A stretch of 64,000 bases of DNA, taken from positions 1 to 64,000 of the forward strand of contig JAIOPJ010000048.1 of assembly GCA_021413975.1 (NCBI GenBank). Reading direction: 5' to 3'. The notes under the pieces were generated by a model that worked only from the letters and a program-made list of their open reading frames with translations, had not been told where the DNA came from and searched no databases. Positions 1 through 64,000 of the stretch are shown here, piece after piece. The DNA is from Gemmatimonadota bacterium (lineage in GTDB: Bacteria > Gemmatimonadota > Gemmatimonadetes > Gemmatimonadales > Gemmatimonadaceae). Positions within the stretch are counted from its first letter, which is position 1, and each line of letters starts with the position of its first letter. The translations under genes and the position numbers were made by a program.

Positions 1-498
1 ATGAGCTACATCGACACGTCGCGCGTGGAGATCGACTGGGAGTTCCCGCTCGCCGAGATCATCCTCGACTTCTTCGACAAGATGAAGTCGCTCACGCGCG
101 GCTACGCGGCGCTCGACTACGAGATGCTCGGCTACCGCCGCTCCGACCTCGTGCGCCTCGACATGCTCATCAACGGCGACCCGATCGACGCCTTCTCGGT
201 GATCACGCACACCGACAAGTCGTACGACTGGGGGCGCAAGATCGCCGACAAGCTCAAGGAACTGATCCCGCGGCAGCTGTTCGAGGTCGCGATCCAGGCG
301 GCGATCGGCCAGAAGGTCATCGCGCGCACGACGGTCAAGGCGCTGCGGAAGGACGTGCTCGCGAAGTGCTACGGCGGCGACATCAGCCGCAAGCGCAAGC
401 TCCTCGACAAGCAGAAGGAAGGCAAGAAGCGGATGAAGCAGGTGGGGGCGGTGGAGATCCCGCAGGAGGCGTTCCTGGCGGTGCTCCAGGTGGACTGA
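1..498 (+). CDS. lepA: Elongation factor 4 (LepA), C-terminal part only
   Basis: This is the 3' end of a gene that begins before the window; the ATG at base 1 is an internal methionine. The 165 visible residues match the EF-V-like end and the unique C-terminal domain of LepA/EF4, a ribosomal GTPase that acts on stalled or mistranslocated ribosomes. Hallmarks are the YAALDYE segment (residues 35-41), the [20 protein letters not shown] block (about 122-141) and the ending [12 protein letters not shown]. The GTPase domains lie outside the window. The gene ends convergently against a minus-strand PPC gene, with a hairpin in between. Confidence 0.96.
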
Positions 499-513
499 GC
501 GGAGACGCTCTTT

Positions 514-555
514 AGGATGAAGGATGAAGGATGAAGGATGAAGGATGGAAGATGA
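514..555. repeat. Tandem heptamer AGGATGA array
   Basis: Four perfect copies of the 7-bp unit AGGATGA are followed by two degenerate copies (AGGATGG, AAGATGA), directly downstream of the lepA stop codon. The opposite side of the junction (about 600-637) carries the complementary pyrimidine-rich words TTCATCC and CCTTC, so the array is the left arm of a loose long inverted repeat around the hairpin at 557-589. It is not in a coding region, so variation in copy number would not shift a reading frame. The same word precedes two other terminators in the window. Confidence 0.8.
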
Positions 556-556
556 A

Positions 557-589
557 CGGCGATGCGGGGCCATGGGCTCCGCACCGCCG
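557..589. terminator. Bidirectional terminator-like hairpin between lepA and the PPC gene
   Basis: A 15-bp stem starting CGGCGATGCGG, with one mismatch and one G-T wobble around a 3-base loop, is followed on the plus strand by TTTCTTTT. It lies between convergent genes and would stop lepA transcription; the T-run favours the plus direction. Confidence 0.65.
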
Positions 590-637
590 TTTCTTTTCGC
601 TTCATCCTCCTTCCTTCAACCTTCTCCCTTCATCGTC

Positions 638-1774
638 CTACTTCGAGCGTCGCTCGACGGAGATGGTGTACGCACCCGACTGCCCGCGCTCCAGCGCGTG
701 GGCGCGCAGCACGTGGGTGCCGTCGGCGGGGATCACGATGTCGAGCCGCGCGTCGGTGTCGCCTGCACCGTCGTCGTCGCTCATGTCGGACTCGAAGCCG
801 TCCTCTCCCATCCGGCCCCAGTCCAGGAAGGCGTCGAAGGCCTTGGAGCGCACCGTGACCACGACCCGCTCGCCCGGCCGTGCGGTGATCGTGTACTGGT
901 CGAAGTTGCGTCCGTCATCGAGTTCGGCATCGGTGCCCTCCAGCGTCGCCTCCACGGTCTGTCCCAGCGCGAGCGGGCGCGAGACGACGGGACGCACCTG
1001 GACCTCGGTGAGCGAGACCGTGAACGGACCGACCTTGTCGGCATCGACCGGGCGCGCGTAGATCCGGTACGCGCCGTTGGCGGTGAACGTCATCTGCGCG
1101 TCGGTGCCGCCGCCGTTGTCGTCGTCCGTCCCGACCTCCGTTTCGCCGCCCGGGGTCACCTTCGTGATCCGCACCGCCGCGTCGAACGCGCCGGACCGCA
1201 CCGCCACGCGCACGCGCTGGCCCGTGCCGGTGAACGAATAGAGCTGGTACGGCACCGCGGTCGCTTCGTCGTCGAGCACTGGACTCTTCTCGTCGAGCAT
1301 CCCCTCGCGCGCCTGGCCGAGCGTGAGCGCGATGGCGACCGCGGGCGCGGACGGGGGCACTTCGTCCACGCGGAGGACGTACGCGCCGAGCGCGCTCGCC
1401 TCGAGCGACTGGGCGACGATCACGTAGCTGCCGGCGGCCGGCGCGCGGAATCGCAGGCGCGCGTCGGTGCCGCCAGCCCCGTCGTCGTCGGACGCGAGTT
1501 CCTCGGTGAGTCCGCCGACGGACCGTGCGACCCAGGTGTAGGCGTCGAACGCGGCCGAGCTCATCGTGATCACGTAGCGCGTCCCGGCCTTGGCCTCGAG
1601 CCGGTAGGCCTGGAACGGGCCACGCGACGAGAAGCGCGGATCCTGCGCCGTCAATGTGCCGCTGACCGGCTCTCCGACCCGCAGGGGCCGCATGCCGTCC
1701 TGCCCGTCCGCCCGCGACGCCGCGACGCACACCGCTGCGACGAACATCGCCCTCATGATCACCCGTCCACGCAT
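638..1774 (-). CDS. Secreted protein with three PPC (pre-peptidase C-terminal) repeats
   Basis: The 378-aa protein has a signal peptide (hydrophobic run about residues 7-18, then a cleavage-like SRADGQ) followed by three tandem beta-sandwich units of about 110-120 residues. Each unit has the same pattern: a GQ/GEPV..G.L opening, a Y.....G.R/V...S.AFDA strand, and a loop of the type DDDGAGGTDARL that looks calcium-binding. This is the PPC domain found on secreted peptidases, here with no catalytic domain. The start at 1774 is chosen because GGAGAGG sits five bases upstream; longer in-frame versions lack a signal peptide at their N-terminus. It lies downstream of two glycosyltransferase genes and may be co-transcribed with them. 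Function is probably extracellular or periplasmic binding; the ligand is unknown. Confidence 0.75.
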   Translation of the reverse strand: MRGRVIMRAMFVAAVCVAASRADGQDGMRPLRVGEPVSGTLTAQDPRFSSRGPFQAYRLEAKAGTRYVITMSSAAFDAYTWVARSVGGLTEELASDDDGAGGTDARLRFRAPAAGSYVIVAQSLEASALGAYVLRVDEVPPSAPAVAIALTLGQAREGMLDEKSPVLDDEATAVPYQLYSFTGTGQRVRVAVRSGAFDAAVRITKVTPGGETEVGTDDDNGGGTDAQMTFTANGAYRIYARPVDADKVGPFTVSLTEVQVRPVVSRPLALGQTVEATLEGTDAELDDGRNFDQYTITARPGERVVVTVRSKAFDAFLDWGRMGEDGFESDMSDDDGAGDTDARLDIVIPADGTHVLRAHALERGQSGAYTISVERRSK

Positions 1775-1835
1775 CTCGCCTCTCCAGGGGTTGGTGTCCT
1801 GCTCCTGCACGCTCCAGCGTCGCTCCTGAGCGAGC

Positions 1836-2957
1836 TCATGCCCGCACCGAATCGTAGATCTCCTCGAGGGCCGCCGTCTGCCGCGCGAGGTCGAAGTTCG
1901 TGACCATGTGCGCACGCGCGGCCGCGCTCATGCGCTCGCGCAGTGCCGCGTCACCGAGCAGCGTGCGCAGGTGGCCGGCCAGCGCCGACTCGTCACCGGG
2001 ATCGAACAGGAAGCCGGTCACGCCGTCCACCACGCCCTCGCCGGTCCCCCCCGAGGTGGAGACCACGAGCGGCAGCCCGCTCGCCTGGGCCTCCAGGAAG
2101 GTGATCGGCAGGCCCTCCGCATTCCCTCGCGCATCGGCGATCGACGGGCCCGCGAGCACGGCCGCCCTGCGCATCAACTGCTGCACCTGCTCGGGGGTCT
2201 GCACGCCGAGGAACGTGGCGGGGACCCCGAGTTGGGCCGCCTCGCGCGCGAGCGGCTCGCGCAACGGACCGTCGCCCGCGAGCACGAGCTCGGCGCCGGG
2301 CACGCTCTTCCGCACCTCGGCCATGGCGCGCACCAGATGGATCACGCCCTTCTTCTCCACGAGGCGGCCCACGAACAGCACCTCGGTCCGCGAGCGCGGC
2401 GCCGTGCCCGGGGTGAACCGCGTGGTGTCCACGCCGATGTAGTGCAGGCGGATCTTCCCGTCGGGGCAGCCGGCGGCGCGCAGCGCGTCGGCGATGAACC
2501 GCGACACCGCGATCACCCGGTCCGCCGCCGCGAAGGCGCGACGCCGCCGCGCGGCCTCGGCCTCGGTCTTGGCGCGCACCGTGATGTCCATGCCATGGTA
2601 CGTCACCACCAGCGGGATCCGCAGCGCCTTCGCGATGCGGCTCGCGGGGAGCGCGCTCGACCCGAAGTGCGCATGCAGCACCGCCGGCTTCGTCTCGGCG
2701 ATCGCCCGCAGCCAGCGGCTCGGCGCGCGCCCCGCGCTCTTGAGCAGGAACTTCTCGAGCGCCGGGAACCAGCTGTGCTCGTTGAGGAGCAGCTGCGGCC
2801 TCCCCACCAGATACGCTGCCCCGCTCGGGTCGCGCGAGTAGCCCACGAGCACCGGCGCATAGCGCGTCATCGCTCCCGATTGCGTCGCGATGAAGGTCTC
2901 GCTCCAGGGCAGGATCCGTTTGCGGAAGATCACCGCGGTCGCGCGCGCATCCATCAT
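1836..2957 (-). CDS. GT4-type glycosyltransferase
   Basis: The 373-aa protein has the GT-B fold of family 4 retaining glycosyltransferases. The N-terminal half contains the HAHFGSSA acceptor-side segment and VTYHGMD. The C-terminal nucleotide-sugar domain has VLFVGRLVEKKGV, LAGDGPL and the E-x7-E signature EGLPITFLEAQASG, followed by the usual glycine-rich TSGGTGEGV. The start is one of two adjacent ATGs (2957 or 2954), with GGAGC a few bases upstream. It follows the GT2 gene with a 28-bp gap and the same orientation, so the pair probably works in one polysaccharide or glycolipid assembly step. No polymerase or flippase gene is in the window, so the glycan cannot be named. Confidence 0.9.
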   Translation of the reverse strand: MMDARATAVIFRKRILPWSETFIATQSGAMTRYAPVLVGYSRDPSGAAYLVGRPQLLLNEHSWFPALEKFLLKSAGRAPSRWLRAIAETKPAVLHAHFGSSALPASRIAKALRIPLVVTYHGMDITVRAKTEAEAARRRRAFAAADRVIAVSRFIADALRAAGCPDGKIRLHYIGVDTTRFTPGTAPRSRTEVLFVGRLVEKKGVIHLVRAMAEVRKSVPGAELVLAGDGPLREPLAREAAQLGVPATFLGVQTPEQVQQLMRRAAVLAGPSIADARGNAEGLPITFLEAQASGLPLVVSTSGGTGEGVVDGVTGFLFDPGDESALAGHLRTLLGDAALRERMSAAARAHMVTNFDLARQTAALEEIYDSVRA

Positions 2958-2985
2958 GCAGCTCCGGTGAAGCGGGGATCGGCCG

Positions 2986-3825
2986 TCAGGCGGCACCCCC
3001 GCCCTGCACGGAAAGATGGCGGTCGAGTCCGGCCGGCGTGCGGGCGAGCCGCTTGGCCGCGACCTCATCGCGGATCGCCCGGTTCCGGGCGATCGCCTCG
3101 GGACGCTTGTAGCCGCGACCATGGTCGAGGTGCACCACGAGCGCGCGGTGGCGGATCTGCTTGCCCTTCACGCCCGCGTTCTCGAGCCGCTCGCCGATCT
3201 CGCGATCGAGTCCGCCCCACTCGAGGCGCTCATCGAAGCCGTTCACGCGCACCAGGTCGTCGCGCCAGGCGGAGGCGTTGTGGCCGTTGAAGCTGGGGCG
3301 CGTGGTGGTCGTCGAGTCGAGGGCGCGGGCCATGAAGGATCCCCAACAGAGGCGGAGCGCCTGCGCGGAGCGCGGCGTCCCATGCGCGCGGAGCCAGGCG
3401 TAGTCGGTCGAACGGCCGGCGAGGATATCCTCGCGCGTGATCGCCTGGCTCGTCCCCATCGGCAGCTTGAGGTAGCCGCCGGAGAGGAACCGGCCGCGCT
3501 CGGCGAGGGCCGCATGCACCGCCAGCAGGTCGGGCCGCGGGATGCAGTCGCCGTCGGTGAAGAAGAGGTACTCCCCGGCCGACGCCGCGATCGCGGCGTT
3601 CAGGATGGTGCACTTCCGGAATCCCTGCTTGGGATGCCAGATGTGGCGGACGGGGTAGCCGAGCCCGGGCGCGATTCGCTCGATCAACTCGCGCGTTGGC
3701 GCATCAGATCCGTCATCGGCCACGAGGAGTTCGAAGTCCCTGAAGGTCTGCGCCGAGAATCCCCAGAGGACCTTCTCGAGCCACTCGGGATGGTTGTAGG
3801 TCGTGACGACGACGGACAGGCGCAT
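2986..3825 (-). CDS. GT2 glycosyltransferase with C-terminal galactosyltransferase-like domain
   Basis: The 279-aa protein starts directly with the GT-A nucleotide-binding strand MRLSVVVTTYNHPEWL. It has the family 2 aspartates in VADDGSD and FTDGDC, and then the C-terminal motif FNGHNASAWRDDL and GFDERLEWGGLDREIG, typical of the Glyco_tranf_2_7 (galactosyltransferase-like) domain. There is no transmembrane segment, so it is a cytoplasmic or peripheral transferase adding one sugar from an NDP-sugar. It heads the minus-strand GT2-GT4-PPC group. A TGTAAT hexamer lies four bases before the ATG and there is no Shine-Dalgarno, so the mRNA may be leaderless or nearly so. Donor and acceptor sugars cannot be inferred. 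Confidence 0.9.
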   Translation of the reverse strand: MRLSVVVTTYNHPEWLEKVLWGFSAQTFRDFELLVADDGSDAPTRELIERIAPGLGYPVRHIWHPKQGFRKCTILNAAIAASAGEYLFFTDGDCIPRPDLLAVHAALAERGRFLSGGYLKLPMGTSQAITREDILAGRSTDYAWLRAHGTPRSAQALRLCWGSFMARALDSTTTTRPSFNGHNASAWRDDLVRVNGFDERLEWGGLDREIGERLENAGVKGKQIRHRALVVHLDHGRGYKRPEAIARNRAIRDEVAAKRLARTPAGLDRHLSVQGGGAA

Positions 3826-3921
3826 GGCGATTACATTCGTGGGGCGCGCGGCAGCCGCGCGGCATGGGCGTAAGCTAGCGGCCGCCCATGAGGGACGACA
3901 GCCGAACCGCAGGGGGCATCG
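3826..3921. promoter_or_regulatory. Divergent promoter region between GT2 and the ROK operon
   Basis: This 96-bp intergenic region serves two opposed transcription units. On the minus side TGTAAT (3835-3830) is four bases from the GT2 ATG. On the plus side TAAGCT (3871-3876) is the only -10-like word before the ROK gene, and AGGGGG (3911-3916) is a Shine-Dalgarno five bases before the GTG at 3922. No clear -35 element is visible. Confidence 0.4.
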
Positions 3922-4935
3922 GTGGGAAGCACAGCAGGCCGCGGCGACGCGGCCACGCGGTACATCGTCGGCGTGGACCTCGGCGGCACCAACATCGTCG
4001 CCGGCGTGATGACCGCCGACGGTGCGGAGCAGTACGCCATGCATTCCGTCCCCACCCGTGCCGATCAGGGGGCCGACGCGGTGGTGGAGCGCATCGTGCA
4101 GCTCTCCGAACGCGTGATCGCCGAGACGCAGGCGGCCACCGGCGCGAGCCGCGCGCAGTTCATGGGGGTGGGCATCGGCTCGCCGGGACCGCTCGACCGC
4201 GAGAAGGGCCTTGTGATCGTCACGCCCAATCTCGGCTGGCGCGACTTCCCGCTGCGCGACCGTGTCTCGGACGGCGTGAAGCTCCCGGCGGAGCTCGACA
4301 ACGATGCCAACTGCGCCACGTTGGGTGAATGGTGGATCGGCGCGGCGCGCGGGGCCCGGCATGTGGTGGGCCTCACGATCGGCACCGGGATCGGCGGCGG
4401 GTTGATCCTCAACGGCCGGCTCTATCACGGCGCGAGCGACGTCGCCGGCGAGCTGGGCCACATCACGATCGACTCCACGGGCCGCAAGTGCGGCTGCGGC
4501 AACTATGGATGCCTCGAGGCCTACGCCTCCGGGCCGGCGATCGCGCAGCGCGCGCGCGAGGCGCTCGGTGGCGGCGAGCCGTCGAGCATGCCGGCGCTGG
4601 TGGACGGCGATCTCGCGCGGATCACCGCGGCGACGGTCTTCGAGGCGGCCAAGGGGGGTGACGAGCTCGCGGGCCACGTGGTGCGCGACACCGCCAAGTT
4701 CCTCGGCATCGGGGTGGCCAACTTCCTCAACATCTTCAATCCCGAGGTCGTGGTGATCGCCGGCGGCGTGACGCAGGCGGGCGAGGCCCTCTTCGAGCCG
4801 CTGCGCGCCGAGGTGCGGCGCCGCGCCTTCGCCCCGGCCGTCGAGTCATGCCGGATCGTGCCGGGCGAGCTGCACGGGAATGCCGGCGTGGTGGGCGCGG
4901 TCGCGATCTTCGCGCAGGCGCGCGGGCTGGCGTGA
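3922..4935 (+). CDS. ROK-family sugar kinase (glucokinase-like)
   Basis: The 337-aa protein has the ROK kinase architecture: the ATP phosphate-binding motif DLGGTN (residues 19-24), the catalytic Asp region ELDNDANC, GTGIGGG, and the ROK zinc motif CxCGxxGCxE at 190-199. There is no N-terminal helix-turn-helix, so it is an enzyme rather than a ROK repressor. Most such kinases phosphorylate glucose, N-acetylglucosamine or N-acetylmannosamine at the 6-position; the exact sugar cannot be read here. The GTG start is supported by AGGGGG five bases upstream. It is the first gene of a ten-gene run and overlaps the PfkB gene by 4 bp (GTGA), so the two kinases are translationally coupled. Confidence 0.9.
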   Translation: MGSTAGRGDAATRYIVGVDLGGTNIVAGVMTADGAEQYAMHSVPTRADQGADAVVERIVQLSERVIAETQAATGASRAQFMGVGIGSPGPLDREKGLVIVTPNLGWRDFPLRDRVSDGVKLPAELDNDANCATLGEWWIGAARGARHVVGLTIGTGIGGGLILNGRLYHGASDVAGELGHITIDSTGRKCGCGNYGCLEAYASGPAIAQRAREALGGGEPSSMPALVDGDLARITAATVFEAAKGGDELAGHVVRDTAKFLGIGVANFLNIFNPEVVVIAGGVTQAGEALFEPLRAEVRRRAFAPAVESCRIVPGELHGNAGVVGAVAIFAQARGLA

Positions 4936-5963
4936 GCGACCGGTCGGGCCCGGGCGCGACCCCCGACGCGCGCGAACGCGCGGTCGCGGGGACGCGGCGG
5001 CAGCGGCTCGGCGTGATCGGCAGCTTCGTCTGGGACGTGATCCACGGTCGCGACGTGCGCGAGCTGCCGGTGGAGGAGTGGGGCGGCATCACCTATGCGC
5101 TCAGCGCCGCCGACGCCGCGCTCCCCGACGACTGGGAACTCGTGCCCCTCGCCAAGGTGGGGGCCGACCGGATCGTCGAGGCACGACGCTTCCTCCGGAC
5201 CCTCCGGCACATCGCCCCCGACGCCGCGCCGATCGAGGTCCCCCAGCGCAACAACACCGTGGAGCTGCGTTACCACTCCGACGAGCGCCGCAGCGAGGTG
5301 CTCTCGGGGGGCGTGCCGGCGTGGACCTGGGCCGGGCTGCAGCCGCTGCTGCGCGACCTCGACGCGCTCTACATCAACCTGATCAGCGGCTTCGAGCTAG
5401 ACCTCGCCACGGCGCAGCTCATCCGGCAGCAGTTCAAGGGGCCGATCTACTGCGACCTGCATTCATTGGTACTGGCGGTGGAGGCGAACGGACTCCGGAC
5501 CTACCGGCCGCTCCCCGAGGTCGCCGCCTGGTGCGGCTGCTTCGACCTGCTGCAGGTGAACGAGGACGAACTCGCGATGATGGCGCCCGACGGACTCGCG
5601 CTGGCGGCGACCGCGATGGGCGCCGGGGTGCGCAACCTCCTCGTGACGTTGGGGCGTCGTGGAGTCGTCTATTTCGCGGAGCCCGGTCTCACGCGACTCG
5701 CCGACCTCAGGCAGCCGCCGCGCCCGGGCGCGGGCCCGTTGCGCACGGCGCTCGTGCCGGCGAGCGATGCGCGTGTCAAGGGGCCGGGCGATCCGACGGG
5801 CTGCGGCGACGTGTGGGGCGCGACCTATTACTCGCGGTTGCTCGCAGGTGATATTATGTCGGTGGCGCTCGGCCGTGCGATGGATGCGGCGGCGCGCAAC
5901 GTCGAACATCGGGGCGCGACCGGCCTCGCCAATCATCTCCGGGGAGAACTCCACACGCCGTGA
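4932..5963 (+). CDS. PfkB-family (ribokinase-like) kinase
   Basis: The 343-aa protein starts GVIGSFVWDVIHG after a disordered Arg/Gly/Ala-rich leader. It ends with the PfkB signature around GDPTGCGDVWG (286-296), in which Asp293 is the expected catalytic base; the usual GAGD is GCGD here. The middle contains LYINLISGFE and LVTLGRRGVVYF, consistent with the ribokinase fold. Substrates of this family include sugars, nucleosides and cofactor precursors; none can be assigned. The GTG start at 4932 overlaps the ROK stop by 4 bp, and its stop overlaps the next start (GTGA). Its place directly before an anti-sigma-like ATPase is unusual and suggests a regulatory rather than purely catabolic role. 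Confidence 0.85.
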   Translation: MSDRSGPGATPDARERAVAGTRRQRLGVIGSFVWDVIHGRDVRELPVEEWGGITYALSAADAALPDDWELVPLAKVGADRIVEARRFLRTLRHIAPDAAPIEVPQRNNTVELRYHSDERRSEVLSGGVPAWTWAGLQPLLRDLDALYINLISGFELDLATAQLIRQQFKGPIYCDLHSLVLAVEANGLRTYRPLPEVAAWCGCFDLLQVNEDELAMMAPDGLALAATAMGAGVRNLLVTLGRRGVVYFAEPGLTRLADLRQPPRPGAGPLRTALVPASDARVKGPGDPTGCGDVWGATYYSRLLAGDIMSVALGRAMDAAARNVEHRGATGLANHLRGELHTP

Positions 5964-6853
5964 CCGCCGTCATCACCCTCCCCGCGTCGCTCGACGAACC
6001 GAACTTCGAGTCGGTGATCGAGCAGCTCGCCGCCGTACCCGACGACGCGAAGGTGCTGGTGGACGCCCGTCACTGCCGCTTCGCGACGCCGTACGGGCTC
6101 ACCGCCCTGCTCTGCCTCGCGCAGTCGCGGCTCGAGAAGCCCGAGTTCGCCCCGCCGGAGGAGGAGTCGACGGCGAGCTACTGGGCCCGCGCGAGCTTCT
6201 TCAAGTACGCGGAGGAGCTCTACACCATGCGCGGCACCGTGCCCAAGGCGCGCGCGACCGGCGCCACCGACGTGCTCCTCGATGTCACGCCGGTGGCCAG
6301 GAACGAGGACGTGCACGCGATCGTGACGCGGATCCAGGAGAAGGCGACGCAGATCCTGACCAACACGCTCGATCTCGAGCCTCGCGCGACCATGGGCTTC
6401 TCGATGACGCTCTCCGAGGCCTGCTCCAACATCATCGAGCACGCGGGCCGCGGCGGCTGGGTCATGGTCCAGCGCTACAACTGGTCCAAGCGGCGCGTCG
6501 GGCGCGACGTGGTGCAGATCGCGGTGAACGACGCCGGCGTGGGCTTCCGCCGGTCGCTCGAGACGAGCCGCGCGCGCGCCCTGGCCGACCGCTGGGACGA
6601 CGCGATCGCGCTCGAGAGCGGCGTGATGAACGCCGTGAGCCGCCTCTCCGACCCGGGGCGCGGCCAGGGCCTCAAGGGGATCCGCGGCTGGGTGCACCGC
6701 TTCGACGGCAAGCTCACCGTGCGGTCGGGCAAGGCGCGCATCGCGCCGATCATCCCCGACTGGGACGACGACGTCCCGCGGCAGGACGATCTCCCGAACT
6801 TCCCCGGGACGCAGCTGCAGGTGATCATCCCCAAGCGGGTCCTCAGCGCATGA
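5960..6853 (+). CDS. Anti-sigma-factor-like ATPase (GHKL) with N-terminal STAS-like segment
   Basis: This 297-aa protein combines about 75 N-terminal residues that look like a STAS fold (VLVDARHCRFATPYGLTALL) with a C-terminal GHKL ATPase of the SpoIIAB/RsbW type. The N box is LSEACSNIIEHA (151-162), the G1 box is NDAGVGF (190-196) and the G2-like loop is GRGQGLKGIRG. Such ATPases are serine kinases or binding partners in partner-switching circuits. There is no His-kinase dimerisation helix or membrane segment, so it is cytosolic. It overlaps the next gene by 4 bp (ATGA). The downstream gene encodes a STAS-like partner, which supports a switch module; a sigma factor is not present in the window. 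Confidence 0.75.
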   Translation: MTAVITLPASLDEPNFESVIEQLAAVPDDAKVLVDARHCRFATPYGLTALLCLAQSRLEKPEFAPPEEESTASYWARASFFKYAEELYTMRGTVPKARATGATDVLLDVTPVARNEDVHAIVTRIQEKATQILTNTLDLEPRATMGFSMTLSEACSNIIEHAGRGGWVMVQRYNWSKRRVGRDVVQIAVNDAGVGFRRSLETSRARALADRWDDAIALESGVMNAVSRLSDPGRGQGLKGIRGWVHRFDGKLTVRSGKARIAPIIPDWDDDVPRQDDLPNFPGTQLQVIIPKRVLSA

Positions 6854-7401
6854 CGCACATCGACGTGCAGTCGGCGCTCGCCGAGTCGCTGTCGATGCCG
6901 TATCACGACCTGGTGACGCGGCGCACCGGCGCCGCCGTGCGGACCTTCATCGAGCTCCAGCTCTCGGGCCTCGCCGACGGGACGGTGGCCTTCCTCGACT
7001 TCTCGCGGATCGGGGTGCTCGACCGGTCGTGCGCCGACGAGTTCGTGGCGAAGCTCATGCTGCCGCTCACGGTCGAGAATCCGAGCCGGGACGGCTACGT
7101 CGTGCTGCACGGGCTGAGCGAAGGGCATCTCGACTCGATCGAGCAGGTGCTGCACGCGCACGGGCTCGCGCTCGTGGTCCAGTTCCCCGACGGCATCGCG
7201 CACCTCGTGGGCGCGGTGACCGAGGTCGAGCGCCGCCTCTGGCAGATCGTCATGGTGAGCGGTCGCGTCGCCGTCGACGGCCTCGCAGCCGAGACCGGAC
7301 TCGCGATCGACGAGGCTCTGGCGCTGCTCGACTCGCTCGCCCGCCGCCGCCTCGTGCGCCGCGAGCAGGACTGCTACTGCCCGCTCGGCACGGCGGCCTG
7401 A
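6850..7401 (+). CDS. STAS-like (DUF4325-type) protein with C-terminal winged-helix-like end
   Basis: The 183-aa protein has a central segment FLDFSRIGVLDRSCADEFV (about 48-66), matching the STAS-like DUF4325 pattern in which a buried strand is followed by a Ser and ADEF helix start. The last 60 residues (EVERRLWQIVMVSGRVAVDG and a LDSLARRRLVRRE helix-wing) resemble a winged helix. Its partner is probably the GHKL ATPase encoded just upstream with a 4-bp overlap; DUF4325 and GHKL proteins are known neighbours. The Ser in DRSC is a candidate phosphorylation site. The DNA-binding role of the C-terminal part is inference. Confidence 0.65.
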   Translation: MTHIDVQSALAESLSMPYHDLVTRRTGAAVRTFIELQLSGLADGTVAFLDFSRIGVLDRSCADEFVAKLMLPLTVENPSRDGYVVLHGLSEGHLDSIEQVLHAHGLALVVQFPDGIAHLVGAVTEVERRLWQIVMVSGRVAVDGLAAETGLAIDEALALLDSLARRRLVRREQDCYCPLGTAA

Positions 7402-7706
7402 TGAGTCGCGCCTTCCTCCCGCTGCAGGTGGTCGGATACATCGGCACCAAGAAGAGCGACGCCGAGCGCGGGCCCCTGCTCCGCATCCGTCCCGACGACG
7501 CCCAGTCGCGGTCGATCGGCGACGGCGAGCTCGTCTGGGTCTACGGCCCCCGCCGTCACGAACTGTCGCCGGTGGTGTACGACGAGTCGCTGCCGCGTGG
7601 CGGGGTGGTCGTCCGCGACCTCGCCGGCATCGCGGTCACGGAGATCGTGCGCCTCGTGAAGATGGATATCGACAATCGCCCGGTGCTCACCACGAATTTC
7701 GCCTAG
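7401..7706 (+). CDS. Small double-psi beta-barrel-like protein (101 aa)
   Basis: The ATG at 7401 overlaps the upstream stop by one base (TGATG). The 101-aa product contains LLRIRPDDAQSRSIGDGE, WVYGPRRHE and PRGGVVVRD. That order (a basic-P-x-D-A-x-x-x-x-I-x-D-G-x-x-V run, then a short strand, then G-V-V) is the pattern of the molybdopterin-dinucleotide-binding / aspartate-decarboxylase-like double-psi barrel. It is a stand-alone domain: no molybdoenzyme large subunit is nearby. There is no signal peptide or membrane helix. I do not know its function; tight coupling to the ATPase and STAS genes suggests it belongs to the same module. Confidence 0.6.
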   Translation: MSRAFLPLQVVGYIGTKKSDAERGPLLRIRPDDAQSRSIGDGELVWVYGPRRHELSPVVYDESLPRGGVVVRDLAGIAVTEIVRLVKMDIDNRPVLTTNFA

Positions 7707-7715
7707 AGGTCCCCC

Positions 7716-8876
7716 GTGTCACGTGCGAAGTCCAAGGGTCCGTCGCTCGCCACGCTCGCCATCCACGGCGCCCGCGAGGCCCATCGCCCCGGCGACCCCG
7801 TCGTCGAACCGCTCGTCCAGTCGGTGAATCACCTCCAGGCGCTCGGCACCGCCGAGGGTCTCAAGTACACGCGCTACGGCAACACGCCCAACGCCGAGCG
7901 CGTGCAGAAGCGGATCTCCCTGCTCGAAGGGGCCGAGGCGTCGCTCGTGCTCTCGAGCGGCATGGGTGCGACGGCGTGCGCGATGCTCGCCCTGCTCCGG
8001 CCCGGCGACCATCTCCTGTCGTCGATGTACATCTACGGCGGCACGCACCGGCTCTTCCTCGAGGAGTTCGCGGCGATGGGGATCGAGGTCACGCTCGTCG
8101 ATCCGTTCGAGCCCCGGTCGTTCCGCAAGCGCATCCGCAAGGAGACGCGCGCGATCTTCGTGGAGTCGCCGGTCAACCCGACCTGCCGCGTGATCGACCT
8201 GCGGCCGATCTCGTACCTCACCAAGCAGGAGGGCCTCGCGCTCGTCGTCGACTCGACCTTCGCGAGCCCCATCAACCTGCGCCCGATCGAGCATGGCGCC
8301 GACGTCGTCATCCACTCGGCGACCAAGTACCTCAACGGGCACCACGACGTGCTCGCCGGCACCGTCTCGGGCTCGCAGGCGTACATCGACGAGGTCCTCC
8401 AGAAGGAGATGCTCTGGGGGCAGACGCCCGATCCGTTCGCGCTCTGGTTGCTCGAGCGCGGCATGAAGACGCTCGACGTGCGCGTCCAGCGCGCCAACGC
8501 GACCGCGATGCTCATCGCGGAGTGGGCCGAGTCGCGCAAGGAGATCAAGCGCGCGCACTATCCGGGGCTCACGACGCACGAGGACCACCAGATCGCGAGC
8601 GAGATGCTCGACGGCTTCGGCGGGATGCTCGCGCTCGAACTCGCCGGCGGCGGCAAGGCGGCGGAGCGTTTCCTCCGGCGCCTCCGGCTCGTCACCCACG
8701 CGCCGAGTCTCGGCGGCGTGGACACGCTCATCTGCGAGCCGCGCTACACCTCCCATGCGAAGATGACCGCCGCCGAGCGCGCGCGGATCGGGATCCCCGA
8801 CGGGTTCCTCAGGCTGAGTGTCGGCCTCGAGGACCCGCAGGACCTGATCGCCGATCTCGAACAGGCCCTGAAGTGA
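7716..8876 (+). CDS. PLP-dependent trans-sulfuration enzyme (cystathionine gamma-synthase/lyase family)
   Basis: The 386-aa protein has the full Cys/Met-metabolism PLP fold: YTRYGNTPN near residue 50, the glycine loop SSGMGATACAM, VVDSTFASP and the PLP-binding Lys204 in HSATKYLNGH. C-terminal SLGGVDTLICEPRYTSHAKM corresponds to the usual substrate-carboxylate region. Family members catalyse gamma- or beta-elimination or replacement of activated homoserine, cystathionine or methionine; the exact reaction cannot be fixed by eye. The GTG start is preceded by AGAGG. It follows the small barrel gene by 9 bp and precedes ftsE by 4 bp, so it is in the same transcription unit, although no metabolic link to its neighbours is obvious. 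Confidence 0.88.
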   Translation: MSRAKSKGPSLATLAIHGAREAHRPGDPVVEPLVQSVNHLQALGTAEGLKYTRYGNTPNAERVQKRISLLEGAEASLVLSSGMGATACAMLALLRPGDHLLSSMYIYGGTHRLFLEEFAAMGIEVTLVDPFEPRSFRKRIRKETRAIFVESPVNPTCRVIDLRPISYLTKQEGLALVVDSTFASPINLRPIEHGADVVIHSATKYLNGHHDVLAGTVSGSQAYIDEVLQKEMLWGQTPDPFALWLLERGMKTLDVRVQRANATAMLIAEWAESRKEIKRAHYPGLTTHEDHQIASEMLDGFGGMLALELAGGGKAAERFLRRLRLVTHAPSLGGVDTLICEPRYTSHAKMTAAERARIGIPDGFLRLSVGLEDPQDLIADLEQALK

Positions 8877-8880
8877 GCCG

Positions 8881-9723
8881 ATGATCCGTTTCACGCACGT
8901 CACGAAGCACTACCCGAGGGGCGGTCCCGCGCTCGACGACGCCTCCTTCCACGTCAATCGCGGCGAGTTCGTCTTCCTCACCGGCCCGTCGGGTGCCGGC
9001 AAGAGCACGATCCTCAAGCTGATCTACGTCGACGAGCGCCCCTCGCAGGGCGAGGTCCGGGTGGCCGGCCAGAGCTCGGTCACCATGACCAAGCACCAGA
9101 TCCCGGCCTTGCGCCGCCGGCTGGGCGTGATCTTCCAGGACTTCCGGCTGCTCGAGGACCGCACCGCCGAGCAGAACGTGGCGTTCGCGCTGGAGGTGAT
9201 CGGCACGAGCCAGCAGCAGATCGGGCCCAAGGTCGCCCGCGTGCTCACGCAGGTGGGGCTCGCCGCCAAGGCGACCGCGCTGCCGCATGAGCTCTCGGGT
9301 GGCGAGCAGCAGCGCGTCGCGATCGCCCGGGCGCTAGTGAACGATCCGCTCGTCCTCCTCGCCGACGAGCCCACCGGCAACCTCGACGACCGCTCCACTC
9401 GCGGCATCTTCCAGCTGTTGCGCGACATCAACGCGAGCGGCACCGCGGTGATGATGGCGACCCACGATCTCGCGCTGGTGAAGTCGCTCGACTTCCGCAC
9501 GCTCGAGCTCAACCGAGGCAAGCTCGTCTTCGACTCGGGGGCGCAGTACCCTGCCCCGGCCGACGAGTTCGATCCGCCGGTGGCAGGGTCCGACGCGGGC
9601 GCGCAACCGGACGCACAACCGGGCGCGCAACCGGCCGAACCGCCGGGCGAGGCGGGGGCCGCGGGCGATGTGGGTGAAGCGGGCGAAGCGGGCGGTGCGG
9701 TCGCCGAGGGAGGCGCACCATGA
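8881..9723 (+). CDS. ftsE: Cell-division ABC ATPase FtsE with extended C-terminal tail
   Basis: The first 230 residues are a canonical FtsE: MIRFTHVTKHYPRG, Walker A GPSGAGKST (35-43), Q-loop region IFQDFRLL, signature LSGGEQQR (138-145) and Walker B LLADEPTGNLD. FtsE pairs with FtsX in the inner membrane and uses ATP to control periplasmic wall hydrolases. The last 50 residues are an extra low-complexity tail rich in Pro, Ala, Gly, Gln and Glu; the DNA there has imperfect 12-bp repeats around 9601-9636. Typical FtsE proteins are about 220-230 aa. The stop overlaps the ftsX ATG (ATGA). Four bases separate it from the upstream PLP-enzyme gene. Confidence 0.95.
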   Translation: MIRFTHVTKHYPRGGPALDDASFHVNRGEFVFLTGPSGAGKSTILKLIYVDERPSQGEVRVAGQSSVTMTKHQIPALRRRLGVIFQDFRLLEDRTAEQNVAFALEVIGTSQQQIGPKVARVLTQVGLAAKATALPHELSGGEQQRVAIARALVNDPLVLLADEPTGNLDDRSTRGIFQLLRDINASGTAVMMATHDLALVKSLDFRTLELNRGKLVFDSGAQYPAPADEFDPPVAGSDAGAQPDAQPGAQPAEPPGEAGAAGDVGEAGEAGGAVAEGGAP

Positions 9724-10568
9724 AGCTCGCCCTGCGTGAGGCCCTCCGCGCCTTCAGTCGCGCCCCGATGCTCAGTGCGCTGAGCGTCACGACCATCGCC
9801 TTCTCGCTCTTCGCGTTCGGCCTCTTCGGCCTCGTCGCGCTCAACCTGCGGTCCGCGCTCGCCCAGGTCGAGGAGCGCGTGGAGGTCCGCGCGTTCATCG
9901 CCGAAGGGACCAATCCCGAAGCGACGGCCGCCGCGGTGGGCGACATCGCCGCCTTCCCCGAGGTCGCGAGCGTCCGGCTGGTGTCGGAGGTGCAGGCCCT
10001 CGAGCGGGCGCGCCGAGAGCTCGGCGAGTTCGAGGACGTCTTCGAGGCGGGGATCCTGCCGGCCTCGATCGAGGTGCGCCTCAAGGAAGGGTTCCGCGAC
10101 CCCACCAACGTGCGCTCGGTCTCGCGCCGACTCGAGGTCTACGACTTCGTCGACGACATCCGTTACGGCGAGGAGTGGGTCGAGAAGCTCTACAAGCTGC
10201 GCACGATCGCGACGGCGGCGGGGATCTCCCTCGGGCTCGTCTTCGCGCTCGTCGCGATCATCATCATCGGCTCGACGATCCGCATGGCGGTGCTCGCGCG
10301 CAGCCGCGAAATCGCGATCATGCGGCTCGTGGGCGCGACCAACGGCTTCATCCGGGCGCCCTTCCTCGTCGAGGGGTTCCTGAAGGGACTATTGGGCGGT
10401 CTCCTCGCGCTCGTGCTCACCTGGGTGACCTTCCAGTTCGTCGGACAGTACGTCGTGCAGGCGACCTACTTCGATGCGCGGCTCATCGTCCTCGGTGTGC
10501 TCGGCGGCGCCCTGATCGGATTGCTCGGCAGCGCGGTCTCCGTCGGGCGCCACCTCGGCCGGGTCTGA
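9720..10568 (+). CDS. ftsX: Cell-division ABC permease FtsX
   Basis: The 282-aa membrane protein has the FtsX layout: a short cytoplasmic N-terminus, a first transmembrane helix (about 20-44), a periplasmic domain with VRAFIAEGT and VDDIRYGEEWVEKL, then three helices near 165-190, 215-245 and 258-278. The conserved cytoplasmic loop REIAIMRLVGATNGFIRAPF lies between helices 2 and 3. FtsX transmits FtsE ATP hydrolysis to periplasmic activators such as EnvC, whose homologue is encoded immediately downstream after a 7-bp gap. The start overlaps the ftsE stop by 4 bp. Confidence 0.95.
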   Translation: MKLALREALRAFSRAPMLSALSVTTIAFSLFAFGLFGLVALNLRSALAQVEERVEVRAFIAEGTNPEATAAAVGDIAAFPEVASVRLVSEVQALERARRELGEFEDVFEAGILPASIEVRLKEGFRDPTNVRSVSRRLEVYDFVDDIRYGEEWVEKLYKLRTIATAAGISLGLVFALVAIIIIGSTIRMAVLARSREIAIMRLVGATNGFIRAPFLVEGFLKGLLGGLLALVLTWVTFQFVGQYVVQATYFDARLIVLGVLGGALIGLLGSAVSVGRHLGRV

Positions 10569-10575
10569 GGTACGC

Positions 10576-11826
10576 GTGCTGACATCGCGGCGAGTGCGTC
10601 TCGCGCTGGTGTTGGCGGTAGCCTCGGCGGTGGCCTCGGCGGTGGCCTCGGCGTTCGCGCCGTCGGCGCTCGCGGCGCAGGTGCGCCCCGTCCTCCCGCC
10701 CTCAGCGCAGCAGGCCGCCGAACGCCTGCGCGAGGAGCAGGCGCAGCTCGAACGCCTGCGCGCCGAGCGCACCGAACTCGAGCAGCGCATGCGCCGGCTC
10801 CAGTCGAGCGCGCGCGATGTCTCGGCCGAGCGGGCCAACCTCGAGCGGCAGGCCGCCGCGACCTCGCGCCTGGTGCGCTCGCTCGACCAGCAGCTCGGCT
10901 CGCTCGTCGAGGAGGTGGAGAACGTCAACGTGAGCCTCGCCCGCACGCAGGACGAGCTCGCGGTGAAGCGCGCCACGCTGCGGTTCCGCGTGCAGGAGAT
11001 CTACAAGCGCGGTCCTCTCTACTCGGTGGAAGCGCTGCTCTCGGCCGAGTCGTTCGGGTCGCTGGTGGCGCGATACAAGTACCTGCATCTCGTGGCCAAG
11101 CGCGACCGCGCGCTCGTGAAACGCGTCGAGACGTTGAACAACCAGATGACGGCCCAGCGGTTCCTGCTCGTGCGCCTCCGCGGCGACATGGAGACGAACC
11201 GCATGGTGAAGGCGCAGGAGGAGGCGCGGTTGCGGCGCCTCGAGCTGCAGCGCGGGCGCACGCTGGCGCAGATCCAGGCGCAGGCCAAGCAGGCCGAGGA
11301 CCGGCTGAAGCAGATGCAGCGCGACGAGGAGCGCCGCGCGGGCATCATCGCGGCCCTCGAGGAATCGCGCCGCCGGCTCGAGTCGCGCCCGAATTCGGTG
11401 CCGACGACGCGGACGCTGACCACCGCCGACATCGGGCGACTCGACTGGCCGGTGGACGGGGACATCGTCTATCGGTTCGGCCGGCTGGTGAATCCGAACA
11501 GCACCTCGATCCGCTGGAACGGCGTCGGGATCGGCGCGGCGATCGGGACGCCGGTGAAGGCCGTGTCGACCGGTGAGGTCGCGTTGGCGGAGGCATCCGG
11601 CACCTACGGGCTGACGGTCATCCTGCAGCACGGCGGTGGCGCGTACTCGATCTACTCCTCGCTCGGCTCGGTGAGCGTGCGCAAGGGTGCGAAGGTGAAC
11701 AAGGGCGACGTGATCGGGACGGTCGGACAGTCGGACCCGGATCTCCCGCCGCGGTTGCACTTCGAGATGCGGCCGAAGGACGGGGTCGCGGTCGATCCGC
11801 TTGAATGGCTACGGAGGCAGCGATGA
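10576..11826 (+). CDS. EnvC-like periplasmic murein-hydrolase activator (coiled coil plus degenerate LytM)
   Basis: The 416-aa protein has an Ala/Val-rich signal peptide (residues 1-34), a long coiled coil (about 38-275, many Glu/Arg/Leu heptads) and a C-terminal LytM/M23 domain (about 292-416). In active M23 enzymes zinc is held by an HxGxD-type motif and HxH. Here the first site reads RWNGVGIGAAIG, with no His/Asp pair, the LxH position reads YSSLGSV, and only the last motif LHFEMRP is partly kept. That degeneration is the hallmark of EnvC, which activates amidases instead of cutting wall itself. It follows ftsE-ftsX in one operon, so FtsEX control is likely. The GTG start is not well supported by a Shine-Dalgarno. 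Confidence 0.88.
   Translation: MLTSRRVRLALVLAVASAVASAVASAFAPSALAAQVRPVLPPSAQQAAERLREEQAQLERLRAERTELEQRMRRLQSSARDVSAERANLERQAAATSRLVRSLDQQLGSLVEEVENVNVSLARTQDELAVKRATLRFRVQEIYKRGPLYSVEALLSAESFGSLVARYKYLHLVAKRDRALVKRVETLNNQMTAQRFLLVRLRGDMETNRMVKAQEEARLRRLELQRGRTLAQIQAQAKQAEDRLKQMQRDEERRAGIIAALEESRRRLESRPNSVPTTRTLTTADIGRLDWPVDGDIVYRFGRLVNPNSTSIRWNGVGIGAAIGTPVKAVSTGEVALAEASGTYGLTVILQHGGGAYSIYSSLGSVSVRKGAKVNKGDVIGTVGQSDPDLPPRLHFEMRPKDGVAVDPLEWLRRQR
10621..10656 (+). repeat. Three tandem 12-bp repeats inside the EnvC signal peptide
   Basis: Three consecutive 12-base units (GCCTCGGCGGTG twice, then GCCTCGGCGTTC) encode the repeated Ala-Val-Ala-Ser in the hydrophobic core of the signal peptide. Unit loss or gain would keep the frame and change signal-peptide length by four residues. 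Confidence 0.85.
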
Positions 11827-12917
11827 GCGCGAAGAAGAAGGCGGGCAAGAAGAAGGCTGTCGCGAAGAAGACCGCCGCGAAGCGACCCGCCGCGAAGAAG
11901 GCTGCCCCGAAGAAATCGGTCCCGAAGAGGCCCGCCCCGAGGAGGCCCGCCCCGAAGAAGCCCGCCCCGAAGCCTGCGAAGCGCGCCGCCAAGCGCGACA
12001 TCAGGCCGAAGGCCTCCGACGTGCGCCTCTCGCTCGTCCCCAAGCCGGTCGTGCCGGACCCGGACCCGCTCGGGCCCCTCGGCGCCCACGTCTCCTCGCA
12101 AGGCGGTGCCGCGCTCGCGCCCGAGCGCGCCGACGACATCGGAGCCACCGGCCTTCAGCTCTTCACGAAGGTCCCCAATCAGTGGAAGGAGAAGGAGTTC
12201 TCGGCCGAGGAGGTCGCGGCGTACCGCACCGCGCTGGCCGCGAGCGGTCAGCGCTGGGCGACCTCGCATGATTCGTACCTGATCAACCTCGCCTCCCCCG
12301 ACGCCACGCTGCGCGCACGGTCGCTCGAGAGCTTCACCCTGGAGCTCAAGCGCTGCAACGCCCTCGGCCTCGACGCGCTCGTCTCGCATCCCGGCAACTT
12401 CATCGACGAGCGTGAGAGCGGCATCGCCCGCAATGCCGACGCGATCACCGAGGCACTCGAAGCGGCGCCCGGGCCGACACGCCTCTGCATGGAGCTCACC
12501 GCCGGCCAGGGCACGGTGATCGGGTCCACCTTCGAGGAGATGGCCGACCTGCTCGCGCGGATCCCCAAGCACCTGCAGCACCGGCTCGGCGTCTGCCTCG
12601 ACACCTGCCACGTGTTCGCGGCGGGCTATGACCTCGTGGGCGACTACGACGGTGTCTGGGCGAGGTTCGACGACCTGATCGGCTTCGCGCGGCTAGGCGT
12701 GCTGCACCTCAACGACTCGCTCGGCGCGCTCGGCTCGCACAAGGATCGCCACGCGCTCATCGGCGAGGGGTGCATCGGCGACGGGGCGTTCCGGCGAATC
12801 ATGCAGGACGAACGCCTGCGGCTCGTGCCCAAGATGCTCGAGACGCCCAAGGGCGACGACATGGTGAGCAACGACCGGCGCATGCTCACGAAGTTGCGGG
12901 CGTTCGCCGGCGCCTGA
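11823..12917 (+). CDS. nfo: Endonuclease IV (AP endonuclease) with histone-H1-like N-terminal tail
   Basis: From about residue 80 the 364-aa protein is endonuclease IV: LGAHVSSQGG, FTKVPNQWKEKEF, SHDSYLINLASP, VSHPGNF, MELTAGQG, CLDTCHVFAAGYD, HLNDSLGALGSHKDRH and MLETPKGDD. These contain the His/Glu/Asp ligands of the three-zinc site used to cleave 5' of abasic sites. Preceding it are about 65 residues made almost only of Lys, Ala, Pro and Arg, like bacterial histone-H1 tails, so the enzyme probably carries its own nonspecific DNA-binding arm. The ATG at 11823 overlaps the EnvC stop by 4 bp and has GGAGG seven bases upstream. It is the last gene of the long operon. Confidence 0.93.
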   Translation: MSAKKKAGKKKAVAKKTAAKRPAAKKAAPKKSVPKRPAPRRPAPKKPAPKPAKRAAKRDIRPKASDVRLSLVPKPVVPDPDPLGPLGAHVSSQGGAALAPERADDIGATGLQLFTKVPNQWKEKEFSAEEVAAYRTALAASGQRWATSHDSYLINLASPDATLRARSLESFTLELKRCNALGLDALVSHPGNFIDERESGIARNADAITEALEAAPGPTRLCMELTAGQGTVIGSTFEEMADLLARIPKHLQHRLGVCLDTCHVFAAGYDLVGDYDGVWARFDDLIGFARLGVLHLNDSLGALGSHKDRHALIGEGCIGDGAFRRIMQDERLRLVPKMLETPKGDDMVSNDRRMLTKLRAFAGA

Positions 12918-12999
12918 TCCGCTGGAGCGGCGGACCGTGATGCGCTGGGACGCAGCGTCCGCGCCCGCCGCACCGGTCCAAATCGCGTCGGGCAGGCGC

Positions 13000-13005
13000 T
13001 AGATT
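13000..13005 (+). promoter_or_regulatory. -10 element TAGATT, leaderless start of iadA
   Basis: TAGATT is followed by CCCCTC and then the GTG start at 13012. The six-base spacer places transcription start at or next to the start codon, and no Shine-Dalgarno is present. Confidence 0.7.
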
Positions 13006-13011
13006 CCCCTC

Positions 13012-14196
13012 GTGCTCCGCCTGCTGACCAACGCCCGCGTCTTCGCCCCGGAGCCCCTCGGCCTCCGGCACCTGCTCGTCGCGGGCGGCAGGATCATCTG
13101 GATCGGCGACGCCCTCCCCGACCTTCCCTCGGCGCTCGGTGCCGAGGTGGTGGACCTCGGCGGGCGGCGCGTGATCCCCGGCGTCATCGACGCGCATGTG
13201 CACCTCACCGGCGGTGGTGGCGAGGCCGGACCGGAGACGAAGGTCCCGCCGCTTCCCCTCTCGCGGTTCACGAGCGGCGGCGTCACGAGCGTGGTCGCGC
13301 TCCTCGGCACCGACGACGCCACCCGCCATCCGCGCGAACTCGTCACCGCGGTGCATGCGCTGCGCAACGAAGGGCTCTCGGCCTGGTGCTGGACCGCCGG
13401 CTATCACGTCCCGCCGGTCACGATCACCGGCACCGTGCGGGGCGACCTCGCGGCGATCGAATGCATCATCGGTGCCAAGACGGCGATCAGCGATCACCGC
13501 TCGAGCCAGCCCACGCGCGACGAACTGCTCCGGCTCGCGAGCGAGGTGCATGTGGGCGGACTGATGACCGGCAAGGCGGGCATCGTGCACCTGCACGTGG
13601 GCGACGGGGCACGCGGCCTCGCGCCCATCCGCGAGGCGCTCGCGGGTTCCGAGCTGCCGGCGCGTGTGTTCAATCCCACGCACGTCAATCGGAGGAAGGC
13701 GCTCTTCGACGAGGCCATCGCCCTCGCACGGCAGGGGTGCCACGTGGACATCACGGCCTTCCCGGTCGGCGAGGGCGAGGACGCATGGTCCGCGGAGCAC
13801 GCGCTCGCGCGTTACCTCGACTCGGGCGCGCCGCCGGAGCGCGTCACCATCAGTTCCGACGGTGGCGGCTGCCTCCCGGAGTTCGACGCGAACGGGCGCG
13901 TGACGCGCATGGGCGTGGGCGACCCCGGGGATCTGGCGCGCACGCTCGCCGCGCTGCTCGCCGCGGGCCAACCGCTCGAACGCGTGCTCCCGGCGTTCAC
14001 GAGCAACGTTGCCCGTCTCCTGCGACTCGCCGGGAAGGGGCATATTGTGACCGGGGCCGATGCGGACCTCGTGGTACTCGACGCGAACGGAGGGATCCGG
14101 GACGTGATGGCGAACGGTGCATGGCATGTGAGGGAGGGCGGCGCGGTGCGGCGCGGCACGTTCGAGGGCGTCGCGCCGCGCGGAGCGAACGCATGA
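13012..14196 (+). CDS. iadA: Isoaspartyl dipeptidase
   Basis: The 394-aa amidohydrolase has the binuclear-zinc set of IadA: DAHVHLTGG, the bridging Lys in AIECIIGAKTAISDHRSSQ, HLHVGDG, NPTHVNR and the final Asp in SSDGGG. IadA hydrolyses beta-aspartyl dipeptides. In cyanophycin metabolism it splits beta-Asp-Arg into free aspartate and arginine, and the next gene is cyanophycinase, so that is its probable job here. The start GTG is set by the promoter geometry. The stop overlaps the cphB ATG by 3 bp, coupling release and hydrolysis of the dipeptide. Confidence 0.93.
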   Translation: MLRLLTNARVFAPEPLGLRHLLVAGGRIIWIGDALPDLPSALGAEVVDLGGRRVIPGVIDAHVHLTGGGGEAGPETKVPPLPLSRFTSGGVTSVVALLGTDDATRHPRELVTAVHALRNEGLSAWCWTAGYHVPPVTITGTVRGDLAAIECIIGAKTAISDHRSSQPTRDELLRLASEVHVGGLMTGKAGIVHLHVGDGARGLAPIREALAGSELPARVFNPTHVNRRKALFDEAIALARQGCHVDITAFPVGEGEDAWSAEHALARYLDSGAPPERVTISSDGGGCLPEFDANGRVTRMGVGDPGDLARTLAALLAAGQPLERVLPAFTSNVARLLRLAGKGHIVTGADADLVVLDANGGIRDVMANGAWHVREGGAVRRGTFEGVAPRGANA

Positions 14197-15035
14197 GCCC
14201 CGCCAAGGTCCCGGAGGGCTCGACCCGCGGCTGGATCATCCCGATCGGCGGCGGCGAGCAGAAGGAGGACAACCCCGTCATCCTCGACCGCTTCGTGCAG
14301 CTCTGCGGCGGGCGTGATGCGCACCTCATGGTGATCCCCACCGCCTCGAAGATGGAGGACACGGGCGACCGCTATCGCAAGCTCTTCAAGGGGCTCGGCG
14401 CGGGCGAGGTGTCGGTGCTCGACTTCGACACGCGGCGCGACGCCTACGAGAAGGGCCGCATCGCCGAACTCAGCGGGTGCGACGGCGTCTTCCTGACCGG
14501 CGGCAATCAGTTGCGGCTCTCCACCCTCCTCGGCGGCACCGACATCGCGCGCACGCTCCGCGAACGCAATGCGCATGGCGTGCACATCGCCGGCACGAGC
14601 GCCGGAGCGAGCTTCCTCTCCGAGCACATGATCGCGTTCGGCGAGGACAACGCGGCGCCGCATGCCGGCTCGGTCACGCTCGCGCCCGGCCTGGGGCTCA
14701 CCAACCGCGTGGTGATCGACCAACACTTCACGCAGCGCAACCGGCTGGGGCGGCTCATCACGGCGCTGGCCTTCAATCCCTTCCTGATCGGCCTGGGTCT
14801 CGACGAGGACACGGCCGCGTTCATCGGCCCCGACCTCACGGTCGAGGTGGAGGGGAGCGGCACGCTCACCGTGGTCGACGCCGAACGGCTCAAGTTCTCC
14901 TCGATGGACCAGGCGGGGCCCAACGACCCCGTCTCGATGCTCGGGATCACCATGCACGTCCTGATCCGCGGGGCGACGTTCAACCTCCACACGCGGGACG
15001 CCTCGGCGGGCACCCTCGCGGTGGGCAAGAGCTAG
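14193..15035 (+). CDS. cphB: Cyanophycinase
   Basis: The 280-aa protein is a peptidase-family-S51 cyanophycinase. It has IPIGGGEQKEDNP at the N-terminus, the nucleophile Ser136 in GTSAGAS (134-140), FLTGGNQLRLSTLLGGT, and RVVIDQHFTQRNRLGRL containing the conserved His/Arg. It is an exo-type serine hydrolase that removes beta-Asp-Arg dipeptides from the end of cyanophycin. It has no signal peptide, so it acts on cytoplasmic granules. It sits between iadA (overlap) and cphA (14-bp gap); the order degradation-degradation-synthesis in one unit implies synthesis and turnover are co-expressed. Confidence 0.95.
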   Translation: MSPAKVPEGSTRGWIIPIGGGEQKEDNPVILDRFVQLCGGRDAHLMVIPTASKMEDTGDRYRKLFKGLGAGEVSVLDFDTRRDAYEKGRIAELSGCDGVFLTGGNQLRLSTLLGGTDIARTLRERNAHGVHIAGTSAGASFLSEHMIAFGEDNAAPHAGSVTLAPGLGLTNRVVIDQHFTQRNRLGRLITALAFNPFLIGLGLDEDTAAFIGPDLTVEVEGSGTLTVVDAERLKFSSMDQAGPNDPVSMLGITMHVLIRGATFNLHTRDASAGTLAVGKS

Positions 15036-15049
15036 GGGCACCTTAGGAC

Positions 15050-17845
15050 ATGCGGATACTCGAACGCTCGGTCTACGTCGGCCCCTCGCTCTACGCGCAC
15101 TTCCCGGTCATCCGCCTCGAGTTCGACCTCGGTGCGCTCGAGGAGTGGCCGACCACGCGGCTCGGCGGTGCGTTCGTCGATGGCCTGCTCGCCGCGCTTC
15201 CGGGGCTGCAGGAGCACGGCTGCTCGTACGGCGAGGCCGGCGGCTTCGTCCGCCGCATGACCGAGGACGAGGGCACCTGGCTCGGCCATGTGCTCGAGCA
15301 TGTCGCGATCGAGCTGCAGAACGTGGCGGGCATCCGGGTCACGTTCGGCAAGACGCGCGGCACCGACAGGCCGGGCGTCTACGACGTGGTCTTCGAGTAC
15401 GAGCACAAGGACGAGGGGCTCGAGGCCGCGGAGCTCGCGATCCGGCTCATCGACTCGCTCCTCCCGGAGTCGCTGCGCACCCGCAAGGAGTCCGGGGCGT
15501 TCGACTTCGCGCGGGAGCGCGACACGTTCATCCGCTTCGCACAGCGCCGCGCGCTCGGACCGAGCACCGCATCGATCGTGCAGGCCGCCGAGGCGCGTGA
15601 CATCCCCTGGATCCGCCTCAACAGCCAGTCGCTCATCCAGCTGGGCTACGGCCGCTTCCAGCAGCGCATCCAGGCGACCGTCACCGGCCGCACCTCGCAC
15701 ATCGCGGTGGAACTCGCGAGCGACAAGGAGGAGACGAACAAGATCCTCTCCATGATCGGCCTCCCGGTGCCCAAGCAGGAGCTGGTGCAGAGCGCCGACG
15801 CGGCCGCGCGCGCGGCTCGGCGGATCGGCTACCCCGTGGTCGTGAAGCCCTACAACGGCAACCACGGACGCGCGGTCGCGATCCACCTCAACACCGAGGA
15901 GGCGGTGCGCACCGCCTTCACCGTGGCGCAGGAGGTCTCGCGCTCCGTGCTCGTGGAGAGCTTCATCACCGGCGACGATCATCGGCTGCTCGTCGTGAAC
16001 GGCGAGCTCGTCGCGGCCACGCGCCGCACCCCGGGCCACGTGGTCGGCGACGGCACGCGCACCATCGCGGAGCTCATCGGGATCGTGAATCAGGACCCGC
16101 GCCGCGGCATCGGGCATGAGAAGGTCCTCACCCAGCTCGACCTCGACTCGCAAGCCATGCGGTTGCTCGAGAAGAAGGGCTACACGGCGGAGACCGTGCC
16201 GCCGGCGGGCGAGATCGTCTACCTGCGCTCCACGGCCAACCTCTCCACCGGCGGCACGGCGACCGACGTGACCGACGTGATCCACCCCGACAACGCCGAG
16301 ATGGCGGTCCGCGCCATCAAGGCGATCGGACTCGACGTGGGCGGCGTGGACTTCCTCTGCGACGACATCACGCAGTCCTACCGCAAGGCTGGCGGCGCGA
16401 TCTGCGAGGTGAACGCGGCCCCGGGCTTCCGCATGCACAGTGCGCCGAGCGAGGGCCGGCCGCGCGACGTGGCCACGCCGGTGATCGACATGCTCTTCCC
16501 CGTGGGCACGCCGACCACGGTGCCGATCGCCGCCGTCACCGGGACCAACGGCAAGACGACCACCGCGCGCATGCTCGCGCACATCTGCAAGATGGGCGGC
16601 CTCACGCCCGGGCTCACCACGACCGACGGCGTGTACATCGACGGCCAGCGCACCGTCGAGGGGGACATGACCGGCCCGGTCGCGACGCGCACGGTGCTGA
16701 GCGATCCGTCGATCGACGTCGCGGTGCTCGAGATCGCGCGCGGGGGACTGCTGCGCGCCGGCATGGGCACGCGCTACGTGAATGTGGGCGCGGTGCTCAA
16801 CGTCCGCTCCGACCACCTCGGCATGAAGGGCGTCGACACGCTCGAGCACCTGGCCGAGGTCAAGCGCGTGGTGGTCGAGGTCGCACGCGACGCCGCGGTG
16901 CTCAACGCCGACGATCCGCTCTGCCTCAAGATGGCGTCGTACACCGACGCCAAGAGCCTCTGCTACGTGACGATGGATCCCGCGAACGCCCTCGTGCGCG
17001 AGCACATCCGCGCCGGCGGCCGGGCGGTCTCGCTCGAGACCGGCGTGAACGGGCAGATGATCACGATCTACGACAAGGGCGCGCACATCCCGCTCCTGTG
17101 GACGCACCTGATCCCGGCGACCATGGAAGGCCGCGCGCTGCACAACGTGAACAACGCCATGTTCGCGGCGGCGATGGCCTTCTCCCTCGGGATGAAGCTC
17201 GAGACGATCCGTCAGGGCCTCCGCACCTTCGACACCACGTTCTTCCAGGCCCCCGGCCGCACGAACGTCTTCAACGAGCATCCGTTCAAGGTCATCCTCG
17301 ACTACGGCCACAATGCGCACGCCGTCGAGGCCATGACGCAGCTCGCCGGACGGCTCGACGTGACCGGCCGGCGGATCGTCGTGATCGCCGGGCCGGGCGA
17401 CCGCCGCGACGAGGACATCCGTGACATCGCGCGCACCGTGGCCGGGCATTTCGACCACTACATCTGCCGGCGAGACGACGCGCTGCGCGGCCGCGACGGC
17501 GACGAGGTGCCACGCCTCATCGCGAAGACGCTCGCGGCCGAGGGCGTGCCCGAGTCGAGCATCAGCATCATCGCCGAGGAGCAGGCGGCGGTCGAGGCCG
17601 CGCTCCGCATGGGACGCAGCGGCGACCTGCTCCTGATCTTCGGCGACGAGATCGTGCGCAGCTGGAAGCAGATCATCCACTTCCAGGCCGACGGCGCGCT
17701 GCGTCCGGTGACGGCCGAGTACGCCGTTCCCAGGCCGGCAGCGGTCCTCGCTCCCAGTGCGGCCGCCGAGGCCGCACCGCACGACCTCACCACCCTCGTG
17801 CGTGATGAACGCGGCGTCCGGCTCGCGCGCGAGAGCGACGACTGA
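15050..17845 (+). CDS. cphA: Cyanophycin synthetase
   Basis: The 931-aa protein has the three-domain layout of CphA1: the N domain (1 to about 165, SVYVGPSLYAHFPVIRLEFD), the ATP-grasp domain (about 170-480, with RIGYPVVVKPYNGNHGRAV and ICEVNAAPGFRMH), and the Mur-ligase-like domain (about 490-931, P-loop GTNGKTTT near 497-504, DGVYIDGQ, VLEIARGGLLRAGMG, DYGHNAHAVEAM). The ATP-grasp module adds aspartate to the backbone and the Mur module adds arginine to its side chain. The length is normal for the family. The product is an insoluble nitrogen-storage polymer. Its stop is followed within 40 bases by a second Mur-type gene. Confidence 0.97.
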   Translation: MRILERSVYVGPSLYAHFPVIRLEFDLGALEEWPTTRLGGAFVDGLLAALPGLQEHGCSYGEAGGFVRRMTEDEGTWLGHVLEHVAIELQNVAGIRVTFGKTRGTDRPGVYDVVFEYEHKDEGLEAAELAIRLIDSLLPESLRTRKESGAFDFARERDTFIRFAQRRALGPSTASIVQAAEARDIPWIRLNSQSLIQLGYGRFQQRIQATVTGRTSHIAVELASDKEETNKILSMIGLPVPKQELVQSADAAARAARRIGYPVVVKPYNGNHGRAVAIHLNTEEAVRTAFTVAQEVSRSVLVESFITGDDHRLLVVNGELVAATRRTPGHVVGDGTRTIAELIGIVNQDPRRGIGHEKVLTQLDLDSQAMRLLEKKGYTAETVPPAGEIVYLRSTANLSTGGTATDVTDVIHPDNAEMAVRAIKAIGLDVGGVDFLCDDITQSYRKAGGAICEVNAAPGFRMHSAPSEGRPRDVATPVIDMLFPVGTPTTVPIAAVTGTNGKTTTARMLAHICKMGGLTPGLTTTDGVYIDGQRTVEGDMTGPVATRTVLSDPSIDVAVLEIARGGLLRAGMGTRYVNVGAVLNVRSDHLGMKGVDTLEHLAEVKRVVVEVARDAAVLNADDPLCLKMASYTDAKSLCYVTMDPANALVREHIRAGGRAVSLETGVNGQMITIYDKGAHIPLLWTHLIPATMEGRALHNVNNAMFAAAMAFSLGMKLETIRQGLRTFDTTFFQAPGRTNVFNEHPFKVILDYGHNAHAVEAMTQLAGRLDVTGRRIVVIAGPGDRRDEDIRDIARTVAGHFDHYICRRDDALRGRDGDEVPRLIAKTLAAEGVPESSISIIAEEQAAVEAALRMGRSGDLLLIFGDEIVRSWKQIIHFQADGALRPVTAEYAVPRPAAVLAPSAAAEAAPHDLTTLVRDERGVRLARESDD

Positions 17846-17883
17846 CCGCGCACCAGAGCGCCTCGACCGTCACTCCGCCGTGG

Positions 17884-19509
17884 GTGGACTCGCGCCGGCT
17901 CTTCGGCCCGAGTCTCTGGCTCGACGCGCCGGGCGTCGTGCTCGATGCCGCGCTCGACCCCGATCGCGCCGTCGACGAGCTCGCGGCCTGGCGCATCAGG
18001 GCGCAACGCATGACCGCGGCGCTCGGTTGGCGATCCACGTGCACGCTCCGCCGGCGCGGTGACCGGGCGGCACTGGCGCTCACCGCGCCGGTCGACGCCC
18101 TCATGACGGCGACCCTCGTGAACGAGTGGGCCTGGGCGGGCGCGGCGACCGATGGCGAGGCGCGTGCCGCGGTCACCATGGACCCCGCCGAGGAGCGCCT
18201 CCCTCCCGACGAGGCCGCCGCGCTCGCGCGACTGCGGGAGCTCCTGGCATCCGAGGCGAATCCCCGGTTGATCGCTCTGATGCGCGAGGCCGCGGTCCAT
18301 GGCGTGCCCGTCCTCCTCGACGAGGAGCAGATCACCGCGGGCTACGGCGTTCGCAGTCGCACCTGGCCCGCACGCGAACTGCCACCCGCGACGTCGATCG
18401 ACTGGAACGCGCTCGGGACGATCCCGGTCGCACTCGTCACCGGCTGCAACGGCAAGACGACCACCGTGCGGCTCGTCGCCTCGATGCTCGCGCGCTCGGG
18501 CCACGTCGTCGGACTCTGCTGCAGCGACGGGGTCTACATCGCCGGAGAGCAGGTGAAGCGTGGCGACTGGAGCGGCCCGGCAGGCGCGCGCCAGGTGCTG
18601 AGCGATCCGCGGGTCACGGCTGCCGTGATCGAGACCGCGCGCGGGGGCATGCTGCGGCGCGGTCTGGTGATCCCGAGCGCGACCGCGGCGATCGTGACGA
18701 ACATCGCCGAGGATCACTTCGGCGGCTACGGGATCGAGTCGCTGGCGGATCTCGCCGAGGTGAAGCTCGTGGTCGCCCGTGCACTCGATGGCGGCGGCAC
18801 GCTCGTGCTCAACGCCGATGATGTCTCGCTGCGGGTCGCCGCCGAGTCCCGCACCGGTCGCACGGAGTGGTTCAGCGCGTTCGCGCCCGGCGATGCGGTC
18901 CCTCCCGTCGAGGAGATGCCGATCACGCTCGGGGGCTCAGCCTGGCACAACGTGGCGAATGCCGTGGGCGCCGCGCACGTCGCACGCGCGCTCGGCGTGC
19001 ACCGCGACGCCATCGACGCGACGCTCCGCAGCTTCGGCCGCGACAACACCGACAACCCCGGCCGCCTGGAGCGGTTCGACGTCGGCGGCGTCCGTGTCTG
19101 GATCGACTACGCGCACAATCCCCACGGTCTCGCCCAGCTCCTCGGCGCGGCGACACGCCATCGCGGCACGGGCCGCCTGGGGTTCCTGCTCGGCCAGGCC
19201 GGCGACCGTGACGACGACGCGATCCGCGCGCTGGCACGCTCGGCGTGGGAAGCACGGCCGGACCGGATCGTGCTGAAGGACCTCGACGGGCACCTGCGGG
19301 GGCGCGAACGCGGCGACGTCCCGGCGATCCTCCGCGCCGCCCTCGTGGCGGCCGGTGCGCCGGAGACGCTGATCGAGATGTCCCTCGGTGAGACCGATGG
19401 CGTGGAGCGCCTGCTCGAGTGGGCCCGGCCCGGCGACCTGCTCGTGCTGCCCGTGCACGCGCTCGACGCGCGTGAACGGGCGATCCAGCTCGTTCAGAAC
19501 CGGACCTGA
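17884..19509 (+). CDS. CphA paralogue with N-domain and Mur-ligase domain but no ATP-grasp core
   Basis: The 541-aa protein is clearly related to the neighbouring CphA: P-loop GCNGKTTT (about 187-194), CCSDGVYIAGEQ, VLSDPRVTAAVIETARGGM, IVTNIAEDHFG and WIDYAHNPHGLAQLLG. Before the P-loop only about 175 residues remain. They keep an RLFGPSLW opening like the CphA N-domain, and a segment IALMREAAVHGVPVLLDEE ending in GYGVRS that parallels SIVQAAEARDIPWIRLNSQ of CphA; the ATP-grasp core is missing. By CphA logic it could add Arg (or Lys) to a side chain but not extend the backbone. The start is uncertain: the GTG at 17884 has no Shine-Dalgarno, and CTG at 17842, overlapping the cphA stop, is possible. 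It ends inside the convergent TonB gene. Confidence 0.8.
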   Translation: MDSRRLFGPSLWLDAPGVVLDAALDPDRAVDELAAWRIRAQRMTAALGWRSTCTLRRRGDRAALALTAPVDALMTATLVNEWAWAGAATDGEARAAVTMDPAEERLPPDEAAALARLRELLASEANPRLIALMREAAVHGVPVLLDEEQITAGYGVRSRTWPARELPPATSIDWNALGTIPVALVTGCNGKTTTVRLVASMLARSGHVVGLCCSDGVYIAGEQVKRGDWSGPAGARQVLSDPRVTAAVIETARGGMLRRGLVIPSATAAIVTNIAEDHFGGYGIESLADLAEVKLVVARALDGGGTLVLNADDVSLRVAAESRTGRTEWFSAFAPGDAVPPVEEMPITLGGSAWHNVANAVGAAHVARALGVHRDAIDATLRSFGRDNTDNPGRLERFDVGGVRVWIDYAHNPHGLAQLLGAATRHRGTGRLGFLLGQAGDRDDDAIRALARSAWEARPDRIVLKDLDGHLRGRERGDVPAILRAALVAAGAPETLIEMSLGETDGVERLLEWARPGDLLVLPVHALDARERAIQLVQNRT

Positions 19510-21770
19510 TACACCAGCGAGATGTTGCGCCCGGGGTTCGGCGCGAAGCTCTTGATCCGGCTCGCTGAATCGAAGTAGCGCACGTCGCCCACGTTGTCTC
19601 CGCGCAGCGTCAACCCGTGCAGGACGTTCCCCACGACCCACTGCGTCCCCGCGCTCAGGTTCAGCAGCGTGTAGGCCTCGGTCGCCACGTCCACGCTGCC
19701 GCCGGTCACCCGGTCCTGTGCGAACGCGTGCCGCACGTCTCCGGCGAGCGAGAACCGACCGCGCTCCCAGCGCAGCCCGCCGCCGACGCGCGCGGGCGGC
19801 ATGAACGGCAACGCACCCCCTGCGTCGAACTCGCCGCGCACCAGGTCGCCGCTGACGCTCGCGACCACCGAGGGGCCGAGCCGGGTCTCCAACATGCCCT
19901 CGATGCCGGTCAACCGTGCGTCGGCCTGCGCGAAGCGATTGAGCGGCACGAGGTCACCGTCCACCAACGTGTCGCCGACGATGTTCGGCGTGACGTAGTC
20001 GGCGATCCGGTTCGAATACGCCGAGAACTGTGCCGTCACCCGCGACGTGCGCGCGCGAACGATCACTTCCGCCCCCGCACTCGTCTCGGCCTGCAGGGAC
20101 GCGTTGCCGATGTCGTAGGTGCCGGCGGCGGCGTGGAAGGCATTGGAGTAGAGCTCCTCGACCGTCGGCGCACGGAATGCGCGCGCGACCGACCCGCTCA
20201 CGCTGAGGACCTTCCCCAGCGGCACGCTGATGCCGAGCGACCCGGAGGCCTTGCTGAAGTCGCTCGTGCGTCCGGCGCCGAACTTCGGCTCCCCCGTCCT
20301 CGAGGCGATGGAGTAGTCGTCCCACCGCGCCCCGAACTGGAGCTGCGCCTCGCCTTCGTGATCGGCGTCGTCGTCACCGGTGTCGCGGTGTAAGGGCAAC
20401 TCCTGATAGACGAACGCGCCGAGCCCGCTCGAGTTGGCGGCCGGCGTGAGGGCCTCCTCGCCGGTCGCCGCGTATTGCTTGAACAGCCCCTGCAGGCCGA
20501 GCGCGCCTTTGAGGCGCCCGAACGCCGTCGTCGCCTGCGCATTCAGCGTCTGCGTGCGGAGCTGGAAGTTGGTGCCGATCGCGCCGTCGGACTCGATCTC
20601 GTCGTGCGTGTAGTGCTGCACCGTCGTCTCGATGCGCAGGTACGGCAGCGCCGCACCCGGGAGCTGGATGCCGCTGCGCGCGCTCGCGGCGGCGCGGCGC
20701 CCGTCGATCCGGATTCCCGCCTCGGGGTCTCCCGGCGCCGAGGGGATGCCGTAGTCGAAGTCATATGCCTTCACGGCGAGCCCCGCATTCGCACGCTCGC
20801 CCACGTACCCGTAGCCGACGGCGGCGTTGATCGCGCGGGAGTCGGTCCCGTCGAGCGCGGTCGCACCGCCGGTGCGGAGCGCGCCCATCTCCCGCCAGCC
20901 GCCACGCACCGTCAACGCGCCGCGCGCGCCGACGCCGGTCGTGATCGCCGCGCTCAATGCGCCACCGGGGGTCACCGACTCGCTCTGCGAGCCGACGTTG
21001 CCCTCGAAGTGCGTCGGGACCGACGTCGGGATGTCGTTCGAGACGACATTCACCACGCCGCCGAGCGCATTGTTGCCGTAGAGCAGCGAGGCCGGTCCCC
21101 GCACCACTTCGATGCGCTGGGCCGCCAGCGGGTCGACGGAGACCGTGTGATCCCCGGCCGCCGAGGCCAGGTCGCCGGAGCGTTCGCCGTCCTGGAGGAC
21201 GAGGATCCGGTCCCCGGTCAGGCCGCGGATCACCGGCATCGTGGCCGCGGGACCATTGAAGCGCTGGCTCACGCCCGGTTCCTGTGCGAGCGTCGACGCG
21301 ACCGATGACCCGAGCGATCGCGAGAGTGCGCGGCCCGAGAGCTCCACCGCCGCCTGCGTGAGGCGATCGGTCTCGGTGCCCGTGGGCGAGGCGCTCACGA
21401 TGACGGAGTTGAGCCGCAGTGGCGTGGGGACGAGCGCGATCCGCACCCGGACGTCCTGCCCGTCCGCGAGGACCCGCACCACGCGGTGCCCCGGGGCGTA
21501 GCCGATGAGCGTGACGCTCAGGTGATACTCGCCTGCGGGGAGGCCGCGCAGGACGAACTCGCCCTGGGCGTTGGTGGTAGTGGCGCGTGACACCTCGGCG
21601 ACGATCACGTTGGCGTTGGCGAGCGGGGCGCCGGCCGAGTCGACGACCGTGCCGATCACGGCGGGTGAGTTGAGGTCGCTCGGCGCGGCGAGGACGCCGT
21701 TCGGAAGAGCGAGCGTGAGAAGCAGCGCCCACAGCGGGGCGCGGCGCAACGACTTGACAGTGTTGTGCAT
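19494..21770 (-). CDS. TonB-dependent outer-membrane receptor with carboxypeptidase-regulatory-like N domain
   Basis: The 758-aa protein has a signal peptide (1-28) and then a beta-sandwich CarboxypepD_reg-like domain (about 35-115, GTVVDSAGAPLANANVIV...GEFVLRGLPAGEYHLSV). A plug follows with LNSVIVSASPTGT, PVIRGLTGDRILVLQDGER and VEVVRGPASLLYGNNALGGVVN, and then a 22-strand barrel ending in aromatic F. One extracellular loop near residue 460 is His/Asp/Glu-rich (HRDTGDDDADHEGE), as seen in zinc receptors such as ZnuD. A metal substrate is therefore plausible but not shown. Its 3' end overlaps the convergent cphA-like gene by 16 bp. A small His/Cys protein is encoded 128 bp upstream on the same strand. 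Confidence 0.92.
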   Translation of the reverse strand: MHNTVKSLRRAPLWALLLTLALPNGVLAAPSDLNSPAVIGTVVDSAGAPLANANVIVAEVSRATTTNAQGEFVLRGLPAGEYHLSVTLIGYAPGHRVVRVLADGQDVRVRIALVPTPLRLNSVIVSASPTGTETDRLTQAAVELSGRALSRSLGSSVASTLAQEPGVSQRFNGPAATMPVIRGLTGDRILVLQDGERSGDLASAAGDHTVSVDPLAAQRIEVVRGPASLLYGNNALGGVVNVVSNDIPTSVPTHFEGNVGSQSESVTPGGALSAAITTGVGARGALTVRGGWREMGALRTGGATALDGTDSRAINAAVGYGYVGERANAGLAVKAYDFDYGIPSAPGDPEAGIRIDGRRAAASARSGIQLPGAALPYLRIETTVQHYTHDEIESDGAIGTNFQLRTQTLNAQATTAFGRLKGALGLQGLFKQYAATGEEALTPAANSSGLGAFVYQELPLHRDTGDDDADHEGEAQLQFGARWDDYSIASRTGEPKFGAGRTSDFSKASGSLGISVPLGKVLSVSGSVARAFRAPTVEELYSNAFHAAAGTYDIGNASLQAETSAGAEVIVRARTSRVTAQFSAYSNRIADYVTPNIVGDTLVDGDLVPLNRFAQADARLTGIEGMLETRLGPSVVASVSGDLVRGEFDAGGALPFMPPARVGGGLRWERGRFSLAGDVRHAFAQDRVTGGSVDVATEAYTLLNLSAGTQWVVGNVLHGLTLRGDNVGDVRYFDSASRIKSFAPNPGRNISLVYQVRF

Positions 21771-21878
21771 CGGGAAGGTCGCTGGAGTCCGTGTTCGGTG
21801 GCGCGACCGCTCCGGACGCTCCGGGCGACCCGCTCACCTCGACTGGGGCGCGCGCCGGATGGCGCGCCGCCCGACCGG

Positions 21879-21890
21879 GCCCGTACGGGC
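21879..21890 (-). other. Perfect GC palindrome in the leader of the TonB receptor gene
   Basis: The 12-base palindrome GCCCGTACGGGC sits between the small His/Cys gene and the TonB receptor start, in a strongly GC-rich 128-bp spacer with further hairpin potential. It could be an attenuator, a repressor site or chance in a GC-rich leader. I recognise no riboswitch. Confidence 0.25.
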
Positions 21891-21898
21891 TCGGTGAC

Positions 21899-22288
21899 TC
21901 AGGCCGACGGTGGACCGCGGGGTCTCGGCGAGGCGCGCAGGGCGGCGGCGAGCGCCGAGATCCCGCGTTCGTCGGGCAACGGGGCCGCGACGGCCACCAG
22001 GCGGACCGGAGCCAACGCCGGGCCCGCCGGGCCCCCGAACGTCGCCGAGACGACCTGACAGAGCCGGCACGCGGAGGGATCGTGAAGCGGAGGGCAGTTG
22101 CGCTCCTGCGCGTCATCCCAATGGGCGACGATCCGCTCGGTGTGATCCGCCTGGGCATCCGCGATCGGAACGGCCGCGACGACGAGCACCTGGACCGCGA
22201 GCCACGCCCCCATGAGCGCGCGCGCGAACCGCGAGCGCCCTCGGGTGCTCGCGGTCCGGCTGGTTCCGATCGGGGGCGGTCGGGTCAT
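21899..22288 (-). CDS. Small membrane-anchored or secreted His/Cys protein (129 aa)
   Basis: The 129-aa product has an Arg-rich N-terminus, one hydrophobic helix (about 26-43, signal or anchor), then a cluster of potential metal ligands: His49, His56, Cys65, His69, Cys74 and Cys77, the last in the form CPPLHDPSACRLC. The layout resembles the small CxxC-type proteins (such as DUF2946) encoded next to metal-linked TonB receptors. It precedes the TonB receptor on the same strand with a 128-bp gap, so a shared role in metal uptake is a reasonable inference. The start at 22288 is the ATG nearest the hydrophobic helix. I cannot assign a named family with confidence. Confidence 0.6.
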   Translation of the reverse strand: MTRPPPIGTSRTASTRGRSRFARALMGAWLAVQVLVVAAVPIADAQADHTERIVAHWDDAQERNCPPLHDPSACRLCQVVSATFGGPAGPALAPVRLVAVAAPLPDERGISALAAALRASPRPRGPPSA

Positions 22289-22370
22289 GGGGCGATGAAG
22301 GACTAATCGCCACGGCCGTGAAGGCGCAACCCCGGCGGTCGACGACATTCCTCCATCCCCATGGAGCCAC

Positions 22371-22376
22371 TACATT
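22371..22376 (+). promoter_or_regulatory. -10 element TACATT, leaderless start of maeB
   Basis: TACATT is seven bases before the ATG at 22384; the spacer is TAGCCTC, and there is no Shine-Dalgarno. Confidence 0.6.
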
Positions 22377-22383
22377 TAGCCTC

Positions 22384-24648
22384 ATGAAACGCGAGGACGC
22401 GCTCGACTATCACTCACGCGGCCGGCCCGGCAAGATCGCCGTCGTTCCGACCAAGCCGCTGACCAACCAGCGCGACCTCGGCTTGGCCTATTCTCCGGGG
22501 GTCGCCGAGCCCTGCCTCGAGATCAAGAACAACCCCGACGACGTCTACAAGTACACCGCCAAGGGCAACCTCGTGGCGGTCGTGACCAACGGCACCGCCG
22601 TGCTGGGCCTGGGCAACATCGGGGCCCTGGCCGGCAAGCCGGTCATGGAAGGCAAGGGCAACCTCTTCAAGCAGTTCGCCGACATCGACGTCTTCGACAT
22701 CGAGGTCGGGACCGAGAACGCCGAAGAGGTGATCCGCTTCTGCCAGCTCCTCGAGCCCACCGTGGGCGGCATCAATCTCGAGGACATCAAGGCCCCCGAG
22801 TGCTTCCACATCGAGGAGACCCTCCGGAAGACCATGAAGATCCCGGTCTTCCACGACGACCAGCACGGCACCGCGATCATCTCCGGCGCGGCCCTGCTCA
22901 ACGCGCTCGAGGTGAGCGGCAAGGACATCGCCGCCATCAAGGTCGTCTTCTCGGGCGCCGGCGCGGCCGCGATCTCCACCGCGGAGCACTACGTGCGCCT
23001 CGGCGTCAAGCGCGAGCACATCCTCATGTGCGACAGCAAGGGTGTGATCCACACCAAGCGCACCGACTTCATCGATCCGTACAAGGCACGGTTCCAGGTC
23101 GAGACCGACCGGCGCGATCTCACGCAGGCGCTCGTCGGCGCCGACGTGTTCGTGGGTCTCTCGGTCGCCGGTGCCGTCACCGGGGCGATGGTGAAGGCGA
23201 TGGCCAAGGCGCCGATCATCTTCGCGCTCGCCAACCCGGTGCCGGAGATCCTGCCGCACGAGGTGCGCGCCGTGCGCGACGACGCGATCATCGCCACCGG
23301 GCGCTCCGACTATCCCAACCAGGTCAACAACGTCCTGGGTTTCCCGTTCATCTTCCGCGGCGCACTCGACGCGCGCGCGACCGAGATCAACGAGGAGATG
23401 AAGATGGCGGCGACGCGCGCCCTCGCCGCCCTCGCGAAGGAGGACGTGCCCGACAGCGTGGCCGCGCTCTACGGGCTCACGAACGTGAAGTTCGGCCCCG
23501 AGTACCTGATCCCCTTCCCGTTCGACCCGCGCGCGCTGCTGCGCGTGGCGCCGGCGGTGGCCTGGGCCGCGGTGGCGAGCGGCGTGGCGAAGGAGTTCAT
23601 CGACCTCGACGAGTACCGCGACCGCCTCGAGGCCCGGCTCGGCCGCGCACGCGGCATCATGCGCGGCCTCATCTCGCGCGCGCAGGCCGACCCGCGCCGG
23701 GTCGTCTTCCCCGAGGGCGAGGACCCCAGGATCCTGCGCGCCGCGCAGATCCTCGTCGACGAGGAGATCGCCTTCCCGATCCTCCTCGGCCGCACCGACA
23801 AGGTGCGCCAGATGGCCGACGAGCTGGGCATCCCGCTCGACGGCATCACGCTCGTGGAGCCCGGCACCGCGCCGCGCCGCGACGCCTACGCCCAGATCCT
23901 CTGGCAGAAGCGTCAGCGGAAGGGGATGTCGCTCGTGGAGGCCAACCAGCGCATCACCCGCGCGATCACCTTCGGCTCGGTCATGGTCACCGCCGGCGAC
24001 GCCGATGCGCTCGTGGGCGGCATCGGCAAGCACTACCCCGAGACGGTGCGCCCCGCGCTCGAAGTGATCGGCGCCGACAGGCAGGTCGGGCTCGCGGCCG
24101 GTCTCTACATGCTGGTCTTCGAGAAGCACGTCGTCTTCTTCGGTGACACGACCGTCAACATCGAACCGACGGCCGATCAGCTCGCGAGCATCGCGCAGTC
24201 GGCAGCAGGTCTGGCCAAGACCTTCGGCGTCTCGCCGCGGATCGCGATGCTCTCGTTCTCGAACTTCGGCTCGGTCAAGCACCCCGAGGCGCAGAAGGTG
24301 GCCGAGGCGGTGCGGATCGTGCGGCAGCGCGACCCGTCGTTGATCGTCGACGGCGAGATGCAGGCCGACACGGCGTTCAGCGAGGAGGTGCTGGCGGGGC
24401 GCTACCCCTTCAGCGCGCTCAAGGAAGCGGCCAACGTGCTGATCTTCCCGAACCTGAGCGCCGGCAACATCGCGTACAAGTTGCTCACGCAGTTGGGCGG
24501 GGCCACGGCGATCGGCCCCATCCTCGTCGGCATGCAGCATCCCGTGCATGTGCTCGAACAGGGCGCCGACGTGCAGGAGATCGTCAATATGGCGGCCGTG
24601 GCCGTGATCGACGCGCAGCAGCGCGGCCCTTCCCACTCCCTACGCTGA
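22384..24648 (+). CDS. maeB: NADP-dependent malic enzyme with C-terminal phosphotransacetylase-like domain
   Basis: The 754-aa protein matches MaeB in length and order. The malic enzyme domain (1 to about 430) has [14 protein letters not shown] with the catalytic Tyr, [30 protein letters not shown] and the NAD(P) Rossmann motif [10 protein letters not shown]. The C-terminal PTA-like domain (about 430-754, [15 protein letters not shown]...) has a regulatory role in this family, for example acetyl-CoA inhibition. It decarboxylates malate to pyruvate with NADP reduction. pckA starts 9 bp downstream, so two C4-to-C3 decarboxylations are co-expressed, consistent with gluconeogenic growth on organic acids. 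Confidence 0.95.
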
Positions 24649-24657
24649 AACCCCACC

Positions 24658-26268
<1,611 letters not shown>

Positions 26269-26299
26269 ATCGCCGGGACTGAGGCTGAAGGATGAAGGG

Positions 26300-26321
26300 G
26301 GCGAGGCCGTGCGGCCTCGCC
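26300..26321 (+). terminator. Terminator after pckA with GGATGAAGG flank
   Basis: A perfect 9-bp stem (GGCGAGGCC / GGCCTCGCC) with a 4-base loop is followed by TTCTTCGTTT. The word GGATGAAG lies immediately before it (26290-26297), as at two other terminators in the window. Confidence 0.8.
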
Positions 26322-26377
26322 TTCTTCGTTTCGGCTTTACCTTACCTCTCACCTCTCCCATCTCCCCTCTGCAGTCC

Positions 26378-27601
26378 ATGCCGACCCTCCGCGACCCCCT
26401 CTGGAACAACATCCGAGTCGACGGGCCCTACCTCCGGCTCATGGACTCGGCGCCCTTCCAGCGACTGCGCTACGTCCGCCAACTCGGCCTCGCGCACCTC
26501 GTCTACCCCGGTGCGACGCACTCGCGCTTCGAGCATGCGCTCGGCGCCTATCATCTCGCCCGTCTCACCGTGCGAGTGCTCGACGACGCCGGGGAACTCG
26601 GCGCCGTTCCCGAGCTCGACCGGCAGCTCGTCGTGGCGGCCGCGCTGCTGCACGACATCGGGCACTACCCCTTCTCGCATGCGCTCGAGGAGATCGGCGT
26701 CCCGCACCACGAGGAGGTGGCGGCACCGCTGATCGCCGACGGGCCCGTGGGCCGGATCCTCCGCGAGGAGTTCGCATCCGACGCGCCCGAGCGCATCCTC
26801 GCCCTCGTGCGCGGACGGAGCGAGTCGGCGCTGCAGGGGCTCATCTCCGGCTCGATCGACCTCGACAAGACCGATTATCTCAAGCGCGATGCGATGATGT
26901 GCGGCGTGGCATACGGCGAGATCGACGTCGACCGTCTCCGGCACGCGCTCACGATCGTCGCCGATCCCGTCACCGGGCGGCCCACCGTCGGGTTGCGCGA
27001 GAAGGGGCTCTCGGCGCTCGAGTCGCTGCTCTTCGCCAAGTACCAGATGTATCGCAACGTGTACTGGCAGCATGCCGTGCGCTCGGCGACCGCGATGTAC
27101 AAGCGCCTCGTCGAGGACGCGCTCCGGGCGGGCGTGCTCGCGGTCGACACGCTCGTCACGTACACCGACGCGGGGATCCTCCACGCGATCGAGAGCGCGG
27201 GTGACCCGCCGCTCCTCGCCGCGCTGCGCGAACGGCGGCTCTACAAGCGCGCCATGGAAGCGCCCGCCGCCGAGCTCACCGGACTCGAGCTCGAGTGGAT
27301 CGCCGAGGACCGGGACCGGACCCGGAGTGCCGAAGCGGCGTTGGCGCGCGCCCATGGGCTGGCGAGCGGCGAACTCCTCCTCGACTACCCGCGCAAGGAA
27401 CGGATGATCGGTCTCGACCTCCCGCTCCTCGCGCGCGACGGGACGGTCCGGCGCATCACCGACTCCGGGTTGGCAGGGGCGATCAACCTCCCCATCCTCG
27501 CCGAGCAGCTCTACCATTCGGCGCGGTGGCTGCGGGTGTTCACCGTGGGGCGTGTCGAGATCGCGCCGGCCGAGGTGCTGGCGGTGCTGGCGGCGTCGTA
27601 G
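26378..27601 (+). CDS. HD-domain phosphohydrolase (COG1078 / dGTPase-like)
   Basis: The 407-aa protein shows the HD metal site of this family: the first His in THSRFEH (His48), His92-Asp93 in LLHDIGHYPFSHALEE, and the later Asp in SGSIDLDKTDYLKRDAM. The start matches the family N-terminus (RDPLWNNIRVDGPYLRLMD). Relatives hydrolyse nucleotides, sometimes dNTPs; the substrate is unknown. It has no membrane segment. It follows the pckA terminator by about 55 bp, so it probably has its own promoter, although I see no convincing one. It ends against a repeat-bounded element and a convergent signalling operon. Confidence 0.88.
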   Translation: MPTLRDPLWNNIRVDGPYLRLMDSAPFQRLRYVRQLGLAHLVYPGATHSRFEHALGAYHLARLTVRVLDDAGELGAVPELDRQLVVAAALLHDIGHYPFSHALEEIGVPHHEEVAAPLIADGPVGRILREEFASDAPERILALVRGRSESALQGLISGSIDLDKTDYLKRDAMMCGVAYGEIDVDRLRHALTIVADPVTGRPTVGLREKGLSALESLLFAKYQMYRNVYWQHAVRSATAMYKRLVEDALRAGVLAVDTLVTYTDAGILHAIESAGDPPLLAALRERRLYKRAMEAPAAELTGLELEWIAEDRDRTRSAEAALARAHGLASGELLLDYPRKERMIGLDLPLLARDGTVRRITDSGLAGAINLPILAEQLYHSARWLRVFTVGRVEIAPAEVLAVLAAS

Positions 27602-27615
27602 GCGGCTCAACTGCT

Positions 27616-27803
27616 TTCACCACCGAGGCACCGAGGGCACCGAGTACCGCACGCGTGCCTTGATCGACCGGCGCGGCCTGGCACACATGGCAGTCCAGAC
27701 CTTTGGGATGAATGGCGCAGGGGCCCGGCGGAGAGATCTCCGTCGGGCCCCTTCTTCCGAATTCAGTTGCAGTTCCCGGTGCCCTCGGTGCCTCGGTGGT
27801 GAA
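27616..27803. repeat. 188-bp element bounded by perfect 27-bp inverted repeats
   Basis: The left end (27616-27642) and right end (27777-27803) are perfect inverted copies of a 27-bp sequence containing CACCGAGGCACCGAGG; the arm is itself built of 8-bp near-repeats. A second element with the same arms but a different interior is at 53238-53431. Both lie between convergent genes. There is no transposase inside. A strong hairpin occupies 27720-27751. Confidence 0.85.
27720..27751 (+). terminator. Hairpin inside the inverted-repeat element
   Basis: A 15-bp stem with one mismatch (GGGGCCCGGCGGAGA against its complement) around a 2-base loop is followed by TTCTTCC. It is a likely intrinsic terminator for the HD gene and may work in both directions. 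Confidence 0.6.
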
Positions 27804-27832
27804 GGCCGAGGCGGTGGCAGTAGCCGTCCGAC

Positions 27833-28024
27833 TCAGCCCTCGGGCGCGACCTTCCGCGCCTTCCCGTGCGCCTCGGCCAGCAGCCGCCCGATCCCGCGAT
27901 AGAAGTGCGCATCGGACGACTTCCCGTCCTCCGCCATCGCGAGCGCGCACCGCTCGAGCGCGTAGAGGATGTTCCCGAGGTAGAGCTCGGCGATCCCGCC
28001 GACCGTCTCCGGCTCCTCAGCCAT
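27833..28024 (-). CDS. 63-aa acidic helical protein downstream of PP2C
   Basis: The small gene overlaps the PP2C stop by 8 bp, so it is translationally coupled to it. The product (AEEPETVGGIAELYLGN at the start, then LERCALAMAEDG and FYRGIGRLLAEAHGKARK) looks like two amphipathic helices, has no membrane segment, and has codon use like its neighbours. I do not recognise it. Its position suggests an accessory to the phosphatase/FHA system. It could be a chance open frame, but the coupled start and well-behaved composition favour a real gene. Confidence 0.55.
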   Translation of the reverse strand: MAEEPETVGGIAELYLGNILYALERCALAMAEDGKSSDAHFYRGIGRLLAEAHGKARKVAPEG

Positions 28025-28772
28025 CCGAAGGGCCGTCGAGTCCGTCCACCTGGACCACGATCGCGGTGATGTTGTCGAGGCCGCCGCGATTGTTCGCCTC
28101 GGCGATCAGCGCGTCCACGATCCGTCCCGGGCCCGAGCGCGCGAGCAGGAGCTGCTGCAACCGGCGATCGTCGACCATGCCGGTGAGGCCGTCGGAGGCC
28201 ACGAGGAAGACGTCGCCGGGCCGGGTGGGCCCCTGATAGATGTCCGCCTCGACCTCGTCGCTCGCGCCGACGCAGCGCGTGATCACGTTGCTGTACGGGT
28301 GGTACCGCGCCTGCTCCGGCGTGAGGAGCCCCGCGTCCACCTGTTCCTGCACGTACGAGTGGTCCTTGGTGATCTGCACGAGCGCACCGTCGCGCAGCAG
28401 GTAGATCCGCGAGTCGCCGATCTGCCCGATGAGGTAGCCCGCATCGGACATCACGAGCACCGAGAGCGTGGTCCCCATCCCCTGCTTGTCGACCTCGGCG
28501 AGCATCCGCTCGTAGATCGCCCGATTCGCGTCCTTGAGCGCATGCGCGACCGTCGTCGGCGCCCCGTCGTCATTCACGGACTGGAGCGGCAGCAGGTTCC
28601 GCGCGACGATCTGCACGGCCATCTCGCTCGCGACCTCGCCCGCAGCGTGACCGCCCATGCCGTCGGCGACGACGAACACTCCCCGCTTGGCATCGGCCTC
28701 GGCGAAGAAGTTGTCCTCGTTCCCGGATCGGACCATGCCGACATCCGTTCGTGCGCCCACCTTGATCTGCAT
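28017..28772 (-). CDS. PP2C-family Ser/Thr protein phosphatase
   Basis: The 251-aa protein is a bare PP2C catalytic domain with all metal-site motifs: RTDVGMVRSGNEDN (residues 8-21), VVADGMGGHAAGE (35-47), GDSRIYLLRDG, VASDGLTGMV and GGLDNITAIV. It dephosphorylates phospho-Ser/Thr using two Mn/Mg ions. There is no membrane anchor. The start MQIKVGARTDVG is typical of the family and lies 4 bp after the stop of the FHA gene. With the FHA protein upstream and a Ser/Thr kinase gene 3.4 kb away, it probably reverses phosphorylation read by the FHA domains. Confidence 0.93.
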   Translation of the reverse strand: MQIKVGARTDVGMVRSGNEDNFFAEADAKRGVFVVADGMGGHAAGEVASEMAVQIVARNLLPLQSVNDDGAPTTVAHALKDANRAIYERMLAEVDKQGMGTTLSVLVMSDAGYLIGQIGDSRIYLLRDGALVQITKDHSYVQEQVDAGLLTPEQARYHPYSNVITRCVGASDEVEADIYQGPTRPGDVFLVASDGLTGMVDDRRLQQLLLARSGPGRIVDALIAEANNRGGLDNITAIVVQVDGLDGPSDG

Positions 28773-28776
28773 CTGT

Positions 28777-30312
28777 TCAGCGCCCCGCGAACAGGAGAAG
28801 CGAAAGGAGCCCGACACCCGTGCCAGCGATGGACACGAGGAGCACGATCACTGCGGCACAACCCTTCTTCTTCTCTTCCGCGACCGGTGCCTGAACATTA
28901 GCGGATGCGCGACCCGGCGCCTTCGTCCCGGCGCCCGGCTTGGCCGACGGCCGGGCCGCCGCCTGCTTCCGGAGCGCGTCGACATTCACCGCGGCGATCG
29001 CTCGCGTTCCGCCACCCTCGGCGAGCGACACCGCCGCGGGACGGAAGGTCATCTTGATGCCGCCGAACCGCAGATCGGGCGCACCTTCCACGCGCACCTC
29101 GCCCTGCACGCGGCGCCCGCCCACGTAGGTGCCGTTCGTCGACTCCTGGTCCACCACGAACCAGCCGTCGGCGCGCTTCTGGATCTTCGCATGCGAGTCG
29201 GAGATCGACTCGTCCTTGATCGCGATGTCGTTGTGCTCACCGCGCCCGATGTTGGTCAGCGCCGAGTGGAGCTCGAACTTCAGCCCTTTGAGCGGTCCCT
29301 CGGCGACGATCTCGAGCGTCGCCAGTGCGGCCCGAGCGGCCGAGGGGGCGGTCGACGGCTCGACGATCGGCGCCGGCGGAGGCGCCGCAGCAGGAGCCGG
29401 AGCAGGAGCCGGCGGGCGCTTCGCGGCCGGGGCCCCCATCATCGTATGCGCGAGCGAGGGGGCTGAGACGGGGGCGGGCGGCGCGGGCGGGGGCTCGACC
29501 GGCGCGGGTGCCGCGACCGCTGCTGGGGTCGCGGCCGGAGCGGGCACCGGAGCCGCCGCAGGAGCCGCAGCTGGAGGGGCGGGGCGGGGCTCCGGCGGAG
29601 GCGGAGGAGCCGCCTCAGCGACCACGACCGGTGCCGGTGCGGGTGCCGGAGCCGGCTTCGCGACGTCCGCGTAGAACCGGAACTCCTCGGCCCCCATCTT
29701 GATCACGTCCCCGCGGCCGAGCAGCTGCTCGCCGGCGACGCGCGCACCGTTGACCCAGACGCCGTTCGTGCTGTGATCGGTCATGACGTAGCCGTTGGCC
29801 GCCGGCGCGATGCTCGCGTGCCGCCGCGAGATCTCGGTGCTGGCGATCACGACGTCGTTCCCGACCTCGCGGCCGAACGAGAGACCGGTGTCCTGCACCG
29901 TGTACTCGCGGCCGTCGACGAGCGAGACGAGGCGGCCACCGGTCGCGGTCGTCGGCTTCTTGGGCGCCGCACCGCTCTTGGCACCGACCATCTTGGCCAC
30001 TTCGGCCGCGCTCACGAACGAGGTGTTCCCGCCCTTCTGGTCCTCGCCGAGCCGCAACTCGTGGCCACCGATCTCGACCTTGTCCCCGTGCAGCAGGGGG
30101 CTCGGCTGCATCCCCAGTTGCACCCCGTTCACCATCACGACCGCGGAGGCGGCACTGAGGCGGATCGACACGCCGCTGGCGCCGAGGGAGACGATCGCCC
30201 CGTTCGCCGGGTCGCCGCTCGGCAACCGGATACCGGCCCCGTCGAAGGCGCCGATGGTCGTTTCACCCGCCGCGAGGGGGTATTGGCTGTCGCGAAGCTT
30301 CAGGTAGGGCAT
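28777..30312 (-). CDS. Triple-FHA protein with C-terminal membrane anchor
   Basis: The 511-aa protein has an FHA-like first domain (1-92) without the usual SxxH core, a good FHA domain (127-216; FGREVGNDVV, SRRHA, STNGVWVNG), a Pro/Ala-rich linker (219-330), a third FHA domain (331-425; IGRGEHNDI, SDSHAKI, STNGTYVGG), a basic stretch and a single transmembrane helix (about 484-509) two residues from the end. FHA domains bind phosphothreonine. The protein is therefore a tail-anchored phospho-scaffold facing the cytoplasm. A TAGTTT hexamer (30328-30323) lies 10 bases before the ATG, giving a very short leader. It heads the FHA-PP2C-63aa operon. Confidence 0.9.
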   Translation of the reverse strand: MPYLKLRDSQYPLAAGETTIGAFDGAGIRLPSGDPANGAIVSLGASGVSIRLSAASAVVMVNGVQLGMQPSPLLHGDKVEIGGHELRLGEDQKGGNTSFVSAAEVAKMVGAKSGAAPKKPTTATGGRLVSLVDGREYTVQDTGLSFGREVGNDVVIASTEISRRHASIAPAANGYVMTDHSTNGVWVNGARVAGEQLLGRGDVIKMGAEEFRFYADVAKPAPAPAPAPVVVAEAAPPPPPEPRPAPPAAAPAAAPVPAPAATPAAVAAPAPVEPPPAPPAPVSAPSLAHTMMGAPAAKRPPAPAPAPAAAPPPAPIVEPSTAPSAARAALATLEIVAEGPLKGLKFELHSALTNIGRGEHNDIAIKDESISDSHAKIQKRADGWFVVDQESTNGTYVGGRRVQGEVRVEGAPDLRFGGIKMTFRPAAVSLAEGGGTRAIAAVNVDALRKQAAARPSAKPGAGTKAPGRASANVQAPVAEEKKKGCAAVIVLLVSIAGTGVGLLSLLLFAGR

Positions 30313-30355
30313 CGAGAAGGGGAAACTACGGGGAGCGAGGGGGGGTCGGCAAGCG

Positions 30356-32170
30356 TCAAACGCCCGGCGACGCGGCGGCCTCGTACTCCCCGGCTTGCAA
30401 ACGGAAGAGCCGCGCATACAGGCCGTTGCGGCCCAGGAGCGCCCGATGAGTCCCCCGCTCCCGCACCTCTCCGTGGTGGAGCACGAGGATCTCGGTCGCC
30501 CCGATGATGGTGCTGAGGCGGTGCGCCACGGCGATCGTGGTCCGGCCCTGCATCAGCGTGGCGAGGCCGCGCTGGATCTCCGCCTCGATCTCGCTGTCGA
30601 CCGCGCTCGTGGCCTCGTCGAGCAACAGGAGGGCCGGATCGGCCGCGATGGCGCGCGCGAACGAGAGCAGTTGGCGCTCCCCGACGCTCACGCTCGAGCC
30701 GCGCTCCCCCAGCTGCTGCGCGTAGCCGTCGGGCAATCGCGCGATCACGCGGTCGGCGCCCACGCGCTCGGCCGCCTGTCGCACCTCGCCGTCGCTCAGC
30801 GGGTTCCCGAGCCTGATGTTCGTCGCGACATCACCGGCGAAGAGGAAGATGTCCTGCTGCACATAGCCCACCACTCGCCGCAGCTCGTGCACCGACATGG
30901 AGCGGATGTCCCGCCCGTCGAGCAGGATCCGTCCCCGCTGCGGCTCGTGGAAGCGCAGGAGCAGGTTGATGACCGTCGTCTTCCCTGCCCCGGTGTGACC
31001 CACCAGGGCGAGCGTCTCGCCCGGGCGCACCGTGAACGACACGCCGCGGAGCACCCAGGTGGGCTCGGCATACGCGAACCAGACGTCCTCGAACGTGACC
31101 GTCACGCCCTGCGACGACGCGCCCCGCGCGGCGAGCACGGCGGTGGTCTCGGTGCCCTCGGCCGCCGGCGTGTCGAGCAGGGTGAAGATCCGCTCGGAGC
31201 TCGCCATGGCCTGCTGCAGCGTGTTGTACTTGTCGGAGAGGTCCTGCAGCGGCTGGTAGAACCGCCGCGCGAGTTGGATGAAGGCCGCGAGCGTCCAGAC
31301 GGTGAGCGCGCCGTTCTCCACCCTCGGCGCCGCCGCGACGATCAGGCTCGCCAGTGCGATGCTCGTGAGGATCTCGATCGCCGGGAAGTAGAGCGCGTAC
31401 ACCGTCACCGAGCGCAGGTGCGCATCGAGATGCGCCTTGTCGAGTGCGGCGAACCGGGCGGCTTCGTCTCCCTCGCGGCTGAAGAGCTGCACCACGCGCA
31501 TGCCGGCGATGCGCTCCTGCAGGAAGGCGTTGATCCGCGCGAGCCGCGTGCGGATCTCGCGGTACGATTCGCGCACCTTGAGCCGGAAGACCCGCGAGAC
31601 CCAGAGGATCCCCGGCACCACGAGGTAGGCGGCCAGGGCCAGCCGCCAGTCGACGATCACCATCAGGATGGTGATCGCGAGCAGCGTGAAGAGGTCGCCG
31701 AGTCCGGCGACCACGCCCGAGGCGAAGAGTTCGTTGAGCGACTCCACGTCCGACGTGACGCGCGTCACCAAACGTCCCACGGGATTGCGGTCGAAGAACG
31801 GGATGGGAAGCCGTTGCAGATGCGCGAAGAGCTGGCACCGCAGGTCATGCATGACCTTCTGACCGAGGATGCCGGTGAGCAGCGTCTCGACGTAGGTGGC
31901 CGAGACCTGCAACAGGAGCGCGCCCACGAGCAGCAGGACCGAGTTGCGCACGAGCGCGGCGTCACCGGCCGGGATCGCCACGTCGATCACCCGGCGCGTC
32001 AACAGCGGCGGCGCGAGCTGCAGGACGCCCTCGACCATGAGCACCGCCACGGCGCCGAGGACGAGCCCGCCGTACGGGCGCACGTAGGTGAAGAGGCGTC
32101 TGGCCAGCCGCCCGTCGAACGCCTTCCCGAGGGCGTCCTCTTCGTGCTGGATGGCGGCGGGCGCGGTCAT
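30356..32170 (-). CDS. ABC exporter (fused membrane and ATPase domains, MsbA/LmrA-like)
   Basis: The 604-aa protein is a half-transporter: six transmembrane helices in the first 330 residues, then an ATPase domain with Walker A GHTGAGKTT, signature VSVGERQL and Walker B LLLLDEATSAVD. The signature starts VSVG instead of LSGG, as in many exporters of this group. It probably works as a homodimer exporting a lipid, peptide or drug-like molecule. No second half-transporter is adjacent. The start at 32170 is chosen because GACATT (32181-32176) lies five bases upstream; an ATG at 32194 is in frame but less convincing. It is divergent from the Ser/Thr kinase gene. Confidence 0.88.
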   Translation of the reverse strand: MTAPAAIQHEEDALGKAFDGRLARRLFTYVRPYGGLVLGAVAVLMVEGVLQLAPPLLTRRVIDVAIPAGDAALVRNSVLLLVGALLLQVSATYVETLLTGILGQKVMHDLRCQLFAHLQRLPIPFFDRNPVGRLVTRVTSDVESLNELFASGVVAGLGDLFTLLAITILMVIVDWRLALAAYLVVPGILWVSRVFRLKVRESYREIRTRLARINAFLQERIAGMRVVQLFSREGDEAARFAALDKAHLDAHLRSVTVYALYFPAIEILTSIALASLIVAAAPRVENGALTVWTLAAFIQLARRFYQPLQDLSDKYNTLQQAMASSERIFTLLDTPAAEGTETTAVLAARGASSQGVTVTFEDVWFAYAEPTWVLRGVSFTVRPGETLALVGHTGAGKTTVINLLLRFHEPQRGRILLDGRDIRSMSVHELRRVVGYVQQDIFLFAGDVATNIRLGNPLSDGEVRQAAERVGADRVIARLPDGYAQQLGERGSSVSVGERQLLSFARAIAADPALLLLDEATSAVDSEIEAEIQRGLATLMQGRTTIAVAHRLSTIIGATEILVLHHGEVRERGTHRALLGRNGLYARLFRLQAGEYEAAASPGV

Positions 32171-32222
32171 TTTCCAATGTCGCCATGGGGGCACGGTCAG
32201 GGCCAGCCCGCCGTTAGATTCC
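32171..32222. promoter_or_regulatory. 52-bp divergent promoter region, ABC exporter / Ser-Thr kinase
   Basis: A minus-strand GACATT (32181-32176) faces the exporter start and a plus-strand TAGATT (32215-32220) faces the kinase. The kinase GTG at 32223 is only two bases after TAGATT, too close for initiation at that codon if TAGATT is the true -10. In that case TTG at 32244 would be the first in-frame start on the transcript. Confidence 0.5.
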
Positions 32223-34121
<1,899 letters not shown>

Positions 34122-34128
34122 GCGCGGC

Positions 34129-36966
34129 GTGAAGGACCGCATCGTCGTCCGGGGCGCCCGGCAGCACAACCTCAAGGACATCGACGTCGACTTCCCGCGC
34201 CGCGCCATCACGGTCGTCACGGGACCGTCGGGTTCGGGCAAGTCGTCGCTTGCCTTCGACACCATCTACGCCGAGGGGCAGCGGCGCTACGTCGAGTCGC
34301 TCTCGGCGTACGCGCGCCAGTTCCTCGAGCGGATGCCCAAGCCCGACGTCGACTCCATCGACGGGCTCTCCCCCGCGGTCGCGATCGAGCAGAAGAACCC
34401 CACGCGCACGTCGCGGTCCACGGTGGGCACGGCGACCGAGATCTACGACTACATGCGCCTGCTCTGGGCGCGCGTCGGCCGGACCGTCTGCCCGGTCTGC
34501 GGACGCGAGCTCAAGCCCGACTCGGCCGATCGCGCGGCCATCGAGGTGATGGCCGAGCCCGCCGGCACCCGGGTGCATGTGGCCTTCCCGTTCGCGCGCT
34601 CGGCCAAGCTCGTGCACACGCGCATCGTCGAGCACTTGCGGGCGAAGGGCTTCGTGCGGGTCATCGCCGACGGCGCGGTGCTGCACCTCGACGAACTCGA
34701 CACCGGCAAGCCGAATCTCGCCAAGGCCAAGGAGCTGCTCGTCGTCACCGATCGCCTCGTGGTGAACGAGGGGATGCGCACGCGGCTCGCCGACGCGCTC
34801 GAGACCGCATTCAGCGAAGGGGACGGCGATGCGACGGTGGTGCTCGAGGACGGTCCGGGCTCGGGGGACGATCCCGTGCGTGGCGCGAAGCGCGGCACAT
34901 CGCGCCAGCTCCGCTACACCACGACCTTCCGCTGCCCCAACGACGGCCACGTCGCGCCGGCACCGTCGCCTCAGCTCTTCTCGTTCAACAACCCGCGCGG
35001 CGCCTGCGCCACCTGCAACGGCTTCGGCGCGACGCTCGAGTATGACGAAGCGCTGATCGTCCCCTACCCCGAGCGCACGCTGCGCGACGGCGCGATCGAC
35101 CCCTGGACCGCGCCGCGCTACGACACCAAGCGCAGGGCGCTCGCGGAGTTCGCCAAGAAGGAGGGCATCCCGCTCGACCGGCCCTGGCGCGACCTCACGC
35201 GCGCGCATCAGGAGCGGTTGCTGCACGGCAAGGCCAAGGGCTATGTCGGCATGGTCCCCTTCCTCGACGCGCTCGAGCCCAAGAAGTACAAGCAGTACAT
35301 CCGCGTCTTCCTCCGCAAATACCAGACGGCGCAGACCTGCGCGACCTGCGGTGGCACCAAGCTCCAGCAGGACGCGCTCAACGTGCGCATCGGCGGACGG
35401 ACCATCGCCGAGATGGCGAACATGCCCGTCGGGCTCCTCAAGCCCTGGGCCGACTCGCTCGTACTCTCGCCCCAGGAGACCGAGATCGCCGCGCACATCC
35501 TGCGCGAGGCGCGCGACCGCATCTCGTTCCTCTGCGACGTGGGCCTCACCTACCTGAGCCTCGACCGCGCCACGCGCACGCTCTCGGGGGGCGAGGCCCA
35601 GCGCATCGGCCTCTCCAACTCGCTCGGCGCGCGGCTCGTCGACACGCTCTACGTGCTAGACGAACCGAGCATCGGCCTGCACGCGCGCGATCTCTCGCGG
35701 CTGCTCACGCTCCTCGAGCGGCTCCGCGACGGGGGCAACACCGTGCTCATGGTGGAGCACGACCTCGACGCCATGCGCGTGAGCGACTGGATGCTCGAGC
35801 TCGGCCCCGGCAGCGGCGAGAAGGGGGGCGCGCTCGTGTTCAGCGGGCCCACCTCCACCGCGAACGAGAGTCCGCTCACCGGGCAGTACCTGACCGGCGA
35901 GCGCGTGATCCCGCTCCCCGAGAAGCGCCGGCGCGCCGGTCCGCAGTGGCTCGCGATCACCGGCGCACGCGAGCACAACCTGCGGAGCGTCTCCACGCGC
36001 ATCCCCCTCGGCACGCTCACCTGCTTCACCGGGGTGAGCGGGTCGGGCAAGAGCACGCTCGTGCACGACGTGATCTTCCGCGCGCTCGAGCACAAGCTCA
36101 CCGGCGAGCACACCGCCAAGCAGCATCTCGGGGAGAAGGTCGGCGCCTTCGACACGCTCACCGGCTGGGACGTGCTCGACGAGGTCGTGCTCGTCGACCA
36201 GGAGCCGATCGGCCGGTCACCACGCTCCAATCCGGTCACGTACGTGAAGGCCTTCGACGAGATCCGCCGGATCTTCGCCGAGGTGCCGCTGGCCCGGCAG
36301 CGCCGGTACACGGCGGGCACCTTCTCCTTCAATGTGAAGGGCGGCCGCTGCGAGACCTGCGACGGGGCCGGCGCGATCGAGGTCGAGATGGTGTTCATGG
36401 CCGACGTCTTCGTGCCCTGCGAGAGCTGCGCCGGCGCGCGCTACAAGGCCGAGGTCCTCGACGTGACCTACTTCGGCAAGCGGATCACCGACGTCCTGGA
36501 AATGACGGTGGACGAAGCGATCCGCTTCTTCCCCCGCGAGGAGAAGCTCGGCCAGTCCCTCTGGCAGGTCCAGCAGGTCGGGCTGGGCTACCTGAGGCTC
36601 GGACAGCCCGCCACGACCCTGTCCGGCGGCGAGGCCCAGCGCCTCAAGATCGCGCGGGAACTGGCCCTGGCGGCCAAGAAGGGGGGCCGGAAGCTCTATG
36701 TGATGGACGAGCCCACCACCGGCCTGCACGCCCGCGACATCGAGGTGCTCTGCGCCGTCCTTGACCGATTGGTCGACGCCGGACATACGGTCGTGCTCAT
36801 CGAGCACAACCTCGACGTGATCAAGCGGGCGGATTGGGTGGTCGATCTGGGCCCGGAGGGGGGCGACGGGGGAGGCCGGATCGTGGCCGAGGGGACCCCG
36901 GAGCAGGTCGCGAAGGTCGCTGGATCGCATACCGGGCGGTTCCTCGCCCCCCTGCTCGAGCGCTAG
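34129..36966 (+). CDS. uvrA: Excinuclease ABC subunit A
   Basis: The 945-aa protein has the full UvrA order: first ABC ATPase (GPSGSGKSS near residue 32), zinc module CPVCG, insertion and second zinc site CATCGGTKL, signature [11 protein letters not shown] with LDEPSIGLH, second ABC ([10 protein letters not shown]), third zinc site CETCDG...CESCAG, and [12 protein letters not shown] with [12 protein letters not shown]. It is the damage-recognition dimer of nucleotide excision repair. The length is normal. The second half of the first ATPase ([13 protein letters not shown]) departs somewhat from the commonest UvrA wording, so a UvrA paralogue cannot be fully excluded. It is 7 bp after the kinase gene, with GTG start and no clear Shine-Dalgarno. 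Confidence 0.95.
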
Positions 36967-37036
36967 TCGTGGCGCGCCCGGTTATGCAGTAGTTTGAGGC
37001 AGTCGGCAGCGGCAGCATCCTTCAGCGGAGAACCAG

Positions 37037-37468
37037 ATGGCATCGAAGAAGAAGGCCAAGAAGAGCGCGAAGAAGGCGACCAAGCGGACCGTGAGAAAGC
37101 CGGCGAAGAAGGCCGCGAAGAAGAAGACCGCCAAGAGGACCGCCAAGAAGGCGACGAGGAAGCCCGCGAAGAAGGCGACGCGCGCGAAGGCCTCGAAGAA
37201 GGTCGTGCGCCGCTCGGCGAAGAAGGCGACCAGGAAGGCCGCGCCGAAGAAGGCCGCACCGAAGAAGGCTGCACCGAAGAAGGCCGCACCCAAGAAGGCC
37301 GCATCCAAGAAGGCCGCACCGATGATCGCCGCGGCCCCGAAGCCCGTCGCCGCCGTGACACCGGTCGCGCCGCCGATGGCTCCGCCTATGGCCCCGTCGG
37401 CCCCCATGATGCCGCCGATGGCTCCGCCCATGAGCTCGATGGCACCGCCGCCGCCCATGGAGTTCTGA
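37037..37468 (+). CDS. Histone-H1-like DNA-binding protein with Pro/Met-rich tail
   Basis: The 143-aa protein is Lys/Ala-rich for its first 100 residues (repeats of AKKA and APKKA types) and then switches to a Pro/Met/Ala tail (VAPPMAPPMAPSAPMMPPMA). The first part matches bacterial H1-like nucleoid proteins such as those of the AlgP/Hc1 type, which bind DNA without sequence specificity. The tail has no basic residues and may drive self-association or phase behaviour; that is inference. GGAGA six bases before the ATG supports the start. A TAGTTT hexamer at 36990-36995 gives a plausible promoter. A strong terminator follows, so it is a single-gene unit. Confidence 0.85.
   Translation: MASKKKAKKSAKKATKRTVRKPAKKAAKKKTAKRTAKKATRKPAKKATRAKASKKVVRRSAKKATRKAAPKKAAPKKAAPKKAAPKKAASKKAAPMIAAAPKPVAAVTPVAPPMAPPMAPSAPMMPPMAPPMSSMAPPPPMEF
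37241..37315 (+). repeat. Five tandem 15-bp repeats encoding APKKA-type units
   Basis: Five consecutive in-frame 15-base units of the type GCACCGAAGAAGGCC encode Ala-Pro/Ser-Lys-Lys-Ala repeats in the H1-like protein. Such arrays change length by slippage or recombination without frameshift. Confidence 0.85.
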
Positions 37469-37513
37469 GTCGAAGGAAGAAGGCCGGAGGATGAAGGCGG
37501 GAAGCTGAACGAC

Positions 37514-37548
37514 GATGCGGGGGCGAGCTCAGTGCTCACCCCCGCATC
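37514..37548. terminator. Bidirectional terminator between the H1-like gene and the MacB-like gene
   Basis: A 15-bp stem with one wobble (GATGCGGGGGCGAGC against GCTCACCCCCGCATC) around a 5-base loop is followed by TTTCATCC. Outer flanks GGATGAAGG (37490-37498) and CCTTCATCC on the other side extend the inverted symmetry, as at 514-640. Confidence 0.85.
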
Positions 37549-37572
37549 TTTCATCCTTCATCCTTCAGCATT

Positions 37573-38805
37573 TCATTCGTGCCGTATCGCATCGATCGGC
37601 GACAGCCGCGCCGCCCTGAGCGCGGGGTACAGCCCGAACCCGATCCCGATCGCGACGGACAGCCCCGCCGCCACGAGGATCGTCGCTGGCGTGATCGCGG
37701 CCTCTACCGGCGCCTTCGTCTGCGCGCGCATGATCGCCGCGGTCGCGAAGGCGATCGACAGTCCGAGGGCCACGCCGATCGTCGCGCCGAAGCTCGTGAT
37801 CGCCACGGACTCCGAGAGGAACTGCACCAGGATGTCGCGGTCGCGCGCGCCCGTCGCCTTGCGGATCCCGATCTCCCGCGTGCGCTCGGCCACCGACGCG
37901 AGCAGCACGTTCATGATCCCGATCCCGCCCACGAGCAGCGAAACGCCCGTGATCGCTCCCATGAGCAACTTGAAGACCAGCATCCCCTGCGCGATCTGCT
38001 TCACGCGCCCCTGATTGGTGCTCACCTCCGCACGGTCCTTCCACTTGGGGCCGTACCCCGACGTCATCCACGCTTCCACCTCACGGCGGACGCGCTCCAC
38101 CTCCTCGATGCCGGGCGCCACGACGGAGATCGTGGGGGAGCGTGACCCCTGCAGGGAGCGGGAGACGTCGTCCACGGGTACGACCGCCAACAACACCTCC
38201 GGGCCCGATCGGCCGCCCGAGACCACGCCGATGACCCGGTGCGGGTGACCACCCAGCGGGACCATGAGCCCGAGCGCCTTGGTCGGCGCGAGGCTGTCGC
38301 CCGCGACCACGCCCGCCGCGCGGGTGTTGAGCACGGCCACCGCGGTGTCCGTGTCGGCGAAGATGCGGCCGGCGAGGAGCGTCATCTCCTCCTGCGCGAA
38401 GTAGGTCGAGAGCGTCCCGAAGACGGCGAAGCCGCGCGGGCCGGTCAGCGTGTCGAGCATCACCATCGACGCGCCCATGCTCATCAGCTGCAGCTTGGTC
38501 TCGCCCTTCACGGCATCGCCGAGTGAGCGGGCATCGTTGCCGGTGAAACGGATGATGTCGGTGCGGCGCACGAACTGACCGTCGAGCCGAGCACTCGTCG
38601 AGGGCACGACGGTGACGCCGAGCAGGTCGGTGGTCTTCGCGATCTGCTCGCGGGCGAAGGCTTCGACGCCGTCCCCCATGGAGAGGACCGACACCATCGC
38701 CCCGACCCCCATGACCACACCCAGCGTGGAGAGGAGGGTGCGGAGCGGGTTGCCTCGGAGGGCGTCGAAGCCGACCGAGAGCGAACTGCGGGGGGAGATG
38801 GGCAT
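37573..38805 (-). CDS. MacB-like ABC permease (periplasmic core plus FtsX-type membrane domain)
   Basis: The 410-aa protein has a first transmembrane helix near 20-45 (TLLSTLGVVMGVGAMVSV), a large periplasmic MacB_PCD-type domain (about 50-280) and three C-terminal helices. The FtsX-like loop is NVLLASVAERTREIGIRKATGARD, and the ending is LYPALRAARLSPIDAIRHE. These permeases work with a MacB/LolD-type ATPase in mechanotransmission, lipoprotein or peptide export. No ATPase gene is adjacent in the window, so the partner must be elsewhere. The start at 38805 places the first helix correctly; there is no clear Shine-Dalgarno. Confidence 0.88.
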   Translation of the reverse strand: MPISPRSSLSVGFDALRGNPLRTLLSTLGVVMGVGAMVSVLSMGDGVEAFAREQIAKTTDLLGVTVVPSTSARLDGQFVRRTDIIRFTGNDARSLGDAVKGETKLQLMSMGASMVMLDTLTGPRGFAVFGTLSTYFAQEEMTLLAGRIFADTDTAVAVLNTRAAGVVAGDSLAPTKALGLMVPLGGHPHRVIGVVSGGRSGPEVLLAVVPVDDVSRSLQGSRSPTISVVAPGIEEVERVRREVEAWMTSGYGPKWKDRAEVSTNQGRVKQIAQGMLVFKLLMGAITGVSLLVGGIGIMNVLLASVAERTREIGIRKATGARDRDILVQFLSESVAITSFGATIGVALGLSIAFATAAIMRAQTKAPVEAAITPATILVAAGLSVAIGIGFGLYPALRAARLSPIDAIRHE

Positions 38806-38987
38806 CGGAGCGGGCGCGGGTACGGAAGAGGGCGATCGAGGACGCCGGGAGAGGAACTTCGCGTTCCCCAGGCGTGCCTCTGCGCCTTGGCCTGACTCTT
38901 TACGCCTCGGCCAGACCGTAGTTTCGCGGTCGGGAGCACCTGGCGCGAGGCGATACGCCGTGGGGCGAAACCCGCCTGCCACAAGGG

Positions 38988-39016
38988 TTGAATGCCCCCC
39001 GCCCTCCGGCTACTTT
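38988..39016 (+). promoter_or_regulatory. Sigma-70-type promoter of tRNA-Asn
   Basis: TTGAAT (38988-38993) and TACTTT (39011-39016) are separated by exactly 17 bases and lie 11 bases before the tRNA. It is the best -35/-10 pair seen in the window. Confidence 0.75.
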
Positions 39017-39027
39017 TCTCCGTCTAC

Positions 39028-39100
39028 GGCCGCGTAGCTCAGCTGGTAGAGCAGGTGACTGTTAATCACCGGGTCACAGGTTCGAGTCCTGTCGCGGTCG
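39028..39100 (+). tRNA. tRNA-Asn (anticodon GTT)
   Basis: The 73-nt sequence folds as a standard cloverleaf. The acceptor stem is GGCCGCG/CGCGGTC with one G-U pair, the D-arm is GCTC...GAGC, the anticodon arm is GGTGA-CTGTTAA-TCACC with GTT at 39061-39063, and the T-arm is ACAGG-TTCGAGT-CCTGT. CCA is not encoded. A T-run follows at once and a perfect hairpin at 39124-39151 may end the transcript. Confidence 0.97.
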
Positions 39101-39123
39101 CTTTTTCGTCCGGACGCTTTGCG

Positions 39124-39151
39124 AAGGGCCAGCCATCACCGGCTGGCCCTT
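39124..39151 (+). terminator. Terminator downstream of tRNA-Asn
   Basis: A perfect 11-bp stem (AAGGGCCAGCC / GGCTGGCCCTT) with a 6-base loop ends in TTT. It lies before the next gene, so it separates the tRNA from the serine hydrolase. Confidence 0.75.
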
Positions 39152-39247
39152 TCGCGTTCCCTGGCGGCGGCGAATTGCCGTGCGGGCCTCGCGGCCGCAA
39201 CTTCACCCCCGTCGGCCACCCTGACCTCACGACCGGAGCGGATCCCC

Positions 39248-40906
39248 ATGCGACCGACCGTTGCCCTCGCCTCGCTCGTCGTCCTGATCGCACCCGCGGG
39301 CCTCGCGGCCCAGGGCCCGCTCTCTGCGCTCGATCGCCGCGTGGACTCGGTCTTCACGGCCTTCAGCCGCACCTCCACACCCGGGTGTGCCGTGGGCGTC
39401 GACCGCAACGGTCAGGCACTCGTGCGGCGCGCCTACGGCATGGCGAACCTCGAGAGCGGCACGCCCTTCACCGTCGGCACCATCTCCGAGAGCGGCTCCA
39501 CCGCCAAGCAGTTCGTCGCGGCCGGCCTCGTCATGCTCGCGCTCGACGGCGTCCTCTCGCTCGGCGACGACGTCTCCAAGTGGGTCCCCGAAGTGAAGGG
39601 CTTCGGCAAGCGCATCACCGTCCGCCAACTGCTCAGCCACACGAGCGGGATCCCGGATCGTTACGCGTTGCACGACGTGCAAGGCCGTGCCGCGGGAGAG
39701 GTCGACCACCCCAACGCCGAGGTGCTCGACATCGTCTCGCATCTGCGCGACCTGAACTTCGATCCCGGCGAGGACTATCTCTACAGCAACACGGGCTACG
39801 TGGTCGCGGTGGCCGTGCTCGAGCGCGCGAGCGGCAAGTCGCTCCAGGCCTTCACCGACGAGCGGATCTTCCGCCCGCTCGGCATGACGAGCACGCGCTG
39901 GCGCGAGGACCACCGAGTCGTGGTCCCGGGCCGGGCGGCGGCTTACGGTGGCACGGCGGCAACCGGCTTCCGCAACGACCATCCGTTCACTCGCGTCTTC
40001 GGCAGCGGCGGGCTCCTGCTGACCGTCGACGACTTCCTCAGATGGTCGAACGCGTTCCAGACCGGCGAGGGACGCTGGGGGGCGATCCGCGATTCCCTGA
40101 GCGCGGTCGTTCGCCTCAACGACGGCACTGCCATCACCTACGGCCTGGGGGTCACCACCGACGCGTGGCGCGGCGTGCGGCGCGTATCGCACACGGGCTC
40201 CACCGGCGGCTACCGAGCGGCACTCTATCGCTTCCCCCAGCAGGCGGTCTCGGTCGCGCTGCTCTGCAACATCGGTGCGGCCAACCCGGGTGGCCTCGCG
40301 ACGAGCGTCGCCGCGATCGTCCTCGGCGAGGCGCTCGAACCGGTGCGCGCCGAGGCGGTCCCGGCGATCGCCCTCGCGCCACAGGCGCTCGCGGCGATCG
40401 TCGGTCGCTACCACTCGCCGCGAACCGAGGAGGCGATGATCCTCGAGGTGCGCAACGACCAGCTCGTGGACAGTCTCAGCGGCATGGTGCTGGTGCCGTG
40501 GGAGGCGGATCGGTTCCACGTGCGCGGCGCGCAGGCCGAGGTGCTCGTCACGCGCGATGGGGCGCGACCGGGACTGCGCACCACTGCGCCGGCCGCCCGG
40601 GCGAACGACTTCGTGCGCGTCGAGTCACCCGATCGCTCGGCGGCCGCGCTCGCCGCCTACGCAGGCACCTACCGCAGCCCCGAACTCGACGCGGCGTTCA
40701 CGTTCGTCGTGCGCGACGGAGCGCTCACGCTCGACCGGGGCTGGCGCGGCAGTGCGCGACTCGGCGCGCTCTACCGCGACGGCTTCACCATGCCGGGCGG
40801 AGAGATCCTGCGCTTCACGCGAGACGCGCGCGGACGCGTCACCGGGTTCGTGCTGTGGGCAGGGCGGGTGCGGCACCTCCGGTTCGACCGCGCGCCGACG
40901 AGTTGA
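39248..40906 (+). CDS. Secreted beta-lactamase-fold serine hydrolase (class C/DD-peptidase-like) with C-terminal beta domain
   Basis: The 552-aa protein has a signal peptide (1-22, ending LAAQG) and the three motifs of the beta-lactamase/transpeptidase fold: S84-T-A-K87, Y179-S-N181 and H315-T-G317 (HTG in place of KTG). The last 180 residues form two beta-rich repeats (YAGTYRSPELDAAF..., RYHSPRTEEAM...), like the lipocalin-like extension of esterase or D-aminopeptidase members. It could hydrolyse peptides, esters or wall fragments; HTG is commoner in esterases and peptidases than in true lactamases. The start has GGAGCGGA about seven bases upstream. It is a single-gene unit. Confidence 0.85.
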   Translation: MRPTVALASLVVLIAPAGLAAQGPLSALDRRVDSVFTAFSRTSTPGCAVGVDRNGQALVRRAYGMANLESGTPFTVGTISESGSTAKQFVAAGLVMLALDGVLSLGDDVSKWVPEVKGFGKRITVRQLLSHTSGIPDRYALHDVQGRAAGEVDHPNAEVLDIVSHLRDLNFDPGEDYLYSNTGYVVAVAVLERASGKSLQAFTDERIFRPLGMTSTRWREDHRVVVPGRAAAYGGTAATGFRNDHPFTRVFGSGGLLLTVDDFLRWSNAFQTGEGRWGAIRDSLSAVVRLNDGTAITYGLGVTTDAWRGVRRVSHTGSTGGYRAALYRFPQQAVSVALLCNIGAANPGGLATSVAAIVLGEALEPVRAEAVPAIALAPQALAAIVGRYHSPRTEEAMILEVRNDQLVDSLSGMVLVPWEADRFHVRGAQAEVLVTRDGARPGLRTTAPAARANDFVRVESPDRSAAALAAYAGTYRSPELDAAFTFVVRDGALTLDRGWRGSARLGALYRDGFTMPGGEILRFTRDARGRVTGFVLWAGRVRHLRFDRAPTS

Positions 40907-40927
40907 GCCAGACCCGACCGCCCGAAC

Positions 40928-41401
40928 TCAGCGCGGTTGCCTGCACCCGTACGCGTTGCTGTTGAACCCGGGCACCGCCTCCGTCGACACCAATCTCACC
41001 TCGAGGGTGTCGGTCGCGCCGGCGCGCACCGCCACGCGACACTGCAGCGTGCGATAGCCCTCGGCGGCGATGACCAGCCGTTGACGCCCGGCAGGCAGCA
41101 GGGTGAGGACCGCGTAGCCGTCGGCGCGCGAGCGACCGAGTTCCTGCTTCGTCTCCTGCGTCGAAAGGAGGGCGTTGGTGATCGGCACCCGGGTCACGGC
41201 GGCGGTCGCGGCCGACTGACGGTTCCCGACGACGAACGACGCGCCGCGCTCCCAGTGGACGAACGCCACGATCCACCCGCTGTCCGCGGACGCGACGGGC
41301 GCGTCCTGCGCCGACGCACGAACGGCACCCGCGGCCAAGGCCGCGAGCGCCGTCGTCGTGTGGATCACGCGTCTCAGGTGCTGCCGGAGGACCGCTCGCA
41401 T
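40928..41401 (-). CDS. Secreted 157-aa protein with carboxypeptidase-regulatory-like fold
   Basis: After a signal peptide (about 1-32, cleavage near ASAQ) the protein contains a short beta-sandwich pattern (GYAVLTLLPAGRQRLVIAAE...TLQCRVAVRAGATDTLEVRL), typical of CarboxypepD_reg or PEGA-type surface domains. Two cysteines may form a disulfide. I do not recognise a specific family. GGAGCAGGG upstream of the ATG supports the start. Its 3' end is 21 bp from the convergent serine hydrolase gene; the CocE gene is 62 bp upstream on the other side in the same direction, so the two may be co-transcribed. Confidence 0.6.
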   Translation of the reverse strand: MRAVLRQHLRRVIHTTTALAALAAGAVRASAQDAPVASADSGWIVAFVHWERGASFVVGNRQSAATAAVTRVPITNALLSTQETKQELGRSRADGYAVLTLLPAGRQRLVIAAEGYRTLQCRVAVRAGATDTLEVRLVSTEAVPGFNSNAYGCRQPR

Positions 41402-41463
41402 CGCCCTGCTCCATTGGTGGGGACGACGCGAAGCTAGGCCATGCGCCTGAAGCGCGCGAGAGG

Positions 41464-43452
41464 TCAGCGTGGCGGCGTCACCACCGTCAGCGTGATCCGT
41501 GATGGCGTCTGTCGCCCATTGTGTACCGCGTTGAGCGCGGCGACACCGACCGACTCGTCGTAATTGCGCCCACCCGTGTTCAGGTTGCGGTCGAAGCGCG
41601 GGAAGTTGCTGCTCGTGACCTCGACCCGGATCCGGTGACCCGGCGCGAACCAGTTGCTCGTGTTGAGCGGCCCGAGCTTGACCTCGTAGACCTTCCCGTT
41701 CTCCATGAACACTTCCTTGTCGTAGCCTTCGCGGTAGCGCACGCGCTGGATCGTCTCGTCCAGGTTGTAGGCGCGGCCGTCGGGATAGACGTCGAGCAGC
41801 TTCACCGTGAAGTCGGTGTCGCGCGCGTTCGACGAAACGAAGAGCGTCACCTCCACCGGCCCGCTCACTTCGACGCCGTCGGCCAGCGGATCCGTCGAGT
41901 AGACCAGGATGTCCGGACGCTCTTCCATCTTCTGCTGGTCCATCGCGCCCGCCTGCACCGCATTGCCGGTGCAGCAGACGTTGCCGCCGTACGAGGGCAC
42001 CGGCTTCATGGGATCGTAGGTGAAGGTGTCGCGCGCTCCCGCGCGCGCGCCCGGCACCTGCGACACGAGCCGCCCGTCACCCAGCCGCGAGTTCGCGCGC
42101 CCGCTGCTCGTGAGGAAGTAAGTGACCGGCTTCGCACCCCGCGGCGGCCAGACGTCGGACGTCTGCCACCGGTTGCTCCCCATCGTGAAGTACCGCACAT
42201 GCGGCAGCGTGTCGAGCACGCCGTTGTCCGCACCCTTGAGGAACCGGTCGAAGTACGCCCACGTCATCGCGTCGTAGTCGAGGCGTGCGTCCCCCATCGA
42301 GCGCTCGCCCACCACCGTGTTCTCGGTCGCGCGCTTGTACGAGCAGTGCGCCACCGGGGCGATCACCGCGTACTGCGCGTCGCGCACCGCCTGCGTGGTC
42401 CCCTTGGTCCGTGCGTGGTTGAAGAGCGCGAGGTTCGGCCCCACCGAGACGTCGTACCAGCTCATGAACCAGTAGCCCGGCACGCTGATCGGCATGTCGT
42501 CGTGGTAGAGGCCGCCGCCCTTGTACCAGGCCGGGTCGTTCGGCGTGCGCTGGATCATCCGGCCGCCGGTGCCCGCAGGCACCGCGTCGGCGAACGGCCC
42601 GCGCGGACCATCGACCGCGCGGAGCAGGTCCTGCACGGGGAGATGCCGCAGCGCCTGCGCCCAGTCCACCGGCGGCTTCTGTGACGCGAGGTCCCAGTAC
42701 TTCGAGACGCGCTCGATGTCCTCGCGCGTGAGGTCCCGCGGCAGCATCGGCCGCTGCCCATCCTGAACCCCGTACAGCCAGGCGATGAACAGCATCTGCA
42801 CCGCCCCGCCCCGGTACCAGTTCCCCTGCTCGTACCAGCCACCCACGCGTCCGACCCCCGCACCGTAGCCCTGCGGGATCATGGCGCCGAGCGCCGGGTG
42901 CCCGCGCGATGCCGCGGCCATCTGCCACTCGGCGGTCGACGAGCACCCGATCAGTCCGACCTTGCCGTTGGACCAGGACTGCGCCGCGAGCCAACTGAAG
43001 GTGTCATCGGCATCGGTGAGTGGAGGACCGAGGATGTCCCACTCCCCCTCGGAGAAGAAGCGCCCCCGTTCGTTCTGCACCACGTACGCATAGCCGCGCC
43101 GCACGGCGTCCATCGCCGTGCTCACGTCGCGCGCCATGCCGTTGCGCACGTCCCACCAGTTGAAGTTGTAGGGCGTGCGACTCAGTACCACCGGCGCCTT
43201 GATCGACGCGTCGCGCGGCCGGTAGATGTCCGCCTGCAGCCGCACCCCGTCGCGCATGCCGATCATCACCTTGCGCTCGACGATCGCGATGCGGTCGAGC
43301 TCGCGGAGTTGCTGCTCGCGCGCCGCGCGCTGTTCGGCGGTCGGCGGCGCCTGCGGTTGCGCCGGGAGCGGCGCGGCGGAGGCCAAGAGGGTCGCGGCGA
43401 GCGCACGGGCCGCGAACGGGGACCACGGGAGGCGACGGAACTCGTTTCGCAT
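41464..43452 (-). CDS. Secreted CocE/NonD-type hydrolase (X-Pro dipeptidyl-peptidase S15 family)
   Basis: The 662-aa protein has a signal peptide (1-31, ending LPAQP), an alpha/beta-hydrolase domain with [21 protein letters not shown], the nucleophile elbow GCSSTAEWQ and the His in [13 protein letters not shown]-terminal jelly-roll domain follows (about 470-662, [20 protein letters not shown] and [20 protein letters not shown]). This is the CocE/PepX layout used on esters, acylated amino acids or X-Pro peptides. The elbow GxSxxx differs slightly from the common GxSYxG. The enzyme is periplasmic or secreted; its substrate is unknown. Confidence 0.9.
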
Positions 43453-43959
43453 CGGTCGACCGGGCTGGTGGGCGCGTGGACCGGCGGACGCACCGGCGCG
43501 TGCTGACCGGGGCCGGCCCTCGCGCCGTGGCAGTGCCGTCCCACCTGCAATACCGGGCGCGCCCGGACCGGCTGCAAGTCAGTCATTCCCGCTCGCCGTG
43601 TGAGGGAACCTCCGGGGCCCCCGTGCATGGAGATTCTCCACCCTCTCCGATGAATCTGGACTGACCTCATCGCATTTCTGACCTTGCAGCTGTGAACACC
43701 CTCTAGTGCGGCGCCCACCCCGAGAACTTGCGGCGCTCGCGCGGAGTGGCCTGGTAACTCGCGTCGCCGCCCGGCCGGCGCCCCTGTGACGGCCGACTCC
43801 AAGGCCCAACTGGCGAACCGAAGATCATTGGGAACTGAACTGAGGTCGTGGCAGTGGCAGCGCAATCGCTGAGGCAAAGGTCGACAGCACACCGCTCTAC
43901 TATTTCATTTTACGGAGCACTCCACTGCTCGCTCGCCCTCCGCTTCAGAGAAACTTCCA
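43453..43959. other. 507-bp intergenic region at the edge of the atypical islet
   Basis: No convincing full gene is present. It contains a short minus-strand frame (43703-43828) described separately and, just before the next gene, an A/T-rich patch TACTATTTCATTTTAC (about 43898-43913) that is a likely promoter. The base composition drifts away from the surrounding GC-rich coding sequence. Confidence 0.5.
43703..43828 (-). pseudogene. Possible 41-aa gene or C-terminal gene remnant
   Basis: An ATG-started 41-codon frame encodes a product that begins MIFGSPVGPWSRPSQ and ends RKFSGWAPH. The composition is protein-like and the third codon positions are mostly G or C, unlike the other frames here. 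It may be the tail of a decayed gene at an islet boundary, a real small protein, or chance. Confidence 0.25.
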
Positions 43960-44958
43960 ATGCCGACTAGCTGCCCACGCTGTTACTCCGCGGTGCCAGA
44001 CGCCGCGAGACGATGCCCGCAATGCGACTACCCACATGCGTTCGAACCAGTGAAGGACGGTATCGTGCGCGCCATCAACATTCCTCTAGCCAAGGGAATC
44101 TTGGTTCACCGCGAGATTGCGGCCGATCCGCCGGAGATGCAGCGCTTGGCCTTGTTCTTCGAGAAGGTGTTGACGTTCTCGCAGACCGGAACCCTTTCGC
44201 CGGGAGTCGACGGAGCGGAGATCGAACGCAGCCTCGCCTACCTCGCAGAACACGGCGTCGTTAACCGGATCGTGCTTGGGATGCCGGCACCAATCGACTT
44301 CGGCATGGTTGACGAGCACGGCCGTCACTCACGATTGAGCGACTCCTGGCGTGCCGCCTCAGAGTGGTACATCGACGGCCCCGCGATGCACCCATACATG
44401 CTGCCGGCCGGTGTACCACACTCGGAGCGCATGCGGCGTTTCGCTAACAACGGTTCCTACCGCGACGCTCCGATCGCCGTACACCTCCCGACGCTGCGAG
44501 ATGCCGCAGCCACCGACTCGCCCGTCAGCGTCGTCGAGGTGACGCTGCGCAACATTCCCTTGCCGGCGGAGAACACGCCGTGGGACGAGATCATCGCCTT
44601 CCGCAACGACCCAGAGACGCAGCGCCAGTTTCGAGCGCTTCGGCAGTGGATGCGTGGCCGACTCGCGTGCGGGACGCCAGCGGACGAACTGCAAGCTGAG
44701 ATCGACGCCATGCTCTCGGACTTCCGGACGTTTATGCGGGGCGCGCAGATGTCGGGCCGACTGGCGAAGTTGAAGGCGATCGTCTACACAGGTCTCGATA
44801 TTGGACTAATGCTTAAAGGATACCCTCCGGTGCTGACCACAGGCGACCTCCTGTTCGAACGGCTCGAGCGCGGCGTGCCGACGGTCGAAAACGACAAGCT
44901 CGCTCCGGGCAGAGAGATCGCGTATCTGGACTCTGTTCGGACCCGATTTGCCGACTGA
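43960..44958 (+). CDS. Orphan protein with N-terminal zinc ribbon (332 aa)
   Basis: The protein opens with a compact zinc ribbon CPRCYSAVPDAARRCPQC (residues 5-22), then a long alpha/beta region with no motif I can name (GILVHREIAADPPEMQRL, NIPLPAENTPWDEIIAFRND, QFRALRQWMRGRL). The segment W-D-E-I-I-A-F-R-N-D followed by a charged helix resembles toxin- or defence-associated proteins of unknown function, but I cannot assign it. Codon use is atypical for the window (for example CTA, CTT, AAA and GGA in 44805-44819), and the upstream region is A/T-richer, so horizontal acquisition is likely. No membrane segment or signal peptide is visible. Confidence 0.7.
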   Translation: MPTSCPRCYSAVPDAARRCPQCDYPHAFEPVKDGIVRAINIPLAKGILVHREIAADPPEMQRLALFFEKVLTFSQTGTLSPGVDGAEIERSLAYLAEHGVVNRIVLGMPAPIDFGMVDEHGRHSRLSDSWRAASEWYIDGPAMHPYMLPAGVPHSERMRRFANNGSYRDAPIAVHLPTLRDAAATDSPVSVVEVTLRNIPLPAENTPWDEIIAFRNDPETQRQFRALRQWMRGRLACGTPADELQAEIDAMLSDFRTFMRGAQMSGRLAKLKAIVYTGLDIGLMLKGYPPVLTTGDLLFERLERGVPTVENDKLAPGREIAYLDSVRTRFAD

Positions 44959-44962
44959 GTCG

Positions 44963-45316
44963 ATGGCCCGCACCCCTGGGACCTTCCCCGACGACGCCCG
45001 CCTCCGCCGAATGGACTACTGCCAGGCACCGGCGACCGTGTACTTTTTCGTCTCCACCGACGATTGGTACCGACGATCGGTGGCATGTGAACACTGCGTG
45101 TTGGATCGCGGACGCCTCGTTCGCCCACGCAGTCCAGACCACCGGAAGGCGTCCTGCCGCGTGTTCTTCGCCGCGACTCGCGTGTGCAACCTCGACACCC
45201 GTCTGAAGGACGAGTTCTGGCGTCTCTCGCCTGCCCAGTGCGATCGCCAGCTACGGGCGGCCGAGTTCCTCGGACAGCTGCCTACCTTCATTGCTGCATA
45301 TCGGATCGCCACTTGA
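44963..45316 (+). CDS. Hypothetical 117-aa protein in the atypical islet
   Basis: This frame starts 4 bp after the zinc-ribbon gene; a TTG at 44948 overlapping that gene is an alternative start. The product has a YFFVSTDDWYRRS segment, four cysteines (CEHC and others) and a C-terminal amphipathic helix (ECD-free, QLRAAEFLGQLPTFIAAY). The opening PDDARLRRMDYC...YFFVST faintly recalls REP-associated tyrosine transposases, but the catalytic HUH motif is absent. Overlapping frames on the other strand are also open, so coding status is uncertain. Confidence 0.4.
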   Translation: MARTPGTFPDDARLRRMDYCQAPATVYFFVSTDDWYRRSVACEHCVLDRGRLVRPRSPDHRKASCRVFFAATRVCNLDTRLKDEFWRLSPAQCDRQLRAAEFLGQLPTFIAAYRIAT

Positions 45317-45529
45317 CCTCGGAACCCATCTCGCAATGACGACACTGACGGATCCCGAACCACGCATTCAATCGGAGCCGCTCGATCGGAGAGCCAACGC
45401 AGCCTGCTGGTCCACGGACTCGCTTACCGCTGTCAAGCGTCAGAGCATTTGATGGCAGCTCGCCGCCCGCATCCGCAAGCGTGCACCAGTAACTCCGAGC
45501 GCACCGCGCCGATCGCACCGACCGCGGTG

Positions 45530-45535
45530 TAGATT
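45530..45535 (+). promoter_or_regulatory. -10 element TAGATT, leaderless start of the DUF1697 gene
   Basis: TAGATT is followed by CCCCAAG and the TTG start at 45543 (seven-base spacer). No Shine-Dalgarno is present. Confidence 0.65.
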
Positions 45536-45542
45536 CCCCAAG

Positions 45543-46058
45543 TTGACCACCTACATCGCCCTCCTCCGCGCCGTGAACGTCGGCGGCACCGGCAAGCTCC
45601 CCATGGCCGACCTCCGCGCGCTCTGCACGAAGGCCGGCTTCACCGGCGTCCGCACCTACATCGCCAGCGGCAACGTCGTCTTCTCGAGCGGGCTCTCGGC
45701 GTCCAAGGCGCGAGTGACGCTCGAGGCCGCGCTCGCCAAGCGCCTCGACAAGGGCACGCAGGTGATCATCCGCACCGCGGACGAACTCGAGGCGATCATC
45801 GCCGCGAACCCGTTTCCGGAAGCGGAGCCGAACCGGCTCATCGTCGTCTTCCTCTCGCGCGAGGAGTCGGCGACCGTGCTCGACGGCTGGAAGATCCCGG
45901 GCCGCGAGCGGCTCGCGCTCGTGGGCCGCGAGCTCTTCATCCACTATCCCGACGGCATGGGGCAGTCGAAGCTGAAGGTGCCGTTCGCCGACCAGGGCAC
46001 GGGTCGGAACATGAACTCGGTGCGGGCCCTGCTCGAGATGGCGCGCGCTCGGGTCTAG
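45543..46058 (+). CDS. DUF1697 family protein
   Basis: The 171-aa protein matches DUF1697 from its first residues: YIALLRAVNVGGTGKLPMAD, GFTGVRTYIASGNVVFSS, a central AELEAII-type helix, NRLIVVFLS and the C-terminal KLKVPF...GTGRNMNSV. The family is widespread and cytosolic; its biochemical role is not established. The TTG start is fixed by agreement with the family N-terminus and by the TAGATT hexamer seven bases upstream. It is a single gene flanked by the atypical islet and an S9 peptidase gene. Confidence 0.85.
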   Translation: MTTYIALLRAVNVGGTGKLPMADLRALCTKAGFTGVRTYIASGNVVFSSGLSASKARVTLEAALAKRLDKGTQVIIRTADELEAIIAANPFPEAEPNRLIVVFLSREESATVLDGWKIPGRERLALVGRELFIHYPDGMGQSKLKVPFADQGTGRNMNSVRALLEMARARV

Positions 46059-46109
46059 GCGGTCGCGTCGCTCGGGCGGCAGCGCGGACCGTTCTCGCGA
46101 GGACGGACG

Positions 46110-46138
46110 TTGCGTGGCCGATGGAGGTGCGGTAACGT
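46110..46138 (+). promoter_or_regulatory. Sigma-70-type promoter of the S9 peptidase gene
   Basis: TTGCGT (46110-46115) and TAACGT (46133-46138) are 17 bases apart. The start codon is 40 bases further on, so this gene has a normal leader. Confidence 0.5.
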
Positions 46139-46178
46139 CGCTGGAGCGCGACCGTCCTCCCCCCAGCCCGAAGGTGCC

Positions 46179-48251
46179 ATGACCTCGCCCACTCGCCTCC
46201 CGCGGTCTGCAGTGATGCGCCGGCGGCCACACGCCACCGTCGCCGTCGCGATCGGACTCCTCGCCGCCCTTCACGCTGCCCCGAGTGCGCTCGATGCGCA
46301 GGGCCGCCCAGGGCCCGACCGCCTCACGATCGCCGACTACATGGCGTGGGAGGAGGTGAGCAACCCACAGCTCTCCCCCGACGGCAGGCAGATCCTCTAC
46401 ACGAAGGGCTGGATCGACCAGATGAACGACCGTCGCAAGACGGCGCTCTGGATCATGGATGCCGATGGCTCGCGTCAGCGCTTCCTCGTCGAGGGCAGCG
46501 ACGCCAAGTGGTCCCCCGACGGCACTCGGATCGTCTACGTGGCCGACGGCGAACCCGGCGGCACGCAGCTCTTCGTCCGCTGGATGGACGCCGAGGGCGC
46601 CACCTCGCAGGTCACCCGCGTCGTCGAGGCGCCGACCGGCGTGGAGTGGTCGCCCGACGGCCGGTCGCTCAGCTTCCAGATGCGGGTCCCCAAGCCCGAA
46701 CCGTGGTCACTCGAGATGCCGGCCGCGCCACGCGGCGCGAAATGGACCGAGCCGCCGCGCGTGGTGCAGTCGGTGAAGTACCGCGCCGACCGGCAGGGCT
46801 TCCTCCCCGACGGCAACACGCAGCTCTTCGTCGTCTCCGCCGAGGGTGGTGCACCACGCCAGATCACGAGCGGCGACTGGGACAACGCCGGCGGCCGCTG
46901 GATGCCCGACGGCTCGGCACTCGTCTTCGCCGCCAATCGCGTCCCCGACGCCGCGTACGCCTGGCGGCAGTCCGACATCTATCGTGTGCAGGTCGCGACC
47001 GGCACGATCACGCGGCTCACCACGCGCAACGGCCCTGATGGCAATCCCGTGCCGTCCCCCGACGGCAGGTACATCGCCTACACCGGCTACGACTCCACCG
47101 ACGCGACCTGGCAGGACGCCGCGCTCTACGTGATGAACGCCGACGGCTCGGAGCCGCGCGCGCTCACGGTGTCCCTCGACCGCTCGCCCTCCGAGCTCAT
47201 GTGGGACGCGCAATCCAAGGGCGTCTACTTCCTCGCCGAGAATGCCGGCTCGCGCCAGCTCTACTACGCACCGCGTTCGGGTCCGCACCGGCAGATCACG
47301 CAGGGCGCGCACGTGCTGCAGGTGACCGACATGACCGCGGCCGGCGTCTTCGTCGGCACGCGCACCACCGCCTCCGCGCCGGCGAACATCGTGCGCTTCG
47401 ACGCGGCCACGCCGCAGACGATCACGACGCTCACGCGGGTCAACGCCGACCTGCTGACCGGCAAGAAGCTCGCGACCACCGAGGAGTTCTGGTACACCTC
47501 GGTCGACGGCCTGCGCATCCAGGGCTGGATCGTGAAGCCCCCCGATTTCGACCCGTCGAAGAAGTACCCGATGATGCTCGAGATCCACGGCGGACCGCAC
47601 TCGATGTACAACGTCGGCTTCAGCTTCGCGCGGCAGGACCACGCGGCCAACGGCTACGTGATGCTCTACACCAACCCGCGCGGCTCCACCGGCTACGGCT
47701 CGGCGTTCGGCAACGCGATCAAGAACGCGTATCCCGGCAAGGATTACGACGACCTCATGGCGGGCGTGGACTCGGTGATCGGGCGTGGATTCGTCGACAC
47801 CAAGCGGCTGTATGTGTTCGGCTGCTCGGGCGGCGGCGTACTCACGAGCTGGATCGTCGGCCACACCAACCGGTTCGCGGCCGCGAGCGCCAACTGCCCG
47901 GTCACCAACTGGATGAGCTTCGTCGGCACCACCGACGGTGCGGGCTGGTACCAGAACTTCGAGAAGCTCCCGTGGGAGGATCCCTCGGAGCACCTCCGCC
48001 GCTCGCCGCTCATGTACGTGGGCAACGTGCGCACACCGACGATGCTCATGACCGGGGTGAACGACCTCCGCACCCCGATGGGCCAGACCGAGGAGTACTA
48101 CGAAGCGCTCAAGGTCCTCAAGGTCCCGACGGTGATGGTCCGGTTCAACAACGAGTGGCACGGCACGAGTTCCACGCCGTCGAACTTCCTGCGCACGCAG
48201 GCCTTCCTGCGCAGCTGGTTCGAGCGGTATCCGGCCAAGCCGACGATGTGA
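46179..48251 (+). CDS. Secreted S9-family prolyl-oligopeptidase-like peptidase
   Basis: The 690-aa protein has a signal peptide (about 12-45), a WD40/TolB-like seven-bladed propeller with repeated PDG blades (QLSPDGRQILY, KWSPDGTRIVY, EWSPDGRSLSF, PSPDGRYIAY), and a C-terminal alpha/beta-hydrolase domain. The catalytic residues are visible: Ser550 in GCSGGG, Asp in TGVNDLRTP and His in NNEWHGTS. This is the dipeptidyl- or acylaminoacyl-peptidase type, probably periplasmic and used in peptide catabolism. The start at 46179 allows a full signal peptide; ATG 46215 is an alternative. Confidence 0.93.
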   Translation: MTSPTRLPRSAVMRRRPHATVAVAIGLLAALHAAPSALDAQGRPGPDRLTIADYMAWEEVSNPQLSPDGRQILYTKGWIDQMNDRRKTALWIMDADGSRQRFLVEGSDAKWSPDGTRIVYVADGEPGGTQLFVRWMDAEGATSQVTRVVEAPTGVEWSPDGRSLSFQMRVPKPEPWSLEMPAAPRGAKWTEPPRVVQSVKYRADRQGFLPDGNTQLFVVSAEGGAPRQITSGDWDNAGGRWMPDGSALVFAANRVPDAAYAWRQSDIYRVQVATGTITRLTTRNGPDGNPVPSPDGRYIAYTGYDSTDATWQDAALYVMNADGSEPRALTVSLDRSPSELMWDAQSKGVYFLAENAGSRQLYYAPRSGPHRQITQGAHVLQVTDMTAAGVFVGTRTTASAPANIVRFDAATPQTITTLTRVNADLLTGKKLATTEEFWYTSVDGLRIQGWIVKPPDFDPSKKYPMMLEIHGGPHSMYNVGFSFARQDHAANGYVMLYTNPRGSTGYGSAFGNAIKNAYPGKDYDDLMAGVDSVIGRGFVDTKRLYVFGCSGGGVLTSWIVGHTNRFAAASANCPVTNWMSFVGTTDGAGWYQNFEKLPWEDPSEHLRRSPLMYVGNVRTPTMLMTGVNDLRTPMGQTEEYYEALKVLKVPTVMVRFNNEWHGTSSTPSNFLRTQAFLRSWFERYPAKPTM

Positions 48252-48303
48252 CCGCGCTGCCTGACGGGCCCGTGCCTGACGTGCGCGGGTCCGTTCGGGC
48301 AGG

Positions 48304-48309
48304 CATATT
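48304..48309 (+). promoter_or_regulatory. -10 element CATATT, leaderless start of purE
   Basis: CATATT is six bases (TCCCTC) before the ATG at 48316, with no Shine-Dalgarno. Confidence 0.55.
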
Positions 48310-48315
48310 TCCCTC

Positions 48316-48810
48316 ATGTCCGCCCCTGCCAATCCGCTCGTCGGCGTCATCATGGGCTCGAAGTCCGACTACGAGCACCTCGCCCCCGCCCTCGAGATCC
48401 TGACGCACCTCGGTGTGCCGTTCGAGGCGAAGGTCGTCTCCGCGCACCGCACGCCCGACTACATGTTCGAGTACGCCGCCGAAGCCGAGTCACGCGGGCT
48501 CCTCGTGATCATCGCGGCCGCCGGCGGCGCGGCGCACCTGCCCGGCATGGTGGCCTCCAAGACGCTCGTCCCGGTGCTCGGCGTGCCGATCCCCGCGACC
48601 TCGCTCAACGGCCTCGACGCGCTCCTCTCGATCGTGCAGATGCCCGCCGGCGTCCCCGTCGGCACGCTCGCGATCGGCAAGCCGGGCGCGACCAACGCCG
48701 CGATCCTCGCCGCCGAGATCGTCGGATCGCACCGCCCGGAGGTGCGCGAGAAGCTCCGCGCCTGGCGCGCCAGCCGCGCCGCCGACGTCCGCTCGCAGAC
48801 CCTCCCATGA
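48316..48810 (+). CDS. purE: N5-carboxyaminoimidazole ribonucleotide mutase
   Basis: The 164-aa protein is class I Pur[43 protein letters not shown] and [19 protein letters not shown]. It moves the carboxyl group of N5-CAIR to C4, giving CAIR in purine synthesis. purK, which makes its substrate, overlaps by 4 bp (ATGA), so the two are coupled. The length is normal and no fusion is present. Confidence 0.97.
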
Positions 48811-49943
48811 CGCACGCGCCCGTTCCTCCGGGCGCCACCATCGGGTTCCTCGGCGGTGGTCAGCTCGGCCGCATGACGGCCATGGCCGCGCGCACCTTGG
48901 GCTACGACGTCCGTGTGCTCGACCCGGAACGCGACTGTCCCGCGCGTCACGTGGCCGACGAGACGATCACCGCCCCCTGGGCCGACGCCGAGGCGGCCGC
49001 GCGCCTCGCGGCCGGCTGCGCCGCCGTGACGCTCGAGATCGAGCAGATCCCGCGCGCCTCGCTCGAGGCGGTGGCCGGCCTCGCGCCGCTCAGCCCCGGC
49101 GTGGAGGCGGTGTACGTGATCCAGGAACGTGCGCGCCAGAAGGAATGGCTCGCCTCGAACGGCTTCCCGCTCGGTCCGTTCCGCACGGTGCGCCACTCCA
49201 CCACCACGGCCGACGCGGTCGCCGCGCTCGGACCCGCGATCGTGAAGAGCGCCATGGGCGGCTATGACGGACGCGGCCAGGTGCGCGTGAGGACGCCTGA
49301 CGAAGGCCGTGCCGCCTTCGAATCGCTGCGCGCGCCCGTCTGCGTCGTCGAAGCGTTCCTCGACATCGCCACCGAGATCAGCGTGCTCGTCGCGCGCCGG
49401 GCCGACGGGGTCGCCGTCGCCTACCCGACGTCGCGCAACGTGCACACGCACGGCGTGCTCACCTGGGCCGTGACACCCTCCGGCGCCGACGAGGACCTCG
49501 AAGCCAAGGCCCGCGCACTCGCGCTCGGCATCGCCGGGAAGCTCGGGATCATCGGCCTGCTGGCCGTGGAGATGTTCGTGCTCCACGACGGATCGTTGCT
49601 GGTGAACGAACTCGCGCCGCGGCCGCACAACACCTTCCATCACTCCGAGCGTGCGCACCCCACGAGCCAGTTCGAGCAGCTCGTGCGTGCCATCTGCCAC
49701 CTCCCGCTCGGCAGCGTCGACGTCATCCGCCCGGCGGCGATCCACAACCTGCTCGGCGACATCTGGGAGGGCGGCGCACCCGATTTCGCCAAGGCTCTGG
49801 CGATCCCCGGCGTCCGTGTGCATCTGTATGGGAAGAAGGAATCGCGTCCTGGGCGGAAGATGGGCCACCTCTCCGCCGACGGCGCGACGCCCGAGGAAGC
49901 GCTCGACCGCGTCCTGACCGCCTACCGCGCGCTCACGTCCTGA
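48807..49943 (+). CDS. purK: N5-carboxyaminoimidazole ribonucleotide synthase
   Basis: The 378-aa ATP-grasp protein has the PurK N-terminus [42 protein letters not shown], the ATP-grasp metal segment [15 protein letters not shown] and a C-terminal [16 protein letters not shown]. It carboxylates AIR to N5-CAIR using ATP and bicarbonate. In TLEIEQIP the usual Glu-Phe-Glu-Asn is Glu-Ile-Glu-Gln, a conservative change. It overlaps purE at its start, and the FMN-barrel gene begins 10 bp after its stop. Confidence 0.97.
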
Positions 49944-49953
49944 GGACCCTGCG

Positions 49954-50403
49954 ATGCCCACGCCCACGCCTCGCTTCCGCGATCTCAGCGCCGCCGAATG
50001 CACCGCGATCCTCGCGCGCCACCACGTCGGCCGCCTCGCCTTCTCGCGTAAGGACCGCGTGGACATCGAGCCGATCCACTACGTCTTCGACGAGGGCTGG
50101 CTCTACGGCCGCACCCAGCCGGGCACCAAACTCGAGGTGATCACGCACAACCGGTGGATAGCGTTCGAGGTCGACGAGATCGACGCGCTCTTCGACTGGC
50201 GCAGCGTGGTGGTGAAGGGCGGCTTCTACCTGCTGCGGTCGGACGGCGGACCGCACGAGACCGAGGCCTACGACAAGGGCGTCGCGATCCTCCGCCGGCT
50301 CGTTCCCGAGACGATGACCGCGACCGACCCGCTGCCGGAACGGGCGATCGTGTTCAGGATCAACATCGACGAGCTGTTCGGCCGCGAGGCGAGCACCAGG
50401 TAG
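49954..50403 (+). CDS. Pyridoxamine-5'-phosphate-oxidase-like FMN-binding split-barrel protein
   Basis: The 149-aa protein has the start of a PNPOx-like barrel: CTAILARHHVGRLAFSRKD, VDIEPIHYVFDEGWLYGRT, KLEVITHNRWIAFEVDEI and a C-terminal basic strand. Such proteins bind FMN, F420 or haem and act as small reductases or stress proteins; none can be singled out. GAGGA upstream of the ATG supports the start, 10 bp after purK, so it may share the purEK transcript. It has no signal peptide. Confidence 0.8.
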   Translation: MPTPTPRFRDLSAAECTAILARHHVGRLAFSRKDRVDIEPIHYVFDEGWLYGRTQPGTKLEVITHNRWIAFEVDEIDALFDWRSVVVKGGFYLLRSDGGPHETEAYDKGVAILRRLVPETMTATDPLPERAIVFRINIDELFGREASTR

Positions 50404-50418
50404 CGGGCGTCGCGCGTC

Positions 50419-51618
50419 TCACCGCGGCACGATCCCGTACTTGCGGAGCACCTCGCGCACGCGGTCGAGCGGGATCGCTTCCGCGGTGCGGCCACTGCCG
50501 CGCACGGTCGTGGCCATGAAGAGCGAGTTGTAGATCGCCTCCTCCACCGCCTCGACGGTCGCCTGGAAGACCGCGCTCATCTCCTCATTGGCCAACTCGG
50601 TGATGGTGAGACGCGGCGCGTCCCACGCGCGGCGCACGCTCGAAGCGGTCGAGAACGCGAGCGCGTAGTCGCCGCTGCCGTTCGACGCCGAACTGCCGGT
50701 GCGCCCGAGGCCCATCATGGCGCGCGAGGCCACGCGGCCGAGGTTGCGGTCCCCCACCGGCGCGTCGGTCGCGATGATGATGATCACCGATCCGTCGCCG
50801 GTGTCGTCGGCAGGGCTCCGCGCGGCGCGCGCTCCGGCGGCGGCGGATCCCGGCGCCGTGCTCACGTCGCGCTGGAACGCGTACTGTCCCAGCTCGCGAC
50901 CCACCGGTGCCCCCATGACCTGCAACACGCCGCCGAAGTTCGTCTGCACGAGCACCCCGACCGTCCAGCCGCCGAGCGAGGCCGGCAGCACGCGCGACGA
51001 CGTCCCGATCCCTCCTTTCCAACCGAACGCGATGGTGCCCGTGCCCGCACCGACGCTCCCTTCCGCCACCGGCCCGCCCGCCGCGATCTCGAGCGCCTGC
51101 CGGACGGCCGCCGCGGTCACCGGCCGCGACCGGATGTCGTTGAGTCCGCCGTCGTTCGTCTCGCCCACCACCGGGTTGATCGATCGGACGTTCTTCATGC
51201 CCGGTCGCTCGAGCATCCACTCGGCCATCGCATCGGCGGCCTTCCAGACGCAGAGCGTGCAGGTGAGGAGGATCGGCGTCTCCAGTTCCCCGAGTTCGGC
51301 GAGCTGAGTGCTCCCGGCGAACTTCCCGAATCCGTTCCCCACGTGGAGGGCCGCCGGCACCCGCGAGAGGTAGGCGTTCCCGTCGTGCGGGAGGATCGCG
51401 GTGACGCCGGTACGCACGCGATCGCCCTCGGAGAGCGTGACCTGCCCGACGCGGACGCCACCGACGTCGGTGATGGCATTCAGGGGGCCCGGCGCGAAGA
51501 TGCCGGGCGCGACGCCGAGGTCCCGCGCGCGGACGCGTCCCTGCGCGGCCACGTCCGGCGCGAGTAGCATCGCGCCCAGTCCCAGCGCGGCCAAGGTGGA
51601 GCGGCGGTGGTTCATCAT
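50419..51618 (-). CDS. P1-family (DmpA-type) aminopeptidase, exported
   Basis: The 399-aa protein has a signal peptide (2-26, ending VAAQG) and the P1/DmpA fold. Diagnostic parts are GPLNAITDVGGVRVGQVTL, the segment VVGETNDGGLNDIRSR, a Gly-rich VGAGTGTIAFGWKGGIG and the self-processing nucleophile Ser in NGSGDYALAFS (about residue 312). The enzyme is made as one chain, cleaves itself before that Ser and uses it as N-terminal nucleophile to hydrolyse beta-amino or D-amino peptides. The start is the first of two adjacent ATGs, seven bases from TAAGAT. It is divergent from holB, with only 18 bp between start codons. Confidence 0.92.
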   Translation of the reverse strand: MMNHRRSTLAALGLGAMLLAPDVAAQGRVRARDLGVAPGIFAPGPLNAITDVGGVRVGQVTLSEGDRVRTGVTAILPHDGNAYLSRVPAALHVGNGFGKFAGSTQLAELGELETPILLTCTLCVWKAADAMAEWMLERPGMKNVRSINPVVGETNDGGLNDIRSRPVTAAAVRQALEIAAGGPVAEGSVGAGTGTIAFGWKGGIGTSSRVLPASLGGWTVGVLVQTNFGGVLQVMGAPVGRELGQYAFQRDVSTAPGSAAAGARAARSPADDTGDGSVIIIIATDAPVGDRNLGRVASRAMMGLGRTGSSASNGSGDYALAFSTASSVRRAWDAPRLTITELANEEMSAVFQATVEAVEEAIYNSLFMATTVRGSGRTAEAIPLDRVREVLRKYGIVPR

Positions 51619-51636
51619 GCGGACTATCTTACGTCC
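51619..51636. promoter_or_regulatory. 18-bp bidirectional promoter with one shared symmetric -10
   Basis: Only 18 bp separate the ATG of the P1 peptidase (minus) and the GTG of holB (plus). The heptamer TATCTTA (51625-51631) reads TATCTT six bases before the holB GTG, and on the other strand TAAGAT seven bases before the peptidase ATG. There is no room for a Shine-Dalgarno or a leader in either direction. Confidence 0.7.
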
Positions 51637-52701
51637 GTGCCTCTCATCCCGCTCTACGGACACGATTCCCTGCGCAAGCGCCTCGCCGCGCAGGCCGCCG
51701 ATGGTACGCTGCCCGCGAGCCTCCTGCTGCAGGGGGCTGCGGGCATCGGGAAGCAGCGCCTGGCGCTCTGGCTCGGGCAGGTGTTGCTCTGCGAGGCCGA
51801 AGGCGAGCGCCCTTGCGGGCTCTGCCAGGACTGCAGGTACTCGCTGCAGCTGCAGCATCCCGACCTGCGCTGGTTCTTCCCCCGCCCCCGCGTCGCCGTC
51901 GGTTCGGACCCGGCGCTCGAAGAGGTGCAGGCCGACTACGAGGAGACCATCAAGGGGAGGGTGGAGGCGAACGGCCTCTACCCGCGGCCCGACGGCTCGG
52001 CCGGCATCTTCCTCCACGTCGCGAAGCTGCTCACACAGATGGCGAGCCGCTCGCCGGCCATGGCGCGGCGCAAGGTCTTCGTATTCGGTGATGCGGAACG
52101 TCTCGTGCCCCAAGCCGCGAACCCCGAGGCCGCGAACGCCCTGCTCAAGCTCCTCGAGGAGCCGCCGGGCGACACGACCTTCATCCTGACCTCGAGCGAA
52201 CCCGGCCTGCTTCTGCCGACGATCCGCTCCCGCGTCGTCGCCGTCCGCATGTCCCCGCTCTCCGAGGCGGCGATGCGGAAGTTCGTGAGCGATCCGTTCG
52301 CGCAGGCGGCGCTGCCGAATCAACTGCCCGACGATCTGCTCCGCGTCGCGAACGGCGCACCGGGATCGCTGATCGGTGCGGCGGATCGCACGGCCTCGGT
52401 GAAGCGCGCCGAACAGCTCCTCGCCGCCGCCGACGCCGGACGTGAGCAGCGGCTGCGCGCCGCCTTCGCCGCCAGCGCGGGCAAGGCACGCGGCGCCTTC
52501 AGCGACGTGCTCGACGCACTCACGGTGCTGCTCCACGAGCGCGCGCGCTCGGCGACCGCGCGTGGCGATGAACGCACCGCGCGCCGCGCCGTGAAGGCGG
52601 TACCGGCCGTGGAAGAGGCCAAACGCGCCGCCGAGGGCAACGTGAACCCGCAACTCGTCACGGCCCGACTGCTGGACCAGCTCTCGGAGGCCGGACGATG
52701 A
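51637..52701 (+). CDS. holB: DNA polymerase III delta-prime subunit
   Basis: The 354-aa protein is a clamp-loader AAA+ ATPase: [16 protein letters not shown]-loop-like [15 protein letters not shown], a four-cysteine zinc module [34 protein letters not shown] and [16 protein letters not shown]. The SRC-type motif appears as SRV. Delta-prime opens the beta clamp with delta and tau/gamma. The GTG start follows a TATCTT hexamer by six bases. The stop overlaps moaC by 4 bp, an odd pairing of replication and cofactor genes. Confidence 0.93.
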
Positions 52702-53189
52702 GTGCCCGGAAGGCGAAGCTCTCCCACCTCGACCGCCGCGGTGCGGCCTCGATGGTCGACGTCAGCGCGAAGACGGATACGGTGCGACGCGCCCTCGCCG
52801 AGGGTCGCATCGTGATGAGCAAGGCCGCGTTCGTCGCCGTGCGCGACGCGCAGCTGGCCAAGGGCGACGTGCTCGGCACCGCGCGCATCGCCGGCGTCAT
52901 GGCCGCCAAGCGCACCGCCGACCTCATCCCCCTCTGTCACCCGCTCGCGCTGAGCGACGTCCAGGTGCGCTTCACGCTCGACGCCAAGGCGCGGGCGGTG
53001 CGGTGCGAGGCCGAGGTGCGTACGACCGGCCCGACCGGTGTGGAGATGGAGGCCCTCACCGCGGTGTCGGTCGCGTTGCTCACCGTGTACGACATGGCGA
53101 AGAGTGCCGACAAGGCGATGCGGATCGAGGGCGTGCGCCTGCTCGAGAAGGACGGGGGGAAGTCCGGGGCCTGGCGGGCGCGGGGGTGA
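52698..53189 (+). CDS. moaC: Cyclic pyranopterin monophosphate synthase
   Basis: The 163-aa protein is Moa[18 protein letters not shown], the motif [19 protein letters not shown] and [21 protein letters not shown] with KSADK. It closes the third ring of the molybdopterin precursor after MoaA acts on GTP. It has no signal peptide and the length is normal. No other molybdenum-cofactor gene is in the window; it is coupled to holB by a 4-bp overlap. Confidence 0.96.
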
Positions 53190-53237
53190 TGCGCGGCGGG
53201 TCGGTCGTCGCTTCCTAGAGGGAACGGCGACGGCTGT

Positions 53238-53431
53238 TCACCACCGAGGCACCGAGGGCACCGAGGACTGCAAGCGCTTTTGCGACTGCGACGTCCACTC
53301 GCTCCCTGCTTCGGAGCATCGGGAGGAATGACCCGATGAAACGTCTGGCGGATGCGGACACCTGAAGGTGCAGCGAGGAGACCCGAAGGTCCGCGAAGAG
53401 TGCCTCGGTGCCCTCGGTGCCTCGGTGGTGA
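53238..53431. repeat. 194-bp element bounded by perfect 29-bp inverted repeats
   Basis: The left arm (53238-53266) and right arm (53403-53431) are exact inverted copies containing CACCGAGGCACCGAGG. They match the arms of the element at 27616-27803, but the interior is different. It fills the junction between convergent moaC and the transglycosylase gene. No transposase is encoded. Confidence 0.85.
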
Positions 53432-53467
53432 TAGCAGTTGCGGTCTCCTTCCCAGTCCCGCCGGGAA

Positions 53468-54946
53468 CTACCTGACCCGCAACCGCTGCCCCACCCGGAT
53501 GTTGTCCGACCGCAGCTTGTTCATGCGCTTGAGCGCCGCCACGCTCGTGCCGTTGCGCCGCGCGATCACGCCGAGCGACTCCCCGCGCTTCACCACGTGC
53601 ACGCTGCTCGCCGAGCTCCCGTAGCGCTCGATCTTGGGATCGGGCACGTCGCGCGCCGCGCGCACCACGTCGAGCCGTGGGACCAGGATCCGCTGCCCGG
53701 CATGCAGGTTGCCGTTCTTGAGCCGTGTCGCCTGCGGGTTGTACGTGTTGAGCTGCTTGGCCGTGAGGCCGTGTGCCCGCGCGATCCGGGTCATGTAGTC
53801 GCCCTCGCGCGTGACCACACGCTTCACGCCGGTGCGGTCCGCTTCGGGCAGCGCCGTGAAGCGCTCGAGGAAGCCGCCCGTCGAGCCGAGGGGCACGCGC
53901 AGCCAGACCGCGGCGCCCGACGGCGGCGTCATCCCGCGCAGGATCTGCGGATTGTACTCGAGCAGCGAGTCGAGCGGGACCTCGAGTCCCTTGGCCACGG
54001 CGGCCAATGGCGTCGCCGGCGGCACCGTCACCGAATCCCAGGTGAACGGATCGACCGGCGCGACGTGCAGGTCGTAGCGCATCGGATCCTTCCCGACCAG
54101 CGCCGCCGCGATGAGCTTCGGCACGTAGTCGCTGGTCTCGTTGCGCAGTGCCTGCTGTTCGGCGAGCGCGAAGAAGAGGTCGTCGCCCTGCCGCCCTTCG
54201 AGCGCCGTGGCGTGCTTGACCAGGCTGCGCGAGACGCGCCCCGAGCCGCCGTTGTACGCCGCTGCCGCGAGATAGACCGAGCCGAAGTCGTCGCGCAGTT
54301 CCGTCAGGTAGGCCACGGCCCCCTCGGTCGCCCGCACCGGGTCGCGGCGCTCATCGACCCACCAGTCCACGCGCATCCCGACGCCGCGCGCCGTGGTCGT
54401 CATGAACTGCCACATCCCCACCGCCGCCGCGCGCGAGTAGGCGTTGGGATCGTACCAGCTCTCGATCAGCGGGAGATAGATCATGTCCTCCGGCAGGCCG
54501 GCGGCACGCAGGCGGGCGTGGATCATCGGCGCGTAGCGCGACTGGCGCGCGAGCGCCGTCTCGAACGTCGGCTTCATCGCGCCGCTGAATCGCCCCACGA
54601 AGTACTCCACGCGCGCATGCGACTCGTACGGGGCGACGTCGATGTCCCACGCGGGCGGTGGCGGCGTGGTGACCGCGGGTTCGACGGGATCGGGCAGGAC
54701 CGGGATCGCAGCGACCGGCTCGGCGGTCGCCGGCGCGGCGCCTTGCAGCGATGCCGGATCCACGGGCTCCACCGTACGGTCCTCTTCGGCCGATTTCGCC
54801 CTCACCTCCGTCGCGGCCGCTGCGCCCCGCTCCGTCGTCGCCGACACGGCTGGCGACGGCACGGCCCGCACGGCCGTCCCGGGGTGGATGCACCCGACGG
54901 CCATGACCAAACCCATGAGCACTGCACGATCACGGAATACCGCCAC
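53468..54946 (-). CDS. Membrane-bound lytic transglycosylase (MltD-like) with LysM domains
   Basis: The 492-aa protein has a short hydrophobic N-terminus with a weak lipobox (AVGC), a Pro/Ala-rich spacer, an SLT domain (about 140-265) and at least two C-terminal LysM domains. The SLT catalytic Glu is in PLIESWYDPNAYS (near residue 162), followed by AVGMWQFMTTTARG and AAYNGGSG. The LysM units are about 365-415 (VVTREGDYMTRIARAHGLTA) and 445-492 (HVVKRGESLGVIARRNGTSV). It cleaves peptidoglycan glycan strands. The GTG start has GGAGGA four bases upstream. It is divergent from the serine hydrolase gene with a 74-bp gap. Confidence 0.92.
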   Translation of the reverse strand: MAVFRDRAVLMGLVMAVGCIHPGTAVRAVPSPAVSATTERGAAAATEVRAKSAEEDRTVEPVDPASLQGAAPATAEPVAAIPVLPDPVEPAVTTPPPPAWDIDVAPYESHARVEYFVGRFSGAMKPTFETALARQSRYAPMIHARLRAAGLPEDMIYLPLIESWYDPNAYSRAAAVGMWQFMTTTARGVGMRVDWWVDERRDPVRATEGAVAYLTELRDDFGSVYLAAAAYNGGSGRVSRSLVKHATALEGRQGDDLFFALAEQQALRNETSDYVPKLIAAALVGKDPMRYDLHVAPVDPFTWDSVTVPPATPLAAVAKGLEVPLDSLLEYNPQILRGMTPPSGAAVWLRVPLGSTGGFLERFTALPEADRTGVKRVVTREGDYMTRIARAHGLTAKQLNTYNPQATRLKNGNLHAGQRILVPRLDVVRAARDVPDPKIERYGSSASSVHVVKRGESLGVIARRNGTSVAALKRMNKLRSDNIRVGQRLRVR

Positions 54947-55008
54947 GTACTCCTCCAGGACGATGGACTGTCTGGCGCGGCGGCCGCGCCCATGGATCCC
55001 GCCCGGGT

Positions 55009-55014
55009 TAAGTT
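55009..55014 (+). promoter_or_regulatory. -10 element TAAGTT, leaderless start of the class-A-like hydrolase
   Basis: TAAGTT is followed by six C residues and the GTG start at 55021. No Shine-Dalgarno is possible in that spacer. Confidence 0.65.
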
Positions 55015-55020
55015 CCCCCC

Positions 55021-55953
55021 GTGCGCCTGCTCTCGCCACCCCTCATCACCGTCCTGCTGACGGTGCTCTCTTCGACACGGTCGGAGCCTCAAGGGTTCCC
55101 CAACAGGCCCGATACGGACCTCCGTGCCGCCCTCGAACGTCGCATCGCGGCCCAACCCGGCGCCGAGGTCGCCCTCTGGTTCGAGGACCTCGCCTCCGGA
55201 AGGACGCTCGGCATCGCCGATACGTTGACCTTCCACGCCGCGAGCACCATGAAGGTGCCCGTGATGTTCGAACTCTTCCGCCGCGCCGACGAGGGCACCC
55301 TCGACCTCGACGACCGCATCCCGCTCGTGGGCCGCTTCGCCTCGATCGTCGACGGCTCGTCCTACGCCCTCGATCCCGCCGACGACTCGGACGACGCCCT
55401 GTATGACAGGATCGGCGCGCCGATCTCCTACCGTGAACTCAACGAGCGCATGATCGTGCGCTCGAGCAATCTCGCGACCAACGTGCTGATCGAACGGCTC
55501 GATCCCACGCGCGTGACGGCGCTCGCCCGCTCCCTGGGGGGCGAGGGCGTCGTCGTGCGCCGGGGGGTCGAGGACGGCGTCGCCTTCCGGGCCGGCCTCA
55601 ACAACGTGACGACCGCGCGGGGCCTCGGGAAACTGCTCGCGGCCCTCGAACGCGGGGAGGTCGCCTCCCCGTGGGCCACCCAGGCGATGCGTGGCGCACT
55701 GTTGCGGCAGGAGTTCAACGAGGAGATCCCCGCGGGACTCCCGCCGGGGACGCCCGTGGCGCACAAGACCGGCTGGATCACCGCCACCACGCATGACGCG
55801 GCGATCGTCTACCCGCCGGACCGCCCGCCCTTCGTGCTCGTGATCCTCACGCGCGCCATCCCCGAACGCGCCGACGCGCAACGGCTCATGGCCGATCTCG
55901 CGCGGATCGTGTGGGAGTCCTATCCCCCGATCAACCCGCCACGCGCACCGTGA
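55021..55953 (+). CDS. Class-A-beta-lactamase-like serine hydrolase
   Basis: The 310-aa exported protein (hydrophobic N-terminus, residues 1-18) has the class A layout: S75-T-M-K78 in the SxxK motif, S148-S-N150 in place of the canonical SDN, and K249-T-G251. The omega-loop ExxLN motif that holds the deacylating Glu is not clear; the corresponding stretch reads GVEDGVAFRAGLNNVTTARG. Without a firm Glu166 equivalent, true lactamase activity is doubtful; a penicillin-binding or amidase role is possible. It starts six bases after TAAGTT. Its 3' end overlaps the convergent histidine kinase gene by 23 bp. Confidence 0.8.
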   Translation: MRLLSPPLITVLLTVLSSTRSEPQGFPNRPDTDLRAALERRIAAQPGAEVALWFEDLASGRTLGIADTLTFHAASTMKVPVMFELFRRADEGTLDLDDRIPLVGRFASIVDGSSYALDPADDSDDALYDRIGAPISYRELNERMIVRSSNLATNVLIERLDPTRVTALARSLGGEGVVVRRGVEDGVAFRAGLNNVTTARGLGKLLAALERGEVASPWATQAMRGALLRQEFNEEIPAGLPPGTPVAHKTGWITATTHDAAIVYPPDRPPFVLVILTRAIPERADAQRLMADLARIVWESYPPINPPRAP

Positions 55954-57775
55954 ACTTGAAGATGCTCCCCTTCCCCACCTCCGATTCCGCCCAGATCCGG
56001 CCGCCATGCGCCTCGACGATGCTGCGCGCGATCGCGAGGCCGAGCCCCGTGCCGCCCTTCGGCGCATTGCCGCGCACCGTCCAGTAGCGCTCGAAGATCA
56101 CCGGCAGGTTGGCCGTCGGGATGCCGCTGCCGGTGTCCGCGACCGAGACCTCCACCTCGTCACCCTGACGACGAGCACGCACCGTCACGCGCCCCATACG
56201 GTCGGTGAACCGCAGCGCGTTCGCGATCAGGTTCGAGAGCACCTGGACCAATCGCCCGGCGTCGCCGCTCACCACCGGGAGTTCGTCGTCGACGGAGAGT
56301 GACACCGCGATCGATCGGTCCGCCGCCTCGCGTTCGAACAACGCCACGGCGCGCTCGAGGATCGGCACCAGCGGTTCGGGCCGGCGCTCCACGCGCAGCC
56401 GCCCCACCTCGATGCTCGCGACGTCGAGCAGGTCGCGGATCATCCGCTGCGTGAGGTCCTGGCTCTCCATGATGTTCGAGACGAGGGAGCGCCGGTCCGT
56501 GTCCTCGGGCCCGATCGACGCGAGCAGGGCGCGCGCGCTCATCCCGATCGCCGAGATGGGGTTCCGCAGGTCGTGCGAGACCACCCCCAGCGCGTGGTCG
56601 CGCGCCGATGTCGCCAGTCGCGCCGTCGCGTAGAGCCGCGCGTTGTCGAGCGCGAATGCCGCGCGCAACGCGAGCTCCTCGGCGACCACGCGGTCCGCCT
56701 CGCTGAACGGCACCCGCCCCTGCATCCGGAAGATCTTGAGCACGCCGAGCACGTGCTCGCGCGCCACCACCGGCACCAAGAGGACCGAGCGCATCCCGAG
56801 TGCCCGCATGCGTGCCAACTCGTCCGCGTCGGCGGTGTGCGCCTCGAGCCACTCATCGTCCACCGCGGTGACGAGGTCGGTGCGACCGCGGCGGAGCACG
56901 TCGACGACCCGCGACGGCGAGTCCAGGTCGATCGCGTGCGCCGCGACCGCTCGCAGCGCCGCGTCGAGCGCCGCGTTCCCGGTCACCGAGGGGACGCGAC
57001 GAAGCTGCTGCGCGCCCGTCACCACGTCGAGCAGCACACCGTCCCCGAGCCAGGGCACGGGCAGTTGCGCGATCGAACGCTCGGTCACGTCCACTTCGAG
57101 CGTCTCACCGAGCGTCGCCACGGCGGCCGCCAACCGGCGCTGCCCTTCGTCGAGGCGCTTCCGCTCGGTCACGTCGCGCAGGAGCACCGTGTAGACGCGC
57201 GCGCCGCTCGCCGTGGTCAGCTTCGATATCGAGGCCTCGGCGGGGAACTCCGTACCGTCGCGGCGACGGCCGAAGATCTCGCGCCGTTCTCCCATCTGCC
57301 TCGACGACTCCGGCGCCTGGCCGAACCCATGCACATGCGCGCCATGCGCCTGCTCGTAGCGCGACGGGATCAGCCGGGCGAGCGGTTCGCCCAGCAGCTC
57401 GGCCGCGGCGTATCCGAACGCGAGCTCGGCGCCGCGATTGAAGTGCAGGATCCGCTGCTGCTCGTCCACCGAGATGATCGCGTCGGCCGCGATCTCGAGG
57501 ATCCCAGAGAACTTCGCTTCCGAGGCGCGCAGCGCCGCCTCCACCTCGGCGCGCCGCACGAGATCGTCCTGCAACGAGGCGTACGCGAACCAGGCGAGTA
57601 CGATCGCGATCAGCAGCATCACGCCGAGCAGCCCCTGCACCACGTCCAGCTCGGCTGCGTCACCGGCCGCGGCGGCGGCTCGCTGGGCCGCGCTCAGCGC
57701 GACCCCACCGGCGACGAGCAAGGCGAGGACGCCCGCGCCCACGGTGAGGCGCAGTTTGGCGGTGGTGGAGAGCAT
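55931..57775 (-). CDS. Membrane sensor histidine kinase (PAS, GAF, HisKA, HATPase)
   Basis: The 614-aa protein has two N-terminal helices (about 5-27 and 42-62), a PAS domain (about 80-210, FSGILEIAADAIISVDEQQRI and LRDVTERKRLDEG), a GAF domain (about 220-375, SVLLVPVVAREHVLGVLKI), the HisKA box with phospho-acceptor His in VVSHDLRNPISAIG (about 401) and a HATPase domain (NLIANALRFTD, DTGSGI, GGTGLGLAIARSIVEAHGG). It senses a membrane or cytosolic signal and phosphorylates a response regulator, probably the NarL-type one encoded 93 bp upstream. The start follows CATTTT (57787-57782) by six bases. The 3' end overlaps the convergent hydrolase gene. Confidence 0.93.
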   Translation of the reverse strand: MLSTTAKLRLTVGAGVLALLVAGGVALSAAQRAAAAAGDAAELDVVQGLLGVMLLIAIVLAWFAYASLQDDLVRRAEVEAALRASEAKFSGILEIAADAIISVDEQQRILHFNRGAELAFGYAAAELLGEPLARLIPSRYEQAHGAHVHGFGQAPESSRQMGERREIFGRRRDGTEFPAEASISKLTTASGARVYTVLLRDVTERKRLDEGQRRLAAAVATLGETLEVDVTERSIAQLPVPWLGDGVLLDVVTGAQQLRRVPSVTGNAALDAALRAVAAHAIDLDSPSRVVDVLRRGRTDLVTAVDDEWLEAHTADADELARMRALGMRSVLLVPVVAREHVLGVLKIFRMQGRVPFSEADRVVAEELALRAAFALDNARLYATARLATSARDHALGVVSHDLRNPISAIGMSARALLASIGPEDTDRRSLVSNIMESQDLTQRMIRDLLDVASIEVGRLRVERRPEPLVPILERAVALFEREAADRSIAVSLSVDDELPVVSGDAGRLVQVLSNLIANALRFTDRMGRVTVRARRQGDEVEVSVADTGSGIPTANLPVIFERYWTVRGNAPKGGTGLGLAIARSIVEAHGGRIWAESEVGKGSIFKFTVRVAG

Positions 57776-57868
57776 CAGACAAAAATGGTGCCGAGATGCC
57801 CGAAGGACACCCCTGCACCACACTTCGTCGTCGGTCCCGTTCCCGTCACCTGGTCGACTGCCACCGGC

Positions 57869-58528
57869 TCACGCGTGCAGCAGCCCCAGCCGCAGCGCGA
57901 ACTGGACGTACTCATGCCGGTGCGAGAGCCCCAGCTTGTCCTGGATCCGCTGCTTGTAGGTGTCCACCGTCTTGGGCGAGATGAAGAGCCGCTCGCCGAT
58001 CTCGGGTGCCGAGAACCCCTGAGCGGTCATCCGAAGCACGTCGCGCTCACGCTCGGTGAGCCGTTCGTACCGCGCCCGGTCCTCGTGCATGGGATCCTTC
58101 CGCTGATATCCCTTGGCGAGGATGCGCGCCGCCTCGGGACGCACGAAGAGGTCCCCGCGGGCCACCGTGCGGACCGCGTCGAGCAGGTCGCGGTCAGGGG
58201 CGGTCTTGGGCAGGAACCCGGATGCGCCGGCTTCGAGCATCGGGACGAGATAGTCCTCCTCGGGATGCATGGTCATGATGAGCACCCGCGACGGGATCCC
58301 CTTCTCCAGGATCATCTTCGTCGCCTGCCCACCGTCCACCTCTCCGATCGAGAGGTCCATGATCACCACATCAGGCGTCAGGCGTTCCGCCAGTGCCACC
58401 GCCTCGGGGCCACTGGAAGCCTCGCCGACCACCAGCATGTCCTTCGCCGCGCCGAGCACAGCCCGGAGCCCGGCGCGGACGACGGCATGGTCGTCGGCGA
58501 GAATCACGCGAATGAGGTCGTCGCTCAT
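57869..58528 (-). CDS. NarL/LuxR-type response regulator
   Basis: The 219-aa protein has a receiver domain (1-125) with acidic pocket DD (12-13), phospho-acceptor Asp58 in VVIMDLS and the conserved Lys in FLPKT, then a LuxR-type helix-turn-helix (about 155-219) with LTERERDVLRMTAQGFSAPE and ISPKTVDTYKQRIQDKLG. It is a DNA-binding transcription factor activated by phosphorylation. It lies upstream of the histidine kinase gene on the same strand. NarL-type regulators usually pair with HisKA_3 kinases, whereas this kinase is the HisKA (SHDLRNP) type. Confidence 0.95.
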   Translation of the reverse strand: MSDDLIRVILADDHAVVRAGLRAVLGAAKDMLVVGEASSGPEAVALAERLTPDVVIMDLSIGEVDGGQATKMILEKGIPSRVLIMTMHPEEDYLVPMLEAGASGFLPKTAPDRDLLDAVRTVARGDLFVRPEAARILAKGYQRKDPMHEDRARYERLTERERDVLRMTAQGFSAPEIGERLFISPKTVDTYKQRIQDKLGLSHRHEYVQFALRLGLLHA

Positions 58529-58603
58529 GACGGGAAGGCTACCCGTCCTCGGAAACGCATTCCATAAGGAGCATACCCATTTGCGTTCAGGGATTCCCCT
58601 ACC

Positions 58604-58617
58604 GTCCGGGACCGGAC
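58604..58617 (-). terminator. Hairpin after the His-rich secreted protein gene
   Basis: The perfect palindrome GTCCGG-GA-CCGGAC lies directly after the stop of the gene ending at 58619. No U-run follows, so it is a weak candidate for termination or processing. Confidence 0.35.
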
Positions 58618-58618
58618 C

Positions 58619-59710
58619 TCAATCGTGGTGAACGTGTGCCCCGAGCATGTTCCCGTCCTTGTCGTGACGCATGACGAAGCCGCGCTCCAGGGACGGCGTG
58701 GGCAGGGCCGGAAGGAACCCGACGGAGGGGCCGCCCTGGTTGTGGACCCCCATCATCTCGGTCATCCTCCGCCAGCCGGCCACCGTCATGACGTCGGTCG
58801 TGTCGTCGCGGTAGGCCGCGGCGGCCTTCAGGATGAGCGCCCGCTTCTCTCCGCGCGGGACGGCGGGATTCGCGAGGATGTCCGAGATCACGTCATGCAT
58901 CGAGTGCAGGTTGTCGAAGATAATCGCCAGCTCCGGCCACTTGGCCGTGAACGTCGGCGCGATCGCGGCGGTCATCGGCATCACCACCGGGAATCCCTCG
59001 GGCGCGCCCGGCAGCATCTGCCGGAATCGCGCGACCGTGGCCGCCACGCCCGCCTGCCGCTGCTCGACCGTGCGCCCCACCACGAGCGGCTCGTAGAGAC
59101 CGATCTGGAGCCAGTGGTACGCCCAGATGAGCCCGTTGAACTTGGGGAAGCCCTGCCGGAACGCGAGCGAGTACGGCTGCTCCTGCATGAGCGACATGTT
59201 CTTCGGCTTGGTGCTGTACGCGAGATCCGGCCGCGAGAGGTAGTACGTGAGCACCCGTTTCATCTCGCGATCCTTCGCACCGTCGTCGAGACGCTCGTCC
59301 GCCAGCACGTCGTAGACCTGACGGTGCAGGATATGCGCCCACTCGAACATCATCTTCGCCTCGGGGGCGAGGCGCGCGTACAGGGGCTCGATGGCGTCCT
59401 CGACCAACGGAAGACGCGGCGGCCGGTTCAACAGGCGGGTCGTGAGGAAGGCGTACTCCCGCTCCTCCAGCAGCTGTTTCGCATCCGCCGGTCGCGTCCA
59501 GAGCTTCTCGTAGAGGATCGCGTGGCCGTAGTCGAACGCGTTGAACAGCCGGTCGGCCGCCGGATAGTTGGTGCGGAAGACGAAGTTGTGGTCGGCCGGG
59601 AGATAGAACTGCTCATAGACGGTCGTCCACTGCGCATGCAGGTCGCGCGTCGGCGTCGCCAACGCGGCGACGAGCGCGAGCGCGGGGACGGCGAGGGTGC
59701 GGGCGTTCAT
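58619..59710 (-). CDS. Secreted His-rich protein of unknown function (363 aa)
   Basis: After a signal peptide (1-27, ending LHAQW) the protein is largely helical and contains repeated His/aromatic motifs: FDYGHAI, FEWAHILHRQVYD, IWAYHWLQIGLYE, FDNLHSMHDVI and the C-terminal AHVHHD. The spacing of His in HxxxH-like pairs suggests metal or haem binding, but no CxxCH haem site is present. I do not recognise the family. The ATG at 59710 overlaps the stop of the upstream beta-barrel gene (ATGA), so the two are a coupled pair, probably an envelope channel and its periplasmic partner. Confidence 0.7.
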   Translation of the reverse strand: MNARTLAVPALALVAALATPTRDLHAQWTTVYEQFYLPADHNFVFRTNYPAADRLFNAFDYGHAILYEKLWTRPADAKQLLEEREYAFLTTRLLNRPPRLPLVEDAIEPLYARLAPEAKMMFEWAHILHRQVYDVLADERLDDGAKDREMKRVLTYYLSRPDLAYSTKPKNMSLMQEQPYSLAFRQGFPKFNGLIWAYHWLQIGLYEPLVVGRTVEQRQAGVAATVARFRQMLPGAPEGFPVVMPMTAAIAPTFTAKWPELAIIFDNLHSMHDVISDILANPAVPRGEKRALILKAAAAYRDDTTDVMTVAGWRRMTEMMGVHNQGGPSVGFLPALPTPSLERGFVMRHDKDGNMLGAHVHHD

Positions 59711-60534
59711 CGGGCACCTCGATTGAAGCCGGGCATCCCCGGCGGAGCGAACGAGTAGGCCGCGCCCATGGTCAGGGTCCAACCGGCATCTCCCTCGGAG
59801 ATGCGCCGGCCGATCCCGGCGTCCATCGCGAGGCGCGGCGAGAGTTGCTGGCGCACGCCGATCGCCGTGCGCCATTCGGTCTGGCCATCGGCGACGAGCG
59901 GCGACTGCGCGACCACCTCGGCGCCCACGAGCAGCGAACGCAGCACGAAGGTGCGGTCGACCGCGAGCCCGGCCTGCCAGCGGCTGGCGTCCGCGACGCC
60001 CGGATCGGAGAGTGCGAGATCGTCCCCGGGCGAGTACGCGCCGTTGAGGTGCACGCGGCCCCAGCGGTGCGTTCGCGTCATGAGCGCCCGCACCGAGGGG
60101 ATCGCGCGCGACGGCGCGAGGCCGCCCACGGGGAGATGCACGCCGGCGCCGAGCGCGAGCGCCGGCAGCGCGGTGGTCTCGGTGTTCAGCTGATGCAGCA
60201 GCTCGACCTCGAGCCCCGCCGCCGCGACGAGGGCGCGTGGCCGCGTGCCATCATCCTCCACGGCGAGCGGCAGCGCGACCTCGAGTTGCGTGCGCGGCGC
60301 GAAGCCCCACGCGAGTTCGGGGGCGATGCCCCAGTGCGAGACGCCGCGCAGGACGCGCTGGAAGGTGAGCGGCGCCGCCTGCAGCTCGAAGGAGCGCCGT
60401 TCGATCACGATCGCGTCCTCGGTGCGGAGGGGGCGGCCGCGATCGGTGTTGTAGAAGTCGGTCTGCGCGCGCGCGGCGGGGGCCGCGAGGGCGATCAGGA
60501 GGAGCGCGTTCGAGGCGCGGAAGCAGATGTGCAT
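59707..60534 (-). CDS. Outer-membrane beta-barrel-like protein (275 aa)
   Basis: The signal peptide (1-23, ending ARAQT) is followed by alternating hydrophobic/polar strands throughout (for example LEVALPLAVEDD, LVGAEVVAQSPLV, LAMDAGIGRRIS) and a C-terminal strand. The pattern matches the transporter-like barrels annotated as MetA-pathway of phenol degradation, and HWGIAPELAWGFAPRTQLEV is typical of them. The role may be passive uptake of a hydrophobic compound. It is translationally coupled to the His-rich secreted protein gene. ATG 60564 is an alternative start that would precede the signal peptide by ten residues. Confidence 0.65.
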   Translation of the reverse strand: MHICFRASNALLLIALAAPAARAQTDFYNTDRGRPLRTEDAIVIERRSFELQAAPLTFQRVLRGVSHWGIAPELAWGFAPRTQLEVALPLAVEDDGTRPRALVAAAGLEVELLHQLNTETTALPALALGAGVHLPVGGLAPSRAIPSVRALMTRTHRWGRVHLNGAYSPGDDLALSDPGVADASRWQAGLAVDRTFVLRSLLVGAEVVAQSPLVADGQTEWRTAIGVRQQLSPRLAMDAGIGRRISEGDAGWTLTMGAAYSFAPPGMPGFNRGAR

Positions 60535-60665
60535 CGATGACTCGGTGGGTGGACGCGCGCTCACGGGAGCGAGACGCGAGCGAGCGGGCGGTGCAACGGG
60601 ATCACGATGACGGGTGCACGAACGTGGGACTGCAGCGGCGCGACGTTGAGCCGTGAGATGGAGAA

Positions 60666-60738
60666 TGACCCGGGCGGGGCTCGAACCCGCGACCTACAGA
60701 TTAAAAGTCCGTTGCTCTGCCAGCTGAGCTACCGGGTC
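60666..60738 (-). tRNA. tRNA-Lys (anticodon TTT)
   Basis: The complement folds as a cloverleaf: acceptor GACCCGG/CCGGGTC, D-arm GCTC...GAGC, anticodon loop CTTTTAA with TTT at 60703-60705, T-arm GCGGG-TTCGAGC-CCCGC, and discriminator A. CCA is not encoded. It sits between the barrel gene and the AbgT gene, both on the same strand. Confidence 0.97.
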
Positions 60739-60763
60739 AGGCGCATGCCGGAGCGGAATATAC

Positions 60764-62332
60764 TCACGGCCCCCCGATCCCCGCCCCCGGCCCCAGCGGC
60801 CACCCCGCCAGCATCCACGCGACCAGCAGCAGCGGCCACACCAGCAGGTTCACGAGCGAGTAGGGCAGCATCATCGCCGTGACGGTGCCGATCCCCGCCT
60901 TGGGCTGATACCGCTGCACGAACATCAGCACCAGCGGGAAGTTGCTCGCCAGCGGCGTGATGATGTTCGTGATGCTGTCCCCCACGCGGTACGCCGCCTG
61001 CGTGAGTTCGGGCGAGCTGCCGAGCAGCATGAGCATCGGCACGAGCACGGGTCCGAGCATCGCCCACTTGGCCGCCGCCGACCCGAGCACCAGGTCGAGG
61101 ACCGACGTGATGAGGACCAGGGCCAGCAGCAACGGCACCGGGCCCAGTCGCAGCGCCTTGAGCGCCGTCGCCCCCTGCACCGCGACCACCACCCCCAGGT
61201 TGCTCCACGCGAAGAGGTTCACGAACTGCGCGATGAAGAAGATCACGACCAGGTAACCGGCGAGCAGTTCGACGTTCTCCTGCATCCCGCGGTAGAGATC
61301 CCGATCGGTCCTGATCGTCCCGGCGATCCGCCCATACACCACACCGGGCACCAGACCACCCACGAACAGGAAGAACACGAGCCCGCGCACGAGCACCGAA
61401 TCCACCATCGCCGGCTTCTCCGGATCGCGCAACACCCCGTCAACAGGGACCACGCCCCACGCGACCAGCGCGATCATCACCGCGATGCTCGCGAGCGCCC
61501 AGGTCAGGGCGCGCCGCTCGGTCGCCGTGAGCGGTTCGGGCGTCGCGGGCTGCACCGCCCCGTCGTAGCGGCCGAGCCGCGGCAGCACCACGCGCTCGGT
61601 GACGATCGCACCCGTGATCGTGATGAACGAGACCGACGCCGCCAGGAAGTAGTAGTTGGCCATCGGCGTCACCACATAGGCAGGATCGATGAGGCGCGCC
61701 GCCTCCTGCGTGAGCCCCGCGAGCACCACGTCCGTCGGCGAGAGCAGGATGTTGGCGGCGAAGCCCCCCGACACGCCGTAGAACGCCGCCGCGAGCCCGC
61801 CGAGCGGATGGCGGCCCATCGAGTGGAAGAGCGCCGCGCCCAGTGGCACCAGCAGCACATAGCCCACATCGCCCACCGTGTGCGAGATCGCGCCGCAGAA
61901 GACGATCACCAGCGTCAGCACGCTCGGCGGCGTCGCCCCGACGATCGCGCGCACCACCGCGCCCAGCAGGCCACTGCGCTCGGCGACCGAGAGACCCAGA
62001 AGGCTCACGAGCACCGGCCCGAGCGGCGCGAAGCCCATGAAGTTGGAGACCACGCTGAGCGCGAGACGGCGGACGCCCGCGCCCGAGAGCAGGTTCACCA
62101 CCGGCACCGCGTCGCCGGTGAGCGGATGCGTCACCTGCACGCCGAGCGTGCCGAGGATCCACGAGAGGAGCACGACGATCGCACTCAGCACCACGAAAAG
62201 GGTGGCCGGATGCGGCAACGCGTTCCCCACCCGCTCCACGCCGTCGAGCAACCGCTGACCGAGGCCGCGCCGTGGAGTGCCGGAGGTGTGGTCGCTCCCC
62301 CCGCGCGGCGACACGCCGGCCGGCTCAGCCAC
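60764..62332 (-). CDS. AbgT-family transporter
   Basis: The 522-aa protein has about 11-13 membrane helices and the AbgT features: FCGAISHTVGDVGYVLLVP, GGFAANILLSPTDVVLAGL, an SPTD-type hairpin, and a C-terminal DLVLGSAAAKWAMLGPVLVPM followed by RVGDSITNIITPL. AbgT members import p-aminobenzoyl-glutamate or export antimetabolites. GTG 62332 is chosen because GGAG lies seven bases upstream; GTG 62338 would have only a one-base gap. It overlaps the amidohydrolase gene by 8 bp, so the two are coupled, and glutamate-derived substrates are plausible. Confidence 0.92.
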   Translation of the reverse strand: MAEPAGVSPRGGSDHTSGTPRRGLGQRLLDGVERVGNALPHPATLFVVLSAIVVLLSWILGTLGVQVTHPLTGDAVPVVNLLSGAGVRRLALSVVSNFMGFAPLGPVLVSLLGLSVAERSGLLGAVVRAIVGATPPSVLTLVIVFCGAISHTVGDVGYVLLVPLGAALFHSMGRHPLGGLAAAFYGVSGGFAANILLSPTDVVLAGLTQEAARLIDPAYVVTPMANYYFLAASVSFITITGAIVTERVVLPRLGRYDGAVQPATPEPLTATERRALTWALASIAVMIALVAWGVVPVDGVLRDPEKPAMVDSVLVRGLVFFLFVGGLVPGVVYGRIAGTIRTDRDLYRGMQENVELLAGYLVVIFFIAQFVNLFAWSNLGVVVAVQGATALKALRLGPVPLLLALVLITSVLDLVLGSAAAKWAMLGPVLVPMLMLLGSSPELTQAAYRVGDSITNIITPLASNFPLVLMFVQRYQPKAGIGTVTAMMLPYSLVNLLVWPLLLVAWMLAGWPLGPGAGIGGP

Positions 62333-63206
62333 GCGCACGCTCCGCCGACTCGCGTGCCCACTGCCCGAGCACCTGCGCGAACGCCGTCAGGTCCTCCTGC
62401 AGCGGCGTGAAGCCCGCATGGGGTTCCGTCGTCGCTTCGTCCATGTAGAGCGCCCGGTTGATCTCGATCTGCACGCTCGACCGTCCTCGGCTGGGGTCGC
62501 CGAAGCTACGCACCAGGTCACCGCCCTGATAGGGATCGTTGGCCTGCACCCGGTACCCTCGCAGCGTGAACCACCCGACGATGCGCGCCGTGAGCCCCGC
62601 CTCGGCCGTGGTGCCGCGCCGGTCGCTGATCACGAGGTCCGGCCGCACCGCACCCGCGTCGACGTTCATCGCGTTCCCCCGCGACTTCATCGAGTGGCAG
62701 TTGACGTGCCAGGCCGCCCCGTGCGCAGCGTGCCGTTCGTCGATCAGGGCCGCGAGTCGCGCACGGTAGGGCGCATACCAGCGGTCGATCCGCGCGCGCA
62801 CGGCCGCGACCGGGAGAGGCGACGGGTACATGGGCACACCGGGCAGCGCGTCGCGCCGGATGAGCCCCATCCCGCGCCGACTGTAGTCCGTCGGCAAGAG
62901 CGCGTCGCTCCACGGGCCGTCGATCAGCGCCGGATCGATGTCGCTCACCGCACGGTTGACGTCGATGTAGGCGCGCGGGAAGGTCGCCGCGATCAGCGTG
63001 GCACCCGCACCGGGTGCCCCTGCGAAGAGGCGCTCCACATGCGCATCGCACGTCGTGCGGATCGCGTCAGCCGGGGCGATCGGCGCGAAATCGGCCGGCC
63101 ACGCGAAGCCGCTGTGGGGCGAGTCGAACACCACGGGCGCCGCGGCGCCCACCGGGGCGCGTTCGACGAACGGCGCCTCAGGCGCCGCGGAACTTCCGGG
63201 AGGCAC
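62325..63206 (-). CDS. N-formylglutamate amidohydrolase-like protein
   Basis: The 293-aa protein has the family features: VVFDSPHSGFAWPADF at the start, AYIDVNRAVSD, WHVNCHSMKS with a metal His, DLVISDRRGT and SVQIEINRALYMDE. HutG-like enzymes hydrolyse N-formylglutamate (histidine pathway) or related N-acylglutamates. No other hut gene is present. The GTG start overlaps the upstream permease gene by 29 bp, and its stop overlaps the AbgT gene, forming a three-gene unit permease-amidohydrolase-transporter. Confidence 0.9.
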   Translation of the reverse strand: MPPGSSAAPEAPFVERAPVGAAAPVVFDSPHSGFAWPADFAPIAPADAIRTTCDAHVERLFAGAPGAGATLIAATFPRAYIDVNRAVSDIDPALIDGPWSDALLPTDYSRRGMGLIRRDALPGVPMYPSPLPVAAVRARIDRWYAPYRARLAALIDERHAAHGAAWHVNCHSMKSRGNAMNVDAGAVRPDLVISDRRGTTAEAGLTARIVGWFTLRGYRVQANDPYQGGDLVRSFGDPSRGRSSVQIEINRALYMDEATTEPHAGFTPLQEDLTAFAQVLGQWARESAERARG

Positions 63207-64000
63207 TGATCTCGGATCGATAGAGGAGCACCAGCGCCACGGCGAGCACCACGCCGCCCACCTCGGCCACGCGATCCGAACCCAGCGCGATGTAGCCGCC
63301 GAGGAAGACGGTCGAGACGACCAGCGTGAACCCCATCACCTTCAAGCCGGTCGCCATGAACTCACGAAAAGTGATCCGCACGCCTTCACGCTCCGCGAGA
63401 CCGAGCGTCGTGACATTCGCCGATGCACCGATCGGCGTCCCGTTGCCGCCCAGGCATGCGCCAAGGGAGAGCGCCCACCAGAGCACGCGGGCGTCGCCAG
63501 GCATGGTCGTGATCACCGTCGCGATGATCGGGATGCTCACCGCGACGAACGGGATGTTGTCCATGAAGGCCGAGAGCACGCCCGAGACCCAGAGCACGAG
63601 CAGCGCGGCCAGGAAGAGCGTCCCCGCGTCGCCGAGCCCGAAGGTCTCGCGCCCGCCGGTGATCGCGCTCTGGAGGGCGCCGGCGAGTGTGCTGATGAGG
63701 CCGGTCCCGACCGCGGCCCCGACCAGGATGAAGAGGAAGGCGAAGAAGGTCAGCGTGGGCCACTCGATCTCCTTCTCGAGCACGAGCAGGATCCCGTGGC
63801 GCCGCTCCTCATGCGTCGGCTTGATCGCCCGCATGTAGCGGTAGTCCTGCACCAGGAGCGCCGCCGTCGCGCCGATCACGGCCGGCACCGCCGCCGGCAT
63901 CCCCGTCATGCCATGCGTGATGAAGCCCACGAGCACGAAGAGGCTGATCCAACCCAACCACGTGAGCAGGCCCGGATCGGTGATCTCAGGTCCACGACCG
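63178..64000 (-). CDS. ArsB/NhaD-type ion permease, C-terminal part
   Basis: The reading frame is open through base 64000, so the gene begins outside the window; the visible part is 273 residues. It has several membrane helices and the ion-transporter signatures SAFMDNIPFVAVSIPI and LGGNGTPIGASANVTTLGLAE, characteristic of the ArsB/NhaD superfamily. Members move Na+, arsenite or organic anions; the substrate is not clear. Its 3' end overlaps the amidohydrolase gene by 29 bp, so it probably belongs to the same transcript. Confidence 0.9.
   Translation of the reverse strand, partial: GRGPEITDPGLLTWLGWISLFVLVGFITHGMTGMPAAVPAVIGATAALLVQDYRYMRAIKPTHEERRHGILLVLEKEIEWPTLTFFAFLFILVGAAVGTGLISTLAGALQSAITGGRETFGLGDAGTLFLAALLVLWVSGVLSAFMDNIPFVAVSIPIIATVITTMPGDARVLWWALSLGACLGGNGTPIGASANVTTLGLAEREGVRITFREFMATGLKVMGFTLVVSTVFLGGYIALGSDRVAEVGGVVLAVALVLLYRSEISASRKFRGA

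Follow-up and report, generated by a model that had tools for sequence, protein, structure and literature searches.

Why does a bacterium with a complete cyanophycin synthetase keep, directly behind the gene of this enzyme, a second and shorter ligase gene, and what could its product contribute? Cyanophycin is a nitrogen-storage polymer, and its biosynthesis is pictured as a one-enzyme process, carried out by CphA1 or, for recycled dipeptides, by CphA2. CphA1 proteins are built of N, G and M domains; they have two sites for ligation and most of them a further, hydrolytic one in N (PMC9427784, PMC9262961, PMC10206079), the Cx19HxxEH motif of the N domain being present in 83% of CphA1s (PMC9262961). 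The gene considered here lies in the window (the whole 64,000-nt stretch of Gemmatimonadota DNA that was analysed), and its product, called N-Mur below, is a ligase that has kept the amino-acid-joining parts and lost the backbone-building part.

The locus and the domains of N-Mur

The genes iadA, cphB, cphA1 and N-Mur follow one another on the plus strand (Table 1), the largest gap being the 38 nt between the cphA1 stop and the N-Mur start. The original prediction described N-Mur as coupled to a complete set of synthesis and degradation genes, and the NCBIfam matches of the three upstream genes, all above cutoff, agree with this. The conserved D-S-R-R-x-x-G-P of the family starts at residue 2 of the window protein. 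Searching the whole genome with this protein returned only itself and its cphA1 neighbour at E<=0.001, and a promoter and terminator scan gave no result.

Table 1. Features of the cyanophycin operon and of N-Mur, in window coordinates
Feature	Positions	Strand	Description and basis
iadA, isoaspartyl dipeptidase	13012-14196	+	TIGR01975 above cutoff; 4-nt overlap with cphB start
cphB, cyanophycinase	14193-15035	+	TIGR02069 above cutoff
cphA1	15050-17845	+	931 aa, complete N-G-M, group 1, HxxEH present; TIGR02068 above cutoff
N-Mur gene	17884-19509	+	541 aa, GTG start
N-terminal domain, residues 1-125	17884-18258	+	CphA1-N-like fold (models, Foldseek), without HxxEH segment
Linker, residues 126-177	18259-18414	+	First part aligns to pre-ATP-grasp segment of CphA1 (MAFFT)
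Mur ligase core and lid, residues 178-525	18415-19458	+	Pfam, alignment columns
Mur P-loop GCNGKTT, residues 187-193	18442-18462	+	Sequence
D277-H278	18712-18717	+	Equivalent of SuCphA1 D585-H586; alignment; kept in 59/59 N-Mur rows

Depending on the domain considered, N-Mur is either close to CphA1 or strongly reduced. Pfam recognizes Mur_ligase_M at residues 185-321 (53.8 bits, gathering score 24) and Mur_ligase_C at 393-522 (45.4 bits, gathering score 28.4), and finds neither an ATP-grasp nor a PF18921 N-domain match at E<=1; the neighbouring CphA1 has the N domain, several ATP-grasp matches and both Mur domains. Among NCBIfam models, N-Mur reaches 306 bits with TIGR02068 (cutoff 850) and 82 bits with the highest-scoring MurE model (equivalog cutoff 476), and stays below both cutoffs. 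By alignment, the window protein has no counterpart of CphA1 residues 205-462, a gap of 258 aa that takes in most of the ATP-grasp domain, nor of residues 66-86 (21 aa, around the N-domain active site), 141-151 (11 aa, before the linker) and 644-676 (33 aa, in the Mur core). Three other members (L016, L017 and L025) also miss the linker. Where the start-motif pattern matched, in 46 of the 61 N-Mur members, this motif lies 145-189 residues before the Mur P-loop; the CphA proteins measured have at least 465 residues (median 488) between the opening G-P and the P-loop.

The N-terminal part is more easily recognized by fold than by sequence. Two AlphaFold2 models, the first built from 13 rows including CphA1 and the second from seven N-Mur rows alone, reach a mean pLDDT of 89.0 and 89.3, respectively, with a pTM of 0.88. 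Among the 50 Foldseek matches listed, both resemble CphA1 more than any plain Mur ligase, with TM scores by query length of 0.82 and 0.81 to TeCphA1 (7wae_A); because the Mur part makes up about two thirds of the chain, such values require the N domain too, placed as in CphA1. MurE structures reach about 0.53 (E of 6.9e-18 and 2.4e-18), the N-terminal part not being common to them. In these models, then, the N-terminal part resembles that of CphA1 and sits on the Mur domain in the same way. By hhalign, the profiles of the N-Mur and CphA N domains match only weakly, over 29 columns (E 0.0074, probability 5%), and the HxxEH motif is absent in 61 of 61 N-Mur proteins. A viral fold library gave one unnamed match at E<=0.001, with a TM score by query length of 0.19.

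The domain set announced in the original prediction, i.e. the N-domain opening, the pre-ATP-grasp segment and the Mur part, is borne out by the alignment, Pfam and the models, and the loss of the ATP-grasp core, put there at about 300 residues, amounts to about 260 by alignment. A hidden ATP-grasp domain in the N-terminal 175 residues is excluded by Pfam, by the spacing, by the alignment gap and by both AlphaFold2 models. Delivery of this domain by a neighbouring split gene was also considered, and clustering of the neighbours gave no recurrent candidate among the 14 clusters listed.

A family linked to one group of cphA1 genes

Is this protein an isolated oddity? Three samples were searched: 298 genomes of the window's phylum (E limit 1e-20), 369 from the class to which the Lysobacteraceae MAG L007 belongs, and 149 from the phylum that includes the Neomarinimicrobiota MAG L008 (E limit 1e-80 for the latter two). 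Only the best 4, 3 and 9 candidates, respectively, were scored per genome. The regions compared were those with CphA or N-Mur matches listed, except G060:C219. CphA1s whose BLAST score with the window CphA1 exceeded 800 bits were counted as group 1, to which the cut-off L077 was added by hand. The census left out two partial CphA pieces (G287:C85, which is L211 at a contig end, and G060:C219), N-Mur genes at contig ends or without visible cphA1 (G247, G212, G042 and G714), related-locus and plasmid loci other than L007 and L008, and genomes seen in one other search only.

Within this scope, 56 of 58 group-1 loci (41/43 in Gemmatimonadota, 8/8 in Gammaproteobacteria and 7/7 in Neomarinimicrobiota) have N-Mur directly behind cphA1 on the same strand. 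None of 42 group-2 loci (30, 9 and 3 per sample) does, and for 38 of these 900 nt or more of downstream sequence were compared. The association of N-Mur with the cphA1 group has a Fisher p of 3e-26, to be read knowing that related genomes are not independent and that few candidates were scored per genome. The two exceptions are G084, where the group-1 cphA1 and N-Mur lie on different contigs, and G227, whose group-1-like cphA1 has no adjacent N-Mur and branches outside the paired clade; together they show that a CphA1 need not have N-Mur next to it. In all 60 loci with both genes (one genome appearing twice, as L004 and L079), N-Mur lies downstream of cphA1 in the same orientation; 54 of these loci carry cphB upstream on the same strand within the compared stretch, and the largest other neighbour cluster, among those listed for the compared flanks, covers six N-Mur loci. 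The order cyanophycinase-cphA-N-Mur is also found on plasmids of Ruegeria sp. THAF33 (N-Mur WP_152460471.1), Shinella zoogloeoides (N-Mur WP_160788060.1) and Roseateles sp. XES5, where the PLSDB annotation of N-Mur reads only "Mur ligase family protein". N-Mur is therefore a conserved family in Gemmatimonadota, Gammaproteobacteria and Neomarinimicrobiota, and not an isolated oddity; the survey for such genes beside cphA that had been suggested with the original prediction uncovers a widespread association.

After thinning at 78% identity, 104 of 152 Mur-domain rows entered a tree whose root is a single Mur ligase on a long branch (L033); four further candidates for the outgroup gave no P-loop match and were left out. 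The 53 N-Mur rows lie on one side of a branch (SH-aLRT 89), apart from all CphA rows, and in a smaller tree with the solved CphA1s 27 N-Mur rows group together with a support of 100. AbCphA1 and TmCphA1, the Acinetobacter and Tatumella enzymes, which are without HxxEH, fall with group 1, SuCphA1 and TeCphA1 with group 2. The distances among N-Mur proteins mirror those among their CphA1s (r=0.857 over 58 loci, with none of 1000 permutations as high), at a rate about 2.2 times that of the partner. N-Mur is under purifying selection, with dN/dS values of 0.08-0.38 in the 25 closest pairs listed. One genome (G042) has its N-Mur split between two frames, and no cphA1 was seen in either search covering it, which is what would be expected if N-Mur were useless alone, albeit from a single case. 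This broken copy would suit a decaying cphA1 duplicate without function, a reading that is extremely improbable and, for the family, disfavoured by the purifying selection and the strict synteny over three phyla of a monophyletic group.

Active site, altered positions and possible functions

Does the Mur half still have what a ligase needs? The ATP- and Mg-binding residues of TeCphA1 are K499, T500, T522, E558, R731 and H748 (PMC9427784), and their equivalents in the window protein are, by alignment, K191, T192, S214, E250, R394 and H411. K191, E250, R394 and H411 are constant over 59 N-Mur rows, in the case of K191 by construction, as the rows were chosen by the P-loop pattern and one N-Mur frame without a match (L187) was left out. 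T predominates at position 192 (50 rows, with S in the other 9) and at position 214 (46 rows, with S in the other 13), and K294 and R442 are constant in 59/59. We take the conserved Lys to be the catalytic Lys of the Mur half. The Asp-His pair listed in Table 1 corresponds to residues whose double mutation in SuCphA1 inactivates the M domain (PMC9262961), and a lid R-G-R motif is common to N-Mur and the CphA M domain. The P-loop, Mg ligands, catalytic Lys, and lid Arg and His by which the Mur superfamily is recognized are all present, and no loss of catalytic residues appeared, those checked being kept over the 59 rows. Group-1 CphA1s keep the same Mur residues, the equivalent of R394 being R in 52 of the 59 rows and K in the other 7; since the M domain of the partner is intact, N-Mur is not a replacement for a dead domain.

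On the presumed substrate side N-Mur differs from group-1 CphA1. When the 59 N-Mur rows are compared by column with 59 group-1 CphA1 rows, position 259 is R in 100% of N-Mur proteins versus A (76%) or S (22%) in CphA1, and position 282 is aromatic in 91% versus K/R in 90%. By comparison with MurE, R259 presumably lies near the acceptor site. Position 299 is R/K in 83% of N-Mur proteins versus E in 93% of group-1 CphA1s; its counterpart in SuCphA1 is E607, through which the M domain touches cyanophycin bound to the N domain (PMC9262961). Conversely, three residues invariant in group-1 CphA1 are mostly lost: R786 (86% in group 2) is replaced by D, S, G and others, D789 (97% in group 2) by a mixture in which D accounts for 17%, and at D809 83% of the N-Mur proteins have M, L or I instead. 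In the MurE-like protein L033, the residue aligned with D809 is the Asp of a DNPR motif, and in MurE this motif helps to choose the amino acid.

To what extent do these changes speak for a new specificity? Group-2 CphA1s have R at position 570 in 21% and D at 809 in only 55%, and are mixed at 610, so that R786 and D789 alone, among the changed positions named, hold across both CphA groups. As some changed columns vary in group 2, where the characterised SuCphA1 and TeCphA1 enzymes fall, the changes by themselves are no proof of a new specificity, and the faster evolution of N-Mur means that part of them may be drift. Positions nearly invariant in group-1 CphA1 have nevertheless changed, making it unsafe to transfer the Arg specificity of CphA1 to N-Mur. 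The Tyr of the lid motif, convergent in independently reduced N-Mur proteins, was dropped as a specificity signal because the motif recurs in L135, a full-length group-2 CphA. Upstream in Ruegeria THAF33 lie genes for saccharopine and aldehyde dehydrogenases, a hint at a lysine substrate that comes from one locus and was not used.

Taken together, these data lead us to propose, with moderate confidence, that N-Mur is a stand-alone ATP-dependent amino-acid ligase acting in trans with the upstream CphA1. Cyanophycin, or a fragment of it, would be held against the N domain, between the N and Mur domains, and one of its carboxylates would be phosphorylated with ATP, as in other Mur ligases, before the amine of an amino acid attacks the activated carboxylate to form an amide or isopeptide bond. 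The amino acid might be other than Arg, or the carboxylate another one (the chain end, or the free alpha-carboxylate of an attached Arg). The ligase chemistry is suggested by the intact Mur residues, and the polymer as substrate by the operon, by coevolution and homology with CphA1, and by the fold of the N domain. N-Mur cannot extend the backbone as the ATP-grasp domain of CphA1 does. Since the partner M domain is intact and the presumed substrate-side residues differ, a different amino acid or carboxylate appears more likely than repeated Arg addition, although this change is the least sure step of the proposal. Tentatively, N-Mur might add a further or different residue (at the chain end, at the alpha-carboxylate of Arg, or replacing Arg), in which case the cyanophycin of group-1 organisms would not be plain multi-Arg-poly-Asp.

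Could the product be a small molecule rather than a modified polymer? N-Mur might couple free Asp, or a very short peptide, through its beta-carboxylate to an amino acid that would probably be Arg, thus providing beta-Asp-X starters for CphA1 or remaking the dipeptides released by CphB, a reading that is plausible but unlikely. It would fit with (beta-Asp-Arg)-Asp being the minimal CphA1 primer (PMC9262961), with the fully conserved extra R259, whose presumed position would suit a free alpha-carboxylate, and with N-Mur being the mirror image of CphA2, which retains the ATP-grasp domain but no longer has the Mur P-loop or the lid (PMC9427784). However, HxxEH, which confers primer independence in SuCphA1 as an endo-cyanophycinase making primers (PMC9262961), is kept in all 62 group-1 CphA1 frames whose N domain could be read (two loci without N-Mur and one genome present twice included), and a primase is thus not obviously needed; iadA and cphB of the same operon would counteract the product, and a dipeptide needs no polymer-binding N domain.

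Rather improbable is that N-Mur repeats the reaction of the CphA1 M domain as a second Arg-adding unit, filling bare Asp residues or speeding up the Arg step. The CphA M domain is indeed its nearest Mur relative by the NCBIfam scores, and catalytic residues and the lid motif are held in common, but the partner M domain is intact at these same positions, and N-Mur has mostly given up R786, D789 and D809, which do not vary in group-1 CphA1. More doubtful still is a non-catalytic or regulatory subunit, taking part in CphA1 hetero-oligomers or in a granule coat, with a Mur half limited to binding nucleotide or polymer. The close genetic linkage to CphA1 and the correlated evolution would suit such a role, the partial CphA copies of other operons (N-domain-only, or CphA-prime without Mur P-loop) could be structural partners, and the matches include PAP11, the MurE-like and non-catalytic component of plastid RNA polymerase; yet E250, the Asp-His pair, the Lys and the lid residues are identical in 59/59 rows, which is unexpected for a pseudoenzyme.

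If N-Mur is the trans-acting ligase proposed above and modifies the polymer, a further biosynthetic enzyme and an unrecognised polymer variant would be widespread in Gemmatimonadota, Proteobacteria and Neomarinimicrobiota, and changes of side chains or chain ends would bear on solubility, granule turnover and designed polymers. With a second ligase beside nearly all sampled group-1 cphA1 genes in three phyla, the pathway as drawn is probably incomplete there. The complete-plasmid hosts Ruegeria sp. THAF33, Shinella zoogloeoides ATCC 19623 and Roseateles sp. XES5 make N-Mur directly testable.

Comparison with known systems

N-Mur is a firmly established, conserved and apparently undescribed part of a pathway that is well known. 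That no enzyme with this domain set had been characterized, as first supposed, agrees with the open-access literature, in which no description of N-Mur or published family was found, most subscription papers lying outside that scope; none was found in PMC10206079, PMC10687191, PMC11915815 and PMC8560796 either. MurE has the Mur fold and catalytic residues in common with N-Mur, which nevertheless scores far below the MurE cutoffs and has an N-terminal part foreign to MurE.

Other operons contain partial CphA copies of different kinds. Five of nine gammaproteobacterial group-2 loci carry, like the N-Mur loci, a second CphA-like gene adjoining cphA, but these genes lack a Mur P-loop; the one scanned has N and ATP-grasp domains, with no Mur domain called. 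We presume that the name CphA-prime, from work on Ralstonia, applies to these paralogues. An N-domain-only gene with intact HxxEH lies beside cphA in 14 of 30 Gemmatimonadota group-2 loci. On a Legionella adelaidensis plasmid, which gave no cphA match, WP_058462805.1 combines an N domain and a Mur part without ATP-grasp, but unlike N-Mur it keeps HVIEH; its gene is grouped with those of cyanophycinase and isoaspartyl peptidase. The protein of G025:C4 (L116, the same as L027) has a similar make-up, its N domain being recognized by alignment only. Both fall outside the N-Mur clade, and are likely independent reductions. This variety (N only, N-Mur, CphA-prime) points to a division of labour.

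The closest relative remains CphA1, to which the Mur half is 46% and 36% identical in two stretches of the neighbouring protein, and which has the pre-ATP-grasp linker and, according to the models, the N-domain fold and placement in common with N-Mur. The latter differs by the missing ATP-grasp domain and HxxEH motif, by a score below the TIGR02068 cutoff, by its separate clade, and by altered lid and presumed acceptor-side residues. The cyanobacterial CphA2, which polymerises beta-Asp-Arg, is likewise a reduced CphA with an N domain devoid of HxxEH (PMC9262961), but it works with its G site after losing the Mur P-loop and lid (PMC9427784, PMC10206079), and N-Mur is the reverse case.

N-plus-Mur proteins outside the N-Mur group

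Proteins that combine a CphA1-type N domain with a Mur domain and carry no ATP-grasp domain also occur away from N-Mur, the putative ligase encoded beside group-1 cphA. The one from Legionella adelaidensis retains an intact HVIEH in its N domain, and its gene is adjoined by cyanophycinase and isoaspartyl peptidase genes; no match to cphA was found on the 164-kb plasmid that carries it. The ATP-grasp domain seems to have been lost independently in this protein. Another, from genome G025, falls among group-2 CphA in the tree, and the same genome holds a full group-2 cphA on a different contig. In a Deinococcus taeanensis plasmid protein ATP-grasp matches are only weak; this may be a CphA whose ATP-grasp domain has degenerated.

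Coordinates of the features discussed
Feature	Location	Strand	Source or remark
N + Mur protein, 622 aa	L045:5518-7386		Legionella adelaidensis plasmid NZ_LR134428.1
Third N-plus-Mur protein, ATP-grasp absent	L116:3359-5263		G025:C4
"Mur ligase family protein", 838 aa	L044:4699-7215		Deinococcus taeanensis plasmid
Open frame, 758 aa, putative TonB-dependent outer-membrane receptor	window 19494-21770	(-)	by eye
N-Mur, split over two overlapping frames	L205:1893-3312		G042:C150
Second CphA-like gene, 674-777-aa frames	L175, L176, L178, L179, L180
N-domain-only frames	L117, L121, L122, L123, L125, L126, L128, L129, L130, L131, L132, L195, L198, L202		example L195:1896-2966

Surroundings and possible decay of N-Mur

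The putative receptor frame converges on N-Mur in the window, overlapping its 3' end by 16 nt, and the cluster of related frames to which it belongs adjoins N-Mur there and in loci L096, L113 and L114. The split N-Mur, in whose genome cphA1 is absent among the matches listed, is likely a product of decay or of assembly error.

Partial CphA-like genes beside group-2 cphA

Five gammaproteobacterial group-2 cphA loci bear an extra CphA-like gene alongside, none of which matched the Mur P-loop; N and ATP-grasp domains were recognised in the single one scanned (L176). Among Gemmatimonadota, 14 of the 30 group-2 cphA loci have a CphA N domain encoded in an open frame of its own, 356-528 aa long, close to cphA and cyanophycinase. 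The C...HxxEH motif is intact in these frames, the only one scanned against Pfam matched the N-domain model PF18921, and their product is possibly a free-standing, primer-making endo-cyanophycinase.
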